From Zobellia uliginosa (GTDB taxonomy: Bacteria; Bacteroidota; Bacteroidia; Flavobacteriales; Flavobacteriaceae), in NCBI RefSeq assembly GCF_018860745.1, contig NZ_JAHKPY010000015.1:124001-188000 (forward strand): a DNA stretch of 64,000 bases, written 5' to 3'. The stretch's first letter is position 1. Each line of letters starts with the position of its first letter. The notes under the pieces are model-generated. The model was given only the letters and a program-made list of their open reading frames with translations. It searched no databases and was not told the origin of the DNA. Positions 1-64,000 of the stretch are shown here, one piece after another. Both the position numbers and the translations under genes were made by a program.

Positions 1-438
1 CGAAACATCAAATGGCTCATCTACATCAATACCTGCCGTTTCACTAGCCGTTACGTTACGTACCGTATTACCACAAGCTTCACGAATGGTAACATCATCT
101 TTCTCCAACTCCGCCCAAAGTTCTGGCGTACGGTCTAAATCTACATAATGAATTTGAATATCCTGACGTGTAGTAATGTGCAATCTACCTCTAGAATACT
201 CATCAGAAACATCACTGATACGCTTTAACTGCTTGGATGTAACCTTACCGTACGGCAATTTAATACGAATCATCTGCACACCAGGCTGACGCTGACCGTA
301 AACTCCTCTGGCCAAACGCAAACTGCGGAACTTTTCCTCATCTAAATTACCTTCCTTGAATTGGCGTATTTTAGCCTCTAAGGCCAAAATATCCTTTTCA
401 ACTACGGGGTTTTCTATTTCTGTTCTGAAACTCTGCAT
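1..438 (-). CDS. Sulfite/nitrite reductase hemoprotein, N-terminal part (runs off the window)
   Basis: The minus strand is open from an ATG at 438 to the window edge, giving the first 146 residues. They resemble the N-terminal ferredoxin-like half-domain and first substrate-binding region of siroheme sulfite/nitrite reductases: LHITTRQDIQIHYVDL near residue 85, then REACGNTVRNV. The siroheme and Fe-S cysteines would lie outside the window. Position downstream of cysHDN favours reduction of sulfite to sulfide over nitrite reduction. A 125 bp gap separates it from cysN and holds an operator-like copy, so it may have its own promoter. Family assignment is firm; the substrate is inferred. Confidence 0.85.
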   Translation of the reverse strand, partial: MQSFRTEIENPVVEKDILALEAKIRQFKEGNLDEEKFRSLRLARGVYGQRQPGVQMIRIKLPYGKVTSKQLKRISDVSDEYSRGRLHITTRQDIQIHYVDLDRTPELWAELEKDDVTIREACGNTVRNVTASETAGIDVDEPFDVS

Positions 439-498
439 GCTGTATCTCTTCTAGTTTCTTACCTTTTTATAGGTAGATTTATTAATTGTATATTTTTT

Positions 499-515
499 CT
501 ATAGGTTTTGTAGAG
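499..515 (-). promoter_or_regulatory. Operator-like site upstream of the sulfite reductase gene
   Basis: The plus-strand text CTATAGGTTTTGTAGAG matches the site at 3837-3853 (CTATAGATTTAGTAGAT) at 14 of 17 positions. It lies about 60 bp upstream of the sulfite reductase start, in the gap after cysN. I infer that the Rrf2 regulator of this locus binds here. AT-rich sequence makes chance similarity possible. Confidence 0.4.
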
Positions 516-563
516 CTGATTAAATCAACACTACTTAACCTTTTTAGTTTAATGAGACACTTC

Positions 564-1811
564 TTAGCTTATGAAGCCTGCTCCTACTGTACTATTGGTC
601 TGCGTATCTATTAAGATGAACGAACCGTTGGTACGGTGATTCTCGAATTTGTCGTAAAAAATTGGCTTGTTTAATTTGAAGGTTACCTGAGCGATATCGT
701 TCATACCCAACCCTTGTACTTCTGTATCTATACCAGAATAATCCGGATTGATCTTATGATGAATATTATCAACCTTTGCCAACACTTTGTTTACACCGTG
801 TTGTACCACATATTTCTTACCTGCTGTCAATTGGTTGGAATCCATCCAAGAAATAGTTGCTGTAAATTGTTTATCTATCGTAGGCAAATCCTCGGCTCTC
901 ACCAACATATCTCCTCTACTGATATTAATTTCATCTTCTAAAGTAATCGTTACCGAAGACCTTCTTGAAGCAGTCTGGAATTTCTTATCGTAGAAATAAA
1001 TCTCCTTAATTTTAGACCTTGTTTGTGATGGAAGTGCAACAACCTCATCACCAACACTTAATTCGCCACCATATACTTTACCGGCAAAGCCTCTAAAATC
1101 ATGAAAATCTTCTGTTTTAGGACGAACCACATACTGCACCGGGAAACGTGGCGTACCTACATTGAAAATATCTTTACGATCTAAAGCTTCAAAATGCTCT
1201 AACAAAGTTGGACCTGTATACCAAGGTGTCTTGTCTGTTTTATTCACTACGTTATCACCTTTTAAGGCACTAACAGGAATAAAAGTGATTTTCTGATCTT
1301 GGTAATCTCTTTTTGCCATCAATTCCTCAAAATCGGCTTTAATAGCATTATAAGTTTCCTCAGAATAATCTACCAAGTCCATTTTATTAATAGCCACTAC
1401 CACATCTTTGATGCGCAATAGGTTATTGATAAAAAAGTGACGGTTGGTCTGCTCAATAACCCCTTTTCTAGCATCGATCAAAATAATCGCTGCTTGTGAA
1501 GTAGAAGCACCTGTAACCATGTTACGAGTGTACTCTACGTGCCCTGGGGTATCGGCTATAATATAACTTTTCTTTGCAGTGGAAAAATAGATATGTGCCA
1601 CATCTATTGTAATTCCTTGCTCGCGCTCGGCCACCAAACCGTCTGTAGCCAATGAGAAATCTAGGTAATCATACCCTTTGCTCTTACTGGTCTTTTCTAT
1701 GGCTTCTAGCTTATCGCTAGTCAATGATTTTGTATCGTACAGAATTCTACCGATCAAAGTACTTTTTCCGTCATCTACACTACCTGCTGTTGCTATCTTT
1801 AATACGTCCAT
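564..1811 (-). CDS. cysN: Sulfate adenylyltransferase subunit 1 (GTPase subunit)
   Basis: 415 residues. This regulatory GTPase couples GTP hydrolysis to formation of adenylyl sulfate by CysD in the cytoplasm. Translation-factor GTPase motifs are in order: GSVDDGKST near residue 10, DTPGHVEYTRNM near 88 and NKMD near 142, followed by EF-Tu-like beta-barrel domains. The length fits CysN alone: there is no C-terminal APS kinase domain as in CysNC fusions. It follows cysD by 53 bp in the same direction, so the two are almost certainly co-transcribed. ATG start at 1811. Confidence 0.96.
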   Translation of the reverse strand: MDVLKIATAGSVDDGKSTLIGRILYDTKSLTSDKLEAIEKTSKSKGYDYLDFSLATDGLVAEREQGITIDVAHIYFSTAKKSYIIADTPGHVEYTRNMVTGASTSQAAIILIDARKGVIEQTNRHFFINNLLRIKDVVVAINKMDLVDYSEETYNAIKADFEELMAKRDYQDQKITFIPVSALKGDNVVNKTDKTPWYTGPTLLEHFEALDRKDIFNVGTPRFPVQYVVRPKTEDFHDFRGFAGKVYGGELSVGDEVVALPSQTRSKIKEIYFYDKKFQTASRRSSVTITLEDEINISRGDMLVRAEDLPTIDKQFTATISWMDSNQLTAGKKYVVQHGVNKVLAKVDNIHHKINPDYSGIDTEVQGLGMNDIAQVTFKLNKPIFYDKFENHRTNGSFILIDTQTNSTVGAGFIS

Positions 1812-1864
1812 CTTTGGCTGTAATTTTAAATCAATTTTTTTTAACTAATTCCCTATTGAGAATC

Positions 1865-2767
1865 CTAAAAGTATCCTTGTTGTTTTCTCTTCTCCATTGC
1901 CGCTTCTGATCTTTTATCGTCAATACGGGCTCCTCTTTCAGAAATACTGGAATCACGAATCTCTTCAACAACAGATTCAATATCGGTAGCATCGGAAAAC
2001 ACAGCCGCAGTACAACTCATATCACCTACAGTACGGAAACGCACCATACGTTCTAAAACTTCTTCATCTTCCTCTTGGTACACATAATCAGAATGTGACC
2101 AGATCAAACCGTCACGTAAGAACACTTTACGTTTATGTGCGAAATATATAGATGGAATTTCTATTTCCTCTTCTTTAATATAAGACCAAACATCTAGCTC
2201 AGTCCAGTTAGAAATAGGGAACACACGTACGTTCTGCCCCAATTCTATCTGACCGTTCAACATATCAAAAAGCTCCGGACGCTGGTTACGTTCATCCCAC
2301 TGACCAAAATCATCACGAACAGAAAAAATACGCTCCTTTGCTCTTGCCTTTTCTTCATCTCTACGAGCACCACCAATACAAGCATCAAACTTGAATTCCT
2401 CAATAGCATCTAATAATGTAGTTGTCTGCAAAGAGTTTCTACTTGAGTACCTACCTGATTCTTCTTTTACCTTACCTTGATCAATAGAATCCTGAACATT
2501 TCTTACGATAAGCTCAAGACCTAACTCCTCTACCAATCTATCTCTAAACTCAATAGTTTCAGGAAAGTTATGACCCGTATCTATGTGCATTAAAGGGAAA
2601 GGAATCTTGGCAGGCCAAAACGCCTTTTGCGCCAAACGCACCAATGTTATGGAATCTTTTCCGCCGGAAAACAAAAGTACCGGTCTTTCAAATTGAGCAG
2701 CTACTTCTCTAAAGATGTAGATGGCCTCGTTTTCTAAGGCGTTGATGTGTGATGTATCTTGGCTCAT
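1865..2767 (-). CDS. cysD: Sulfate adenylyltransferase subunit 2
   Basis: 300 residues, the usual CysD length. It is the catalytic PP-loop subunit that adenylates sulfate with ATP. The PP-loop SGGKDS is near residue 34, and GGARRDEEKARAKER, typical of CysD, is near 157. The C terminus ends in the conserved style KRKQQGYF. It lies between cysH (72 bp upstream) and cysN (53 bp downstream), all on the minus strand, forming the activation module of assimilatory sulfate reduction. Confidence 0.97.
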   Translation of the reverse strand: MSQDTSHINALENEAIYIFREVAAQFERPVLLFSGGKDSITLVRLAQKAFWPAKIPFPLMHIDTGHNFPETIEFRDRLVEELGLELIVRNVQDSIDQGKVKEESGRYSSRNSLQTTTLLDAIEEFKFDACIGGARRDEEKARAKERIFSVRDDFGQWDERNQRPELFDMLNGQIELGQNVRVFPISNWTELDVWSYIKEEEIEIPSIYFAHKRKVFLRDGLIWSHSDYVYQEEDEEVLERMVRFRTVGDMSCTAAVFSDATDIESVVEEIRDSSISERGARIDDKRSEAAMEKRKQQGYF

Positions 2768-2839
2768 AATTTTTTGAATATATTGTTCGCTAACTGCTAT
2801 GCTTTGATTATTATTTTTTCGCTTAAAGCGGAATGTCTT

Positions 2840-3463
2840 CTATGTGTGCAACCCACATTCGCGGTTCTCAAGAACCTTGGTCGGGTCAAAATATTTATGC
2901 TCGTTTGGCAATTGTCTTTCTTCTAAATACGTATCCAATTGTGCATCGCTCCAGTTATAAAACGGACTCACCTTAAGAACGCCGTCTTTACTCAGACTCA
3001 AAATATCCAGTGAATCCCTTAAAGCGGTCTGCCCTTTTCTTAGGTTCGTAAACCAAACATCCGGTTTATGAGCTTCCATTGCTCTTTTAAAAGGCTCCAA
3101 TTTTACTTGTTCCGTAAAAACAGCATGTTGTGGGTCATCTATTTGAGGTATTCCCATTACACTATCACGATGAGCACTGGTTTGCCTAGGCACATATAAA
3201 TCTATATTAAGACCTAATTTTTCAATAAGCTCTTCCGCATGCTTGTAGGTATTTGGCGTATTATAACCCGTATCGCACCAAATTACCGGAATATCATTCT
3301 TTGCATTGGCAACGGCGTGCAAAATAGCCACCTCATAAGGTCTAAAATTGGTAGTTACTACTGCATTCTTGGCATTTTCTATAGTCCAATCAACAATGAC
3401 CGATGGATCTGCGTCTTTAAAACGCTCGTTAAGTTTTTTTATCTGTTCTTCTGAAAAGCTCAT
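2840..3463 (-). CDS. cysH: Phosphoadenylyl/adenylyl sulfate reductase
   Basis: 207 residues. It reduces activated sulfate to sulfite with thioredoxin or glutaredoxin. A PP-loop-fold signature DTGYNTPNTYKHAEEL is near residue 63, and the chain ends in ECGLHT, which carries the catalytic cysteine. The only other cysteine is in WCDTGY. The paired cysteines that bind a 4Fe-4S cluster in bacterial APS reductases are absent, so by sequence this is the PAPS-reductase type or a cluster-free APS reductase. No APS kinase gene is visible here. The upstream DUF2061 gene ends 8 bp before its start. Confidence 0.93.
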   Translation of the reverse strand: MSFSEEQIKKLNERFKDADPSVIVDWTIENAKNAVVTTNFRPYEVAILHAVANAKNDIPVIWCDTGYNTPNTYKHAEELIEKLGLNIDLYVPRQTSAHRDSVMGIPQIDDPQHAVFTEQVKLEPFKRAMEAHKPDVWFTNLRKGQTALRDSLDILSLSKDGVLKVSPFYNWSDAQLDTYLEERQLPNEHKYFDPTKVLENRECGLHT

Positions 3464-3471
3464 ATCCTAAT

Positions 3472-3735
3472 TTATTTACCCCAATTAATTTTATTCCATA
3501 AACGCTCGTGAAAGAAGTACAAAAACATCTTGGTCACGAAATCTATAGAAGCTATAGACGCCGCAATAGCCACTTCGTTAGTTAGTAAATAGGAAACCAA
3601 CAAGGTATCTAATGTACCGATAACCCTCCAGCTCACCGCCTTGGCGATACTACGGATTGGCTTCTCAGATTTTTTATCTTCTGAATATTTCTTCTTGGAA
3701 GCTGCTTTATCTAAAATCAACTGATCTACTATCAT
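3472..3735 (-). CDS. DUF2061 family small membrane protein in the sulfate operon
   Basis: 87 residues. After a charged N-terminal third, the segment SIAKAVSWRVIGTLDT begins a DUF2061 domain with two likely membrane helices (about 45-58 and 60-73) and the ending HERLWNKINWG. The function of the family is unknown. It is the first gene after the operator/promoter region and ends 8 bp before cysH, so it is transcribed with sulfate reduction genes. A role in sulfate or sulfite handling at the membrane is inferred from position only. Confidence 0.85.
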   Translation of the reverse strand: MIVDQLILDKAASKKKYSEDKKSEKPIRSIAKAVSWRVIGTLDTLLVSYLLTNEVAIAASIASIDFVTKMFLYFFHERLWNKINWGK

Positions 3736-3751
3736 TTTGGTGTTAATCTAA

Positions 3752-3785
3752 TTACCCTATTAATTTAATAGAGTAAACAAATGTA
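3752..3785 (-). promoter_or_regulatory. Promoter and operator of the cys operon
   Basis: On the minus strand a Bacteroidota -7 box TACATTTG lies at 3785-3778, about 45 bp before the DUF2061 start. Just downstream, at 3757-3771, is a perfect 15 bp inverted repeat CTATTAATTTAATAG, which would overlap the transcription start. That position suits a repressor. A TTTTTG further upstream could be the -33 element, though the spacing (25 nt) is long. The match to the other copies suggests binding by the Rrf2 protein encoded just upstream. Confidence 0.55.
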
Positions 3786-3836
3786 CTCCATTTTTATTGT
3801 GTTAGACGAGCAAAAATAAAAGAATTTACTTTTACC

Positions 3837-3853
3837 CTATAGATTTAGTAGAT
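3837..3853 (-). promoter_or_regulatory. Second operator-like copy upstream of the cys operon
   Basis: CTATAGATTTAGTAGAT on the plus strand resembles the inverted repeat at 3757 (both are preceded by ACC) and begins exactly 80 bp from it. It sits about 65-80 bp upstream of the predicted transcription start, between the regulator gene and the cys promoter. A partial third copy (ACCCCTATGAATTTT) follows at 3863. The role is inferred. Confidence 0.4.
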
Positions 3854-3914
3854 TATTAACAAACCCCTATGAATTTTGAATATATTTCACCAGATATTGG
3901 CTTTGATCGGAAAA

Positions 3915-4325
3915 TCAGGCTATTAAATCTGCCAAAGTATTGTTACGATACACCTCTAGATTGGCATCGCGCACCATTAGCATCAATTTATTTACGGAGC
4001 AAGTAGCCTCATCTGGGCAGTCCGCACATTTTTCGTAGAAATTAAGACTCACACAGGGCACCATGGCAATTGGACCTTCGAGTATGCGCATGACATCTGT
4101 CATTAATACTTCTTTTGGGTCTTTTATAAGGTAGTAACCTCCTCCCTTACCTTTTTTAGAACCTAAAAAACCGCTCTTGCGGAGAGAAAGTAAGATACTC
4201 TCCAAGAATTTCTGTGAGATATTCTCTGCTTTAGCAACTTCAGAAATCTGTACAGGTTGCTTGTCTTTCTGTGACGCCAAGTAAGCAAGTGCTTTTAACC
4301 CGTATTTTGTCTTTTTTGAGAGCAT
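3915..4325 (-). CDS. Rrf2 family transcriptional regulator, probable sulfur-assimilation regulator
   Basis: 136 residues, normal for Rrf2. A winged helix-turn-helix occupies roughly residues 1-70 (QISEVAKAENISQKFLESIL is the recognition region; KGKGGGYYL is the wing). Four cysteines follow at 91, 100, 103 and 109 (C-x8-C-x2-C-x5-C), a possible Fe-S or metal site like those of IscR/NsrR relatives, although the spacing differs. The gene lies directly upstream of the cys operon in the same direction, 180 bp away. Repeated operator-like sites in that gap and before the sulfite reductase gene suggest it controls the operon. Confidence 0.9.
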   Translation of the reverse strand: MLSKKTKYGLKALAYLASQKDKQPVQISEVAKAENISQKFLESILLSLRKSGFLGSKKGKGGGYYLIKDPKEVLMTDVMRILEGPIAMVPCVSLNFYEKCADCPDEATCSVNKLMLMVRDANLEVYRNNTLADLIA

Positions 4326-4655
4326 GGGGTAAATATAAGGAAAAAATGAGACGTTAACGTAAGTATATCAGGCCTTGTATATGATTTCTTGCAAGCCTTA
4401 TTTATCAATATAATTACCCATATTCCTTTATCACCTGTTTTGTATGTTACGTGAACGTTAAATCATTCGCTTAATAGAAAAATCAAGAATATGAATTTAC
4501 TAATTCAATCTTATTAATTGTAATATTGCAATGTACTAATTAATAAAACTATGATCCCTATTTTAAATAGCGGTCAGTACTAAAATGTATAACAGCTATT
4601 AAAAGCATTATTCTTATTAATCGTTTTATTGCAATAAATAAATTAATAATTTAAA
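4326..4655. other. Intergenic region with a palindrome, no gene seen
   Basis: An AT-rich 330 bp gap between the Rrf2 gene (minus) and the secreted protein gene (plus). It holds a perfect 10 bp palindrome ACGTTAACGT at 4351-4360, 26 bp upstream of the Rrf2 start, and a related TTACGTGAACGTTAA at 4447-4461. These could be regulatory sites for the divergent genes. I see no ORF or RNA gene. Confidence 0.4.
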
Positions 4656-5312
4656 ATGAACCTTATGAAAACAAAATCAACAGTAGCAATGATTGTAGTA
4701 TTGCTTTTCTTTCAACTAGCAATGTCTGCTCAGAAGTTAAATGGTAAAATTGAAAAAGCAGTGGTACAAATTGGCACTACCTTTAAAGGTATTTCCACCG
4801 AAAGGTTATTGCTATTAGACCAAGTTGCTTTTTCAATCTTTAAAAAATCTGAAAACAACCAAAAACCTAGTGTAGTCTTTTTGGACAAAACCAATCAAGA
4901 ATTGAGTCAGCTTGCTTTAGTCTGGTTAAAAACCGGCATGATATACTACGGACACCAAGACCTTTTTAGCGTTTACTCTGCAGGAATAGATCCAGCTATT
5001 AGTCCTATGAACGGAATTGCTTCTTTAGATGCTTACGGATTTAAGGTGAAAAATGCACGTGGAGAAAACCCAATGTCCTACACCATAAAATATGGCTCTG
5101 GTAGTTGGTTGGTTTTTCCTAAGTCCGTACAAAAACTGCCTTTATCAGCTCAAAATATATTTAAAATAAATCTAAAAGAAAATCTAGAAGCGCAGCAAAA
5201 CAAGGATGCTGTAGAGCTTTTAATATCTGAACCAACAGAAATTGCCAGAGAAATGCTCTATATAGCAACTCGCCTAAATTACCTTATCACTAATGACAAG
5301 GGAACAAAATAG
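4656..5312 (+). CDS. Secreted protein resembling a catalytically inactive low-molecular-weight phosphatase/arsenate reductase
   Basis: 218 residues with an N-terminal signal peptide (hydrophobic 9-23, cleavage likely after MSA). Residues 70-125 follow the LMW phosphatase/ArsC pattern: VVFLDKTNQELSQLAL where active enzymes have FLCTGNSCRSQ, then YSAGIDPAISPMNGIASLDAYGF, typical of ArsC. The catalytic C-x5-R loop is replaced (Asp77 for Cys, Leu83 for Arg), so it is unlikely to be a phosphatase. Export outside the cytoplasm is also unusual for this fold. Two nearby starts (4656 and 4665) are possible. Similarity is by eye, so the fold call is moderate. Confidence 0.6.
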   Translation: MNLMKTKSTVAMIVVLLFFQLAMSAQKLNGKIEKAVVQIGTTFKGISTERLLLLDQVAFSIFKKSENNQKPSVVFLDKTNQELSQLALVWLKTGMIYYGHQDLFSVYSAGIDPAISPMNGIASLDAYGFKVKNARGENPMSYTIKYGSGSWLVFPKSVQKLPLSAQNIFKINLKENLEAQQNKDAVELLISEPTEIAREMLYIATRLNYLITNDKGTK

Positions 5313-5333
5313 ATCAACAGAAAAACTACAAGT

Positions 5334-5384
5334 AAGAGGAGCTAAAATAAGGCAAGCCATTACATCTCAGTTTTAGCTCCTCTT
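5334..5384 (+). terminator. Stem-loop terminator after the secreted protein gene
   Basis: A 14 bp perfect stem AAGAGGAGCTAAAA / TTTTAGCTCCTCTT with a 23 nt loop lies just after the stop at 5312, followed by CTTTTAC. It sits between convergent genes and could serve both. Confidence 0.65.
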
Positions 5385-5420
5385 CTTTTACATTTATTGT
5401 ATTGATATACAATTTATTCG

Positions 5421-5903
5421 TTATAAAGCATCTTCTAAACTAACACAACTAGCCTGGTGTGCCACCTTAAAACTTACAGAATTGGCAATAAAACAAAGTT
5501 GATTCGCTTTTGCATGTAGCTCTTGGGCTTTTTTAATCATTTTACTTTCACTAACGGTAACTTTGGGATGCAATGTCACTTCGCTAAAACGCCCGCCTCC
5601 GTCTGATGTTTCTATCATAGTTCCACTAGCATTATCGTTATAATTAACAACAATAACGCCAGCTTCAGAACACAAATGCAAATACCAAAGCATATGGCAT
5701 GAAGACAAAGAAGCTACCAACAGCTCCTCTGGGTTGTATTTTGTAGCATCACCTCTAAACGACGGGTCCGAAGACCCTAAAATATCCGGTTTATTTTCGA
5801 TGGAAATAGCATAGCTGCGTTCAAAATCTCTATAACCGGTAGTACCACTACCTGTATTTCCAGTCCATTGAAGTTTTGATTTGTAATGGTGCTCTTTTTT
5901 CAT
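5421..5903 (-). CDS. OsmC family peroxidase-like protein
   Basis: 160 residues. OsmC/Ohr proteins reduce organic hydroperoxides with a cysteine pair. Here the two expected cysteines are Cys69 (in LSSCHMLW) and Cys137 (in LCFIANSV), and the family segment YNPEELLVASLSSCH is present. It ends convergently with the secreted protein gene. Substrate unknown; oxidative-stress or thiol protection is the likely role. ATG start at 5903. Confidence 0.9.
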   Translation of the reverse strand: MKKEHHYKSKLQWTGNTGSGTTGYRDFERSYAISIENKPDILGSSDPSFRGDATKYNPEELLVASLSSCHMLWYLHLCSEAGVIVVNYNDNASGTMIETSDGGGRFSEVTLHPKVTVSESKMIKKAQELHAKANQLCFIANSVSFKVAHQASCVSLEDAL

Positions 5904-6067
5904 AAACAGGATTGAAATTCATATTAGCCACTTATCATCAAAAATACTACGCAAATTTCATTTTAACTTGAATCCTGACATCAATCTGTAAAATAACGTA
6001 TACTTAACTATAGCTAATACCTAATGTATAATACCTTTGTTTTCACGGATTCTAATAAATTGTACAG

Positions 6068-6808
6068 ATGAAAAACTTAAACGGTAAAGTGGCATTGGTA
6101 ACTGGGGCATCAAGAGGAATTGGTGCTGAAATTGCAATTCAACTGGCCCCTGCAGGCGCAAAAGTAATCGTGAATTATTCCGGAAGTAAACAAAAAGCGG
6201 ATGATGTTGTGAACCAGATACAATCCAGTGGAGGTGAAGCTATTGCTGTACAAGCAGATGTAAGCAAAACCGAAGACGTAAAAGCTCTTTTTGACAAGTC
6301 TATCAAACATTTTGGAAAGATTGATGTGCTAGTGAACAACGCAGGAATCATGATCAACAAACTGCTTAAAGATACCACGGACGAGGATTTCGACAAACAA
6401 TTTAATGTAAACGTAAAAGGCACTTTCAATACCATGAGGGAAGCTGCCGCTCGTCTAGCCAATAAGGGAAGCATTATTAATATATCTTCTACTACAACCC
6501 GTTTAATGTTACCCACTTATGGCGCGTATGTTGGGACAAAGGGTGCCATAGAACAAATGACCCGAGTATTCGCTAAAGAAATTGGAGCAAGAGGAATAAA
6601 CGTAAATGCCGTTTTACCAGGCCCTACAAATACGGAGTTGTTTGCCCATGGTAAGTCTGACCAATTCATTGAACGTTTGGCCTCAATGAATGCTTTTAAC
6701 CGTATAGCTGAACCTATTGATATTGCTCAAGTCGTATGCTTTTTAGCTAGTGATGATGCCAAATGGATAAGTGGGCAAACCATTGGTGCCAATGGTGCAA
6801 TGGCGTAA
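6068..6808 (+). CDS. Short-chain dehydrogenase/reductase (FabG-like SDR)
   Basis: 246 residues, classical SDR length. The Rossmann motif TGASRGIG is at residues 12-19, NNAG at 90-93, and the catalytic triad Ser141, Tyr154, Lys158 (YVGTK) is intact. A C-terminal SGQTIGANGA fits FabG-like enzymes acting on 3-oxo or alcohol substrates with NAD(P)H. It stands alone on the plus strand, so the substrate cannot be read from context. Confidence 0.92.
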   Translation: MKNLNGKVALVTGASRGIGAEIAIQLAPAGAKVIVNYSGSKQKADDVVNQIQSSGGEAIAVQADVSKTEDVKALFDKSIKHFGKIDVLVNNAGIMINKLLKDTTDEDFDKQFNVNVKGTFNTMREAAARLANKGSIINISSTTTRLMLPTYGAYVGTKGAIEQMTRVFAKEIGARGINVNAVLPGPTNTELFAHGKSDQFIERLASMNAFNRIAEPIDIAQVVCFLASDDAKWISGQTIGANGAMA

Positions 6809-6960
6809 CGGGTGATTAATTATTTTGCTCCGCTAGAATTCCTTTTGCCAATTTTAATATAACTTTTACAGCTCAGCCTTCCATTATGACGTTTCGGAAA
6901 ACTTAACTTCTGAAAACCATACTATTAATAGATTTTTGAATAATCAAGCTATATAAAATC

Positions 6961-7617
6961 ATGGAAGAAATTATTACCATTTTAATTTACATTCACGCTT
7001 TTCTGGGTGGAATCGGTTTAACTACGGGCATTGTCAGCATCATCGTTAAAAAAGGAAGTTCTTTTCACAAAAAATCAGGGAAGTTGTTTACTATCGGAAT
7101 GATAGGAAGCTCACTTATTTCTATTCCCATAGCCTTTATGCCAAATCATGAGAATCTCTTTCTTGCGCTAATAGGCATATTTACAATATACCTGGTTCTA
7201 GTAGGTAATCGCACGTTGAAATTCAAAATAAAAACCAATGCAGATATAACCGATAAAATAATCTCTGGGACTATGTTTTGCCTATCTGTCGCTATGCTCT
7301 TCACTGGCATATACAATCTTATCAATTCCAGCTCAATAGGTACATTATATGTCTTTTTTGGAGGGTTTGGTATATTCTTGACGGTTTCCGATTTTAGATT
7401 TTATCGCAATCCCCAGAAAACAAAAAATGCTTGGCTTGCCGCACATATTGGTAGAATGATGGGTGCATTAATTGCTTCCATAACCGCTTTTATAATTGCC
7501 GGACTAGGTATTCAACACTTAATTGCATGGACGCTTCCTACCCTGCTCGGAACCATTTACATTATATATTGGAAAAGAAAAGTTACACCAAATACTTCAG
7601 TGAAGACCGAACAATAA
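6961..7617 (+). CDS. Multi-pass membrane protein, DUF2306-like
   Basis: 218 residues with about seven hydrophobic helices. The N-terminal pattern IHAFLGGIGLTTGIVSI, then KKGSSFHKKSGKLFTIGM, resembles DUF2306-type membrane proteins with conserved histidines (His12, and His in SFHKKSGK). A second His cluster, AAHIGRMMGA, is near residue 162. The histidines could bind heme or metal, but no function is established. It follows the SDR gene by 152 bp and converges on the AraC gene. Confidence 0.6.
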   Translation: MEEIITILIYIHAFLGGIGLTTGIVSIIVKKGSSFHKKSGKLFTIGMIGSSLISIPIAFMPNHENLFLALIGIFTIYLVLVGNRTLKFKIKTNADITDKIISGTMFCLSVAMLFTGIYNLINSSSIGTLYVFFGGFGIFLTVSDFRFYRNPQKTKNAWLAAHIGRMMGALIASITAFIIAGLGIQHLIAWTLPTLLGTIYIIYWKRKVTPNTSVKTEQ

Positions 7618-7641
7618 ATAGACCTTTATATTTGTAAAATA

Positions 7642-8406
7642 TTAACTATGCCTTGCTTTAAACTTAGAAGGGCTCTCCCCTACCGCCTTTTTAAAAAACC
7701 GAGAAAAGCCACTGAACGAATCAAAACCCAAAAGAAAGGCAAGTTCTTTTATGGTGATTTCACTTTTAATGAGTCTTCGTTTGGCTTCGGTAATCTGGCG
7801 TTGTTGAATAATCTGTTTGGCGGTCATATCTAATTTTTCCTTTAAAATTTGATTGAGCCGTTTTACACTAACACCTATTTGCTTGGCATAAAAATCTGCA
7901 TCGGTATGTTTCATAAACGACATTTCCATCATTTCTAAAAACTGAAAAAGGCGTTTCTGATTATGGTCTTGCTTTATGAAGTCCTTATTCCAAAAACGGA
8001 TTAAATTCAACATTAAAACCTTTAATAAGGTCTTGAGCATTATGTAAGATGCGTTCGGATTATGGTATTCTTCAACAACCAAATCCATAACTTTTTGAAG
8101 CTGACGTACTTGGTGCGGTTGGTCTAATTGTAATTCGGGAGATTGGTTGAACAGTGACATAATATCCAAGGCATACTCAATATCATCTTCTTCAATTAAA
8201 TCACGTTCAAAATTGAAAAGCAAACCTTTTTTACAATCAAAAGCTACCGGAGGAAACAATTCATTTAAAGGTTTGAAGTAAACAACCAAATCCGTCTCTG
8301 ACCTCTGATTAAAACAAATACCAAAAGAATTGGGCGAAAGCATTTCTGTTTCTTCGTCCAGTCCCTCTATAATTTTAATTTTATCAACCCAGGCTGCCTT
8401 GGTCAT
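7642..8406 (-). CDS. AraC family transcriptional regulator
   Basis: 254 residues. The C-terminal third carries the double helix-turn-helix: GVSKRLNQILKEKLDMTAKQ and ITIKELAFLLGFDSFSGF, then SRFFKKAVGESPSKFKA, the usual AraC ending. The N-terminal part is an effector or dimerisation domain of unknown ligand. It is 47 bp downstream of an MFS transporter gene in the same direction, suggesting they are co-transcribed and that it may control the transporter. Confidence 0.92.
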   Translation of the reverse strand: MTKAAWVDKIKIIEGLDEETEMLSPNSFGICFNQRSETDLVVYFKPLNELFPPVAFDCKKGLLFNFERDLIEEDDIEYALDIMSLFNQSPELQLDQPHQVRQLQKVMDLVVEEYHNPNASYIMLKTLLKVLMLNLIRFWNKDFIKQDHNQKRLFQFLEMMEMSFMKHTDADFYAKQIGVSVKRLNQILKEKLDMTAKQIIQQRQITEAKRRLIKSEITIKELAFLLGFDSFSGFSRFFKKAVGESPSKFKARHS

Positions 8407-8453
8407 CTATTCTTTAAACTAAGGCCAAAAGTAAAAAGAATAAAATTGAGTTT

Positions 8454-9593
8454 TTAAGACTTCAATTTCTTAAATGCAAAGAACATACCCAAAGCTATCA
8501 AAAGGGCTAATATTGCTGCTACATTATAAATTATTACATAATCTTCTGAAATATAATCGATAAAGGTCGATAAAAACTGTCCACCAAAAACACCCATAGA
8601 ATAGAGGCCTAGATTTTTACCTAGTGTTTCATTAGAACTGGCCTCAATCATCATATGGTTCAATAATGGAATGGTAAAACCAAATCCGATTCCTATAAAG
8701 ATGGAAGTCAATATTAAAAATATAATAGTAACTGAAGTCACCAAGCTTACATAACCCAATAAAAAAAATAAAAAGCCTACAACCACAGTATTTTCAGCTC
8801 CAAATCTTGCAACCATCTTTGGCATTTGACTTGCCGTTACCACAGCAACAACCGAAATAAATGCCATATAATACCCAATTAAAGATTCACTGAACCCGAA
8901 ACTCTCAGGCAAGTAAATTGGTAAGGTCACTAAACTGACAAAGAACAATACCATTGCCAGTAAAGCTGCCATAAAAATCATTTTCACCTTGGCACTGTCT
9001 TCTTTTTCCGGAGGCAAACTCTCTTCCTCAGATTCTATTTTGCCGGAATAATTGGGTAATGTTTTCAAAACGAACAAAAAACAAACAAGGGCAATAAGGT
9101 AAATGTAAAATGGGTATTGCCAATTCAACTCGCCTAAAACACCTCCGATAGACAAAAAGATTACGCCGCCCAATTCTACTGCCATACCTTGCCAAGCAAT
9201 AAGTTTCATTCGTTTTTCTCCTGGAAAACAATCAGCTATAAAGGAACCTACTGATATTTGGATTGCCACAGTAGCACCACCCAAAAGAAACCGATCTAAA
9301 ATTAAAACATAGTCGTTGTTGATAAAAGCCCCAGCGACACCTAATAGCGCGTAAGGTATTAAGCCCAAACATAACATTTTGAAAGCCCCGGTTTTTGGCA
9401 AAAAACGACCTACTAAAGATGCAAAAACAACCACACCAAGTGAAGGAAGGGTTATAAGCAAACCCGGCGAATAGTTGAAATTTAAGTGCTCTATTATTCC
9501 TGATAGCGATGGTGCAATTACAGCACCTACCATTACAATCAAACTACTTACGAAGAGTAACGTAAAAATTCCAAAGTTTGTTATTTTTTTCAT
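8454..9593 (-). CDS. Major facilitator superfamily transporter
   Basis: About 379 residues with roughly twelve membrane helices in two halves, separated by a charged loop (ESEEESLPPEKEDSAK) near residue 190. This is the MFS drug or metabolite exporter pattern; the substrate is unknown. I chose the ATG at 9593 over a TTG five codons upstream because the protein then starts MKKITNFGIFTLL. It is the first gene of a pair with the AraC regulator and is divergent from the AhpD-like gene. Confidence 0.85.
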   Translation of the reverse strand: MKKITNFGIFTLLFVSSLIVMVGAVIAPSLSGIIEHLNFNYSPGLLITLPSLGVVVFASLVGRFLPKTGAFKMLCLGLIPYALLGVAGAFINNDYVLILDRFLLGGATVAIQISVGSFIADCFPGEKRMKLIAWQGMAVELGGVIFLSIGGVLGELNWQYPFYIYLIALVCFLFVLKTLPNYSGKIESEEESLPPEKEDSAKVKMIFMAALLAMVLFFVSLVTLPIYLPESFGFSESLIGYYMAFISVVAVVTASQMPKMVARFGAENTVVVGFLFFLLGYVSLVTSVTIIFLILTSIFIGIGFGFTIPLLNHMMIEASSNETLGKNLGLYSMGVFGGQFLSTFIDYISEDYVIIYNVAAILALLIALGMFFAFKKLKS

Positions 9594-9766
9594 GATGCAA
9601 AATTGCAACGTTGTTCGGCGATTTATTTGACCGCTATTCTAAAAAGCTATACCAAAATGGAAATGCGGCTCTTTAAACTTTTTTGGACGCGTACCTTTGC
9701 TATAATCAAATTATTATTTACAGCTCTTGAGGATTTTAAACACTCTCATTATTAAAAACAAGATGT

Positions 9767-10327
9767 ATGAAACAATTCACAAAACACAGTATAGAAAGTG
9801 CCCCTGAAGAATCCAAAGAACTTTTAAAATACGGAGAGAAAAAGTATGGCACCGTACCCAACCTTTTTCGCTACATGGCAGGTGCACCGGCTTCTTTGGA
9901 AGCATACAATAGCTTATTTTCCATATTTGCAAAGACTTCTTTTTCAGCAGGTGAACAGCATTTAATCTTGCTGGCCGCAAGCATCGTAAATGATTGTGCG
10001 TACTGTACCGCCGCACATACTAGGGCGTCAAAGGCCAATGGTATACCATCTTCTATTCTAAACGCCGTTAGAAAAGAGAAAACCCTTGAAGACAAAAGAC
10101 TTAACGTATTGGTAAACATTACCAAGAAACTTACGGAAACAAGAGGTAACATTGTAGAGAGTGATTTGGAAACTTTTTACAATGCAGGTTTTACACCTGA
10201 GAATGTTATGGAGATTATAACTGGTATCTCCTTAAAAACCTTGAGCAATTATATCAACCACGTTACCGAGAACGTTATTAACGAATCTTTAGAACCTTTT
10301 GCCGTTGGTAAAGAAATTGAGGATTAG
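9767..10327 (+). CDS. Carboxymuconolactone decarboxylase/AhpD-like protein
   Basis: 186 residues. The AhpD core motif CAYCTAAHT (Cys-x2-Cys with a nearby His) is at about residues 83-91, preceded by GEQHLILLAASIVNDC. AhpD-type proteins use the CxxC for peroxide or alkyl-hydroperoxide reduction. Single gene, divergent from the MFS gene with about 170 bp between the starts. The true partner is unknown. Confidence 0.9.
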   Translation: MKQFTKHSIESAPEESKELLKYGEKKYGTVPNLFRYMAGAPASLEAYNSLFSIFAKTSFSAGEQHLILLAASIVNDCAYCTAAHTRASKANGIPSSILNAVRKEKTLEDKRLNVLVNITKKLTETRGNIVESDLETFYNAGFTPENVMEIITGISLKTLSNYINHVTENVINESLEPFAVGKEIED

Positions 10328-10356
10328 TTCTTTTAAAGACAAACGCTTATTAAACA

Positions 10357-10385
10357 AAAAAGCTTCCCAACTGGGAAGCTTTTTT
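10357..10385. terminator. Bidirectional terminator
   Basis: The inverted repeat AGCTTCCCA / TGGGAAGCT at 10361-10380 is flanked by A-run and T-run. It lies between the convergent AhpD-like gene and the methionine operon and can end transcription from both sides. Confidence 0.85.
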
Positions 10386-10387
10386 CG

Positions 10388-11551
10388 TTATCCTAACGCC
10401 TGAGAAATATCGGCAATAATATCATCTATATGCTCTAGACCTACGGAGACTCGCACCATACCATCCGTAATTCCTGTTTCTGCCCTTTCCGCTGTAGAAA
10501 GTTTACTGTGTGTAGTAGACGCCGGATGGGTTATAATACTACGTGCATCACCTAAATTTGCGGACAGCGATAAAAGCTCAATAGAATCGAAGAAATTTTT
10601 ACCAGCTTCCACGCCTCCCTTTACTTCAAAAGCAACTACACAGCCACCTGCTTTCATTTGCTTTTTAGCAATTTCATATTTAGGGTGCGATTTTAAAAAC
10701 GGGTATTTAACCCAGTTTACTTTTTCATGTCCTTCTAGAAACTCCGCTAATTTTAAAGCATTTTCACAATGACGATCTACTCGAACAGCCAATGTCTCTA
10801 AGCTCTTAGAAAGCACCCAAGCATTAAATGGCGATAATGCAGGGCCTGTAATTCTTGAGAACCGATATACTTTATCAATCAATTCTTTTGAGCCTACAGT
10901 AATACCTGCAAGAACCCGACCTTGCCCGTCCATTAATTTTGTTCCGGAGTGGATTACCAAATCCGCCCCAAACTTTATAGGTTGTTGCAAGTAAGGAGAA
11001 GCAAAACAGTTATCGATTACCAAAATCAAATTATGTTTTTTAGCAATCTTACCCAAGACCTCTAAATCAAGAACATCTACCCCTGGGTTGGTGGGAGACT
11101 CTGCATATATGATTTTAGTTTTCGGTGTAATCAACGCTTCGATTCCCTCTAAATCATCAATCTTAAAATACGAATGGTCAATATTCCATTTTGGAAAGAA
11201 ATTAGTGAACAACGAATGGGTTGAACCAAAAATATTACGTGCGGACAATACATGGTCTCCACTATCCAGAAGTGCTGCCAAAGTCGAAAATACAGCGGCC
11301 ATACCAGAAGCAAAAGCAAATCCGTTTTCAGCACCTTCCATCTGGCATACCTTCTCAATAAACTCCGAAGAATTCGGGTTTGAATACCGAGAATAGATAT
11401 TACGTTCTTTTTCTTCCGCAAACGAGGCACGCATATCTTCTGCATCTTCAAACACAAAACTAGAGGTCATGTACATAGGTACAGAATGCTCTAAGTTTTT
11501 AGTACGTTCTAACTGTGTTCTAATGGCGTTCGTTTCAAATTTCTTTTCCAT
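10388..11551 (-). CDS. metZ: O-succinyl/O-acetylhomoserine sulfhydrylase-like PLP enzyme (MetZ type)
   Basis: 387 residues, Cys/Met metabolism PLP family. The PLP lysine is Lys205 in VIHSGTKLMDGQGR; the DGQGR continuation is typical of MetZ rather than cystathionine gamma-synthase. ASGMAAV near residue 81 and SxxTNPGVDVLD near 152 also match. It would make homocysteine from activated homoserine and sulfide, but cystathionine gamma-synthase or lyase activity cannot be excluded. It is the last gene of the operon, 49 bp after the fusion gene, and a terminator follows. Confidence 0.8.
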   Translation of the reverse strand: MEKKFETNAIRTQLERTKNLEHSVPMYMTSSFVFEDAEDMRASFAEEKERNIYSRYSNPNSSEFIEKVCQMEGAENGFAFASGMAAVFSTLAALLDSGDHVLSARNIFGSTHSLFTNFFPKWNIDHSYFKIDDLEGIEALITPKTKIIYAESPTNPGVDVLDLEVLGKIAKKHNLILVIDNCFASPYLQQPIKFGADLVIHSGTKLMDGQGRVLAGITVGSKELIDKVYRFSRITGPALSPFNAWVLSKSLETLAVRVDRHCENALKLAEFLEGHEKVNWVKYPFLKSHPKYEIAKKQMKAGGCVVAFEVKGGVEAGKNFFDSIELLSLSANLGDARSIITHPASTTHSKLSTAERAETGITDGMVRVSVGLEHIDDIIADISQALG

Positions 11552-11600
11552 GATTATATAATTTACAGCAAGAGAATTGCCCTTACTGTTACTATTTAAT

Positions 11601-14600
11601 TTATCCTTTTTCGGCTATACGGAGAATATCTCCAAAAACACCTCGTGCCGTAACAGCGGCACCCGCTCCTGCTCCTTGAATCACTAACGGATTCTCTCCA
11701 TAGGACTCCGTATAAATCTCAATAATCGAATCAGAACCTTTTACTTGTCCCAATGCGCTTTCTTTAGGCACCGAAACCAGTTTTACATCTAAAATACCTT
11801 TTTCTTCTTGAAGGTTTCCGTGTAAATCGCCCACATACCTAAGTACATGACCTGGTTTCTGGTTCTTTTTAATTTCATTGAACTTCGCATCTACCAAATC
11901 TAGGTTATCAAGAAAATGGTTTACATCGCCATCTCTCAATTCTTCCGGTATCAGGTTTTCAATATTTATATCCGAAAACTCGTTGCTCAAATCCAATTCT
12001 CTGGCAAGAATCAACAGCTTTCTACCTACGTCATTACCTGAAAGATCTTCACGTGGATCTGGCTCCGTAAAGCCGCTTTTCATTGCTGCCATTAATATGT
12101 TCGAAAATGGCTCTTCGCTCTCAGAAAAAGTATTGAAAATATAACTTAACGAGCCCGAAAACACACCTTTTATACCTGTTATATTTTCACCTGAAAGATG
12201 TAATAAGCGTATCGTATCTATTAACGGAAGACCAGCACCTACATTAGTTTCATACAAGTATTGCTTCTGATGTTTATCCAATTCTTCACGCAATAATTGA
12301 TAATAATCAAAGCCTAGTGTGTTCGCTATTTTGTTGGATGAAACAATGTCAAAACCATTCTCGACGAATTCAAAATAATGAGCTACAAAATCACTATTCG
12401 CTGTATTATCAACTACAATTAAATTCTCTAAATGGTGCTCTTTGGCATAGGCAATAACATCTTCAACCTTATATGCAACACCTTTATCTTCTATAGCGGA
12501 CTTCCAGTTTTTCGGAATCCCTTTTTTGTTCAATAAAATCTTTCTAGAATTGGCCACTGCAAAGACATTCAAGTCTATACCTTTTCTTTTCTGTATGGTT
12601 TTAGTTGATTTTAAAATCTGGTCAATTAGTGTTCCTCCAACATTTCCGTGGCCAAAAATCACCAAATTTATCTTTTTACTAATACCAAAAATCTGTCCGT
12701 GCATTACATTCAATGCTTTGCTCAAATCAGATTTTTTAAGCACAAGACTTACGTTCTTACCAGACACCGTGTTATTGAAAAGTAACGGTGCTATTTGATT
12801 TTTAATCAATGCATTATACGGCCTATGAAATGTACTCAAATCTTGACCCACAATGGATATGACAGACACCTCATCCAGCACGGTAATCATGTTGATGTCC
12901 TTGGACTCATAATCACTTTCAAACTCCCTGTCCAGTGCTCTTTTGGCCTCTAGAGCTTGACTTGCATTTACCACTAACCCAATCCCTCTTTCAGAAGAAC
13001 CTTGGGAAATAATACTCACACTAATATTACTCTTTTGAAGCGCACTGAAAATACGGGCATCCACCCCTACTTTACCGAGAAGCCCTCTACCCTCTACATT
13101 AATCATCGAAACATTTTCGATAACGGATAATGATTTTATACCTCCTTCTTTGGTCTTTGCGCTAATTAGCGTGCCTTCATTATCATTATTGAACGTATTT
13201 AAAATACGTAGCGGAATGTTCTTTTCTATTAATGGAATGATGGTCTTGGCATGCAAGATAGTCGCCCCAAAATTCGCCAATTCATTTGCCTCGCCATACG
13301 ATAGATGCGAAATGCGTTTGGCATCGGAAACCAAATCAGGATTGGCAGTATAAATACCATCTACATGGGTATAGTTCTGAAGCTCTTCCGCATTCAAAAA
13401 ATTAGCGAACAATGCTGCCGAATAGTTACTACCGTTACGGCCTAACGTAGTTGTATCCCCATTTTCATCGGAAGAAATAAAACCTGTAATAATAGGCACC
13501 GCGTCTGCTTCTAATTTAGCAAATTTACGTATCACGTTTTCTTTCGACAAAGCTTCATTAACCGAAGCATCACCAAAATTGGAATCGGTTTTAATCAACT
13601 CCCTAGCATCTAACATTACCGCATTTATACCTTTGCCAATAAGTAACTTCGTAACTAACTTTGCTGAAATAAGTTCGCCGAAAGACAATAATTGGTCCTT
13701 GATTTTTAGACTGTAATCGCCTAAAAGAGAAACCCCTTCAAGCAATTTTGCTAGGTCTTTGAACTCTTTAGAAAGGTTGACATTCTTAAAGGTATGCTTC
13801 TGATATTTTTCAAAAGTTTCAAAATCTTTATAATAGTTCTCTCCATTAGCTGCTTTCTCCAAAATACCTTCTAATTGGTCTGTTCCTTTAGCACGAGCAG
13901 ACAGAACAACTGAAATATTCTCACCTTCTTTTACCTTGTTGGAAACAATATCCAAAACACGCTCCAACCCTTCACCGTTGGCAAGAGATTTTCCACCGAA
14001 CTTCAATACCTTAGGCTGTTTAGATTTTCCATTTCTACTAAAAACGGGTTCTAGAAGCCTTTCCATCTGATCAAATTCAATTAAAAAGGCATCGTGACCA
14101 TGAAGGGAATGTACTTCGCCATACGTAACGTTACCATTGGCCTGCGCCAACCGCTTAAAGGTCTCTTTATTCTCTTTTGCCGTAAAGAACAAATCAGAAT
14201 CCACTCCAATTATATGAATGTTTACATCACTATTTTGAAGGTCGATAAAATTCTGTTCCCCATTTCTCATGACATCTATAGTCTTGAGTAATTGGTTCAT
14301 GAGTTTATAGGCCGAAAGCTGAAAACGTTCTTGTAATTTTTCGCCATGGTGCCGCAACCAACTCTCCACGTTAAAAACCTGAAGCGCCTCATTTGTGCTC
14401 CGTTTGAATCGCTCTTTAAACGATTCTGGCGTACGATAGCACAACATGGCATGCATGCGTGCATCATGAACAGGCTGTTTACTATTGACCAGAAATTGCT
14501 CTTGAATCTGACAGTTTCCAATTAACCAATCCGTAGACTTCCAATCCGAAGCAACGGGAATTAGATGTTCCATAATCTTAGGGTTAATAGCTGCCATTTC

Positions 14601-14987
14601 CCAAGCAATGCCACCTCCTAAAGAGCCACCCAAAAGCGCAAATAATTTATTGATTTCCAGTTTCTGAAGACCCAACAAGAAAATTCTTGCAATGTCTCCC
14701 GCTACGAAATCTTTATAATTATCAATTATGAATTTGTCATATCCGTTCCCCGGAATATTAAAACAAAGAATTGTGTACTTTTTAGTATCGATACATTTAC
14801 CTTCTCCTATGAGTGCAGACCACCAGCCATCATCTCCCGTAACGTTGGAATTACCGGTTAAAGCATGATTGACCTGTACAATTGGCGCTGTGTGCAATTC
14901 TTGACCAAACAGTTGATAAGACAACTCAATATCTTGAGTAACCCCACTGATCGTAGTATAGTTCGCTAATTTCAAATGATGAAGCAT
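11601..14987 (-). CDS. Trifunctional fusion: homoserine O-acyltransferase, aspartokinase, homoserine dehydrogenase
   Basis: One open frame of 1128 residues. Residues 1-315 are a MetX-type alpha/beta hydrolase with nucleophile Ser122 (LGGSLGGG), Asp265 (VDSDLF) and His298 (HGHDAF). Residues 326-620 are aspartokinase (KFGGKS at 329-334; TTLGRNGSNYSAA near 513), followed by two ACT regulatory domains (about 622-690 and 705-765). Residues 772-1128 are homoserine dehydrogenase (GHGNVGG at 779-785; TEPDPREDLSGNDVGRK near 1010). It would carry three steps from aspartate to acyl-homoserine, leaving aspartate-semialdehyde dehydrogenase to another gene. The ATG follows metY by 70 bp in the riboswitch-led operon. 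Acetyl versus succinyl donor is not determined. No frameshift or stop is seen at the junctions. Confidence 0.93.
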   Translation of the reverse strand: MLHHLKLANYTTISGVTQDIELSYQLFGQELHTAPIVQVNHALTGNSNVTGDDGWWSALIGEGKCIDTKKYTILCFNIPGNGYDKFIIDNYKDFVAGDIARIFLLGLQKLEINKLFALLGGSLGGGIAWEMAAINPKIMEHLIPVASDWKSTDWLIGNCQIQEQFLVNSKQPVHDARMHAMLCYRTPESFKERFKRSTNEALQVFNVESWLRHHGEKLQERFQLSAYKLMNQLLKTIDVMRNGEQNFIDLQNSDVNIHIIGVDSDLFFTAKENKETFKRLAQANGNVTYGEVHSLHGHDAFLIEFDQMERLLEPVFSRNGKSKQPKVLKFGGKSLANGEGLERVLDIVSNKVKEGENISVVLSARAKGTDQLEGILEKAANGENYYKDFETFEKYQKHTFKNVNLSKEFKDLAKLLEGVSLLGDYSLKIKDQLLSFGELISAKLVTKLLIGKGINAVMLDARELIKTDSNFGDASVNEALSKENVIRKFAKLEADAVPIITGFISSDENGDTTTLGRNGSNYSAALFANFLNAEELQNYTHVDGIYTANPDLVSDAKRISHLSYGEANELANFGATILHAKTIIPLIEKNIPLRILNTFNNDNEGTLISAKTKEGGIKSLSVIENVSMINVEGRGLLGKVGVDARIFSALQKSNISVSIISQGSSERGIGLVVNASQALEAKRALDREFESDYESKDINMITVLDEVSVISIVGQDLSTFHRPYNALIKNQIAPLLFNNTVSGKNVSLVLKKSDLSKALNVMHGQIFGISKKINLVIFGHGNVGGTLIDQILKSTKTIQKRKGIDLNVFAVANSRKILLNKKGIPKNWKSAIEDKGVAYKVEDVIAYAKEHHLENLIVVDNTANSDFVAHYFEFVENGFDIVSSNKIANTLGFDYYQLLREELDKHQKQYLYETNVGAGLPLIDTIRLLHLSGENITGIKGVFSGSLSYIFNTFSESEEPFSNILMAAMKSGFTEPDPREDLSGNDVGRKLLILARELDLSNEFSDINIENLIPEELRDGDVNHFLDNLDLVDAKFNEIKKNQKPGHVLRYVGDLHGNLQEEKGILDVKLVSVPKESALGQVKGSDSIIEIYTESYGENPLVIQGAGAGAAVTARGVFGDILRIAEKG

Positions 14988-15057
14988 ACGATATATGTTA
15001 GACCTAGCTGACTATTACACCAGATAGGTCTTATTAATTTTTAATAAAAATTATTGA

Positions 15058-16332
15058 TTAAAGTACTCCGAAAGCGTTTTGCAAATCGGCTTTTAAATCT
15101 TCAACATCCTCTAAACCAACAGACAAACGAATTAAATCCTGACCTACACCTGCCGCATCTTGCTGTTCTGCAGACAATTGTTGGTGCGTTGTACTTGCTG
15201 GGTGAATGATCAATGATTTGGTATCACCAATATTGGCCAGTAAAGAGAAAATCTTAGTAGCATCCGTAACTTTTTTAGCTGCCTCAAAACCACCTTTTAA
15301 TCCAAAAGTAACCAAACCACTTTGTCCTTTTGGCAAATATTCCTGTGCTAAATCATAGTATTTGTTGCTCTTTAGACCAGGGTAATTTACCCATGCCACT
15401 TCATCTCTTCCTTCTAACCAAGTTGCTAATTCCAGAGCATTAGCACTATGTTGCTTGATACGTACATTCAACGTTTCCAAACCTTGAATAATCTGAAATG
15501 CATTAAACGGACTCAAAGCACCACCAAAATCACGTAATCCTTCTAAAATCAACTTAAAAGTGAAAGCCGCTGCTCCTAAAGCTTCGCTGTATACTAATCC
15601 GTGGTAACCTGCAGAAGGTTCGGTAAATTCCGGGAACTTTCCGTTGGTCCAATCAAAGGTCCCGGCATCAATTATAGCACCTCCCAAAGAAGAACCATGA
15701 CCGCCAATATATTTGGTAAGTGAATGAATAACCAGGTTAGCGCCATGCTCAATTGGATTCAATAGCGCAGGAGAAGCAACCGTATTATCAACTATAAAAG
15801 GAACTTGTGCCGCTTTAGCTTGTTTTGAAATCGCTTTTAGATCAAGTACGTCTAATTTTGGGTTTCCTAAAGATTCCACAAAGAAAGCTCTTGTATTATC
15901 TTGAACCGCTTTGCCAAAACTTTCCGGATCAGAAGCATCTACAAATGTAGTAGTGATTCCCAATCTTGGCAAAGTAACATTCAATAAAGTAAATGTACCA
16001 CCGTATAAACTACTAGAAGCCACGATATGATCGCCAGCTTTTAATAGGGTCATTAATCCTGTAGAGATAGCTGAAGTTCCCGAAGCAAAAACAACGGCTC
16101 CTACACCACCTTCAACAGCCGCTAAACGATCTTGAAGAATTTGGTTTGTAGGGTTGTTCAGCCTGGTATATATAAAACCTAACTCAGCAAGTGAAAATAA
16201 GTTTGCTGCGTGGTCCGTATCGTTAAAAACGTAAGAAGACGTTTGGTAAATTGGTACCGCACGGGTTCCTCCTGTTTGAGCGGGATCGTGTCCGGCATGT
16301 AATGCGTTGGTTGAGAATTTCTGATCACTCAT
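15058..16332 (-). CDS. metY: O-acetylhomoserine sulfhydrylase
   Basis: 424 residues, the longer form typical of MetY. The PLP lysine is Lys207 in VIHSLTKYIGGHG, and PTNQILQDRLAAVEGG near residue 61 and IHPASTTHQQL near 386 are family features. It makes homocysteine from O-acetylhomoserine and sulfide by direct sulfhydrylation. It is the first gene after the SAM-I riboswitch, and the acyl-homoserine donor is made by the fusion protein encoded next. Confidence 0.94.
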   Translation of the reverse strand: MSDQKFSTNALHAGHDPAQTGGTRAVPIYQTSSYVFNDTDHAANLFSLAELGFIYTRLNNPTNQILQDRLAAVEGGVGAVVFASGTSAISTGLMTLLKAGDHIVASSSLYGGTFTLLNVTLPRLGITTTFVDASDPESFGKAVQDNTRAFFVESLGNPKLDVLDLKAISKQAKAAQVPFIVDNTVASPALLNPIEHGANLVIHSLTKYIGGHGSSLGGAIIDAGTFDWTNGKFPEFTEPSAGYHGLVYSEALGAAAFTFKLILEGLRDFGGALSPFNAFQIIQGLETLNVRIKQHSANALELATWLEGRDEVAWVNYPGLKSNKYYDLAQEYLPKGQSGLVTFGLKGGFEAAKKVTDATKIFSLLANIGDTKSLIIHPASTTHQQLSAEQQDAAGVGQDLIRLSVGLEDVEDLKADLQNAFGVL

Positions 16333-16434
16333 AATCTTTGATTTTTAATTGTTATTTAAAATAATTAAAAGTCCTGCACCTTGACACACAATTTGTAGTA
16401 AGGTTTGATATCTAAAAAGTTATAAGAAAGCAAA

Positions 16435-16453
16435 AGATTAGTATGAGTAATCT
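16435..16453 (-). terminator. Possible expression-platform hairpin after the SAM-I riboswitch
   Basis: On the minus strand a short stem AGATTA / TAATCT with a 7 nt loop lies 6 nt after the riboswitch and is followed by a T-rich run. It may be the attenuator, but the 6 bp AT-rich stem is weak. Confidence 0.3.
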
Positions 16454-16458
16454 GTTTT

Positions 16459-16567
16459 GTTATCTGTCCCATTATTACAGAGATAGAATGTAGCACCTTC
16501 TCTGCATTAAGAAGCAAAGGGTTGCTAAGGTTTCAAAGGGTCTATTCCCTCCACCTTTCTTGATAAC
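16459..16567 (-). ncRNA. SAM-I (S-box) riboswitch
   Basis: The minus strand reads GTTATCAAGAAAGGTGGAGG, then a GGG/CCC hairpin, GAAACCTTAGCAACC, a variable arm, GGTGCTA and finally ACAGATAAC. This is the S-box order: P1 closes as GTTATC / GATAAC, P3 as TAGCAACC / GGTGCTA. It lies 126 bp upstream of metY, on the same strand, and is expected to switch the metY-fusion-metZ operon off when SAM is high. Confidence 0.93.
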
Positions 16568-16598
16568 TATTCAATACGTGTTTGAACTTTTGGAACTA

Positions 16599-16631
16599 CA
16601 AATATATGGTCGGTGAGTTTAAATTCACCAA
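16599..16631 (-). promoter_or_regulatory. Promoter of the metY operon with a palindrome in the spacer
   Basis: On the minus strand a TTG (16631-16629) is followed after 22 bp by TATATTTG (16606-16599), the Bacteroidota -33 / -7 arrangement. The predicted start lies some 25 bp before the riboswitch. An imperfect 18 bp palindrome GGTGAGTTTAAATTCACC (16612-16629) fills most of the spacer and could be an operator. Confidence 0.5.
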
Positions 16632-16645
16632 CATTTTTGAAAAAT

Positions 16646-17902
16646 TTATAAATTAAACGCTTTTTTTACATCACCTACCATGTCCAACTTTTCCCATGTA
16701 AACAATTCTACTTCTTTCTCAATACGACCGTTGTATGGTGATTCAAATACTTTCTTGATTATTTTAGGCTCCTTACCCATGTGACCATAGGCTGCAGACT
16801 CTAAATATATAGGGTTACGCAACTTAAGTCTTTCTTCAATAGCATGTGGGCGCATATCAAAAAGCGTTTTGACTTTGATGGCAATTTCACCATCGGTAAG
16901 ATTCACGTTAGATGTACCATAGGTATCCACATAAATAGATGTCGGTTCAACTACCCCAATAGCGTAGCTCACTTGTACTAAAATCTCATCGGCAATACCT
17001 GCTGCCACCAAATTCTTTGCAATATGGCGTGCAGCGTAAGCGGCACTCCTATCTACCTTACTCGGGTCTTTACCACTAAAAGCACCGCCACCGTGAGCTC
17101 CTTTTCCTCCATAGGTGTCAACAATAATTTTTCTACCGGTAAGACCAGCATCACCGTGAGGACCACCAATTACAAACTTTCCAGTAGGGTTGATGTGATA
17201 TTTGATCTGATCATCAAAAAGACCTTGAATTACCTCAGGAAGTTGCTCAACAACCCTTGGAATCAAAATCTCAACCAAATCCTTTTTGATTTTAGCCAAC
17301 ATAGCCTCATCATCGTTGCTAAACGCATCATGTTGTGTAGAGATTACTATCGTATCTATACGCTGAGGCACATTATCGTCTGAATATTCTATTGTTACCT
17401 GAGACTTGGCATCGGGACGTAGATAATCAATAATTCTACCTTCCCTTCGCAACTCGGCCAAATTTTGAAGGATTTTATGTGATATATCCAAAGCCAACGG
17501 CATGTAATTTTCAGTCTCTTTCGTAGCATAACCGAACATCATACCTTGATCACCCGCTCCTTGCTCTTCTTTCTGACCACGATCTACGCCTTGACTAATA
17601 TCCTGGGATTGTTCGTGGATTAGAGAAATAACACCACAAGAATCACCACTAAATTGATACTCACCTTTAGTGTAACCAATTTTGTTTATGACCTCTCTAG
17701 CTATATTTTGAACATCTAGATAGGTATTACTCTTGACCTCCCCGGCCAAAACAACCTGACCTGTGGTTACTAAAGTTTCACAGGCAACTTTACTTTCTGG
17801 GTCAAACGCCAAAAAATTATCCAATAATGCGTCACTAATTTGATCGGCAACTTTATCAGGATGTCCTTCACTAACAGATTCGGAAGTAAATAAATATGGC
17901 AT
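16646..17902 (-). CDS. metK: S-adenosylmethionine synthetase
   Basis: 418 residues. It forms SAM from methionine and ATP. The family motifs [13 protein letters not shown] (residues 13-25), [12 protein letters not shown] near 118 and GGGAFSGKD near 270 are present, and the ATG at 17902 gives the usual [17 protein letters not shown] start. The gene stands upstream of the methionine operon on the same strand but has its own promoter and leader with a predicted SAM-II-type riboswitch, so it is probably regulated separately by its product. Confidence 0.97.
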
Positions 17903-17973
17903 ACAAACTTTTATTTTTTCTAAAAGGATTTGAACGAATGCCGAAAAGAAGATGATGCGAATAATTCAACATC

Positions 17974-18052
17974 AACTGCTTTAGCATTTTTTTATTTTGT
18001 AGCTCAATTTAAGCTCAAAAACAGAGGTTGCAATCAGTCAAATCCCTCCTCT
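17974..18052 (-). ncRNA. Probable SAM-II (or related SAM-V) riboswitch in the metK leader
   Basis: On the minus strand AGAGG opens a stem closed by CCTCT (18052-18048 with 18027-18023). Its loop reads GATTTGACTGATTGCAA, the SAM-II core, and downstream TGCTAAAGCAGTT allows the pseudoknot: GACTG (18039-18035) pairs with CAGTT (17978-17974). GCTAAA is also a conserved SAM-II 3' element. The element starts about 12 nt after the predicted transcription start and ends 72 nt before the metK ATG. It is unlike the S-box in front of metY. SAM-V shares this core, so the exact class needs a covariance search. Confidence 0.72.
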
Positions 18053-18070
18053 TTATTTTTAATTAGGACG

Positions 18071-18078
18071 CAAAAGTA
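18071..18078 (-). promoter_or_regulatory. -7 promoter box of metK
   Basis: The minus strand carries TACTTTTG, matching TAnnTTTG, about 20 nt before the first riboswitch stem. I do not see a clear TTG -33 element. Confidence 0.45.
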
Positions 18079-18167
18079 TAAAAAATGTTTAGTTTCATGT
18101 ATTAATATGGTGTTATTTATTACCTCAATAAATAAATAAGCATTTTATCTCTCCTGTTTTCAATGGA

Positions 18168-20846
18168 TTACAAATCATATTTTACAGAGAAAAGCATATA
18201 ACGGGGTTGTACAAAATAGGTCTGCGTTGTAAAAAACAAGTCGTTAGTACTATCTCTGTTCAATGTAGTGGTATTTAACAAGTTGGTACCTTTTATACCA
18301 TATTCCCAGCGGCTATCTTTCTTCTGGTAGGTTAAGTTAGACTCCAGAAAGCTATACCTATTATCAATTGTACTCTCCCTGTCCGTATAATTATAATAGT
18401 CATAATCTACCGTAAAAATAAAGTTCTTCAAAAAAGCGGCATCAAAACGGGCATACGGTCTACTGGTGTAATATGTGGTTTCTAAATTTCCGTTTTCATA
18501 GTTATTTACGGTATATCTGTAACCCAGTTCCAAGTTGGGGGCATTCTTAAAATTAGTTGATAATGCGCCCGTATAATTCTGAGTGAACGAATTAGAAGTA
18601 CGTTGCTGACCGTCTACTAAGTTATTGGTTGTAGACCAACCAACATTAGCACGTGCAGATGCTTTTATCTTACCTATGGTTCGCTCGTACCTTCCGTTTG
18701 CGGTTAACGACTCATCTTCAAAATTAGAATTGATCGTAGTACTTACTCTATTGATTCCAATTATATCGGCATTATTTTTTAGTGCATCTATACGTTTGGT
18801 GTAGATTACATTCGCAAAAATATTAGTAAAATTGAACATATTGAAGCTAAAGAAATTCAAGGAAAGGTTATGATTAAGAGCACTTTCCAAATCTCTATTC
18901 CCATTATAAAGCGAGTTATAATTATTCAATACATACCCTTGTGCAAAATTACTGACATCAGTAAAAGAGCGTGTCACCCTATAATTAAACCGTATATTTT
19001 CTGATTTTTTAAGTTGTGCGTTTATATACATGTCCGGCAACAGTGACGTAAGGTTATCCTCTACCACACTACCCAATTGCTCATTCTTAACATTATACTG
19101 ATGGAGAGTAACCCCAGGATTAAACGTAAAAATTCCCGCTATTACTTTATAATGAAACCCCAAATAAAGATCGGAGACATTGAAACTCAAATCATTTTCA
19201 AAATCACTTCCCATCATATCCAAGGTGGTTTCATTATCTAAAACCTGAAAGATATCCGAGTTGAAATTCTGATGACTTTGCGTTGTACCCAACGTAAAAT
19301 TTATATTACTTTTAGAACCCAGCACCCTATAATAATCAACCTTTGCATCTACTTTATTGGTAACTATATTTTTAGATTGATTTAAATTATACAAGCTCTG
19401 ATTTTCATCTACCGGAAAAATATCCACAAAGGCAAACTCATTACGAATTGCTTCATAAAAAGGGTCTTCATCTTGATATAAGTGTTGCGCCTCTACAGCA
19501 AAAATGTTCTTTTCATCTAAGGTGTAATATATATTAAGATTTTGATTTACCGATAAAGGTTTTTGTTCTTTTACCTCAGAAATTTCATCCTTAATATCAG
19601 CTATGGAAAGCACATTCACGACCTCATTATCATCAGATTGTTTTAAAAGTCCGTCGTAATCCAATTGAAAATTCTCATTTGGTTTATACCTAGCACTCAA
19701 TTTTGCCAGGCCCAAATGTACGGTCTGATCCGTATTGGTTGTCGCATTTTCTATATCGTTACTGGCTATATAAGCTGTAGTACGCTCTGATTTCATTAAT
19801 GTACCAGTATAGGAGTAAATCCCAAAACCACTTAAATCCAAACTTTGGGTAGGTGCATAACTAAAATTTGCCGCAGCAAACTTGGTATCTATGTCATTAG
19901 CTCTATTGTTCTGGGCCGTAGAAAGCCCCAATCCATCAGCACCCGTGCCTATTGAGCTACCTCCTCTAGCATTTATATTTCTAAAACCTCCGGTAAAATT
20001 TCTGTAGTCGTTTCGGGTAAATGGCACTTCACCCAAATTATTTAAATCCGTAATGATATTAATGCTGTACTTGGGACTGTAGTAAAACAATTTAGGGTGT
20101 GCCAGATACCTATTATCAGGTCCGTATCCTGCCGTTAACTCTCCAAACCAGAAGTTTTTTTTGCCTTCCTTTAACTTAATGTTCAAAGCTACGTTATCAT
20201 CATCATTGGTAAGGCCTTTCATTTGAGATACTTCATTGAAATTTCTTAGCACTTCAACTTTACTAAGTGCATTTGCCGGAATATTTTCAACGGCCAATTT
20301 AGAATCACCATCAAAAAAATCTTTTCCTTCAACCATAACCTTGCTTACGGTCTTACCTTCTACTTCTATCTGGCCATCATCGTTGATCTCTATACCTGGA
20401 AGGTTTTCCAAAACATCCTTCAGCTTTTTCTCCGTACCGGAAACAAAGGCATCCATATCATAAACAATAGTATCCCCTTTTACCGAAACAGGCATTTCAT
20501 ATGTTACTTCTACACCGTCTAATTTACTGGCCTGTTCATGCATTTCAATATCCTTAACAGCATCTAATTTACCCGCCATAAACGTAAAAGACTCTGTTCT
20601 AAAACCTAAATAACTTACTTTAACGGTGTATTCAAATCCTGATTTTAGCTTCAATTTATACATACCCGCATGATTTGTTATACCGTATGATTCCAAACCT
20701 TTTGTTGCGGTATTTATAGCAATTACATTAGCCATGTCTACGCCTGTACCCAGACTATCTTTCACAGTCCCGGTTAAAGAGATTTCCTGAGACAGCCCCA
20801 TCACTCCCATTGCAAGAAACAAAACTAACAACAATACATTTTTCAT
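18168..20846 (-). CDS. Outer membrane beta-barrel protein of the TonB-dependent receptor type
   Basis: 892 residues with a signal peptide (cleavage near GLSQ). Residues 22-110 form a carboxypeptidase-regulatory-like beta-sandwich (LTGTVKDSLGTGVDMANV). A plug-like part follows (LKDVLENLPGIEINDDGQIEVEGK near 138), then a long barrel rich in alternating aromatic strands ending in MLFSVKYDL. Such proteins import ligands through the outer membrane with TonB energy, or act as TonB-independent barrels. The ligand is unknown. It is followed in reading order after the GLPGLI gene, 48 bp away, so the pair is likely co-transcribed. Confidence 0.85.
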   Translation of the reverse strand: MKNVLLLVLFLAMGVMGLSQEISLTGTVKDSLGTGVDMANVIAINTATKGLESYGITNHAGMYKLKLKSGFEYTVKVSYLGFRTESFTFMAGKLDAVKDIEMHEQASKLDGVEVTYEMPVSVKGDTIVYDMDAFVSGTEKKLKDVLENLPGIEINDDGQIEVEGKTVSKVMVEGKDFFDGDSKLAVENIPANALSKVEVLRNFNEVSQMKGLTNDDDNVALNIKLKEGKKNFWFGELTAGYGPDNRYLAHPKLFYYSPKYSINIITDLNNLGEVPFTRNDYRNFTGGFRNINARGGSSIGTGADGLGLSTAQNNRANDIDTKFAAANFSYAPTQSLDLSGFGIYSYTGTLMKSERTTAYIASNDIENATTNTDQTVHLGLAKLSARYKPNENFQLDYDGLLKQSDDNEVVNVLSIADIKDEISEVKEQKPLSVNQNLNIYYTLDEKNIFAVEAQHLYQDEDPFYEAIRNEFAFVDIFPVDENQSLYNLNQSKNIVTNKVDAKVDYYRVLGSKSNINFTLGTTQSHQNFNSDIFQVLDNETTLDMMGSDFENDLSFNVSDLYLGFHYKVIAGIFTFNPGVTLHQYNVKNEQLGSVVEDNLTSLLPDMYINAQLKKSENIRFNYRVTRSFTDVSNFAQGYVLNNYNSLYNGNRDLESALNHNLSLNFFSFNMFNFTNIFANVIYTKRIDALKNNADIIGINRVSTTINSNFEDESLTANGRYERTIGKIKASARANVGWSTTNNLVDGQQRTSNSFTQNYTGALSTNFKNAPNLELGYRYTVNNYENGNLETTYYTSRPYARFDAAFLKNFIFTVDYDYYNYTDRESTIDNRYSFLESNLTYQKKDSRWEYGIKGTNLLNTTTLNRDSTNDLFFTTQTYFVQPRYMLFSVKYDL

Positions 20847-20894
20847 GAAGTACGGGTTAGGAATGGAAACTAAAAATTTAAAGAGATAAAAATT

Positions 20895-21752
20895 TTATTG
20901 TGGTCTGCCGTCTCCACGGTTACGTCTACTCCTGAAATTTTCACGCATTTCTTTCATTTTCTCTTGAGAGATTTTGTCATATTCCGCTTGAGTTACTCTT
21001 TTACCTTTACTCGGAGCCTTGATTTCTATTTTCTCAGTTGGGTTTAAAGTAAGCTCCGAACAAACAATAGTAGTGATATCATCACTTACCGCAAGTATAA
21101 GTCCAGGAAGCCCCCAATATGAAAAAGGACCCTGGTTAACAGGTATTTCTGGAGTATACCAGGCAACAATTTCTACTTCTTTTATTATAAACTCTTCTTC
21201 TTTTTTGTCTTCTTTTTCCGTAGTGCCATCTCTATTTGGTCTACGGAAAATTGCTCTCATATTGGGTCGTTTGATTGTCTTAGTGGCAGTTGCCTTAAAC
21301 GCGGTATAGTTACCAATTTGCTTAGTATCACTCTCTAATTTCCAATCTAGTTTTTCCAATTCATCGTCTATAAGGAATATTTTACCTAGAAGCTCATTCT
21401 TTACTAAATACCTCTGATCTTTTAAATTCTTATATAAATCGCCATCTGATACTCCCATTCTTCCAAACCGTGGACCGCGACCACCCTCTCTACCACTAGG
21501 CTGTTCCAACTGTTCTTCCTCCTCGTAGATAGATTCTATTTGATTGAAAGTGAGTTTAAAGGTTTTTTCATTCGCCTTTTTAATACGCTCCATCATCTCC
21601 TTTTTACGGTCTTCTGGAATTTTTCTATTACCAAAATCCATATTTACCTGGGTTTTACTCTGGTATGTTGCTTTTCCCTGAAAATCTTGAGCATACGTAC
21701 TGGCGCACAACAAAACAAGAATTAAACCTATAGACCACTTATTTTTCATCAT
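20895..21752 (-). CDS. GLPGLI family secreted protein
   Basis: 285 residues with a signal peptide (MMKNKWSIGLILVLLCAS...YA). The name motif is present as YWGLPGLILAVSDD near residue 220, preceded by AWYTPEIPVNQGP. The C terminus is basic (RSRRNRGDGRPQ). The family has no established function and commonly occurs next to TonB-dependent or barrel proteins, as here. ATG at 21752, with an internal M at the second codon. Confidence 0.9.
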   Translation of the reverse strand: MMKNKWSIGLILVLLCASTYAQDFQGKATYQSKTQVNMDFGNRKIPEDRKKEMMERIKKANEKTFKLTFNQIESIYEEEEQLEQPSGREGGRGPRFGRMGVSDGDLYKNLKDQRYLVKNELLGKIFLIDDELEKLDWKLESDTKQIGNYTAFKATATKTIKRPNMRAIFRRPNRDGTTEKEDKKEEEFIIKEVEIVAWYTPEIPVNQGPFSYWGLPGLILAVSDDITTIVCSELTLNPTEKIEIKAPSKGKRVTQAEYDKISQEKMKEMRENFRSRRNRGDGRPQ

Positions 21753-21949
21753 GATAGTTTGTTAGATCGAAATTAAGACTCTTAAAACCGTATTTGGTTT
21801 AATCCAACTTTCAAAAGAAAAATTAACGTCTTTAAGGGTATTTTTACGATTGTGGATAAAATTTGTTTTTACTTCCTATTGTTATCTCGTATCTTGTACC
21901 TTCCAATACAACTATCAACATCAACACAACCATTAATTAAGAAAACTCT

Positions 21950-22564
21950 ATGCACATAGCAGTTGCCGGAAACATCGGTGCGGGAAAAACAACCTTAACT
22001 AGATTATTAGCAAAACATTATAACTGGGAAGCCAATTTTGAGGATGTTGTAGACAACCCTTACCTAGATGATTTTTATAATCAAATGGAACGTTGGAGCT
22101 TTAACCTTCAGATTTACTTTTTGAATCATAGATACCGTCAAATTCTACAGATTAGGGAAAGTGGAAAGGAAATTATACAGGACCGAACCATTTATGAAGA
22201 TGCTTATATTTTTGCACCCAACCTTCATGCCATGGGCTTGATGACCAACAGGGATTTTGAAAATTACAAAAGTCTTTTTGAGTTGATGGAAAGCTTGGTA
22301 CAACCGCCGGATCTACTTATATATTTACGCAGTTCTATTCCAAACCTTGTGAAGCAAATTCATAAAAGAGGCCGCGAATACGAAAACACTATTTCTATTG
22401 ACTATCTAAGTAGACTTAACGAACGGTATGAAGCATGGATTCATGGCTATAGTAAAGGAAATCTATTGATTGTTGATGTGGACAATTTAGATTTTGTAGA
22501 CCAACCAGAAGATTTAGGTACGATTATCAATAAGATTGATGCGGAAATCAACGGTTTATTCTAA
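21950..22564 (+). CDS. Deoxynucleoside kinase
   Basis: 204 residues. It phosphorylates deoxynucleosides in salvage. The Walker A loop is GNIGAGKTT (residues 7-15), and the family features DRTIYEDAYIFA near residue 83 and YLRSSIPNLVKQI near 124 fit the dCK/dGK-type family. The specificity cannot be read. It ends 6 bp from the convergent App1-like gene. It is divergent from the GLPGLI gene. Confidence 0.92.
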   Translation: MHIAVAGNIGAGKTTLTRLLAKHYNWEANFEDVVDNPYLDDFYNQMERWSFNLQIYFLNHRYRQILQIRESGKEIIQDRTIYEDAYIFAPNLHAMGLMTNRDFENYKSLFELMESLVQPPDLLIYLRSSIPNLVKQIHKRGREYENTISIDYLSRLNERYEAWIHGYSKGNLLIVDVDNLDFVDQPEDLGTIINKIDAEINGLF

Positions 22565-22570
22565 CTAAAA

Positions 22571-23578
22571 TTACTTTATAAAATTATTTTCTTTAGCGTG
22601 TGCAATTGCCTGCTCACTGCTGTCAACCAATAAAACCAGTGTGGTCTTATAGGATTGAAACAGACCGCTGACACGCTCCATTTTCCTTTTGTGATTAACG
22701 CTTCTTAAATAGATGGCACTAATTTGATTAGGATACAACTCCGCAATTTCTTTATAGATATCTGCATCGTGCTCTCCGCTATCCCCTATCAAGATGAATT
22801 TAAGATTTGGATAGGTCTTTAAAAGGTTTAATATCTCTTTTTGCTTCTGAGGTTTTTCTACCTCCTTTTTACGCTTCATAAAGCGCGGGAAGTTCCGCAA
22901 CAAAATTGGACCTTTGGGAAAGTTATTTTCTTCCAAAAAAAACTCAAGATAGCGGTACAAGTTCCAAGGACTATGGCTAACATAAAAAATTGGATTGGCA
23001 GACTCTCCCGATTTTCCTCTGTGCAACAAATTATAAAATTCTGCAGCACCTCTAAGAGGAGTGCGCTTACCTGCCCTTTTAAAAATAGTATTTACTACCA
23101 CTCGCCATTTTAAAGAAGAGACGACACCCGTATGCAAAATAGTATCATCAATATCACTGATAACCCCAAACTCAGCTTTAACGGAAGGAATTAACACTTC
23201 TCCAGGAAAACGATTTTGACGAAGTATTTCTCTACCCAATGAACTGTCATCATAAGAGATTTCATAATTTAACCACCCTTCTTGGTTGGTTAGTGTCTCT
23301 AAATTCTCTAAAGATTCATTAAAAACATAATAGCCTCTGTTATCTGTCTTTCCTATAAGAACACGATCATCAGAAAGATTTAATTTTATACTGGTATTCC
23401 TTACTTCATCCGTTTCAAAACGTTTGTAGCTATTCCATATTAACGTAAAAAAGCCTTTTTTAGACAGGTCTATTTCCTCATCCTCCAAAGCTCGTCCTCT
23501 AGCATAGAAATGCGAATCAGTTCCATACCCCTGAAAAGCAATAATCTGCAACCTATCTTTTTTACCGAATAAACCCAT
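22571..23578 (-). CDS. App1-type phosphatidate phosphatase domain protein (DUF2183)
   Basis: 335 residues. The HAD-like motif DIDDTI near residue 142 (DxDxT) with ILIGDSGEHDADIY near 263 marks the App1 family, which dephosphorylates phosphatidate in yeast. The N-terminal half (about 1-130) is a beta-rich domain beginning IIAFQGYGTDSHFYARGR. Substrate in bacteria is unproven. No signal peptide is seen, so it is likely cytoplasmic. Confidence 0.85.
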   Translation of the reverse strand: MGLFGKKDRLQIIAFQGYGTDSHFYARGRALEDEEIDLSKKGFFTLIWNSYKRFETDEVRNTSIKLNLSDDRVLIGKTDNRGYYVFNESLENLETLTNQEGWLNYEISYDDSSLGREILRQNRFPGEVLIPSVKAEFGVISDIDDTILHTGVVSSLKWRVVVNTIFKRAGKRTPLRGAAEFYNLLHRGKSGESANPIFYVSHSPWNLYRYLEFFLEENNFPKGPILLRNFPRFMKRKKEVEKPQKQKEILNLLKTYPNLKFILIGDSGEHDADIYKEIAELYPNQISAIYLRSVNHKRKMERVSGLFQSYKTTLVLLVDSSEQAIAHAKENNFIK

Positions 23579-23766
23579 AGTGCCAAATATACTTAAATAT
23601 AGGACTAGGAATTAGTCTGATAAAAATCTATAGGTGCTCAAAAGTACAGTTTACGCATTCAACAGCAAGCTTCACTCATTCCTTGTTTTTATTGAAACGG
23701 ATACCTTTTAGGTTTATATATGTTTAACCATGCCGTTCTATTGGAAAGGCGCAAAATCCATATTCT

Positions 23767-24471
23767 ATGAAACCCAAGAAAAATCCACAAAAAGATTTAA
23801 ACCCTAACCGTCCTATTTATTTTCTTTTTGGGCTATTATTTGTTCTTATGCTTACTTTGGTAGCATTTGAATGGAAAACTTATGACCACCATTATGACTA
23901 TGATGTTTCTATGAATTTAGAGGATGAACTTACAGAAGAACTTCCAATTTTGGTAGAATTTAAAACACCTCCTCCTCCAAAACAGATTCAGGCACCACCT
24001 ATAATTGAAGTCATTGATAATGAGGACGAGAAAATTGAAGATGTGATTGAATCCTCAGAAACCGATCAGGAGGAAAAGATCTTAGAGGTATCGGACATAG
24101 AGGTAGTAGAAACTGACGAACCTGAAGAAATATCCTTTATTGTAATTGAAGATGTACCCGTTTTTCCTGGATGTGAAAAGGAAAAGGAAAAACGCCTTTG
24201 TTTTCAAAAAATGATGAACAAACACGTTGCCAAGAACTTTAGGTACCCTGAATCTGCTCAAGAAATGGGTATCCAAGGACGCGTAAATATCATGTTCGTG
24301 ATACAAAAAGACGGTAGTATTGGTAATGTACAATTACGAGGCCCAGATAAGAGCCTTGAAAAAGAAGCTAAAAGAATAATAGATAAATTACCAAAAATGC
24401 AACCTGGTAAACAAAGAGGGACACCTGTACGAGTTCCTTTTAGTCTTCCCATAAATTTTAAACTTCAGTAA
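23767..24471 (+). CDS. Energy transducer TonB family protein
   Basis: 234 residues. A short basic N terminus is followed by a single membrane helix (about 18-36), then a proline-rich and acidic periplasmic span (TPPPPKQIQAPP near 79; EDEKIEDVIE), and a C-terminal TonB domain (FRYPESAQEMGIQGRVNIMF near 160; VRVPFSLPINFKL at the end). It transmits proton-motive force to outer membrane receptors, such as the barrel protein at 18168. The matching ExbB/ExbD genes are not in the window. Confidence 0.92.
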   Translation: MKPKKNPQKDLNPNRPIYFLFGLLFVLMLTLVAFEWKTYDHHYDYDVSMNLEDELTEELPILVEFKTPPPPKQIQAPPIIEVIDNEDEKIEDVIESSETDQEEKILEVSDIEVVETDEPEEISFIVIEDVPVFPGCEKEKEKRLCFQKMMNKHVAKNFRYPESAQEMGIQGRVNIMFVIQKDGSIGNVQLRGPDKSLEKEAKRIIDKLPKMQPGKQRGTPVRVPFSLPINFKLQ

Positions 24472-24480
24472 ACCGCACAA

Positions 24481-24510
24481 AAAAAGGGGCCATTTTCACG
24501 GCCCCTTTTT
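24481..24510. terminator. Bidirectional terminator
   Basis: AAAAAGGGGCC / GGCCCCTTTTT around an 8 nt loop lies between the convergent tonB-like and hppA genes. GC-rich stem with A and T runs on both sides. Confidence 0.88.
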
Positions 24511-24530
24511 TTTATATGAAATTGAATTAG

Positions 24531-26906
24531 CTACTTTTTAACATCCACCTTTTCAATGGTGATTTCCGTCTCTTTACCATTATTGGCTGCTACATTTTTT
24601 TCAAAAGCCATAAGTTGATTGTTTACTTCTGATTTCGTTCCTCTAAATACTTTCTCTTGAGATAATTTTTCCCCGTTCACAACCGTAGTATATGCAATTG
24701 TTGCTTCAGCCTTTTGGGAATCAAGGTCATTCATTTCAACCCTAATCTCTTTATTATTCTCTACACCGGCCATGCCAGTAGCTTCCATTGCAATACTTGG
24801 TGCAATAACCAAAGCTACAACAGACATTAACTTTAAAAGAATATTTAAAGAAGGCCCTGAAGTATCTTTAAAAGGATCACCTACCGTATCTCCAACGACA
24901 GCGGCTTTATGTGCGTCCGTTCCTTTACGACCATCCGACTCAATCATTTTTTTGGCATTATCCCAAGCACCACCAGCGTTAGATTGAAAAATTGCCATTA
25001 ACACACCACACGTTGTTACGCCGGCCAAAAGTCCGCCCAACATCTCGGCACCACCTATAAAACCAACTGCAACCGGAACAACAATTGCTAACAGACCTGG
25101 CAGAACCATCTCTCTAATAGAAGCTTTTGTAGAAATATCCACACATTTATCATATTCCGCATACCCATCAGCAGCATCAAAAATTGCTCGTTGGTCCGCG
25201 GTAGCTTTAGACATATCCGAATCTACCTCTCTCATAACTTGCAAAGCAGCTTTTAACTGCGGAATATCTCTAAATTGCCGTCTTACTTCTTCAATCATTG
25301 CCATTGCCGCACGACCAACCGCATTCATTGATAAGGCCGAGAATACAAAAGGAAGCATTCCCCCTACTAAAAGACCGGCCATAATTTTTGGTTGAGAAAC
25401 ATCGATTGAGGTTACGTTCGCCACTTTCATAAAAGCAGAAAACAGAGCCAAGGCCGTCAATGCCGCAGAAGCAATTGCAAAACCTTTGCCAATAGCGGCC
25501 GTTGTATTCCCTACTGCATCTAATTTATCCGTACGTTCCCTAACCTCAGAAGGTAATTCCGCCATCTCCGCTATACCACCGGCATTATCAGAAATTGGCC
25601 CGTAGGCATCAACTGCTAGCTGTATACCTGTATTTGCCAACATGCCCACTGCTGCTATGGCAATGCCATACAAACCAGCAAAATGATGCGATACTATAAT
25701 GGCTGCGGCAATCAATAGTATTGGAACCATTGTAGACATCATACCTACACCCAGACCAGCTATAATATTGGTTGCGGCACCCGTTTCCGATTGAGAGACA
25801 ATAGAGTTTACCGGTTTTGTTCCTGTACCCGTATAATATTCCGTAATCTTGCCTACACCCAAACCAGCTACAAGACCAGCTAATGTGGCGTAAAATATAC
25901 CCATTGCACCCATGGGCAGACCCTCTATAGATTCTGGTATGAAGGCCGTAATTATAAAATATGAGGCTACGACCATTAACCCGGCCGAACCGAATTCGCC
26001 AATATTTAATGCTGTTTGTGGATTACCACCATCTTTAACTTTTACAAAAAATGTACCTATGATGGACATTACAATACCAACAGCAGCTAACACTAGTGGA
26101 AGATAAACAGCACCTAGCCCTGCAAAATCCGGAGTTATAATAAATGCCCCTAAAACCATTGTCCCTATTATAGAACCCACATATGACTCAAATAAATCAG
26201 CCCCCATACCTGCAACATCACCCACATTATCACCCACATTATCTGCTATAGTAGCAGGGTTTAATGGGTGATCTTCTGGTATACCAGCTTCCACCTTACC
26301 CACTAAATCCGCACCAACATCGGCTGCTTTTGTATAAATACCACCACCAACTCTTGCGAAAAGAGCAATTGATGATGCCCCTAAAGAAAAGCCGGAAAGC
26401 ACATTCAAGACCAAACTAAGGTTCTCAGCACCAGGCCACATAGATTGATACAACATAAATAATACACTTAGCCCCAAAACACCAAGCCCAACAACTCCAA
26501 GTCCCATAACCGCACCACCGGCAAAGGCAACCTCTAGAGCTTTGCCCAAGGAGGTTTTAGCAGCTTGTGTGGTTCTAACATTTGCTTTGGTAGCAACTTT
26601 CATACCTATGAACCCTGCTAAAGCAGAACAGATGGCTCCTACTATAAAAGAAAGGGCTACCATTCCATGAGAACCTTCCTCATTGCTACCTTTAAAAAAT
26701 AGGAGAACAGCTACCGCTATCACAAAAATTGAAAGGATTTTGTATTCCGCTTTCAAGAAAGACATTGCACCATCGGCAATATTCTTTGCTATCCTAGCCA
26801 TTTTTTCGTCACCAACTTCTTGTTTGGTTACCCATACGTCTTTGACAAAAACGAATACTAAGGCCAGTATTCCGAATACTGGCAAAAATTTTACTACTAA
26901 TTCCAT
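24531..26906 (-). CDS. hppA: Membrane-bound (sodium- or proton-pumping) pyrophosphatase, K+-dependent type
   Basis: 791 residues, about sixteen membrane helices. It hydrolyses pyrophosphate and pumps Na+ or H+. The PPi site [11 protein letters not shown] is at residues 196-206, with [19 protein letters not shown] after it. The segment [10 protein letters not shown] has Ala at the position that marks K+-dependent enzymes. After the last helix (about 709) there is a hydrophilic extension of about 80 residues (from [10 protein letters not shown] to VDVKK) not present in the family core; termini of this family face outward. It lies downstream of ppa but a terminator sits between them. Confidence 0.95.
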
Positions 26907-26964
26907 TCGAGTTGTTGTTTAAGATTTCTAATGCCAACTAAAGTAATGAAATTGATGTTATAAA

Positions 26965-26998
26965 AAAAAGCCTTTTTTATTGCTAAAAAAGGCTTTTT
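26965..26998 (-). terminator. Terminator between ppa and hppA
   Basis: A 15 bp stem AAAAAGCCTTTTTTA / TAAAAAAGGCTTTTT with a TTGC loop lies 16 bp after the ppa stop (27015) and upstream of the hppA start at 26906. Confidence 0.85.
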
Positions 26999-27014
26999 GA
27001 AGAGTAATAATTAT

Positions 27015-27542
27015 TTATATCGTAAAAGTGCGTTTCTTTTTAAATTCGCTATTATCATAACGCTCTACACATTCATGGTAGATTTTAACTGCCTCTTGGG
27101 CATCACCCCATCCACCTGTATCAACTTTCTTCTTTTCCAAATCCTTATATACTTTAAAGAAATGTTCTATTTCCTTTAAACGATGAGGATTCAAATCACT
27201 AATATCATGGTTATTGCTCCATATTGGATCAGAAACAGGCACACAGATAATCTTTTCATCCGGCCCTTTTTCATCGGTCATATGAAAGACTCCAATTGGT
27301 CTTACTTCCATAACCACCATAGGATATGTTGGTTCCGCTCCCATTACCAAAACATCTAATGGATCCTTATCCAAAGCTAACGTTTCAGGAATGAAACCGT
27401 AATCACCAGGATACATCATAGATGAAAAAAGCATACGGTCAAAACGTATTTTATGTAATGTAAAGTCGTATTCGTATTTATTTCTACTTCCTTTTGGAAT
27501 CTCTATTAAAACATCAAAAGTTATATCTGCTTTTTTTCCCAT
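27015..27542 (-). CDS. ppa: Soluble inorganic pyrophosphatase (family I)
   Basis: 175 residues. It hydrolyses cytosolic pyrophosphate. Family I features: EIPKGSRNKYEYD near residue 13, YPGDYGFIPETLALDKDPLDVLV at about 44-66 with the metal-binding DxxxxD pattern, and the C-terminal WGDAQEAVKIYHECVERY. It lies upstream of hppA on the same strand, so two pyrophosphate-hydrolysing enzymes are neighbours. Confidence 0.96.
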   Translation of the reverse strand: MGKKADITFDVLIEIPKGSRNKYEYDFTLHKIRFDRMLFSSMMYPGDYGFIPETLALDKDPLDVLVMGAEPTYPMVVMEVRPIGVFHMTDEKGPDEKIICVPVSDPIWSNNHDISDLNPHRLKEIEHFFKVYKDLEKKKVDTGGWGDAQEAVKIYHECVERYDNSEFKKKRTFTI

Positions 27543-27749
27543 TTTTTAGGTTTATTTTACAATCACGAAGGTACAAAAATGCAAACACGCCAACCTCCAA
27601 ATATGGAAAAAACATCGCGCATTATAACAAAATTATGTGATTATAAATATTAAAGAAACTGACTAAGAATCTTTATTATTTTCGAAGCGAACCTATAAAC
27701 ACTTATCAATGAATAAACTAAACCCTAACAGATTTACAAAACCTATTAT

Positions 27750-30251
27750 CTAAAAGTCAAAACCAAATGTTCCAGTAATGCTAAAAGGGCGCGCCTCTGG
27801 AGCATCCAAATAATTTCCTCTAAAGTTAAAATCCACCCTAAGAATTTTAAAAATGTTACCAATTCCAACGGAATATTCATAATATATTTTGTCAGACGGG
27901 GCCTGTAAAGGTGTATTTATAGTAGCTGGCATGCTCAAGGCTATATTTTCATCGGAAAGGTCTCCCCACACTCCCCTTAAACCGATAATTTCACGCAAAT
28001 TAAGTTTGCGCAACAACGGAATACGAGAGAAAAGACGTCCGTTAAAATTGTGCTGTAGATGTAATGCTATATAGGTATCCGTTACGAATTCATAGAAGTC
28101 CAGGTTAGGAAATGTTCCGTAGTTGGAAAAGAAGGTCTGATTACCAGGAACAACATTCAACAATCCTAACGGCACGGTATTAAAGGTCTTACCCATTTCC
28201 AGAGTTGAGAACAGTCTACCAAAACCTCCTATTTGCCAAGGCTGGCTATATGAAAATTGTAATTTACTATAGCTGAAATCACTATCAAAAACAACATCCA
28301 CACCTTTAGTATAACTTAATAATAGGGTGCTATAGTCATCATTCATGCCCTTTCTTTCCACACCATACCCAATAGTTCTTTTACCCGGCGTGTAAATCAT
28401 AATAGCGTTAAAATCGAATTGATTTATCTCCGACGAAATACCTGTTGGAGCATCTGGATCTATATAATCTAGACTAAAATCATCTGGCAAAGCAGAGCTT
28501 AATTTCCTAAATGTACCGCCAACACCAAATCTTACATTGGTTATGGGCTCTATTTCTATATTGAATTTACTTAAGTTGATATTCGTTAGTCTATTGTTAG
28601 CTCCTACAGTTACCAAAGAAGACGAAGCAATACTCCGACCAAGAACATCATTTGTAGCCGTAAGACTTACCCCTAGTTGCTCAATATCCCTTCGATTACC
28701 CCCAGAAACAATAAGCCTACTCTTTTTATCCAGTAACATTTTACCGGATAGACCATGCTTAAACTTCTTGTCCTCAAAACCATAAGCCGTGTATCCTTCA
28801 ACACGCCAAAGGTCATTCTCCCCAAAGTATGAACGTGCGCCTATACGTACCCGTGGACCTTCTGCTTGATTATAACCAAAGACATCATATACAGAACCAA
28901 CATCCATATTCCACTTATCGATCTCTACATAACCACTACCCAAAATACTCACTAGATTGTAGTAAGATTTAAATTTAGGAACTGTCTTTAGTGTATCCAA
29001 TAACTGATAAATACCCTTTTCATCCTTATTTAAACTTTCTAATCTACTATTCTCCCAAAACGTACTATCCCTATTTAAGACCGAATCATCATAGGGGTTG
29101 CTCTCTTGTTTATAAAACTCTTTTGGCTTTTTCTCATTAAAAGTATAGTTATCAAATACAGTAGTACGTTTACCGTACATACCACGTGATTCTTCCTTTT
29201 TTTGAAAACTGAAATCACTCATCATATAATCGCGCTTCAAAAGAAATACGGAATCATTGACCACCTCAAAATCCTGTTCAATATAAATCTCTTTGACCCA
29301 GTTAATATTGGCGCTTTTAGTAACCTCAAGATTAATGTTCTTTACCGCATAGGTAGAATCATTCACCCAAAAATCCCCTTTAAACGTTAGTTCGTTCTTT
29401 CGTCTTGGATAATAAACAATATTGTAACACCATTTATCTTCTATAAATGCACTATCCCGCAAAGCATAGTTGTAAACATCTACTCCAGTCCTAGACAAGG
29501 GACTGGTGAAACTTTTATCAAAGAATTTGAGATAATTATCATAGATATCATACTCCTGATAGAGGTCCGCTACAAATGCGATAATAGACTGGTTGTTATC
29601 AAAACCCGAGTTTTTATTACCTAGGATATCCTCTTTTTCCTCGTCTAGCCTATTGTCCCCATAAACCTTAGAAAAAGTTTCGTTCAAGAAAATAGGTAAA
29701 TAGGTTTTTCCGGTAATACGGGAAGTATCTAGATCATTAAAGACAAATTCAAGCCCTTTAAAAATCTTCTTCTTCATAAGGGCACTATCAATAGTATTGA
29801 GATCAAACTCTACCTTTTCATACTTTTCAAAAGCATATTGGTTGAATTTACGTAGACCGTTCTCCCTTTTTTTTGCCCATATTTTTCTTAAAATATCTAT
29901 GGCAGGGTTGTTTTTTTTAGGTTGCTTTCCTCCTACAAGAACTACTTCATCAAGCTGTTGGGAAGACTCTTTCATGACCACATTCATCTTATAGGTCACT
30001 TTTGACGTAAGTGGAATTTCAACACTTTCGTATCCAATAAAAGAAACCAAAAGAATAGGGTGATTCTCATCCGATTCCATATAAAAAACACCATTATCAT
30101 CTGTAATAGTGCCTTCATAAGACCCTTTAAAAAGAATATTGGCAAAAGCTACCGGCTGGTTATCTTCATCTACCACAACACCACCCACTTTAGTTTGCGC
30201 GCTGGCAACCAAAGTAAAAAGTAGCAAAACTAATAATAGGAGGTTTTTCAT
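27750..30251 (-). CDS. DUF5686 outer membrane protein with carboxypeptidase-like regulatory domain
   Basis: 833 residues with a signal peptide (cleavage near ASA). Residues 22-100 are a carboxypeptidase-regulatory-like domain (VGGVVVDEDNQPVAFANI). The rest matches the DUF5686 pattern: KKNNPAIDILRKIWAKK near 112, then domains ending in an outer-membrane barrel with the C-terminal SITGTFGFDF. Function is unknown. No receptor plug is seen, so it is probably not a TonB receptor. Confidence 0.85.
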   Translation of the reverse strand: MKNLLLLVLLLFTLVASAQTKVGGVVVDEDNQPVAFANILFKGSYEGTITDDNGVFYMESDENHPILLVSFIGYESVEIPLTSKVTYKMNVVMKESSQQLDEVVLVGGKQPKKNNPAIDILRKIWAKKRENGLRKFNQYAFEKYEKVEFDLNTIDSALMKKKIFKGLEFVFNDLDTSRITGKTYLPIFLNETFSKVYGDNRLDEEKEDILGNKNSGFDNNQSIIAFVADLYQEYDIYDNYLKFFDKSFTSPLSRTGVDVYNYALRDSAFIEDKWCYNIVYYPRRKNELTFKGDFWVNDSTYAVKNINLEVTKSANINWVKEIYIEQDFEVVNDSVFLLKRDYMMSDFSFQKKEESRGMYGKRTTVFDNYTFNEKKPKEFYKQESNPYDDSVLNRDSTFWENSRLESLNKDEKGIYQLLDTLKTVPKFKSYYNLVSILGSGYVEIDKWNMDVGSVYDVFGYNQAEGPRVRIGARSYFGENDLWRVEGYTAYGFEDKKFKHGLSGKMLLDKKSRLIVSGGNRRDIEQLGVSLTATNDVLGRSIASSSLVTVGANNRLTNINLSKFNIEIEPITNVRFGVGGTFRKLSSALPDDFSLDYIDPDAPTGISSEINQFDFNAIMIYTPGKRTIGYGVERKGMNDDYSTLLLSYTKGVDVVFDSDFSYSKLQFSYSQPWQIGGFGRLFSTLEMGKTFNTVPLGLLNVVPGNQTFFSNYGTFPNLDFYEFVTDTYIALHLQHNFNGRLFSRIPLLRKLNLREIIGLRGVWGDLSDENIALSMPATINTPLQAPSDKIYYEYSVGIGNIFKILRVDFNFRGNYLDAPEARPFSITGTFGFDF

Positions 30252-30413
30252 TCAAGAAATTTTCTCTATCCTGTACAAACAAATAATGTACCAGAACAGA
30301 TTATATTGTATTTCCAAGTCCGTTTTTAAACATAAAAATTAAAGTCCGCTTCTATTTCCCTGCTAAGAATCCTAATCCAAGCCTAAAAACACCAAACGGA
30401 ACTAATAAAAAAA

Positions 30414-30442
30414 TGCTTTACCGACACTAAGTCGGTAAAGCA
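30414..30442 (-). terminator. Terminator after pdhB
   Basis: A 12 bp perfect stem TGCTTTACCGAC / GTCGGTAAAGCA with an ACTAA loop, 26 bp after the pdhB stop, followed by a T-run on the minus strand. Confidence 0.9.
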
Positions 30443-30468
30443 AAAATACCTTTACAATTTTGATATAC

Positions 30469-31446
30469 CTATTTGTACATCACTTTCTTAACCGCATCAA
30501 CCACATCTTTATGATTTGGCAACCATTCCGCTAACAATACAGGAGAATACGGTGCAGGCGTATCTGCCGTATTTATCTTCTGGATAGGTGCATCTAGGTA
30601 ATCAAAAGCGTGAGACTGTATATGAAATGTTATCTCTGTAGCCACATTTCCAAAAGGCCAGGCCTCTTCCAGTATAACCAAACGGTTTGTTTTCTTTACT
30701 GATTTTAAGATAGCTTCATAATCCAATGGCTTTACGGTACGTAAATCAATGATCTCACAGCTAATTCCTTCTTTCTGAAGTTCATCGGCAGCTTTATCTG
30801 CCTCTTTTATAATTTTACCAAAAGAAACAATAGTAACATCACTACCTTCTCTTCTTATATCTGCAACACCTATTGGTATAGTATATTCTCCTTCCGGCAC
30901 TTCACCTTTATCTCCGTACATCTGCTCAGACTCCATAAAAATAACCGGGTCATTATCACGAATTGCCGATTTCAACAATCCTTTTGCATCTGCGGGGTTG
31001 GAAGGTACGATAACCTTTAACCCTGGACAGTTAGCATACCAGCTTTCAAAAGCTTGCGAATGCGTAGCTGCCAATTGACCAGCCGAACCTGTGGGTCCTC
31101 TAAAAACAATAGGACATGGAAACTGCCCCCCGGACATCTGACGAATCTTAGCCGCGTTGTTGATGATCTGATCGATACCCACCAAAGCAAAGTTGAAAGT
31201 CATGAATTCTATGATAGGACGGCATCCGGTCATTGTTGAACCGACACCGATACCAGCAAAACCTAGCTCAGCGATAGGAGTATCTATAACTCGTTTGGCA
31301 CCAAACTCATCTAGCATTCCTTTGGAAGCTTTGTAAGCGCCGTTGTATTCAGCAACCTCTTCACCCATCAGATAAACAGATTCATCTTTGCGCATTTCTT
31401 CCGACATCGCCTCGACAATGGCTTCCCTAAATTGTAATGTCTTCAT
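30469..31446 (-). CDS. pdhB: Pyruvate dehydrogenase E1 component, beta subunit
   Basis: 325 residues. With PdhA it decarboxylates pyruvate using thiamine diphosphate. It matches the E1-beta pattern: LMGEEVAEYNGAYKASKG near residue 26, DTPIAELGFAGIGVG near 55, and ILEEAWPFGNVATEI near 259. The alpha subunit and E2 genes are 20 kb away (51-53.7 kb), so the complex is encoded at two sites. Divergent from etfB. Confidence 0.95.
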   Translation of the reverse strand: MKTLQFREAIVEAMSEEMRKDESVYLMGEEVAEYNGAYKASKGMLDEFGAKRVIDTPIAELGFAGIGVGSTMTGCRPIIEFMTFNFALVGIDQIINNAAKIRQMSGGQFPCPIVFRGPTGSAGQLAATHSQAFESWYANCPGLKVIVPSNPADAKGLLKSAIRDNDPVIFMESEQMYGDKGEVPEGEYTIPIGVADIRREGSDVTIVSFGKIIKEADKAADELQKEGISCEIIDLRTVKPLDYEAILKSVKKTNRLVILEEAWPFGNVATEITFHIQSHAFDYLDAPIQKINTADTPAPYSPVLLAEWLPNHKDVVDAVKKVMYK

Positions 31447-31545
31447 ATTATATGGAGTATCTTTTTATTATGTGCGTTAAAAACGCAAGCAAAAATAGGA
31501 AATTATATGTCAAATAAAGACCTCTAGGAATCAAAAAAAGTTATA

Positions 31546-31573
31546 AAAAATACTATGCATGCATAGTATTTTT
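31546..31573. promoter_or_regulatory. 28 bp perfect palindrome between pdhB and etfB
   Basis: The core ACTATGCATGCATAGT (31552-31567) is extended by A/T arms to a perfect 28 bp palindrome. It lies 48 bp upstream of the etfB start and just before a -7-like TATCTTCG (31587-31594), where a repressor would block the -33 region. It could be an operator for fatty-acid or electron-transfer genes. The regulator is unknown. Confidence 0.5.
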
Positions 31574-31620
31574 GAAAAAGTTTACATATCTTCGTCTGGA
31601 TTAAATATAGCTTTATAGAC

Positions 31621-32361
31621 ATGAAAATATTAGTTTGCATAAGTAACGTTCCTGACACAACATCCAAAATCAACTTTACGGATGGCGATACTAAATTTGA
31701 CACCAACGGTGTGCAGTTCGTAATTAACCCTAATGACGAGTTTGGTTTAACACGTGCCATGTGGTTTAAGGAAAAACAAGGTACCACTGTACATATAGCT
31801 ACAGTTGGCGAGGCTAGTGTAGAACCCACTATGCGTAAAGCACTTGCCATTGGCGCCGACGAAGCCATTAGAGTGAACGCCGCTCCTACCGATGGTTTTT
31901 TCGTTGCAGAGCAGTTGGCGAATATTATCAAGGACGGAGGTTACGACCTTGTTATAGCCGGAAGGGAAAGTATTGACTATAACGGAGGAATGGTACCTGG
32001 AATCCTGGCCACTCTTTTAGGCATGAATTTCGTAAATACTTGTATCAGCCTTGAAGTAGAAGGTACTACAGCTACCGCTATTAGGGAAATTGATGGCGGA
32101 AAAGAAACCGTACAAACTTCATTGCCACTAGTTATTGGAGGTCAAAAAGGTCTTGTACAGGAAAGCGATTTAAAAATACCCAACATGCGTGGTATTATGA
32201 TGGCGCGTAAAAAGACCCTTACCGTAGTAGAGCCAATTGAAGCTACCGTTGCAACAAAGGATGCTAAATTTGATAAGCCCATGGCAAAAGGAGCTGTTAA
32301 ATTGGTCAATTCCGCAGATGAGCTGGTAGACTTACTTCACAATGAAGCCAAAGTAATTTAA
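31621..32361 (+). CDS. etfB: Electron transfer flavoprotein, beta subunit
   Basis: 246 residues. With EtfA it carries electrons from acyl-CoA and other dehydrogenases to the quinone pool. The start MKILVCISNVPDTTSKI and the signature AGRESIDYNGGMVPGILATLLG near residue 117 are typical. It is the first gene of an etfBA pair, 106 bp before etfA, and follows the palindrome region. Confidence 0.95.
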   Translation: MKILVCISNVPDTTSKINFTDGDTKFDTNGVQFVINPNDEFGLTRAMWFKEKQGTTVHIATVGEASVEPTMRKALAIGADEAIRVNAAPTDGFFVAEQLANIIKDGGYDLVIAGRESIDYNGGMVPGILATLLGMNFVNTCISLEVEGTTATAIREIDGGKETVQTSLPLVIGGQKGLVQESDLKIPNMRGIMMARKKTLTVVEPIEATVATKDAKFDKPMAKGAVKLVNSADELVDLLHNEAKVI

Positions 32362-32467
32362 TTGCTGCATAGTTTTAAATCGGCATTGACCTAATCAATT
32401 TATTAGATCATCTGAAACACGCTAAAACAGCAAATGTTATCTCAACAAAATAAAACAATACACAAAA

Positions 32468-33436
32468 ATGTCAGTATTAGTATATACAGAATCCGAAAAC
32501 GGAAAATTAAAAAAAAGTGCCTATGAAGTGGCATCATATGCCAAGGCAGTAGCGGACCAATTAGGTTCTTCGGTTACGGCAATTTCTTTTAACACCGAAA
32601 ATAATGACCAACTAGGAACTTATGGTGTTTCAAAAGTATTGAATGTAACTGATGATAAGCTTGCTACATTTAATGCTTTGGCCTATGCGAATAGCATTGC
32701 ACAAGCTGCTAAAAGCGAAAATACCCAGGTAATTGTAGTAAGCTCTAGCACGAACAGTAAATTCTTGGCACCTATTCTAGCTGCTAAATTAAAAGCAGGT
32801 TACGTACCCAATGTTGTTGCTGCTCCAGAAAGCACATCACCATTTAGCGTAAAGCGCACTGCTTTTAGCAACAAAGGATTTGCCCATACAGAAATTACAA
32901 CGGATATTAAGATTGTAGGGGTTTCCAATAATGCTTTTGGTATTATGGAAAACCAGACAACTGCAACAGTTGAGTCTTATAATGCCGATTTAAGTGATGC
33001 TGATTTTGCCGTGAAATCTATTGAAATAGACAAAGTTGCCGGCCAGGTTACCATTGCAGATGCAGATATCGTTGTTTCTGGTGGAAGAGGTCTTAAAGGA
33101 CCTGAAAACTGGGGAATGATCGAAGAACTTGCAGAAATACTTGGTGCCGCTACGGCATGTTCCAAACCGGTTTCCGACATGGGATGGAGACCACATGGCG
33201 AGCATGTTGGCCAAACTGGCAAGCCCGTTGCATCCAATCTTTATATTGCAATTGGCATCTCTGGAGCCATTCAACATTTGGCTGGAGTTAGCGCTTCTAA
33301 AACCAAAGTTGTCATTAACTCTGATCCTGAAGCTCCGTTTTTCAAAGCTGCAGACTATGGTATTGTAGGCGATGCCTTTGAAGTAGTACCTCAACTCATC
33401 GAAAAATTAAAGCAATTTAAAGCTCAAAACGCTTAA
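32468..33436 (+). CDS. etfA: Electron transfer flavoprotein, alpha subunit
   Basis: 322 residues. The C-terminal FAD domain has VVSGGRGLKGPENW near residue 202, GQTGKPVASNLYIAIGISGAIQHLAG split around 255-275 and VVINSDPEAPFFKAADYGIVGD near 283. It forms a heterodimer with EtfB. Co-directional with etfB. Confidence 0.95.
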   Translation: MSVLVYTESENGKLKKSAYEVASYAKAVADQLGSSVTAISFNTENNDQLGTYGVSKVLNVTDDKLATFNALAYANSIAQAAKSENTQVIVVSSSTNSKFLAPILAAKLKAGYVPNVVAAPESTSPFSVKRTAFSNKGFAHTEITTDIKIVGVSNNAFGIMENQTTATVESYNADLSDADFAVKSIEIDKVAGQVTIADADIVVSGGRGLKGPENWGMIEELAEILGAATACSKPVSDMGWRPHGEHVGQTGKPVASNLYIAIGISGAIQHLAGVSASKTKVVINSDPEAPFFKAADYGIVGDAFEVVPQLIEKLKQFKAQNA

Positions 33437-33462
33437 TTTTTGTTAATTTGCGCTCGTTAAAG

Positions 33463-33505
33463 GGCTGTTTAAATACAAGGTACGCCCGTATTTAAACAGT
33501 CTTTT
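33463..33505 (+). terminator. Terminator after etfA
   Basis: A 14 bp stem GGCTGTTTAAATAC / GTATTTAAACAGTC (one G-T pair) with an 11 nt loop, followed by TTTT, 26 bp after the etfA stop. Confidence 0.8.
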
Positions 33506-33521
33506 GTATTTTAATGATTCT

Positions 33522-34151
33522 ATGAGCTTAGTAAGGTTAAAAATAAAAGGTATTTCCTATAGCCAAACACAAAATGGGGCTTACGCCCTTATTTTGAACG
33601 AAGTGGAAGGCGATCGTAAACTACCCATTGTCATTGGTGCTTTTGAAGCGCAGAGTATTGCTATTGCCCTTGAGAAAGAAATAAAGCCACCAAGGCCATT
33701 GACTCACGATTTGTTCAAAAACTTTTCAGATCGTTTTGATATAGTAATTAAACAAGTTATAATCCACAAGTTGGTGGACGGTGTTTTTTACTCCAGTATC
33801 ATCTGCGAACGCGATAAAATTGAGGAAATCATAGATGCCAGAACCAGTGACGCTATTGCATTAGCACTTCGTTTTAATGCTCCGATTTTTACTTATAAGA
33901 CTATTTTGGACAAAGCGGGCATCTTCTTAAAATTCTCTTCTAAAGACAAGGAAAAAGAAGAAACAGACGATAGTATTGTGGTTGATGAGATTTTACAGGA
34001 AGGTGAAACTGTAGAAATCGAGTCTGGTGCAACCGATGGTTATACCGAACTATCTATTGATGAGCTCCACAAGGAACTTGATAAAGCCGTTGTGAACGAA
34101 GATTATGAAAAAGCGGCCAAGTTACGTGATGAGATTTCCAAAAGAAACTGA
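33522..34151 (+). CDS. Bifunctional nuclease-family protein with UVR motif
   Basis: About 209 residues. The first 130 are a BFN/DUF151 domain (LPIVIGAFEAQSIAIALE near 35, RTSDAIALALRFNAPIF near 106), seen in a plant nuclease and widespread in bacteria. The last 30 are a UvrB/UvrC-type helical motif (HKELDKAVVNEDYEKAAKLRDEI). I took the ATG at 33522 over a TTG at 33504. Nuclease activity is unproven in bacteria. It runs with the nucleoside transporter (18 bp) and thyA. Confidence 0.85.
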   Translation: MSLVRLKIKGISYSQTQNGAYALILNEVEGDRKLPIVIGAFEAQSIAIALEKEIKPPRPLTHDLFKNFSDRFDIVIKQVIIHKLVDGVFYSSIICERDKIEEIIDARTSDAIALALRFNAPIFTYKTILDKAGIFLKFSSKDKEKEETDDSIVVDEILQEGETVEIESGATDGYTELSIDELHKELDKAVVNEDYEKAAKLRDEISKRN

Positions 34152-34169
34152 TAAACAAGCAAGTACCTT

Positions 34170-35618
34170 ATGAAAATTAACCTTTGGATTGTACTACTTG
34201 CCCTATTTATATTTTTCCCATCCATAGCACAAGAAAACATAGCGGTTCCTGCCGCAGAAACGGCTGCTATTAATGATATAATTTCTCAAAACACAGATCA
34301 TATTCAGCCTAATGCAGGCTTTAGCTTAAACAGTTTGGGCAGGGGCATATTAGGTATGGTAGTGCTCCTGCTTATTTCAGTTTTGTTTAGTTCTAACCGA
34401 AAGGCAATTAATTGGAAAACCGTTGGTATTGGTCTTACATTACAGTTATTTATTGCTATTGGGGTACTTAAAGTGCCGTTTATCCAGAAAGTATTTGAAT
34501 CCATTGGTGAGGTTTTTATAAGTATTCTAGGTTTTACCAGGGCGGGAAGTAAATTTTTGTTTGAGGGATTGGTGGTGGACACTAATACATTCGGTTATAT
34601 TTTTGCTTTTCAAGTTTTGCCAACTATCATCTTTTTTTCAGCTTTGACCTCGTTACTATTCTACTTAGGCATTATTCAAAAAGTGGTAAGAGCTCTAGCA
34701 TGGGCACTTTCTAAAACCTTAGGTATTTCCGGAGCCGAAAGTCTATCTGTTGCCGGAAACATATTTCTAGGCCAGACCGAAGCACCTTTATTGATTAAAG
34801 CTTACTTGGAGAAGATGACCAAGTCTGAGATTCTTCTAGTAATGATCGGTGGAATGGCAACGGTAGCAGGTGCTGTTTTAGCAGCCTATATTGGCTTCTT
34901 AGGCGGCGAAGACAAAATATTACAGCTTGTATTTGCCAAGCACCTTTTGGCAGCTTCCGTAATGGCGGCACCAGGAGCTATTGTTATCTCTAAAATCCTT
35001 TATCCACAGACCGAACCTGTAAACACGGAGGTTGCCGTGTCTTCAGAAAAAATAGGAGCCAACATTCTAGATGCTATCGCCAATGGTACTACGGAAGGTT
35101 TACGTTTGGCAGTAAATGTTGGGGCCATGCTTTTGGTTTTCGTAGCTATGATTGCTATGCTAAACGGAATTCTAGATTGGATCGGCGATATGTCATCACT
35201 CAACCAATGGGTGGCCAGCAATACCTCTTATGATAAGTTTTCTTTGGAAGCCATTTTAGGCACGGTATTCGCACCGCTCATGTGGTTAATTGGCGTTGCC
35301 AATGAAGATATTATGCTTATGGGACAGTTACTGGGTATCAAACTTGTGGCAAGCGAATTTGTAGGCTACATACAATTAGCGGAGCTAAAGGATATGGCTA
35401 CCGGTGCAACTTTCACCTATAATAAATCCGTTATTATGGCCACTTATATGCTTTGCGGTTTCGCCAACTTTGCATCTATAGGCATACAGATCGGCGGTAT
35501 AGGTTCATTGGCTCCCGGGCAGCGTAAAACCCTTTCTGAATTTGGACTTAGAGCTGTTCTTGGTGGTTCTATCGCTTCTCTATTATCAGCTACTATTGCC
35601 GGTATGATTTTAGGATAA
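34170..35618 (+). CDS. nupC: Concentrative nucleoside transporter (NupC/CNT family)
   Basis: 482 residues, about nine or ten membrane helices. The CNT family imports nucleosides with H+ or Na+. Signature segments SLSVAGNIFLGQTEAPLLIK near residue 190 and a GQ-E/A-rich helix are present, and the C-terminal part contains NKSVIMATYMLCGFANFASIG split around 410-430. The N terminus has a signal-like helix and a short periplasmic stretch. It follows the BFN gene by 18 bp and precedes thyA, matching a nucleoside salvage context. Confidence 0.9.
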   Translation: MKINLWIVLLALFIFFPSIAQENIAVPAAETAAINDIISQNTDHIQPNAGFSLNSLGRGILGMVVLLLISVLFSSNRKAINWKTVGIGLTLQLFIAIGVLKVPFIQKVFESIGEVFISILGFTRAGSKFLFEGLVVDTNTFGYIFAFQVLPTIIFFSALTSLLFYLGIIQKVVRALAWALSKTLGISGAESLSVAGNIFLGQTEAPLLIKAYLEKMTKSEILLVMIGGMATVAGAVLAAYIGFLGGEDKILQLVFAKHLLAASVMAAPGAIVISKILYPQTEPVNTEVAVSSEKIGANILDAIANGTTEGLRLAVNVGAMLLVFVAMIAMLNGILDWIGDMSSLNQWVASNTSYDKFSLEAILGTVFAPLMWLIGVANEDIMLMGQLLGIKLVASEFVGYIQLAELKDMATGATFTYNKSVIMATYMLCGFANFASIGIQIGGIGSLAPGQRKTLSEFGLRAVLGGSIASLLSATIAGMILG

Positions 35619-35718
35619 CTCAGCGTCATTCACCAAAAACATTCAGTTAATAAATCGCTAATAACTACTTTCAGTAAATTTCTAGCTTTCACCCTTTACC
35701 TTTTATCTTTGAACCACT

Positions 35719-36543
35719 ATGAAGCAATACCACGATTTACTTAAGCACGTACTAGAAACCGGTAACCAGAAAGGAGACCGCACAGGAACAGGAACTCTTA
35801 GCGTTTTTGGCCATCAAATGCGTTTTGACCTAAGCGAAGGCTTTCCTATGGTAACCACTAAAAAGTTACACCTCAAGTCTATCGTCTATGAATTGTTGTG
35901 GTTCTTGAAAGGTGATACAAACATCAAATATCTTCAAGAAAACGGTGTACGTATTTGGAATGAGTGGGCAGATGAGAATGGCGACTTAGGTCCTGTCTAC
36001 GGGCATCAATGGCGCAATTGGAACAATGATGAAATAGACCAAATCAAAGATGTAATAGAATCATTGAAGAATAATCCCAATAGCAGGCGTATGTTGGTTT
36101 CCGCATGGAACCCTAGTGTTCTTCCGGATACGTCTAAATCATTTTCTGAAAATGTAGCAAACGGTAAAGCTGCACTCCCCCCATGCCATGCATTTTTTCA
36201 ATTTTATGTGGCAGATGGTAAACTTTCGTGTCAATTGTACCAACGAAGTGCAGATATCTTTTTAGGGGTGCCTTTCAACATTGCATCTTACGCCTTGTTT
36301 ACCATGATGATGGCACAGGTCTGTGGTTATGAGGCTGGCGAATTCATTCACACTTTTGGTGATGCCCATATTTATAACAACCATATGGATCAGGTAGAAT
36401 TGCAATTAAGTCGTGAAATTAGACCTTTACCAAAAATGGTTATCAATCCTGAAATAAAAGATATTTTCGACTTTAATTTTGAGGATTTTACCTTAGAGGA
36501 TTACAATCCACATCCTCATATAAAAGGAGCCGTAGCGGTTTAG
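35719..36543 (+). CDS. thyA: Thymidylate synthase
   Basis: 274 residues. It methylates dUMP to dTMP with methylene tetrahydrofolate. The start [15 protein letters not shown], the catalytic [11 protein letters not shown] (Cys near 154) and [18 protein letters not shown] near 172 are diagnostic. It follows the nucleoside transporter by about 100 bp; folA is 4.7 kb downstream. Confidence 0.97.
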
Positions 36544-36617
36544 GGCTCATCAAAAACATGATTGAGTCAACGAGGTACTTTCTATAATCCTTATATTTAT
36601 AAGATATAAGAATTGTT

Positions 36618-37778
36618 ATGACATTGACAGATTCCCTCATTGACTTTTTTTTAGAGACCCGCAAACACACTGAAAACCTCTGCGAACCTTTAGAAATAGA
36701 AGATTATGTAGTGCAACCCATAGTAGACGTTTCTCCCCCTAAATGGCATTTAGGACATACTACTTGGTTTTTTGAGGAATTTATTCTAAAACCTCATCTT
36801 AAGGATTATAAGATTTTTGATGAAGATTTCTCTTTTGTGTTCAATAGTTATTATGAGACGGTTGGAAAAAGAGTAGTGAGGTCCGATCGTGGCAACCTTT
36901 CGAGACCGTCGGTAGAAAGTGTGTATGCCTACCGATCACACGTAACGAAGGCTGTAGAACGTCTTTTCGTTACCACTCAAAGTCAAGAATTATATGACCT
37001 TCTGGAAATAGGTATTCATCATGAGAAACAACACCAAGAACTATTATTGACAGACATTAAATTTATTTTGGGCAACAACCCCTTACTACCCTCCTATTCG
37101 GATACTTTTAAAGAACATCCGCTAGAAAGTACCTCCAAAGAATGGATTTCCATGGAAGAAGGCATTTATGAAATTGGCCATAATTCCGAAGATTTTTGTT
37201 ATGATAATGAACTGGGAAGACACAAGGTATATTTACATCCGTTCAAGATATCGAACAACTTGGTTACCAATCAAGAGTATATTGAATTTATTGAAGCTGG
37301 AGGTTATAAAAAATTTGATTTATGGCATGCAGAAGGATGGGACTGGGTAAATCAAAACCAGATTTCCGCTCCATTGTACTGGCATAAAATTGATGGTGTT
37401 TGGCACAATTACACGCTAAAAGGTCTTCAAACAATTACCCCTGGAGCACCGGTTACACATATTTCATATTTTGAAGCCTTTGCCTTCGCACAATTTAAAG
37501 GCTGCCGTCTTGCTACTGAATTTGAATGGGAAGCTTCGCAAGCTTTTTTCACTTGGGGCAAACGCTGGGAATGGACAGAAAGCGCTTATCTACCTTACCC
37601 AAACTACACAAAAGCAGAAGGTGCTTTAGGTGAATATAATGGCAAATTCATGGTCAATCAAAAAGTATTGCGCGGCGGTTCTGTTGCAACACCTATAAAA
37701 CACACAAGATTTACGTACCGTAATTTTTTTCAGACTGATCTAAGATGGCAATATAACGGATTACGATTGGTAAAATAA
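36618..37778 (+). CDS. egtB: Ergothioneine biosynthesis sulfoxide synthase EgtB
   Basis: 386 residues. It is the iron-dependent enzyme joining hercynine to a cysteine-containing donor through a sulfoxide. The DinB-like N-terminal domain has the iron ligands His47 (LGHTTW) and His135/His139 (H-x3-H-x-E in HEKQHQE). The C-terminal FGE-sulfatase-like domain runs from about 170 (EEGIYEIGH) to the end (RLATEFEWEAS near 297). egtA/egtC/egtE are absent from the window. egtD follows after 48 bp. Confidence 0.92.
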   Translation: MTLTDSLIDFFLETRKHTENLCEPLEIEDYVVQPIVDVSPPKWHLGHTTWFFEEFILKPHLKDYKIFDEDFSFVFNSYYETVGKRVVRSDRGNLSRPSVESVYAYRSHVTKAVERLFVTTQSQELYDLLEIGIHHEKQHQELLLTDIKFILGNNPLLPSYSDTFKEHPLESTSKEWISMEEGIYEIGHNSEDFCYDNELGRHKVYLHPFKISNNLVTNQEYIEFIEAGGYKKFDLWHAEGWDWVNQNQISAPLYWHKIDGVWHNYTLKGLQTITPGAPVTHISYFEAFAFAQFKGCRLATEFEWEASQAFFTWGKRWEWTESAYLPYPNYTKAEGALGEYNGKFMVNQKVLRGGSVATPIKHTRFTYRNFFQTDLRWQYNGLRLVK

Positions 37779-37826
37779 ATTTACGGTCAAAAGTATAGTT
37801 TCCCAAAATTTCCCGACTTAAACATT

Positions 37827-38798
37827 ATGCAAAAACCAACCGAATTACTTTTTAAAACCCAATTTGAAGAAGACGTTCATTCTGGACTAACAGATTTTCC
37901 AAAACATTTATCATCAAAATACTTTTATGATGAAAAGGGAGATAAGCTTTTTCAGGATATAATGCATATGCCAGAGTATTATCTAACTCAAAAAGAGTAT
38001 GATATTCTCTTGAACCACACTGCTAAAATAGCCCAACTCTTTGCTTCGGGAAATCCAAAATTCCGACTTATAGAATTAGGGGCAGGAGATGGGAAAAAGA
38101 CAAAAATTCTTTTGAAACACCTTTTAGAAAATAATTTTGATTTTAAATATCAACCTATAGACATAAGTCAGAACGTACTTAACGGCTTAGAGGCTTCATT
38201 AAAAAGGGAACTTCCTCAAATGACCGTAGAACCTCAACAAGGCACTTATTTTGAGGCTTTGGAAAAACTTAATTCTGAAAACGGTTCAAAGAAAATTATA
38301 CTATTTTTAGGATCCAATATAGGCAACCTTTTGCACGAACAGGCTATTGATTTTTTAAAAAGCGTTCAGGAACTAATGCAAAAAGACGACCTATTTTTTA
38401 TAGGTTTCGACATGAAGAAAAACCCGCAAACCATCTTAGATGCCTATAATGACCAGACTGGTATTACAGCAGCATTTAACAAAAATGTGTTAGCCAGAAT
38501 CAATAAGGAATTAGGTGGTAATTTTAATTTGGATAAATTTCTACATTGGGAAGTATACGATCCAGAAAGTGGAACCGCCAAAAGTTACTTGGTTGCTAAA
38601 GAAGCGCAATCTGTAAGTATTAACAAGTTAAACCTACTAATTGATTTTGACCAATGGGAAACCATACATACGGAAATTTCCCAAAAGTACGATGATAAAG
38701 TAGTGACCTGGCTAGCAGAAAAAGCAAATCTTAAAATTGAAACAGAGTTTTCTGATGTAGAAAAGCAGTACAAGAATTTCGTACTAAGGAAAGGATAA
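37827..38798 (+). CDS. egtD: L-histidine N-alpha-methyltransferase EgtD
   Basis: 323 residues. It trimethylates histidine to hercynine with SAM, the first step toward ergothioneine. The SAM-binding motif LIELGAGDGKKT is near residue 73, with YFYDEKGDKLFQDIMHMPEYY near 32, typical of EgtD. Its N-terminal His-binding segment and the C-terminal helical part are of full length. Upstream partner is egtB; a DUF427 gene follows by 22 bp. Confidence 0.95.
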   Translation: MQKPTELLFKTQFEEDVHSGLTDFPKHLSSKYFYDEKGDKLFQDIMHMPEYYLTQKEYDILLNHTAKIAQLFASGNPKFRLIELGAGDGKKTKILLKHLLENNFDFKYQPIDISQNVLNGLEASLKRELPQMTVEPQQGTYFEALEKLNSENGSKKIILFLGSNIGNLLHEQAIDFLKSVQELMQKDDLFFIGFDMKKNPQTILDAYNDQTGITAAFNKNVLARINKELGGNFNLDKFLHWEVYDPESGTAKSYLVAKEAQSVSINKLNLLIDFDQWETIHTEISQKYDDKVVTWLAEKANLKIETEFSDVEKQYKNFVLRKG

Positions 38799-38820
38799 GG
38801 TACGCCGGAAAAATATAATT

Positions 38821-39141
38821 ATGAATCCACCATTTTTTGAATGGTACTATTTTATTGATATGAAAGCAATTTGGAATGATACCGTAATAGCGGAAAGTGA
38901 TGAAACCGTTGTAGTGGAAAACAATCATTATTTTCCTGCAGAAAGCATAAAAAAGGAATATTTTAAACCTAGTGAGACCCATAGCACTTGCCCATGGAAA
39001 GGGCAGGCACACTACTACACTTTAGCTGTTGATGGCAAGGAAAATCAAGATGCGGCATGGTTCTATCCAGAAGTGAGCCCTCTTGCTAAAGGCATTAAAG
39101 GTCGTGTTGCTTTTTGGAAAGGTGTTACCGTAGAAGCATGA
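38821..39141 (+). CDS. DUF427 domain protein
   Basis: 106 residues with the DUF427 motifs DTVIAESDETVVVENNHYFPA near residue 20 and STCPWKGQAHYYTL near 60. The family has no settled function, though it often sits near nucleophilic or stress genes. It is 22 bp after egtD, on the same strand, so probably co-transcribed with egtBD. A downstream hairpin ends the unit. Confidence 0.88.
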   Translation: MNPPFFEWYYFIDMKAIWNDTVIAESDETVVVENNHYFPAESIKKEYFKPSETHSTCPWKGQAHYYTLAVDGKENQDAAWFYPEVSPLAKGIKGRVAFWKGVTVEA

Positions 39142-39200
39142 AAACGAAAACCATGAACATTACGATGTAATATAATGTTGGGGAGACGCTAAGAATAATA

Positions 39201-39232
39201 AAAGCCGGAACATAATGGTATGTTCCGGCTTT
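39201..39232. terminator. Bidirectional terminator
   Basis: A 14 bp perfect stem AAAGCCGGAACATA / TATGTTCCGGCTTT with an ATGG loop, between the convergent DUF427 and glycogen-binding-domain genes. Confidence 0.9.
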
Positions 39233-39253
39233 CTATTTTATCTAACAAAACGA

Positions 39254-39553
39254 TTATAGATCCAGAACGGCATTTTCGCCACCTGCAAAATCATTCCATT
39301 GGTAACGATCAGCTTCTGAATCGTTAACATAGTTGCCATCAATAATATATTTGAACTCAAATGAAGTTTCTTTTGGAAGTTCCATAGAACCTTTAAAGTT
39401 TCCGTTTTTCAATTTTTTCAAAGAACTAGCTTTATTAGCTTTCCAGTTATTGAAATCACCAACTACAGCTACTTTTTTAGCTTCCTCTGCAGGAACGGTA
39501 AACGTTACTTTACAAACGGGTTTAGTTTTAAGATACTGTTTTGAAATTGCCAT
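39254..39553 (-). CDS. Small glycogen/isoamylase N-terminal domain protein (CBM48-like)
   Basis: 99 residues. The pattern VAVVGDFNNWKANK near residue 29, then FEFKYIIDGNYVNDSEADRY near 65, is the early-set AMPK/isoamylase N-terminal fold that binds alpha-glucans. There is no catalytic domain and no signal peptide, so it is probably a cytoplasmic sugar or protein-binding module. Single gene. Role unknown. Confidence 0.85.
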   Translation of the reverse strand: MAISKQYLKTKPVCKVTFTVPAEEAKKVAVVGDFNNWKANKASSLKKLKNGNFKGSMELPKETSFEFKYIIDGNYVNDSEADRYQWNDFAGGENAVLDL

Positions 39554-39722
39554 TGTTTATTATTTTAAATTGATTTTTTTGTTTCTTAATTAGAGACCAA
39601 AACTACTATATTAAACTACTCATATACAATGATTAACGCATTTTTATCATTTTCGCAATATTCACATAACAAATGATATATCAGTACAAAAAAAAGGTAT
39701 GTATAATTTCAATTCAAAAGCC

Positions 39723-40811
39723 CTATACCCCTGTTCTTAAGATTTTTACCACCGTATTTATGTCTTCTATACTGTTATAAAAGTGGAAACTAAACCTAAT
39801 ACCGTCACCACGTTGCGAACATATCACTCCATTATCCGTTAATTTTTGAAATAGTGCATTATCTCCCTTTATATTAAATATGGTACTATGATCTTCCCTA
39901 TCCCTTATCACCTTAGACAATAAACCTAATTGACCAAATTCTTCTTTTGCTTTTTGAGAAAGAAGCTTCAGCTGATTTTCAATCGCGTTTCTCCCCAAAG
40001 TATTTAAATACTTCAAAGAAAAATTTAAACTTCCAAAAGTTAACGTATCTAGATGGCCAGGCTCAAAATGATTAGCAAATGAAATACTATCCCTACCGTT
40101 AAGATTATGCCCGGAGGCGTTATATCCTATTGTATTTACAGAGAACATATCTTCTATATCATCTTTAAATAAAATGAATCCATTTCCGTAACCGGACAGC
40201 AACCACTTGTACGCACTTGCCCCCATAACGTCTATAGGCGAACTTTCAAAATCAAAATCAGACGTGCCACAGAACTGAGTTCCGTCTGCAATAATTTTCA
40301 AGTTAGGAAATTCATTTCGTATTTTTGTAAGAAATTTCATATTAATTTTTAAACCGTTAGTCCATTGCACAAGACTAAGGGCTAAAACAGATATATTATT
40401 TTTACGTATAATGTTTTCAATATTGGCTTCTATATTCTCATCTAAATCCACATAGGAAATATCAAACCCCCTATATTCAAAAGGCCAATTAACAGAAGGG
40501 TAATCTCCTTTTACCAATAATACCTTATGCTTTTTGTCCAAGCCATCTACCAGCATGTTTAGGCCTAAGGAAAAATTTTGTACTAGAGCCGTATTCTCTT
40601 TTTTAGCTCCAAAAAAATCAGCAACTGACTGCCTGGTTTCTGCAATTATTTTTTCCATCACCCTATTTCGAAAAATACTCCCACCAATTAAATAATCTAG
40701 GTCGTGCTCCTGTCTCCATTCCATTAAATCATCATTGAGCAATCCTGCCGAAGCTGTGTTCGCGTATATATACTGACTTAAAACAGGAAAGTGTTTTCTG
40801 GTATTTTTCAT
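39723..40811 (-). CDS. Aminotransferase class V-fold PLP enzyme (cysteine desulfurase-like)
   Basis: 362 residues. The PLP lysine is in GASAYKWLLSGYGNGF near residue 205, and DGTQFCGTSDFDF near 175 precedes it. The class V family includes desulfurases, isopenicillin epimerases and kynureninases, so the reaction is unresolved. It starts 58 bp from the divergent 2TM gene. No catalytic cysteine loop typical of IscS is seen in the C-terminal third. Confidence 0.82.
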   Translation of the reverse strand: MKNTRKHFPVLSQYIYANTASAGLLNDDLMEWRQEHDLDYLIGGSIFRNRVMEKIIAETRQSVADFFGAKKENTALVQNFSLGLNMLVDGLDKKHKVLLVKGDYPSVNWPFEYRGFDISYVDLDENIEANIENIIRKNNISVLALSLVQWTNGLKINMKFLTKIRNEFPNLKIIADGTQFCGTSDFDFESSPIDVMGASAYKWLLSGYGNGFILFKDDIEDMFSVNTIGYNASGHNLNGRDSISFANHFEPGHLDTLTFGSLNFSLKYLNTLGRNAIENQLKLLSQKAKEEFGQLGLLSKVIRDREDHSTIFNIKGDNALFQKLTDNGVICSQRGDGIRFSFHFYNSIEDINTVVKILRTGV

Positions 40812-40869
40812 CTTGTATTTTCTGTGTCGGCAATTGCCTTATCTTTGTTATCTAAAGGTAACGATTCGT

Positions 40870-41259
40870 ATGTTCTCTAAAAATAAAAACCGCTCTGAAG
40901 TAAATCTTGAGCAACACGAAATGCTCGAGAACGCCCAAACACGCATCAAGCAAAAGAAGCGTTTATACGTTCATTTTGTCATCTTTCTTATTGGTAGTGT
41001 CTTTATGATTCTAATCAATAAGATTTTAAAATATGGTGATACCTATGATTGGTTTATTTGGTGTATTACCTTATGGGCCTTTCTTTTTATCATTCACGCT
41101 TTCAACGTTTTTGTAACCCAAAAATTTATGGGGAAGGATTGGGAGCGCGACCAACGCGAAAAACTAGTTGCCAAACAAAAGAAACGCATTGCCGAAATTC
41201 AGAAAGAGATAGAGACCGATTTTCCGGTTGCTCAAATCAACAAAAAAAAAGAACCATGA
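40870..41259 (+). CDS. 2TM domain-containing membrane protein
   Basis: About 129 residues. I chose the ATG at 40870 over an upstream ORF start (40813), which would add 19 poorly conserved residues overlapping the divergent promoter. Two membrane helices (about 33-51 and 62-80) form the 2TM domain seen in Bacteroidota, followed by a basic tail (WERDQREKLVAKQKKRI). Its stop overlaps the folA start as ATGA, so translation is coupled to folA. Confidence 0.85.
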   Translation: MFSKNKNRSEVNLEQHEMLENAQTRIKQKKRLYVHFVIFLIGSVFMILINKILKYGDTYDWFIWCITLWAFLFIIHAFNVFVTQKFMGKDWERDQREKLVAKQKKRIAEIQKEIETDFPVAQINKKKEP

Positions 41260-41753
41260 AAACTGTAGCAATGATAGCGGCAGCGGCCGAGAATGACGCT
41301 TTAGGAAAAGACAATGACCTCCTCTGGCACCTACCGGACGATTTCAAAAGGTTCAAAAACCTTACTTCAGGCCACACGATACTAATGGGAAGAAAAACGT
41401 ACGAGAGTTTCCCTAAGCCACTGCCCAACCGCAAACATGCAATTATAACTAGGGATGAAAACTATACGGTAGACCATGATTGTTGCGTTGTAGTGCATTC
41501 TCTACCTGAAGCTTTGGAGTTGGTTAAAGATGAACCCTTATCCTTTATCATAGGAGGTGGTGAAATCTATAAATTGGGAATGGAGTATGCTAATAAAATT
41601 GAGCTAACCCGCGTACATGGTGACTTTGAAGATGCCGATACATTTTTTCCTGAAATAGATGAAAAGGTTTGGGAACTTGCTACTGAGCAATACCATCCAA
41701 AAGATGAAAAACACAAATACGCTTTTACGTATCTTACTTATCTAAAAATCTAA
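41256..41753 (+). CDS. folA: Dihydrofolate reductase
   Basis: 165 residues starting MKTVAMIAAAAENDALG. The family motifs LLWHLPDDFKRFK near residue 21, TILMGRKTYES near 44 and IIGGGEIYKLG near 98 are present. It regenerates tetrahydrofolate used by thymidylate synthase. The ATG overlaps the stop of the 2TM gene (ATGA). A longer frame upstream exists but it overlaps the 2TM gene and is not credible. Its end overlaps murI by 12 bp. Confidence 0.96.
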   Translation: MKTVAMIAAAAENDALGKDNDLLWHLPDDFKRFKNLTSGHTILMGRKTYESFPKPLPNRKHAIITRDENYTVDHDCCVVVHSLPEALELVKDEPLSFIIGGGEIYKLGMEYANKIELTRVHGDFEDADTFFPEIDEKVWELATEQYHPKDEKHKYAFTYLTYLKI

Positions 41754-42530
41754 TTTTTCTACTGAAATGTTATCAGTTGATCCAAAAACAAAATTTCGTA
41801 ATACCTCTGGATCAATATTCGTAAAAAACTGATGGTTTGCCCGCTTATTAGAAGTATTGAGAATGATATTCTTATCTAAAACAGCTTTAACTTGTCTGGC
41901 TACTGCCTCTCCCGAATCTATGATTTTTACATGCGCGGGCAAAATACCTTTTAAGGCAGGTATTAGATAAGGGTAATGTGTGCAGCCCAGTACCAAATGA
42001 TCCATACCCTCCTTAAGCATAGGTTTTACATAGCTATTTAAAAGTTGCTTGGTTTCCTCCGCACCCACTTTTCCATTTTCTATTAAAGCAACTAAACCTG
42101 TACCCTCCTGTTCAATAATTTTAATTCCATTGGCATGATTTTCGGATGTAGAATTAAAAAGACTACTGGAAAGCGTTCCTTTTGTAGCTAATACACCAAT
42201 GGTCTTGGATTCCGATTGCAATGCGGCCGGCTTTATTGCAGGTTCTATGCCAATAAAAGGTAAATCGTAATGGGATCTTAGGTATAAAATGGCATTGGTC
42301 GTAGCCGTATTGCAGGCAACCACCACCACCTTGCATCCCTTTTCTATCAATAACTCCGTGTTTTTAATACTAAGCTGGAGTATCTCTTCCTGCGATTTCT
42401 CTCCATAGGGCGCATTCTTACTATCTGCCAAATAAATGCTATTCTCATTGGGAAGTAATTTCTGAATTTCCTTCCAAATGGAAGTCCCTCCTACACCAGA
42501 ATCAAAAACACCAATTGGCTGATTACTCAT
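41742..42530 (-). CDS. murI: Glutamate racemase
   Basis: 262 residues. It makes D-glutamate for peptidoglycan. Motifs: IGVFDSGVGGTSIWKEI near residue 5, the catalytic cysteines in VVACNTATTNA near 72 and LGCTHYPYL near 179. It ends 12 bp into the convergent folA and lies 11 bp downstream of pafA, so probably transcribed with it. Confidence 0.96.
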   Translation of the reverse strand: MSNQPIGVFDSGVGGTSIWKEIQKLLPNENSIYLADSKNAPYGEKSQEEILQLSIKNTELLIEKGCKVVVVACNTATTNAILYLRSHYDLPFIGIEPAIKPAALQSESKTIGVLATKGTLSSSLFNSTSENHANGIKIIEQEGTGLVALIENGKVGAEETKQLLNSYVKPMLKEGMDHLVLGCTHYPYLIPALKGILPAHVKIIDSGEAVARQVKAVLDKNIILNTSNKRANHQFFTNIDPEVLRNFVFGSTDNISVEKLDF

Positions 42531-42541
42531 ATATTTTATAA

Positions 42542-44203
42542 TTATTGTAGAACTTCTACTATAGGGCTTCCACTTGTACCGTTCGGAAATGAAATACCTA
42601 ACAACGAAGCCACTGTAGGAGCTATGTCATCTATTTCCGTTCTTCCCACAGTACTACCATGTTTAATTCCGGCTCCATAAAAAAGCAACGGTACATGAGT
42701 ATCATATATCTGGGGAGAACCATGAGTAGATCCTGTTTTAGGATATGAAATAGTTCCTGGAGATAATACTACCAATACATCACCAGAGCGTTTTTGATTA
42801 TAGCCATTTTGAAGAATATAAGGAATACCATGGGTATAATCATTCTGCCACATTTGGTAGGCCGTGTATGTTCTATCTATTCCTTTATAAGTCAAAAGTT
42901 CCTTTGCAATATCTTCCTGAACTTCTTGAATACTTAAATCCAGATTCTTGATTACATTGTGATTCAAAAAATATTGGTCATTCGAAAAATCCTTGACAAT
43001 ATCCGTAGTTCCATAATTGAATTGTAAGAACTGTAAGAATTTGGTTTTAATATCATCCCAAACAATATAGTCCGCTGGTATCTTTAAATCCCTAAGATAT
43101 GCCGGCACATCTATTGCCGCGTGATCTGCTGTTAAAAATACCGTATATTCATCTTTACCTACTTTATGATCCAGTTCCTTAAAGAATCGTTCTAAATCTT
43201 GGTCCAATCTCAAATAGGTGTCTTCTATTTCTTTAGAATTAACTCCAAATTTATGCCCCACATAATCCGTGCTAGAAAAACTAACCGCTAAAAAATCCGT
43301 AATATCATCAGTTCCTAGTTCTTCGGCTTCCAATGCGGCCAAGGCAAAATCCGCGGTCATACTATTTCCGAAAGGAGTTGCTTTTAACATCTCATACTTA
43401 CCATTTGCATCCCATAACTTCGGGAGGTCATGTGGGAAGACAGAAGATTTCTCCCCTTTAAACAATCCTTCATATGCATTATAATCAATTCCGCTTTCTA
43501 CATAATCTTTTACATTCTTCAAGCTTTTCCACGGCTTCTTGTAAGTATCAAAAGATTTGTCCGCATTGAATTTTTCTACCCAACTAGGTAATTTATCCAT
43601 ATAAAAAGAACTCGTTATCCATGCTCCATTATTAAACCAATAGGCTCCGTTAGCCGTATGGCCGCCTGGAAGGACAGCTCCTCTATCTTTTAATGCGATA
43701 GCTATGGTTTTTCCTCGCATTTGAGTATGCAATCTAAGTTGATCCGTAATTGTAGTAACGTTCATTCTGTGTGGAGACATTTTTCCTGCGTCTGAGGTTG
43801 TTCCAACCGAATTGTAAGAATCATCCCCCGCACAATACACATCACCCTCGGCTACTTTATCATACCAGTTATTACCAATTATACCGTGAACAGCTGGCGT
43901 TGTACCTGTATATACCGAAGCATGCCCAGGCCCTGTGCTAGTAGGGGCATAATTATAGTGATTGTTTTTACAATTGAACCCTTCATTCACTAAACGCTTA
44001 AATCCGTTATTACCATACTGGTCCCAAAAGCGAGTAATATAATCATACCTCATTTGATCCACAATTATACCAACAACCAGTTTTGGATTGGTTTTTAACG
44101 AAACATCAACTTGCTCTTTGGACTTTTTCTGACCGAAAGAGTTAGATGGTAAGAAAGAAAGAGTGAAAATAGAAAAAAACAGGATAAAATAATTCTTGCT
44201 CAT
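42542..44203 (-). CDS. pafA: PafA-type alkaline phosphatase
   Basis: 553 residues with a signal peptide. It belongs to the alkaline phosphatase superfamily; the segment VDQMRYDYITRFWDQYG near 48 and PTSTGPGHASVYTGTTP near 87 (the nucleophilic Thr region) match PafA. Later metal ligands lie in FLTADHAAIDVPAY near 360 and GSTHGSPQIYD near 480. The PafA family releases phosphate from diverse monoesters in the periplasm and is common in Bacteroidota. It is followed 11 bp by murI. Confidence 0.9.
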   Translation of the reverse strand: MSKNYFILFFSIFTLSFLPSNSFGQKKSKEQVDVSLKTNPKLVVGIIVDQMRYDYITRFWDQYGNNGFKRLVNEGFNCKNNHYNYAPTSTGPGHASVYTGTTPAVHGIIGNNWYDKVAEGDVYCAGDDSYNSVGTTSDAGKMSPHRMNVTTITDQLRLHTQMRGKTIAIALKDRGAVLPGGHTANGAYWFNNGAWITSSFYMDKLPSWVEKFNADKSFDTYKKPWKSLKNVKDYVESGIDYNAYEGLFKGEKSSVFPHDLPKLWDANGKYEMLKATPFGNSMTADFALAALEAEELGTDDITDFLAVSFSSTDYVGHKFGVNSKEIEDTYLRLDQDLERFFKELDHKVGKDEYTVFLTADHAAIDVPAYLRDLKIPADYIVWDDIKTKFLQFLQFNYGTTDIVKDFSNDQYFLNHNVIKNLDLSIQEVQEDIAKELLTYKGIDRTYTAYQMWQNDYTHGIPYILQNGYNQKRSGDVLVVLSPGTISYPKTGSTHGSPQIYDTHVPLLFYGAGIKHGSTVGRTEIDDIAPTVASLLGISFPNGTSGSPIVEVLQ

Positions 44204-44315
44204 AGTAAATTCATTGATGTTACAAAAGTAAATAAATTCCCGTTTTAAAATTTAAATGCAGGTTAAATGAAATCCTTTATTGTTATTTTTGTTAGGATAT
44301 ACCTATTTTCATCCC

Positions 44316-45056
44316 ATGAACTACCTAGCATCGATTGGCAGATATGCCATTATGATAAAAGAGGTCTTTAAGAAACCTACAAAATGGCGCATTATGAAAT
44401 CGCTGATTTTGAAAGAAGTAGATGAGCTGATCTTCGGTTCTTTGGGTATCTTGATTTTCATTGCTTTTTTTATGGGTGCAGTGGTTGCCATACAAACCGC
44501 ATTGAATATTACTAGTGAACTTATTCCAAAAAATTTGGTAGGCTTTGCCACAAGGCAATCCATAATCCTTGAGTTTGCGCCTACTTTTTGCTCAATCATC
44601 ATGGCAGGAAAGGTAGGTTCTTATATAACCTCTAGCATTGGCACCATGCGCGTTACGGAACAAATAGATGCTCTAGAAGTAATGGGGGTAAATGCTTTAA
44701 ATTATCTGGTTTTTCCAAAAATAGTGGCGTTATGCCTATACCCCTTCATCATATCCATAGCTATGTACGTAGGTATTTTTGGTGGTTGGATGGCCGCGGT
44801 TTTTGGTGGTTTCAGTACCAGTGCAGATTTTATTGCGGGCGTTCAATTAGACTTTATACCCTTTCATGTAGCTTATGCTTTTCTAAAAACTTTAGTATTT
44901 GCTTTTGTTTTAGCTACAGTACCTTCCTATCATGGTTTTTATATGACGGGCGGAGCCTTAGAAGTAGGAAAGGCCAGTACCACCTCATTCGTATGGACCA
45001 GTGTGGTAATTATTGTAGCAAACTACATTCTAACCCAACTTTTACTAGGCCAATGA
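44316..45056 (+). CDS. ABC transporter permease, MlaE family
   Basis: About 246 residues, ATG at 44316 giving MNYLASIGRYAIMIKEVF. The MlaE/YrbE family features are the helix AVVAIQTALNITSEL near 52, then LEFAPTFCSIIMAGKVGS near 86 and MRVTEQIDALEVMG near 113. It moves phospholipids across the inner membrane with its ATPase. The stop overlaps the ATPase start as ATGA, indicating coupled translation. I do not see an MlaD gene next to it. Confidence 0.9.
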   Translation: MNYLASIGRYAIMIKEVFKKPTKWRIMKSLILKEVDELIFGSLGILIFIAFFMGAVVAIQTALNITSELIPKNLVGFATRQSIILEFAPTFCSIIMAGKVGSYITSSIGTMRVTEQIDALEVMGVNALNYLVFPKIVALCLYPFIISIAMYVGIFGGWMAAVFGGFSTSADFIAGVQLDFIPFHVAYAFLKTLVFAFVLATVPSYHGFYMTGGALEVGKASTTSFVWTSVVIIVANYILTQLLLGQ

Positions 45057-45820
45057 TAGAAGTAAACGACATACATAAATCTTTTGATAATTCCCATATT
45101 CTAAAGGGAGTTACCACTAGTTTTCAAAAAGGAAAAACCAATCTGATCATAGGCCAAAGTGGATCGGGAAAAACTGTATTTCTAAAATGTCTTTTAGGCC
45201 TTTTTACCCCTGAGGAAGGTACAATTAGTTATGATGGCAAAATCTACACGGATTTGACCGACGAGCAAAAAAGGGACCTTCGTCAAGAAATGGGAATGGT
45301 TTTCCAAGGTAGTGCTTTGTTTGATTCTATGACGGTGGAGGGAAATGTAAAATTCCCTTTGGAAATGTTTACCAAACAATCCAAATCCGAAATGCAAGAC
45401 AGAGCCGACTTTGTTTTAAAGCGTGTAAACCTTGTAGATGCGCATCACAAATACCCTTCTGAAATTTCCGGAGGAATGCAAAAACGTGTAGCTATAGCAC
45501 GTGCTATAGTAATGAATCCTAAATATCTATTTTGCGACGAACCCAATTCTGGTCTTGATCCCAAAACCGCCATTGTCATAGACAACTTGATAAAAGAAAT
45601 TACAGAAGAGTACAATATAACTACCGTTATCAACACTCACGATATGAACTCCGTTATGGAAATAGGGGAGAAAATTCTTTTCTTAAAGGATGGGCTAAAA
45701 GCCTGGGAAGGCTCCAATAAAGAAATTTTCAAGACCGATAATGAGACCGTTACCGATTTTGTATACTCATCTGACCTTTTCAAAAAAGTACGCCAGATGT
45801 ATATAGAAGAGCGAAACTAG
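45053..45820 (+). CDS. ABC transporter ATPase, MlaF family
   Basis: 255 residues. Walker A GQSGSGKT near residue 34, Walker B YLFCDEPNSGLD near 161, and the ABC signature SGGMQKRVAIARAI near 140 are all intact. It energises the MlaE-type permease. I moved the start to the ATG at 45053 (MIEVNDIHKSF), which overlaps the permease stop. The longer frame starting 44732 would run inside the permease gene. Confidence 0.93.
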   Translation: MIEVNDIHKSFDNSHILKGVTTSFQKGKTNLIIGQSGSGKTVFLKCLLGLFTPEEGTISYDGKIYTDLTDEQKRDLRQEMGMVFQGSALFDSMTVEGNVKFPLEMFTKQSKSEMQDRADFVLKRVNLVDAHHKYPSEISGGMQKRVAIARAIVMNPKYLFCDEPNSGLDPKTAIVIDNLIKEITEEYNITTVINTHDMNSVMEIGEKILFLKDGLKAWEGSNKEIFKTDNETVTDFVYSSDLFKKVRQMYIEERN

Positions 45821-45867
45821 ACACTAATTTTTCAATGTATACATAACACAGTGCTGAAAAAATTATC

Positions 45868-47349
45868 CTATTTAGCAGTTCCGCGCAATTGAATGGTAGT
45901 ATCTTTTAACCTTACTTTCAACCACTCGTAAACTCTTTGGTTTTCGGCTTCTATTTTGTTTTTGTTCAAACCCTCTTTCCATTTCACTTCAAAAATAGAC
46001 AAAGTATCAGTTTTACTGAAGTCGGTTATAACAGCATTGTCATACTGAAGTGAAACCAAATTTTCATAATTAGCTTTAGCTTCAGCACTTATATCCTGAA
46101 AAGGAATCTCTTTCTGTTGAGATACATTCTTTTGCAATCGGTTGACCTCGGCCTCTAAAAAAGCTATTTTTTCTTCTTTACTCGACAATTGATTTTTCTG
46201 AGATTCATATAACTCATTAATGTATTTAAGTTGGTCTACTTGCTCGTTCTGAGAACCTTGTATAACATGAAGCTCCGTACCCGAAAGACGTTTATACTCA
46301 TCATCTTCCTTCAACATTGTATTCCAAGATGAGATTATATTTGCGGGTATTATTTCATTACCCATGCAGACCAACTCAATCATTGGTTTTTCACCTTTAT
46401 TATATTTTATACTGGTAAAATTATCCAAGTACCTTCCGCCGCTTGTAAATTGATATTTACCTATGGTTGCACTTACAAACTCATTAGCCTGCTTTTTGAA
46501 CATAGACGCTTGGAAAGCTTCATAGAAAGTCATACCTGCGGGAATCATCACCAACAAAGCTACAATAGAAGCAATACGTGCTATACGTCTTCTTTTAGCC
46601 GAATTGGCATAACGTACCATTGGGAATTTCAAAAGCTTAATGGTCAAAAAAGTTGCCAGCGCAATGAATATGGTATTTATCGTAAATAAATACATAGCCC
46701 CAATGGCATAATCCGGATTACCGATAGCAAGGCCAAAACCAACAGTACATAAAGGAGGCATTAAAGCCGTAGCAATGGCCACACCAAAAATAACACTCGC
46801 TATAGTACCTTTTTTCGCCCTTGCTATTACCAGTGCCAAACCACCAAAAAAGGCAATAAGCACATCGCGAATATCCGGCGCAGTACGCGCAAGAAGTTCT
46901 GAAGATTCATCTTGAATAGGAAAAAATTCAAAGAAAAGATAAGCCGTTAGAACGCTGAGCACCACCATGACCGCAAAATTCTTTAACGACCTCCTGAGCG
47001 TATCAATATCGTTTATAGCCAAAGACATGCCCAAGCCTAAAATAGGCCCCATTAGTGGTGAGATTAACATGGCTCCAATAACCACTGCGGTAGAGTTTGC
47101 GTTTAAACCAATAGATGCAATAAAAATTGAACAGATCAAAATCCACGATGTATGCCCCTTAAAGGGGATATCCGCAATTATAGCCTCTTTGGTGGCTTCT
47201 TGATCGGTATTCTCTCGAATATCCAATAATTCACGCATGAATCTTCGTAAGCTTTCCCAAAGGCCTTTGGCATCTTTTTTGACCGCTTCCTCACTCTGGG
47301 TGGGCTCTTCAGTTGGCGTAATATTATCCTGATTCAATTTATCGCTCAT
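45868..47349 (-). CDS. DUF389 family membrane protein
   Basis: 493 residues. A cytoplasmic N-terminal tract (about 1-70) leads to several membrane helices (about 75-290; AVVIGAMLISPLMGPILG near 88), characteristic of DUF389. The C-terminal 200 residues include a coiled-coil segment (SSKEEKIAFLEAEVNRLQKN). Function unknown. It follows manC by 9 bp in the same direction. Confidence 0.87.
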   Translation of the reverse strand: MSDKLNQDNITPTEEPTQSEEAVKKDAKGLWESLRRFMRELLDIRENTDQEATKEAIIADIPFKGHTSWILICSIFIASIGLNANSTAVVIGAMLISPLMGPILGLGMSLAINDIDTLRRSLKNFAVMVVLSVLTAYLFFEFFPIQDESSELLARTAPDIRDVLIAFFGGLALVIARAKKGTIASVIFGVAIATALMPPLCTVGFGLAIGNPDYAIGAMYLFTINTIFIALATFLTIKLLKFPMVRYANSAKRRRIARIASIVALLVMIPAGMTFYEAFQASMFKKQANEFVSATIGKYQFTSGGRYLDNFTSIKYNKGEKPMIELVCMGNEIIPANIISSWNTMLKEDDEYKRLSGTELHVIQGSQNEQVDQLKYINELYESQKNQLSSKEEKIAFLEAEVNRLQKNVSQQKEIPFQDISAEAKANYENLVSLQYDNAVITDFSKTDTLSIFEVKWKEGLNKNKIEAENQRVYEWLKVRLKDTTIQLRGTAK

Positions 47350-47358
47350 ATATTGCTT

Positions 47359-48441
47359 TTAAGCATACTCATCCCCATATGTATCTTTTACCTCTCCCAA
47401 TACCTTTTTAATATCCTGTTCTTTTGACTTTGGATAGATTAAAAGTACTTCTTCTTTGTCTACAATAATGTAATCATTAAGACCATCTACAACAACTACC
47501 TTACCTTTTGGAGATCTTATCATATTTCCAGAAGCATCAGCCGTAATGACCTTACTATTTACAATGGCATTATTATTTTCATCTTTATCAAGTTTATCGT
47601 ATAAAGAGCCCCATGTGCCCAAATCATTCCAATCAAAAGTAGCTGGAAGGACATAGATCGATTTTGAATTTTCCAAAATCGCATAATCGATAGAGATATT
47701 CTCTGCCTTTGGGTAGTTCTCTTTTATAAACTCTTTTTCTTCTCCCGTATTGTAGCAAGACATACCTGATTCAAAAAGGGAATACTGCTCAGGTTGATAG
47801 TTTTTAAATGCATTCACGATAGTTTTAACGCTCCACATAAAAATACCTGCATTCCACAGAAAATTACCTTGAGCCAAAAAATCCTTGGCCGTTTCATAAT
47901 CCGGCTTTTCCCTGAACTGGTTTACCTTTTTTATTTCTTGCGTGCTTTCTTTGTCAAATTCTATATAACCAAAACCTGTATTTGGGAAAGATGGTTTTAT
48001 ACCCAACGTACAAAGCACATCTTCTGTTTCACATTTATCAAAACACGCTGTAACATCTTTTGCAAAAGCATCTTCATCTTCGATCCAGTGATCACTAGGC
48101 GCTACGATCATAACGCCATTTTCGTTCATTTTTTGAATCTTTAACGCAGCATACAAAATACATGGTGCAGTATTACGCATTGCTGGCTCCAAAACAACCT
48201 GGTCCTGCTTTACCAATGGCAGTTGCTCCAAAACCAAATCATTATAGCGCTCATTAGTTAAAATCAAAATATTCTCCGTAGGCACGAATCTATTTAGACG
48301 TTTAAAGGTCTTTTGAATCAACGTGTCACCGGTTCCTAACATATCATGAAATTGCTTAGGGTAAGATGACGTACTTATTGGCCAAAATCTTGAACCGACA
48401 CCACCGGCCATTAATACTGCGTAGTAATTTTTGTTTTTCAT
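47359..48441 (-). CDS. manC: Mannose-1-phosphate guanylyltransferase
   Basis: 360 residues. It makes GDP-mannose for exopolysaccharide or glycans. The nucleotide-binding start MAGGVGSRFWPISTSSYPKQF near residue 11 and EKPDYETAKDFLAQGNFLWNAG split around 174-195 are diagnostic. It has no cupin isomerase domain, so it is the single-function form. It follows the SprT-like gene and precedes DUF389, and the three are probably co-transcribed. Confidence 0.93.
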   Translation of the reverse strand: MKNKNYYAVLMAGGVGSRFWPISTSSYPKQFHDMLGTGDTLIQKTFKRLNRFVPTENILILTNERYNDLVLEQLPLVKQDQVVLEPAMRNTAPCILYAALKIQKMNENGVMIVAPSDHWIEDEDAFAKDVTACFDKCETEDVLCTLGIKPSFPNTGFGYIEFDKESTQEIKKVNQFREKPDYETAKDFLAQGNFLWNAGIFMWSVKTIVNAFKNYQPEQYSLFESGMSCYNTGEEKEFIKENYPKAENISIDYAILENSKSIYVLPATFDWNDLGTWGSLYDKLDKDENNNAIVNSKVITADASGNMIRSPKGKVVVVDGLNDYIIVDKEEVLLIYPKSKEQDIKKVLGEVKDTYGDEYA

Positions 48442-48534
48442 TTTTTGTTGCTATTGAAGCGGAAGTCAAACACTTGCCACGTTCTTATTTAAAGTTAGTT
48501 ATTTTCTTGTTCTAATTACTATTTCCTACAAATA

Positions 48535-49146
48535 TCATTCAGAAATCAATTCTACTTCCGCATTAGGCTGAAAAAGGTACATTCGCCCGGTAGATACTTC
48601 TATACACTCATATCGCTTTACCCTTCTATTTCCCATTTTATACAATTTTCCATTATATATACGAAAAATACTACCTAGTGGTACTTCAAAAACGTAAGTT
48701 CTATTTGTTTGTTGTTCATCAAAATGCTTTAGAGCAATGGACAACCTGGCATCCGTACTACTACTTGCCTTGGGATTTTTGAAATGGTTCGCTAAAAGAG
48801 GTAATAATTGAGTTGGGAATACTTCTGGCCTAATGAAAGGTAACATTAGATATTGAAAAATTCTTTTCCATTCCGCACCATGCGGTTTTATACTTCTACC
48901 ATATTTTTCAAAAGCTACTAAATGTGCTATTTCATGAATGAGCGTAATTAAGAATCGATATTTATTTAGATTTGAATTTACAGTGATCTGATGTTTTCCA
49001 TTTGACATTCTACGGTAATCACCATGACGAGTTACCCGTTCATTAACGACTTTCAAGTGGACACCTGTTTTCTGAATCAAATCCAAACATGATTCTATAG
49101 CCCTTTCGGGAAGATATTTTTGCAATACATTATTCACTGCCAACAA
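48535..49146 (-). CDS. SprT-like zinc-binding metalloprotease domain protein
   Basis: 203 residues. The zinc motif HEIAH is near residue 70 in TLIHEIAHLVAFEKYGR, and HGAEWKRIF near 93 is the usual second part of the SprT domain. SprT-like proteins act in DNA-protein crosslink repair in eukaryotes; the bacterial role is unclear. A C-terminal zinc ribbon is not clearly present. Confidence 0.82.
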   Translation of the reverse strand: MLAVNNVLQKYLPERAIESCLDLIQKTGVHLKVVNERVTRHGDYRRMSNGKHQITVNSNLNKYRFLITLIHEIAHLVAFEKYGRSIKPHGAEWKRIFQYLMLPFIRPEVFPTQLLPLLANHFKNPKASSSTDARLSIALKHFDEQQTNRTYVFEVPLGSIFRIYNGKLYKMGNRRVKRYECIEVSTGRMYLFQPNAEVELISE

Positions 49147-49266
49147 AAATAAGGGAACTAGACCAATAAATGAAGTTATCTATTATTAAGCCTATGTCAA
49201 AAAATTATGACTTTCTCCAGCACCAAAGAATACAATAAAGAAAGCCACCACAATCTTTTGGTTTGT

Positions 49267-49947
49267 TTAAGGCGTACTATTACTAACCTGCAAGAGCTTT
49301 CCGTTAAACATTTTATGCCCGGTTAGTGAGAAAACCTTTATATATTCCGCCATTTGCAAAGCAGTAATTGGCGCCTCATAACCAGGAAACGCTTCTTGCA
49401 GCATTTCTGTTTGAACAGCCCCCAAGGCAAGCACATTAAAGGAAGGGCCTGTTTCTTTAAATTCCTCCGCCCAAAGTTCCGTAAGGGTAATAATTGCTCC
49501 TTTACTAGAACTATATGCAGACAAACCTGGAAACTTTACACTACCCTGAACACCCCCCATAGAACTTATAGTTACAACATGACCATCTTTGGGCATTAGA
49601 GGAACAATCCTTCTTGTCATTTCGGCAACCCCAAATACGTTTACTTTGTAAACTGCTTCAAACTCTTCAGCTTCAGTTTCTAGAAAAGGCTTGTTGAGCA
49701 ACCTTCCTGCATTGTTGATAAGAAGGTCTACAGATTTAAAGTTTTCATCCACAAAATCTTCCATCTTCTTAAAATCAGACGGATTACCTAAATCAAATGG
49801 AAAACTAAAAATTTTCTTATGCCCTAATTCAGAAATAGGTTTATCGTTTCTAGACAAGGCCAAAACTTGATGCCCTTCTTCTGCAAATAATTTAGCAAGC
49901 TCAAAACCTATACCTCTACTAGACCCCGTTATGATAACATTTGCCAT
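49267..49947 (-). CDS. Short-chain dehydrogenase/reductase
   Basis: 226 residues. TGSSRGIGFELA is at residues 6-17, NNAG near 77-80 and the YSSSK motif (Y-x3-K) near 145, giving an intact SDR active site. It is shorter than typical FabG. Its ATG overlaps the stop of the M28 peptidase gene by one base (TAATG), so translation is coupled. Substrate unknown. Confidence 0.9.
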   Translation of the reverse strand: MANVIITGSSRGIGFELAKLFAEEGHQVLALSRNDKPISELGHKKIFSFPFDLGNPSDFKKMEDFVDENFKSVDLLINNAGRLLNKPFLETEAEEFEAVYKVNVFGVAEMTRRIVPLMPKDGHVVTISSMGGVQGSVKFPGLSAYSSSKGAIITLTELWAEEFKETGPSFNVLALGAVQTEMLQEAFPGYEAPITALQMAEYIKVFSLTGHKMFNGKLLQVSNSTP

Positions 49948-50996
49948 TAGTTATATTTAATTTCTTTGGTTGATGCATTAACAACTCCCTCAATTACTGG
50001 GATACTCTTGTTTATTAAATCGGCCATATGTACAAAATCCATTTCTGAAAGCTCATCACCTACTTTATGGTAATGATTAAAGTTCGTGAAGTCAAACGTA
50101 CTAAAAGTCTGAGACGGCACACCAAAAGACTCATGAAAAGGATAATTATCAGACCTTTTGAAAAGATTAAACTCTTTTGCTTTTGGAAGAAAACCCGCAT
50201 AGGTTTGATCTGCATAGCTATTGACTACATCAGCCATGTTCGATTCTTCAAAGCCGGTCAAATAAGCCAAATAATCTTTACCAACCAACGGAACACCTAC
50301 CATTTCATAGTTGATCATCGCATAAAGATTAAGATTTTCCTGCTTAAGTTTTTGCGCCAAATGTTTTGAACCGAGTAATCCTTTTTCTTCAGCCGTAAAC
50401 AGCACGAACATCATACTACGCTTGTTGGACTTTGATTTACCGAAATAACGTGCCAATTCCAAAACCGTAGTTGTACCTGTGGCATTATCATTAGCCCCAT
50501 TAGCTATCTTATCTCCGTTCTCTTCTGCAATCAGACCTATGTGATCATAGTGCGCACCAACGATAACAAATTCATTTTTAAGAGCTGGGTCATTACCTTC
50601 TAACATCCCTACAACATTAAAAGCAGGTGCGTCATAATCGGGAAGATTATCTCTATAAGTATCAAAGTAAGGCTTTATATTATTGTTGGAAAAGACATTT
50701 TCTATAAACTCAGCAGCCTTTTCAATTCCATCACTACCGGTATCTCTACCTTGTAATTCATCTGAAGCCAAAAAACTCATAATAGCCCCAATTTCAGTAG
50801 CAGTGGCAAATGGATTTTGCACCGCACTAACCGCGTTATTTATTCCGTTTATTTCATCTGCCTTTTTAGGAACTTCCATTAAGCTGCGATCAAATTGCAC
50901 TGCTTCTTCGCTTTGTAAGGTTACCGATTCATCAATTTTGGAGGACCCGCAAGACAGGATCAACATACCGGTTAAAAACAGAAAACTTTTTTTCAT
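49947..50996 (-). CDS. M28 family zinc metallopeptidase, probable lipoprotein
   Basis: 349 residues. The N terminus MKKSFLFLTGMLILSCGSSK has a lipoprotein box ending in Cys16. Zn ligands are in GAHYDHIG near 147, GANDNATGT near 166 and AEEKGLLGS near 203, as in M28 aminopeptidases. It is a likely outer-membrane or periplasmic peptidase. A terminator for pdhC lies upstream. Coupled to the SDR gene downstream. Confidence 0.9.
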   Translation of the reverse strand: MKKSFLFLTGMLILSCGSSKIDESVTLQSEEAVQFDRSLMEVPKKADEINGINNAVSAVQNPFATATEIGAIMSFLASDELQGRDTGSDGIEKAAEFIENVFSNNNIKPYFDTYRDNLPDYDAPAFNVVGMLEGNDPALKNEFVIVGAHYDHIGLIAEENGDKIANGANDNATGTTTVLELARYFGKSKSNKRSMMFVLFTAEEKGLLGSKHLAQKLKQENLNLYAMINYEMVGVPLVGKDYLAYLTGFEESNMADVVNSYADQTYAGFLPKAKEFNLFKRSDNYPFHESFGVPSQTFSTFDFTNFNHYHKVGDELSEMDFVHMADLINKSIPVIEGVVNASTKEIKYN

Positions 50997-51032
50997 AAGT
51001 GTTATAATTTAAGGTACAATTTAGAAATAAAA

Positions 51033-51063
51033 AAAGGCATCCCGAAATAACCGAGATGCCTTT
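51033..51063 (-). terminator. Terminator after pdhC
   Basis: On the minus strand a stem GGCATCTCG / CGGGATGCC (one U-G pair) with a 7 nt loop and a following T-run, 22 bp after the pdhC stop. Confidence 0.85.
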
Positions 51064-51085
51064 ATTATAATAGTTAGCAATCTGT

Positions 51086-52717
51086 TTAAGCCAGCATAGT
51101 TACCGGGTTTTCCAGATACGCACGTAATGTTGCTAAAAATTGGGCTGCAGTAGCGCCATCAACCGTTCTATGATCACACGCCAAAGTGACTTTCATTGTG
51201 TTACCTACAACAATCTGACCTTCTCTAACCACTGGTTTTTGAACTATAGCCCCAACGGAAAGAATTGCTGAGTTAGGCTGGTTGATAATTGAAGTAAATT
51301 CCGTTATACCAAACATACCCAAGTTAGAAACCGTAAACGTACTACCATCCATTTCTGCTGGAGTCAATTTTTTATTTCTAGCTCTTCCCGCCAAATCCTT
51401 AACAGCAGAACCTATTTGAGTTAAACTCAACTGCTCCGTAAATTTCAATACAGGAACAACAAGACCTTCGTCTACTGCTACGGCAACACCAACATGCACA
51501 TGATGGTTGTAACGCGTAGTATCTCCGTTCCAAGTAGTATTAACTTGAGGATGTTTTTTCAATGCCATGGCACATGCTTTTACAACCATATCATTAAAAG
51601 AAACCTTTGTGTCTGGCAAAGCGTTTATTTGCTTTCTAGAAGCCATTGCATCACTCATATCTACTTCTATAGTAAGATAATAATGAGGAGCTGTAAACTT
51701 AGATTCAGACAACCTTTTCGCAATGGTTTTACGCATTTGCGAATTCTTAACCTCTTCGGAACTCTCTTCACCTACAGGCAAAATCACTGGAGCACTTGCA
51801 GGTGCAGCAGATTGAACAGCTGCTTTAGGAGCTTCAGCTTTAGCTGGCGTATAACCTTCTACATCTTTCTTGACGATTCTTCCGTTATCACCAGAACCAG
51901 TAATATTTGATAAGTCAATACCTTTCTCTTTGGCAATTTTCTTAGCTAAAGGAGAAACAAAGATACGCTGGCCATCAGCTACAGGTTTTGATGCTGAAGT
52001 TTCTTTGGCCACTTCCTTCTTAGGCTCTTCTTTTTTAGCATCAGAGGATACGCTAGCTTTAGCACCCGATGAAGGCTTAGCATTTAGCACAGCATCAACA
52101 TTGGTACCTGCCGGGCCTATAATAGCCAAAACAGCATCAACGGGAGAAGATTCTCCTTCTTTAATACCTATATACAATAAGGTGCCAGTGTAGAAAGACT
52201 CAAATTCCATTGTAGCCTTGTCCGTTTCGATTTCAGCTAAAATATCTCCTTCTTCAACTGTATCACCAACTTGCTTTAACCAAGCCGCAACAGTACCTTC
52301 CTCCATAGTATCACTAAGGCGAGGCATTTTTACGATTTCAACACCTTCAGGAACTTCTGCAGTACCACTGGCATCTTCAGAACTATCAGGGCTACCGCTT
52401 TCTGAAGCACTAGCTTCCTCAACTTCTTCTTCCGCAGAGGCACTTGCGCTACCGTTCAATAGCGATGAAATATCCTCTCCTTCTTCACCAATAATGGCTA
52501 ATAAAGAATCTACAGGAGCACCATCTCCTTCTGCAATACCAATATGCAATAAAGTTCCTTCGTAGAAAGACTCAAACTCCATCGTGGCCTTATCAGTCTC
52601 TATTTCTGCAAGTATATCGCCTTCCTCTACTTTATCACCAACGTTTTTCAACCATTTGGCTACGGTACCTTCTTCCATGGTATCGCTTAAGCGGGGCATG
52701 TTTATTACTTCTGCCAT
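51086..52717 (-). CDS. pdhC: Pyruvate dehydrogenase E2, dihydrolipoamide acetyltransferase
   Basis: 543 residues. Two lipoyl domains are at about 1-80 and 130-205, each with ETDKATMEFESF carrying the lipoyl lysine. A peripheral-subunit-binding domain follows (VSPLAKKIAKEKGIDLSNI near 262), then the catalytic acetyltransferase domain with the active site DHRTVDG near 518. Linkers are Ala/Ser/Glu-rich. It follows pdhA by 8 bp, so the two are one transcript; E1 beta is elsewhere (30469). Confidence 0.95.
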   Translation of the reverse strand: MAEVINMPRLSDTMEEGTVAKWLKNVGDKVEEGDILAEIETDKATMEFESFYEGTLLHIGIAEGDGAPVDSLLAIIGEEGEDISSLLNGSASASAEEEVEEASASESGSPDSSEDASGTAEVPEGVEIVKMPRLSDTMEEGTVAAWLKQVGDTVEEGDILAEIETDKATMEFESFYTGTLLYIGIKEGESSPVDAVLAIIGPAGTNVDAVLNAKPSSGAKASVSSDAKKEEPKKEVAKETSASKPVADGQRIFVSPLAKKIAKEKGIDLSNITGSGDNGRIVKKDVEGYTPAKAEAPKAAVQSAAPASAPVILPVGEESSEEVKNSQMRKTIAKRLSESKFTAPHYYLTIEVDMSDAMASRKQINALPDTKVSFNDMVVKACAMALKKHPQVNTTWNGDTTRYNHHVHVGVAVAVDEGLVVPVLKFTEQLSLTQIGSAVKDLAGRARNKKLTPAEMDGSTFTVSNLGMFGITEFTSIINQPNSAILSVGAIVQKPVVREGQIVVGNTMKVTLACDHRTVDGATAAQFLATLRAYLENPVTMLA

Positions 52718-52725
52718 CTACTCTA

Positions 52726-53721
52726 TTATTTATGTTCTACAAATGGAAAATCTTTCTGCTCATACACCATATCGTACAACTGTTGTACTGGTGGGTAGTC
52801 TGATTCATCTGCGAATTTCTCACATTCCAAAACTGAATCTTTTACCTTTTTATCTATTGCCTTTATATCTTCTTCGGATGCGTAATTATTCTCTTTTATA
52901 ATATCAAGCACTTGGGTAATAGGATCTATCTTTTGATATTCCTTTACTTCTTCCTTGGTTCTATAATGCTGCGCATCTGACATAGAGTGCCCTCTATATC
53001 TATATGTTTTCATTTCAAGAAAAGTTGGTCCGCCACCAGAGCGTGCTCTTTCAACCGCCTTACTAACTTCCTGAGCTACGGTTACGGGGTCCATACCATC
53101 TACTGGTCCACATGGCATTTCATAACCTAGACCTAGCTTCCATATTTCCGTAGAATAAGAGGTTCTTTCTACAGAAGTACCCATAGCATAACCATTGTTC
53201 TCACAAATAAACACCACAGGGAGTTGCCAAAGCATAGCCAAGTTCAATGCTTCATGAAATGAACCTTGACGAACAGCGCCATCGCCCATATAACACAAAG
53301 TAACATTATCTCTACCTGCGTATTTATCACCAAAGGCCATACCAGCTCCTAAAGGTATTTGACCCCCTACGATACCATGCCCCCCGTGAAAACGGTGTTC
53401 TTTAGAGAAAATATGCATCGATCCACCCATACCTTGCGAGGTACCTGTAACCTTACCATATAATTCTGCCATTACTCTTTTAGGATCTACGCCCATACCA
53501 ATTGGTTGCACGTGATTTCTATAAGCCGTGATCATACGGTCTTTGGTTAAATCCATTGCATGCAATGAGCCAGCTAGAACAGCTTCCTGACCATTATACA
53601 AGTGTAAAAAACCTCTAACTTTTTGTTGAATGTAGACCTGAGCCAGCTTGTCCTCGAATTTTCTCCAGAACAACATATCTTCATACCATTTCAGATATAC
53701 CTCTTTAGTAATTTTTTTCAT
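52726..53721 (-). CDS. pdhA: Pyruvate dehydrogenase E1 component, alpha subunit
   Basis: 331 residues. The ThDP motif GDGAVRQGSFHEALNLAMLW begins near residue 147 and ends in an ENN-like motif (VVFICENNGYAMGT). YRYRGHSMSDAQHYRTKEE near 246 is the phosphorylation-loop equivalent. It pairs with PdhB for pyruvate oxidation. First gene of pdhA-pdhC. Confidence 0.96.
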   Translation of the reverse strand: MKKITKEVYLKWYEDMLFWRKFEDKLAQVYIQQKVRGFLHLYNGQEAVLAGSLHAMDLTKDRMITAYRNHVQPIGMGVDPKRVMAELYGKVTGTSQGMGGSMHIFSKEHRFHGGHGIVGGQIPLGAGMAFGDKYAGRDNVTLCYMGDGAVRQGSFHEALNLAMLWQLPVVFICENNGYAMGTSVERTSYSTEIWKLGLGYEMPCGPVDGMDPVTVAQEVSKAVERARSGGGPTFLEMKTYRYRGHSMSDAQHYRTKEEVKEYQKIDPITQVLDIIKENNYASEEDIKAIDKKVKDSVLECEKFADESDYPPVQQLYDMVYEQKDFPFVEHK

Positions 53722-53878
53722 TGATGCTAATAATTTGGATTCGTGGTTACAACATCCCGACTACGCCATGCTTTTTCTCATGGATAATCAGAAAGGCAAA
53801 AATACATATTAAATCAATAGTTGAAAAAAATTGGAGTAAAAGGTTTGTTAGAATTTATCCTTAGGTTAATAAAACCTG

Positions 53879-54361
53879 TTACAAAAAGGTACTATCAAAG
53901 CCCAAAGGCAAAATATCGGCCATAGAATTACATTTAAAAACCTTACCTTTCTCCCCCATCATCATTAAAGTAATTGGCTTTTTTTGCTTTACCTCATACT
54001 CAGAAATCGCCTGTCTACAATTGCCGCATGGTGCTGCCGGATCAGTTAGTTGATAATTTATTGACGTTGCAGTTATGGCTATTGCCTTTACTGCAACTCC
54101 CGGGTATTTTGCACCTGCATAGAAAATTGCAACGCGCTCTGCGCAAAGACCGGATGGATATGAAGCGTTTTCCTGATTATTACCAATGACAACTTCTCCA
54201 TTTTCCAGCAATACTGCGGCACCTACCTGAAAATTAGAATATGGAGCATAAGCACATTCCCTTGCCGCTACAGCATCCAGCATTAATTTATTATCTCCTT
54301 TTGAGAGCTCATCAATAGAGTCAAAAATGGTTAATTCAAAAGTTATGTTCTGTTTTTGCAT
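53879..54361 (-). CDS. cdd: Cytidine deaminase
   Basis: 160 residues. The zinc site is SGLCAERVA near residue 70 (C-x-E) and PCGNCRQ near 112. AYAPYSNFQVGAAVLLENG near 38 is typical. It deaminates cytidine and deoxycytidine in pyrimidine salvage, fitting the nucleoside transporter, deoxynucleoside kinase and thyA in the window. It follows porV, with a terminator between. Confidence 0.95.
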   Translation of the reverse strand: MQKQNITFELTIFDSIDELSKGDNKLMLDAVAARECAYAPYSNFQVGAAVLLENGEVVIGNNQENASYPSGLCAERVAIFYAGAKYPGVAVKAIAITATSINYQLTDPAAPCGNCRQAISEYEVKQKKPITLMMMGEKGKVFKCNSMADILPLGFDSTFL

Positions 54362-54383
54362 ACTTCTTTAGTGAGGGCTAAAA

Positions 54384-54418
54384 ATAAGAAAACCTACCAT
54401 ATGGCAGGTTTTCTTATT
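54384..54418. terminator. Terminator between porV and cdd
   Basis: A long AT-rich stem AATAAGAAAACCTACC / GGCAGGTTTTCTTATT (one G-T pair) around a short ATAT loop lies 17 bp after the porV stop. Confidence 0.8.
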
Positions 54419-54435
54419 ATATGTTTTATTTAATC

Positions 54436-55587
54436 TCAATCATTATAAAATTCATCTCCCAGATTAAACGTCAAAGAGAAACGAAGAGAATTTTCAACTG
54501 GATTAGTAATTTGAGATGTAGAGAACAAGTAAGATAAATCTATCTGTGCGGATTTAAACTTGAAACCTGCCCCAAGGGTGAAATATTTTCTATATCCTTT
54601 TACATCACTTTCATTAAAATACCCTGTACGGAACATAAAAGCATCTTGATACGTATATTCTGCACCTAAGGCCCAAGTCATTTCTTTTAATTCTTCACTA
54701 AAACCATCGGGAGCATCCCCAAAAGACTTGAAAACCCCGCTTAAAAAACCTATACTCTGGTATTCATCATTATCTACTGAGTCTAAGCGACCATCTCCAT
54801 TAAAATCTTGTGGGGTTGGGACTAATAACTTGTTGAATTCAGTTGTTAAGCCTATTACATTGTCCTGATCAAGAATAAAATCAAAACCAACACCAAACTT
54901 TAAATTCGTTGGAATAAAGTTGTCCTGTCCGTTTTCATCGTAAGCTATCTTACCACCTAAGTTAGAAATATTGAAACCACCTCTCCAACGACCATCAAAT
55001 CTATTGTAGGCTATTTCTCTTGAGCGATAAAAACCGGCCACGTCTACTGCAAAAGTACTTCCCGGCTTAGAATCTACGTTATTGTCATTTTGAAACTTCA
55101 GGTTAGATCTTATGTACCTACCAGCCACTGCCATTGAAAACGTAGGACTCAATTTCAGTGAATAAGACCCATCAAAAGATAATTCATTAGGTTTTACTAT
55201 TGTTCCCACATCATCAAAAGTCTGCCTAAGTTCAATATCTCCTAAAGTAAAATACCTGAGACTAAAAGCGAAAGCGCTCTGATCATCAATCTTATTAAAA
55301 TAACTTGCATTTAAAAGGCCTATACCCGATATGGAATTACTCAAATATGGTGTATACCCCATTCCAATGCCCATTTTACGTTCTGCGAAGGCAAATTTTG
55401 CAGGGTTCCATTGTTGCGAATATGCATCGGTTGAAGTGGCAACACCTAAATCTCCCATACCAGCTGCTCTCGCATCTGCCGAAATATTTAAAAAAGGAAC
55501 TGCAGTGGTAATAACCCGATCACCTATTTCCTGGGCCGATATTTTGCATGCGAAAACAAGCAAAACAAGAATTGAAAGTTTTTTCAT
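54436..55587 (-). CDS. porV: Type IX secretion outer membrane protein PorV
   Basis: 383 residues with a signal peptide (cleavage near ISA). The barrel begins NISADARAAGMGDLGVATSTDAY split near 33-56 and ends SLRFSLTFNLGD, the FadL-like PorV pattern. PorV carries secreted cargo from the T9SS translocon toward the PorU sortase. In Flavobacterium johnsoniae porU precedes porV, beside gldJ; here porU is missing between porV and gldJ, with only 465 bp of noncoding sequence there. Confidence 0.93.
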   Translation of the reverse strand: MKKLSILVLLVFACKISAQEIGDRVITTAVPFLNISADARAAGMGDLGVATSTDAYSQQWNPAKFAFAERKMGIGMGYTPYLSNSISGIGLLNASYFNKIDDQSAFAFSLRYFTLGDIELRQTFDDVGTIVKPNELSFDGSYSLKLSPTFSMAVAGRYIRSNLKFQNDNNVDSKPGSTFAVDVAGFYRSREIAYNRFDGRWRGGFNISNLGGKIAYDENGQDNFIPTNLKFGVGFDFILDQDNVIGLTTEFNKLLVPTPQDFNGDGRLDSVDNDEYQSIGFLSGVFKSFGDAPDGFSEELKEMTWALGAEYTYQDAFMFRTGYFNESDVKGYRKYFTLGAGFKFKSAQIDLSYLFSTSQITNPVENSLRFSLTFNLGDEFYND

Positions 55588-56052
55588 TTTTTAATAGAGC
55601 TAAATTTAGTCGGTCAAATATTACAATATAGTGCTACCATCCAAAAATATATTAGATGTATTACATGTAAACGGCCATTTAAGGAATATCTTGTATTGAA
55701 AATGCAATATTTTTAAATTTCCGTTTCAAATTAAAATCGGCATACAAAGTACGCACATCTTTTGTAATTTCGCGTTCTTAAAAAAATATTAGGTTCTACC
55801 CGTGTTTTTTTAAGTAAAAGAAATGCGCGTGCTCATACTATAAAGCTATTTGTACCGTTATGATTTTTAAGGCGGCATAGGTTATTTAAAAATACGAAGG
55901 CCCCAGTTTGACAAAATAATTTTTGGCAAATAAAATATTATGTGCAAAACATCGTTTTATATGCCGAAAGTGACACTAAAAATTAATCAAAATAAAATAA
56001 CCAACTGCGCTACCATTTTAGCAGTGGTACTATTTGAACTCAAGTCCTAATT
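55588..56052. other. Intergenic region between porV and gldJ, no gene seen
   Basis: 465 bp of AT-rich sequence between divergent genes. I find no ORF and no remnant of porU by eye. A plus-strand TAATTTCGC near 55765 and a TTTGAC near 55917 might be promoter parts, but this is weak. It should contain promoters for porV and gldJ. Confidence 0.4.
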
Positions 56053-57723
56053 ATGAAAAAACAGTTTATCAAAGTTGTACTTTCTTGTGCAGTACTAGCG
56101 GGAGGTTTTACAGTTACCAGCTGTAAAAAATCCGGTTCTTCCAAAGACGTGTCGAGAGCCACAGGCTGGAAAATAAACGCCAAAGAAGGTGGTTTTCAGT
56201 ACAATACGGATTTTAAAGAACAAGAAACGGCCCCAGGTCTTGTATTTGTTGAAGGTGGCACTTTCACCAAAGGTAAAGTACAGGATGACGTTATGCACGA
56301 TTGGAACAATACCCCTACATCCCAACATGTACAGTCTTTTTACATGGACGAGACAGAGGTAACCAATGTTATGTACTTAGAGTACCTTGATTATCTTAAG
56401 AGTGTTTATCCGCCAGAAAATCCACAGTACGCTAACATATACAAAGGTGCTTTGCCTGATACTTTGGTATGGAGAAACCGTTTAGGTTTTAACGAAACAA
56501 TGACCAACAACTACTTAAGACATCCGGCTTATGCAGAATATCCTGTAGTTGGAGTTAACTGGGTTCAAGCCACACAATTTGCGGAATGGCGTACAGATCG
56601 TGTAAACGAAGTTATGTTAGAAAGAGAAGGATATTTGGCTAAAGATGCTAAATACCAAGCAGCACAAGGTGAAGTTGCAGGTACTTTTAGTACTGAAGCT
56701 TATCTTAACAGACCCGAATCCGTTTACAATGGACAAATAGATTCTCTACAAGGAAATGCTAAAAAAGATAGTGTAAATACATTCGCTAAAAGAAGTAGCG
56801 GTGTAATTATGCCAGAATATAGATTACCTACGGAGACTGAATGGGAATATGCCGCACAAGCAAACCAAGGTACTCGTGAATACAACAACTATAGAGGTAG
56901 AAAAAAATATCCTTGGGAAGGTGATTATACTAGAAACGGACAACGTGTTGGACGTGGTGATCAGTTAGCGAACTTTAAACAAGGAAAAGGTGATTACGGC
57001 GGAATTGCAGGATGGTCTGATGATGGTGCCGATATTACCGCTCAAGTAATGTCTTACAAGCCTAACGACTTAGGTCTTTACGATATGGCCGGTAACGTTG
57101 CCGAATGGGTAGCTGATGTTTACAGACCAATAGTTGATGACGAAGTAAGTGATTTCAATTACTACCGTGGTAACATTTACATGAAAACGGCAATTGGCGA
57201 AGATGGTAAAGTAAACATTCTTAGAGATTCTGTAATGTATGATACCTTACCAAACGGTAAAATAGTTGCTGTTAATCTTCCTGGTGAGATTAAAATGGTT
57301 CCTGTTGATGAAGAAGAAACGTATTTAAGAACAAATTTCTCATCTAGTGACAACAGAGGTTACCGTGATGGTGACGCCGGTTCTTCTAGGTTCTTTGATC
57401 AATTTAGCGATGAAGATGAAGAACAAGATGATAACAAGAAAATGTATAACTCTCCAAAGCATAGTGTTGAGCGCGATTCAGCTGGTAAATTGGTTCGTAA
57501 CTACGATCAATCCAACAACAGATCAACGCTGATCAATGATGAGGTAAGAGTTTACAAAGGTGGCTCATGGAGAGATAGAGCTTACTGGTTAGATCCTGCT
57601 CAAAGAAGATATATGCCACAGTATATGGCGACCGACTATGTTGGTTTTAGATGTGCCATGTCCAGAGTTGGCTCTAAGTCTAAAACCAAGAATAAAACTC
57701 CAAGAGGCAAAAAAGTAAGATAA
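56053..57723 (+). CDS. gldJ: Gliding motility lipoprotein GldJ
   Basis: 556 residues. The signal peptide ends TVTSCKKSGSS, with a lipobox cysteine at 24. A FGE-sulfatase-type domain spans about 60-540 (FVEGGTFTKGKVQDD near 69; EYRLPTETEWEYAAQAN near 255; NVAEWVADVY near 345; VYKGGSWRDRAYWLDPAQRR near 495). GldJ is needed for gliding and for T9SS function, probably as a structural lipoprotein rather than an enzyme. A terminator separates it from murF. Confidence 0.95.
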   Translation: MKKQFIKVVLSCAVLAGGFTVTSCKKSGSSKDVSRATGWKINAKEGGFQYNTDFKEQETAPGLVFVEGGTFTKGKVQDDVMHDWNNTPTSQHVQSFYMDETEVTNVMYLEYLDYLKSVYPPENPQYANIYKGALPDTLVWRNRLGFNETMTNNYLRHPAYAEYPVVGVNWVQATQFAEWRTDRVNEVMLEREGYLAKDAKYQAAQGEVAGTFSTEAYLNRPESVYNGQIDSLQGNAKKDSVNTFAKRSSGVIMPEYRLPTETEWEYAAQANQGTREYNNYRGRKKYPWEGDYTRNGQRVGRGDQLANFKQGKGDYGGIAGWSDDGADITAQVMSYKPNDLGLYDMAGNVAEWVADVYRPIVDDEVSDFNYYRGNIYMKTAIGEDGKVNILRDSVMYDTLPNGKIVAVNLPGEIKMVPVDEEETYLRTNFSSSDNRGYRDGDAGSSRFFDQFSDEDEEQDDNKKMYNSPKHSVERDSAGKLVRNYDQSNNRSTLINDEVRVYKGGSWRDRAYWLDPAQRRYMPQYMATDYVGFRCAMSRVGSKSKTKNKTPRGKKVR

Positions 57724-57747
57724 GCTTTTAAAACATAATTTTTCTAG

Positions 57748-57780
57748 AAAGTCTCGGTACATAATGCCGAGACTTTTTTT
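57748..57780 (+). terminator. Terminator after gldJ
   Basis: A 10 bp stem AAAGTCTCGG / CCGAGACTTT with a 9 nt loop followed by a T-run, 24 bp after the gldJ stop and just before murF. Confidence 0.88.
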
Positions 57781-57793
57781 ATACTTTTACTTT

Positions 57794-59071
57794 ATGAAAA
57801 CAGCTCAATTGCACCGTATTTTTTTAGCGTTTCCAGAAATATCAACAGATACCAGAAAAATAAAAGAGAACAGTATTTTTTTCGCCCTGAAGGGTGAGAA
57901 CTTCAATGGAAACAAATACGCTTCCGAAGCATTAAAAAATGGCGCTAATTACGCGGTTGTTGATGAAAAGGAATATAAGACATCAGAAAAACATATTCTA
58001 GTTGATAACGCCCTAACAGCACTCCAACAACTAGCTACTTTTCACCGGAATTATTCGAATGCAAAAGTTATTGGACTAACCGGTAGTAACGGAAAAACCA
58101 CAACGAAAGAATTGATAAACGCTGTTCTATCCAAAAAGTACCGAACTATTGCTACCCTTGGAAACCTAAACAATCACATAGGAGTACCGTTAACCCTTCT
58201 CTCCATAAATGAGGATACAGAAATTGCTATTGTTGAAATGGGAGCCAATCATCAAAAGGAAATAGAATTCCTGTGCAGTTTAGCGCAACCAGATTTTGGG
58301 TACATCACTAATTATGGAAAAGCCCATATTGAAGGTTTTGGTAGCGAAGAAGGGGTTATAAAAGGAAAAAGTGAACTGTACGAATTCTTAATTGAAAATG
58401 GGAAGCATATTTTCATGAACGCAGATGACCCTATACAACTGGAAAAATTGGGAGGTTATATCAAAAAATATGGCTTTAGCACTAATAAAACCGAGTTTTA
58501 TAAAATTGATTTTCTGGAAGCTAACCCATTTGTGAAAATATTAGTTGAAGACACTACTATGGAATCGCAATTAGTAGGGAACTACAATTTTACAAACTGC
58601 GCGGCGGCTATTCTAATGGGTAAATATTTTAATGTTGATCTGGATGATATCAAAACTGCTATTGAAGGCTATTCCCCCAGCAACAACCGCTCACAGATTA
58701 TAGACCATAACGGACACCGAATAATCCTAGACGCCTATAATGCCAACCCGACCAGTATGACCGCTGCTCTCAAGAATTTCTCTCAAATGGAAGGAAATCA
58801 TAAAATTGCATTTTTGGGTGATATGTTCGAATTAGGAAGCATTGCTGCCAAAGAACATCAAAATATAGCGAATCTAGCCAGTGAACTTAATTTTGACGAA
58901 ACCATATTAGTAGGCGAAAACTTTAATGGCACGCACACCTTATTGAGTAAATACGATTCATTTGATTCCCTTAAAAAAATTCTGCACAATAATCAATTGC
59001 ATTCAAAAAGTCTGATTTTAATCAAGGGATCGCGTGGCATGGCTCTAGAACGTATTTTAGACCTCATATAA
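57794..59071 (+). CDS. murF: UDP-N-acetylmuramoyl-tripeptide--D-alanyl-D-alanine ligase
   Basis: About 425 residues from the ATG at 57794 (MKTAQLHRIF). The ATP-binding loop GLTGSNGKTTTKELI is near residue 97, NLNNHIGVPLTLL near 126 and DAYNANPTSMTAAL near 315 are MurF features. It adds D-Ala-D-Ala to the peptidoglycan precursor. Downstream of gldJ, after a terminator, so it may have its own promoter. Confidence 0.95.
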   Translation: MKTAQLHRIFLAFPEISTDTRKIKENSIFFALKGENFNGNKYASEALKNGANYAVVDEKEYKTSEKHILVDNALTALQQLATFHRNYSNAKVIGLTGSNGKTTTKELINAVLSKKYRTIATLGNLNNHIGVPLTLLSINEDTEIAIVEMGANHQKEIEFLCSLAQPDFGYITNYGKAHIEGFGSEEGVIKGKSELYEFLIENGKHIFMNADDPIQLEKLGGYIKKYGFSTNKTEFYKIDFLEANPFVKILVEDTTMESQLVGNYNFTNCAAAILMGKYFNVDLDDIKTAIEGYSPSNNRSQIIDHNGHRIILDAYNANPTSMTAALKNFSQMEGNHKIAFLGDMFELGSIAAKEHQNIANLASELNFDETILVGENFNGTHTLLSKYDSFDSLKKILHNNQLHSKSLILIKGSRGMALERILDLI

Positions 59072-59088
59072 CTCTTTAAAACAAGAAA

Positions 59089-59114
59089 GGGCGGCACTCC
59101 CTAAAGTACCGCCC
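59089..59114 (-). terminator. Terminator after the mechanosensitive channel gene
   Basis: On the minus strand GGGCGGTAC / GTGCCGCCC with an 8 nt loop is followed by TTTCTTG, 17 bp after the channel stop (59131). It also lies downstream of the convergent murF. Confidence 0.82.
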
Positions 59115-59130
59115 CAACTATCTATTACTA

Positions 59131-59955
59131 CTACCCTAACTTAACTCGGTTTTCAACAATTTCCTTTATAGGTACAATTAGTTTTCCTTCATTCGTGTTT
59201 AAGGTTACACTAATATTGTCTATTGCTTCAATAGTCCCTTCTATATCGGCAAACTTTACTTTATCGCCGACGGCGTAATTTTTTCTAGCGTAAAAAGTCT
59301 TTAATAAGCTCTCTACTACATTTCTTGATCCTAGCCCTAGCCCAAGCGCAAACGCCAATAAAAATGCTCCTAAGATAAGAGTGAAGTTACTAGTGAACAT
59401 AGAGGTATCTATGCCTGCCTGGTTTAGTGCCGTTATCGTTACAAAAATGATGATAATGTAGAAAACAATGCTACTTACCAACTTTCCTCCACCAAAACCC
59501 ATAGAATCAAAGACACTCTTAAGAGCGGATTTTATAAGTTTAGCAGCGTAAAGGCCAATCATAAAAATGACCATTGCACTTAATAGTATTGGTAAATATC
59601 GTAGCAAGTTGGCTATCTCTTGGGAGATGATAGTAAGCTCTACAATGTCTGCGGCAACTATAATAAAAACCAATAAGAGGATGTATTTTACAAATTGAAG
59701 TAAAACTTTTTCAATATCGATTTTGACCTCACTGTCTCCAAACAACCTTGCCTCGTTTATTTTATCGGAAACCTTACTCAATTGTGCTACCTTAAAAATT
59801 TTCTTTAAAATAAAACGCACCACTTTACTAATTGCCCAACCAATAAGCAAAATAACCAATGCTCCTATTATATTAGGTAGTGCTGAAGCTATATCACTAA
59901 CAATAGAAGTTAAGGTCTTGAACGTTAAATTTTGCCACTCTGAAACTTTATCCAT
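59131..59955 (-). CDS. Mechanosensitive channel of the MscS-related TM-helix family
   Basis: 274 residues with four to five membrane helices. LPNIIGALVILLIGWAISKVV near 28 and the glycine-rich pore helix LGAFLLAFALGLGLGSRN near 195 are typical, then YAVGDKVKFADIEGTIEAID near 228 is the MscS beta-domain segment. It likely releases ions on osmotic downshock. Follows the 61-residue small gene by 20 bp in the same direction, so the sigma factor, small protein and channel could form one operon. Confidence 0.87.
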   Translation of the reverse strand: MDKVSEWQNLTFKTLTSIVSDIASALPNIIGALVILLIGWAISKVVRFILKKIFKVAQLSKVSDKINEARLFGDSEVKIDIEKVLLQFVKYILLLVFIIVAADIVELTIISQEIANLLRYLPILLSAMVIFMIGLYAAKLIKSALKSVFDSMGFGGGKLVSSIVFYIIIIFVTITALNQAGIDTSMFTSNFTLILGAFLLAFALGLGLGSRNVVESLLKTFYARKNYAVGDKVKFADIEGTIEAIDNISVTLNTNEGKLIVPIKEIVENRVKLG

Positions 59956-59975
59956 TTTCTCTAAGATGTTATGCG

Positions 59976-60161
59976 TTAAATAATGTCGGGGTTGGTTTTG
60001 AAAATATCTTCTATGGCAGACTTATAATTGCATGTAAACAAACTTGCCATATCCATGACAAGTTTAGCCGAAGCTATATCATCCATAACCTTCTTTTTCA
60101 AATGTGGAGGAACCTCATGTAGCGAGTCCTCCATTTCCTTAAATGGGTTTTTCTTTTCCAT
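59976..60161 (-). CDS. Small acidic/basic protein downstream of the sigma factor
   Basis: 61 residues, MEKKNPFKEMEDSLHEVPPH..., no membrane helix. The gene begins 5 bp after the ECF sigma factor gene ends, suggesting translational coupling. The start matches PPHLKKKVMDDI, a pattern I associate with small proteins next to ECF sigma factors, but I cannot show that it is an anti-sigma factor. Possible regulatory partner. Start ATG at 60161. Confidence 0.65.
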   Translation of the reverse strand: MEKKNPFKEMEDSLHEVPPHLKKKVMDDIASAKLVMDMASLFTCNYKSAIEDIFKTNPDII

Positions 60162-60166
60162 AGACG

Positions 60167-60739
60167 TTATGGTATTTTATTATAAGCTTCCACTATGCGT
60201 GATTTAGCTCGTTTCAGCCGCATTTTTACTGCACTTTCACCAACATCTAAAATTGAAGTTAGTTCCTTTATTGATATATCGTCTTGATACTTTAAAAGCA
60301 ATATTTTTTTATCCTCAGGAGCTACTAATTCCAAGGCTTTTTTAAGCTTTTCCGCACGCATATTGGCTATCTCTTGATCATCATCCAAAACCGCAATAGG
60401 TTTTGTTGATTGGGAAATAGAGTCAGATTTGTCACTCATTAACCGCTGCTTGTTCCGGTTTACATAATTCACACAAAAATTATAGGTGAACGCATATACC
60501 CAAGTAGAGAATTTTGATTTCCCTTTAAAGCTGGACAATTTAACAAAAAGCATCAAGAAAACATCTTGTGTCAAATCTTGAGCTTCTGCTTGTGAGTTGG
60601 AAAAACTGTAACATTTATTATAAACCCTTTGCGCGTACCTGTCGTAAAGCACAGCAAATAACATGGCATTGTTATGCCTTGCTATTTTTCGCACGAGCTC
60701 TTCATCCGACATTGATTCCGGTACTACTTCTGTTTCCAA
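60167..60739 (-). CDS. ECF-family RNA polymerase sigma factor
   Basis: 190 residues. Region 2 (VLYDRYAQRVYNKCYSFSN near 32, TQDVFLMLFVKLSSFKG near 57) and region 4 helix-turn-helix (DISIKELTSILDVGESAVKMRLKRAKSR near 153-180) are present. ECF sigmas switch on envelope or stress genes, usually with an anti-sigma. The next gene is a short 61-residue protein. No transmembrane anti-sigma is seen beside it. Confidence 0.93.
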   Translation of the reverse strand: METEVVPESMSDEELVRKIARHNNAMLFAVLYDRYAQRVYNKCYSFSNSQAEAQDLTQDVFLMLFVKLSSFKGKSKFSTWVYAFTYNFCVNYVNRNKQRLMSDKSDSISQSTKPIAVLDDDQEIANMRAEKLKKALELVAPEDKKILLLKYQDDISIKELTSILDVGESAVKMRLKRAKSRIVEAYNKIP

Positions 60740-60999
60740 TATTAGGTTGGGTTGCTAGTTACTTAAATTGCGATACATAAATTGAATATAACTCCCTTTA
60801 TGAACCTTAACAGATTTATCAACGAAATGCAAAGGTAAAAATATACCATCAAGAACAACCTTCTAAATCAAAAAGTAATTTTCAAGGCATCCTTTTTTTT
60901 AACCAAAACAAGGGATTGCTATATAAATCAAAGAACGTTTGAGCCATGTTTATGTCTAGGCTACGTATATATAAAAAAACCGATTATTATACGAACAAA

Positions 61000-61299
61000 C
61001 TATGAGACATTCAACTTTTCATGTCTTCTTCGGTAAGTTCGCTCAATCTTTTCTATCCTAACTCTTCTTTCCTTCTCTTTTACTAGATTTAAAGACTTTT
61101 TCTCTTTAGCCAAAACCTCATCCGTGTGGCCTGAAGGTTTAGCCTTTTGCAAAACAGTATCATTCGCAGAACTTAGGGGTTCTATCTCCTTAGTTACAGC
61201 GTTTGATGAAAAAAGAATATTGGGCAACATTACAACCATTCCTAATAAAAAAATGGCAATACTAATACTGAAAAAAATAAATACAAGATCATTCATCAT
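61000..61299 (-). CDS. Small single-helix membrane protein with charged tail
   Basis: 99 residues. One membrane helix (about 4-30, LVFIFFSISIAIFLLGMVV) is followed by a soluble, very charged tail (KERRVRIEKIERTYRRRHEK). No known domain. It is on the same strand as the sigma factor gene and lies upstream of it in transcription order, 260 bp away. Confidence 0.6.
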   Translation of the reverse strand: MMNDLVFIFFSISIAIFLLGMVVMLPNILFSSNAVTKEIEPLSSANDTVLQKAKPSGHTDEVLAKEKKSLNLVKEKERRVRIEKIERTYRRRHEKLNVS

Positions 61300-61452
61300 A
61301 TAGTAATTTAGTTAGTCTATATAATTAGACCCAACAATTGGCAAAAAGTCACACCAATTACAATAAAAAAAACAAATACTATATCTAAAAAGATGATTGC
61401 CAAAGAAAGAAAGACAATAGAAGAAAAAAATAGGATTTCTAATAGAGAAATA

Positions 61453-61629
61453 TTACTCTACTCTCTCTTTTATATTTGTTCTAGACCTCACCTTATTTTG
61501 TGATTTTGAAGATTCCATTCCTTCCTTAATATACTTTTTAGAGGATATTACCGAAGGAATCACAAACAATACAATGACCAAGAAGATGATCAAACTGATT
61601 GCTAAAAGCAGAATAAAAGGGTTAAACAC
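61453..61629 (-). CDS. Small membrane protein, GTG start
   Basis: 58 residues, too short for many gene finders. From a GTG at 61629 the frame reads FNPFILLLAISLIIFLV, a single membrane helix, then SSKKYIKEGMESSKSQNKVR, a basic tail. The stop is TAA at 61453. Its layout resembles the 99-residue protein downstream (one helix plus basic tail). The start is uncertain since no ATG lies in frame before the upstream stop. Confidence 0.45.
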   Translation of the reverse strand: MFNPFILLLAISLIIFLVIVLFVIPSVISSKKYIKEGMESSKSQNKVRSRTNIKERVE

Positions 61630-61817
61630 AATTAGGAATTAACGGGTTATATATTTATATGAAACTGTATAAGCCAAAAAGTCACTAAAAAGGAGAAAAA
61701 AATAGATATTTCCCTAAATTAAGAGCAAAAAGAGCCTTTTTAGGCAATTAAAGAGAGAAAAACTAAGTATTCGCTAAATATGTAGAATTTGGAATAACAA
61801 AAAGAGAAGAAATACTG

Positions 61818-61892
61818 TGGGTCATACTGGATTCGAACCAGTGACCTCTGCCCTGTCAAGGCAGCGCTCTAAACCAACTGAGCTAATGACCC
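61818..61892 (-). tRNA. tRNA-Val (anticodon GAC)
   Basis: The minus strand folds as a tRNA: acceptor GGGTCAT / ATGACCC, D arm TAGCTCAGTTGG, anticodon stem CTGCC / GGCAG with loop TTGACAG, T arm GGTTCGAATCC. Reading positions 34-36 gives GAC, which decodes GUC (valine), not aspartate. CCA is not encoded. Confidence 0.95.
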
Positions 61893-62322
61893 CAAAATAG
61901 TGGGTCAAAGGTAAAATTATTTTTGGATTGAGAAAATATAAATCACAAGGTGAAGCTTAAAGATTTCTTACTTAAGAAGCCTATTTTTTTTGTTAACAGT
62001 TCACATAACCGTTAATCAAACATAAATAAACTCAAAACGATTACATTTATAAGTAAATGATTTTATGGTATTTACATATTTATTTAATATACAAAAACTT
62101 TACATGGCCAAAATTGACCATTTGTTGCCCTATTGGTAACATAAGTAATATGTATTTTGCGCAAACCGTATTAGATTTACTCCATTTCATTAAAGATTAT
62201 CTTAATATTTTAAAAGAAGTGTTGACTACAGTTCTTTTTTTAAGTAATTGAATTAGTCATATGAAATCGATAATTTGTTTATACACGCTCAACCAGAATA
62301 AAAAGATTAAGAACCTATAATT
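61893..62322. other. Intergenic region, no gene seen
   Basis: 430 bp, strongly AT-rich, between tRNA-Val and the cytochrome gene. I see no ORF of note. A plus-strand segment TATTTTGC near 62152 might be a -7-like box. The leader of the cytochrome gene is probably here. Confidence 0.4.
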
Positions 62323-63693
62323 ATGATTGCATTAGAATTCACAACTTTTTTAGGTCGTTTCCATCCGCTGTTCGTACACCTTCCCATAGGATTTTTATTT
62401 CTGGCCATTGTATTGGAATGGTACGAAAGTTTTAGAAAGACCGAAGTTAAAAGCAAATTAATTCCAATAGCATGGTTATTAGGAGCCGTAAGTGCCACAG
62501 GAGCTGCCGTTACTGGCTGGTTTTTGGGAGAGACAGGTTTATACGAAGAAGAATATCTATTTTCTCACCGTTGGCTTGGTGTAGCCCTTGTTGTAGTTGC
62601 GTTTGTAGGATGGTATATAAAAAGCAAACCCAAAGCTTTCCCTGTTAAATTACAACATGGTTTCAATATACTACTCTTAGCGATGCTCTTCATTGAAGGA
62701 CACAAAGGAGGAAATTTGACGCATGGTGAAACCTATTTAACAGAATACGCACCTGCACCAATCCAGAAACTTATTGGCGGTACAGGAAACAAAGACGTAC
62801 TTCCTGAATTTGGCACCCCAGATTCCGTTCAGGTCTATGCAGATTTAGTTGCTCCTATTTTTGATGCGAAATGTATAGGTTGCCATAATGCTGAAATAAA
62901 AAGAGGCGGACTCAATATGAGCCATCCCGATTCCTTAAGAATGGGTGGCGAGAGCGAGAACGTCATTGCAGCTGGCAATACGGAAGGAAGCGAATTATTC
63001 AAAAGAATTACACTTCCGCCTAAGAATATAAAATTCATGCCACCTACGAACAACGCTCTTACTTATGATGAGATTAAAACTGTAGAATGGTGGATAGAGC
63101 AAGGAGCACCTTTTGAAGGTTCACTTGCAAGTTTGAAGGTTACCGAAAACATTAAGCCTATTCTACTTAGAAGATATGGTATTGACACAAACCCAAAACC
63201 ATGGTACGAAACGGTACAGCTTCAAAAACTAGACAGCATGCAACTATCCAGTTTGGTTCAAACCGGTTTTGAAGTTAAAACTTTAGGCCCTGACAATTCG
63301 CTATTAGACATCAAGTATTCCGGATCGGACCTTACCAAAGAGAAACTATCTGAACTTGAAAATGTAAAAGAATATATTACCTGGTTATCTTTAGCTAACA
63401 GTAATGTCTCAGATGAATTACTGTCTAGCGTTTCACAATTCACTAACCTGACTCGTTTGGAATTGGAAAAAACGGCAATTTCAGATAAAGGAGTAGCACA
63501 TTTATCTGAATTGGAGCATTTAGAGGCACTAAACCTATACGGTACCAAAGTAACCGATGCCTGCCTGCCCTACATAGAGAAAATTAGCAGCCTTAAGCGT
63601 GTTTATCTCTGGCAAACAGGTGTAAGCCCACAAACCGCCAAAAGCACTCAAGAGAACAACGAGAGATTGAAAATCGTAATCGGGAAGGGCTAA
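62323..63693 (+). CDS. Membrane-anchored c-type cytochrome with DUF2231-like domain and leucine-rich repeats
   Basis: 456 residues. Residues 1-130 hold four helices with histidines (FHPLFVHLPIG, near 13-23; HRWLG near 82), a DUF2231-like membrane domain. A single heme-c site CIGCH is at 184-188, followed by a Planctomycete-type cytochrome segment (KRGGLNMSHPDSLRMGGES near 193; MPPTNNALT near 235). The C-terminal 100 residues are leucine-rich repeats (LTRLELEKTAISDKGVAHL, LEALNLYGTKVTDACLPYI). Electron-transfer role inferred; partner unknown. Confidence 0.85.
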   Translation: MIALEFTTFLGRFHPLFVHLPIGFLFLAIVLEWYESFRKTEVKSKLIPIAWLLGAVSATGAAVTGWFLGETGLYEEEYLFSHRWLGVALVVVAFVGWYIKSKPKAFPVKLQHGFNILLLAMLFIEGHKGGNLTHGETYLTEYAPAPIQKLIGGTGNKDVLPEFGTPDSVQVYADLVAPIFDAKCIGCHNAEIKRGGLNMSHPDSLRMGGESENVIAAGNTEGSELFKRITLPPKNIKFMPPTNNALTYDEIKTVEWWIEQGAPFEGSLASLKVTENIKPILLRRYGIDTNPKPWYETVQLQKLDSMQLSSLVQTGFEVKTLGPDNSLLDIKYSGSDLTKEKLSELENVKEYITWLSLANSNVSDELLSSVSQFTNLTRLELEKTAISDKGVAHLSELEHLEALNLYGTKVTDACLPYIEKISSLKRVYLWQTGVSPQTAKSTQENNERLKIVIGKG

Positions 63694-63720
63694 ATAAGAT
63701 GGTGTGAGTTTTATAGATTA

Positions 63721-63756
63721 AAAATGACATCCAATTAATTGGATGTCATTTTTTTA
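63721..63756 (+). terminator. Terminator after the cytochrome gene
   Basis: AAAAATGACATCCAATT / AATTGGATGTCATTTTT is a near-perfect inverted repeat followed by a T-run, 27 bp after the stop. Confidence 0.9.
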
Positions 63757-63920
63757 CAGAATAAACTATACATTATTCTCAAAATATTCTTTTAACAGAG
63801 CGGATATAGCTTGAGAAAATCCGACATAGTATCTGCCCAAGGTTTCTGAGTATAATATGCAGGTTACAAATGCCATAAAACGAAAAAATCCCCAAACATA
63901 TTAATGCTTGAGGATTCTTG

Positions 63921-63995
63921 TGGGCAATGAGGGATTCGAACCCCCGACCCCCTCGGTGTAAACGAGGTGCTCTGAACCAACTGAGCTAATTGCCC
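63921..63995 (-). tRNA. tRNA-Val (anticodon TAC)
   Basis: The minus strand folds as a tRNA with acceptor GGGCAAT / ATTGCCC, anticodon stem CCTCG / CGAGG, loop TTTACAC (anticodon TAC, decoding GUA and related valine codons) and T arm GGGTTCGAATCCC. It is 2 kb from the GAC isoacceptor and on the same strand. Confidence 0.95.
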
Positions 63996-64000
63996 TAAAA

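Follow-up and report, generated by a model that had tools for sequence, protein, structure and literature searches.

The closest described counterparts of the protein analysed here are the bifunctional aspartokinase-homoserine dehydrogenases of Escherichia coli, ThrA and MetL, in which an aspartokinase (AK), an ACT region and a homoserine dehydrogenase (HSD) follow one another on a single chain. In the plant AK-HSD enzymes, control of the kinase falls to the first ACT site and that of the dehydrogenase to the second. Solved homoserine O-acetyltransferases of the MetX type (PDB 2b61, 2pl5) and methionine operons headed by SAM-I riboswitches provide the other points of comparison. We analysed a 64,000-nucleotide stretch of Zobellia uliginosa DNA (the window) in which one gene has the AK-ACT-HSD order of ThrA and MetL and resembles them over their full length but, unlike either of them, carries a MetX domain at its N terminus. 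It also differs from ThrA, MetL and LysC, which have Asp at both sites, by having Asn and His at the positions of LysC D202 and D222, and from ThrA by a rewritten second ACT motif. Like E. coli metL, which adjoins metB, the gene sits among methionine genes; as in known SAM-I methionine operons, a match to RF00162 precedes metY and the fused gene, although the operon here, unlike those, also holds a homoserine dehydrogenase. Our preferred reading (probability about 0.6) is a methionine-dedicated enzyme that would both make and acylate homoserine and that is built round a probable pseudokinase. We found no description of a MetX-AK-HSD fusion or of such an inactive kinase in the literature searched by title and abstract, which covered few subscription papers, and one may be in print elsewhere. 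The features on which the argument rests are as follows.

11601..14987, minus strand: fused gene, MetX - aspartokinase-like - ACT-ACT - homoserine dehydrogenase, 1128 aa (ORF, Pfam, NCBIfam)
14034..14987, minus strand: MetX-type homoserine acyltransferase domain, residues 1-318, with S122, D265 and H298 present (Pfam, NCBIfam, alignment)
13188..14012, minus strand: aspartokinase-like catalytic domain, residues 326-600 (Pfam, alignment)
12693..13142, minus strand: ACT region, about residues 616-765 (Pfam and alignment with ThrA)
11607..12677, minus strand: homoserine dehydrogenase domain, residues 771-1127 (Pfam, alignment)
15058..16332, minus strand: metY, O-acetylhomoserine sulfhydrylase, 70 bases ahead of the fused gene (TIGR01326, 619 bits, cut-off 495)
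10388..11551, minus strand: metZ-like PLP enzyme, 49 bases after the fused gene (nearest NCBIfam model O-succinylhomoserine sulfhydrylase, 501 bits, just below the cut-off of 522)
16457..16569, minus strand: SAM-I (S-box) riboswitch, RF00162, ahead of metY and the fused gene (73.2 bits against an Rfam gathering threshold of 44.4)
17971-18057, minus strand: SAM-II riboswitch, ahead of the neighbouring metK

The fusion is real. The gene is a single uninterrupted frame of 1128 codons (14987..11601, minus strand), and Pfam finds in its product, in order, an abhydrolase domain (37-147), an amino-acid kinase domain (326-597), one ACT domain (629-689), an NAD-binding domain (779-913) and a homoserine dehydrogenase domain (921-1122), which confirms the claim of the preliminary description that MetX, aspartokinase and homoserine dehydrogenase parts share one frame. 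The model for bifunctional aspartokinase-homoserine dehydrogenase I (NF006959) scores 801.3 bits, above its curated cut-off of 726. The same description had proposed a search of genomes for this domain order and had named a frame error between the parts as what would overturn it. All four parts lie in one ORF in 80/80 named loci (the top 80 among 487 confirmed matches, and thus a sample of near relatives, the closest being Zobellia species at 95-96% identity), and 93 of the 199 family genomes, among the matches listed, match without interruption over a stretch that begins no later than residue 11 and ends no earlier than residue 1032. Relatives with an uninterrupted frame exclude such an error, and sequencing error and chance read-through are both ruled out by these counts. 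In 15 further family genomes, metX and AK-HSD are separate neighbours (about 760 bases apart at one such locus, L140), giving 108 carriers, all counted by hand among the matches listed. Within the stretch fetched, metY and a metZ-like gene each accompany the fusion in 78 of the same 80 named loci.

At the N terminus, S122, D265 and H298, which we take to be the catalytic triad of MetX, are invariant in 148/148 aligned MetX-type sequences, and the full homoserine acyltransferase with these three residues that had been proposed is borne out. They align with the corresponding residues of 2b61 and 2pl5, to which the domain is similar throughout, the motifs flanking Ser, Asp and His included, although it is about 34 residues shorter than 2b61 over the aligned stretch and, unlike these two acetyltransferases, is fused and falls below the NCBIfam MetX cut-offs (172 vs. 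331, 169 vs. 500 and 143 vs. 475 bits). The MetX part is therefore divergent as well as short. We found no match to MetA in the genome and nothing convincing as another MetX (only two weak matches of 22-26 bits), so the fused gene is the genome's best candidate for homoserine acylation. The product is probably O-acetylhomoserine, judging from the adjacent metY only.

The C-terminal dehydrogenase also looks intact in sequence; equivalents of yeast K117, E208, D219 and K223, presumably the catalytic residues of homoserine dehydrogenase, are present in 143/143 aligned rows, the window included. Pfam calls one ACT domain, and we placed the second by alignment with ThrA. The first keeps the motif QGSSER, with the effector-motif Gln in 143/143 rows, while in the second NNTVSGKN replaces the AQG.SER-type motif; this Gln, present in 30/30 ThrA-type rows, is Asn in 142/143 and belongs to a new conserved motif, which makes threonine control of the dehydrogenase uncertain. 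If the plant scheme holds, threonine should not shut the dehydrogenase in the usual way, and this would fit a role in methionine synthesis.

The gene had also been placed behind a SAM riboswitch together with metY, and the SAM-I match listed above agrees with this. Because a homoserine dehydrogenase lies in the operon, the branch-point step would itself come under SAM control. Scans for SAM-I riboswitches were positive in 10/11 fused loci and in 11/14 split or kinase-less ones; in several split loci the element stands immediately before metX, and in L149 it lies downstream of the genes. SAM-I and SAM-II riboswitches stand side by side in the window, and both classes occur in 5/11 fused and 7/14 split or kinase-less loci. 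Just outside the window, a second SAM-I riboswitch (G000:C11:120225-120331, L177) precedes genes of the homocysteine methyltransferase, MetH and MetF types. With an intact acyltransferase triad, an intact-looking dehydrogenase and a SAM-riboswitch operon shared with metY, the predicted bias of flux towards methionine is likely, as is the dedication of homoserine making and acylation to this amino acid.

The kinase domain is the doubtful part. In the window it has N521, H541, D551 and T576 at the positions of LysC D202, D222, R232 and K257, together with K333, R365 and N518 (alignment without the duplicate loci L001, L002, L006-L010 and L176). Asn replaces the Asp of GRGGSD (D202) in the window and in 190/190 distinct MetX-linked kinase domains, the D222 position is His in the window and in 184/190 (3 Asn, 2 Asp, 1 Ile), and R232 is kept in 2/190. 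Both Asp residues are kept in 30/30 ThrA-type and 11/11 monofunctional kinases (distinct sequences only, as for the 190), in all three E. coli kinases (ThrA, MetL and LysC) and in 5/5 solved kinases among the matches listed; the R232 position holds R or K in 29/30 of the ThrA-type and R in 11/11 of the monofunctional sequences. Representatives under 80% identity have N202 in 72/72 and H222 in 70/72. The change at K257 does not count, because 8/11 monofunctional kinases, as well as E. coli MetL, also have no Lys there. We take D202 of LysC to be the counterpart of acetylglutamate kinase D162. PMC2851564 describes D162 as a key catalytic residue and reports that a mutant disrupted function.

Unlike these positions, the aspartate side of the pocket is kept. 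K8, S39, T45 and E119 are found in 190/190 distinct MetX-linked sequences, and R198, an aspartate contact, in 186/190; the window equivalents of K8, E119 and R198 (K329, E438 and R517) are all present. K8, presumably the catalytic lysine of LysC, is one of the eight aspartate-side sites we compared. PMC5481828 names six of the others as contacts and gives S39 in its design list. All eight are conserved at the 97% level (P 3.7e-5 vs. 80 of 277 columns), compared with 2/6 on the ATP side, where the six sites come from a table of key residues in PMC3195717, a passage of which links only some of them explicitly to ATP. Because true ThrA gives 8/8 and 3/6 in the same test, what matters in the ATP-side contrast is the identity of the changed residues. 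We favour the view that the window's protein has lost kinase chemistry, and it is possible that the retained aspartate pocket is used as a sensor. The proposed three-enzyme chain accordingly looks intact for the acyltransferase and the dehydrogenase and is doubtful for the kinase, in which D202 and D222 are replaced and which related lineages do not have.

Several such lineages were seen. Within the family, four loci (L146, L147, L148 and L154; Pfam run on L148 and L154) have a homoserine dehydrogenase alone, which adjoins metX in three of them, no metX being seen in L146. In a neighbouring family (f2), MetX adjoins an ACT-homoserine dehydrogenase protein without a kinase in 11/11 loci read (L152, L153, L266-L272, L281 and L282), and in all 19 f2 genomes among the matches listed the match starts no earlier than residue 607. 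ThrA was used to root a tree of the dehydrogenases, in which the fused and ThrA rows were thinned and L263, L268, L272, L279 and L281 left out; it unites MetX-linked forms and kinase-less relatives in one group (100/100), though its bootstrap had not settled and support is weak (91/4) for nesting the f2 rows among the fused ones. On this tree the kinase-less state takes four changes, of which well-supported branches force three, and the fused, split and kinase-less states together take 12; fusion and fission are frequent. Its deepest rows, L273 and L274, have N202 but keep D222, L277 and L278 have N202 and N222, and nearly all other MetX-linked rows have N202 and H222. The kinase thus seems to have been altered first and later dropped in some lines; long branches lead to the two deepest rows and join at the base of the tree, which leaves the order of the first steps unsure. 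L154 is perhaps a duplicate and not a loss, because L150 has a member of its divergent dehydrogenase group as an additional gene. This kinase-free group (L150:648-1802 and L154:3938-5098) does not match the usual homoserine dehydrogenase motif pattern, and in L150 it lies upstream of a MetX, AK-HSD pair.

Carrier genomes mostly have other aspartokinases. At least two aspartokinase matches were found in each of the 108 carriers among the matches listed in the 199 family genomes (places known for part of those matches only), and 7/9 carriers checked outside the family have a second one. The Zobellia genome has two other aspartokinase genes, one monofunctional and one AK-HSD that adjoins genes of the homoserine kinase and threonine synthase types. 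Two genomes of one genus (G496 and G508, 1.7 Mb, 97-99% complete; loci L277 and L278) gave no second aspartokinase match, the sole one being the MetX-linked form with N202 and N222; Asd, MetX and HSD are present in both, and dapA gave no match in either. If methionine is made from aspartate there, this kinase must work or a gene was missed, which suggests that the G496/G508 version works, provided that the genomes are complete.

These two genomes are one reason to consider a true three-activity enzyme, in which the kinase would work with an altered active site and feed its own dehydrogenase and acyltransferase. The kinase domain is as conserved as that of true ThrA in the family (mean pairwise identity 0.607 in 61 rows vs. 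0.609 in 20 rows) and so seems to have a job, its aspartate side is kept, the deepest relatives retain D222, and K8, K333 and H541 could conceivably replace the lost groups. Notwithstanding, N202 is fixed, H222 nearly so and R232 all but gone, several lineages have no kinase domain, and every family carrier among the matches listed has a second aspartokinase match; we regard a working kinase as rather unlikely in general, although it is by some way the strongest of the alternatives. A new activity, for example the phosphorylation or binding of a different acid in a pocket re-made by K333, R365, N518, N521 and H541, would account for the near-invariance of N518, N521 and H541, and of R365 (142/143), in MetX-linked kinase domains; however, the aspartate-side residues are unchanged, the neighbourhood suggests no substrate, and lineages without the kinase domain keep the rest, and we consider this improbable. 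Decay of a passenger domain under relaxed selection, which could explain changes from the deepest branches on, the later kinase-less forms, the four altered R198 residues and a kinase part whose dN exceeded that of the other three parts in 6/7 close pairs (two pairs gave identical values, and dN/dS between near relatives is mostly useless because dS is saturated), is disfavoured by an identity equal to that of true ThrA kinase domains and by the 97% conservation of 80 of 277 kinase columns, and has very little probability.

We therefore return to a methionine-dedicated enzyme built round a probable pseudokinase and consider how it might operate. At low SAM, the SAM-I riboswitch would permit expression of metY, the fused gene and the metZ-like gene. 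The other aspartokinases, with Asd, would supply aspartate semialdehyde, which the C-terminal dehydrogenase would convert into homoserine; the N-terminal MetX would acylate this, probably to O-acetylhomoserine, before homoserine kinase takes it, and MetY would then make homocysteine. The aspartokinase-like domain would be a conserved pseudokinase that most likely does not phosphorylate aspartate while keeping its aspartate-side residues, and it would join the ACT part to the dehydrogenase, where a ligand may serve as signal. A broader account, which we put forward tentatively and think clearly less likely than not, is that kinase chemistry was lost stepwise across a bacterial order (N202, then N or H222) with the aspartate pocket kept, that the domain is now an aspartate-sensing hub coupling the dehydrogenase to the fused MetX and committing aspartate semialdehyde to methionine, and that some lineages later discarded the kinase.

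If the preferred reading is true, the branch point would be settled by physical coupling, a single chain under a SAM riboswitch both making homoserine and acylating it. If the kinase is dead yet conserved, a large bacterial group has this gene misannotated as an aspartokinase, and the domain would plainly exemplify the conversion of a metabolic kinase into a scaffold or sensor. The fused, split and kinase-less versions offer natural controls.

Elsewhere in the window, two tRNA-Val genes with the anticodons gac and tac lie about 2 kb apart (61817-61892 and 63920-63995, minus strand).
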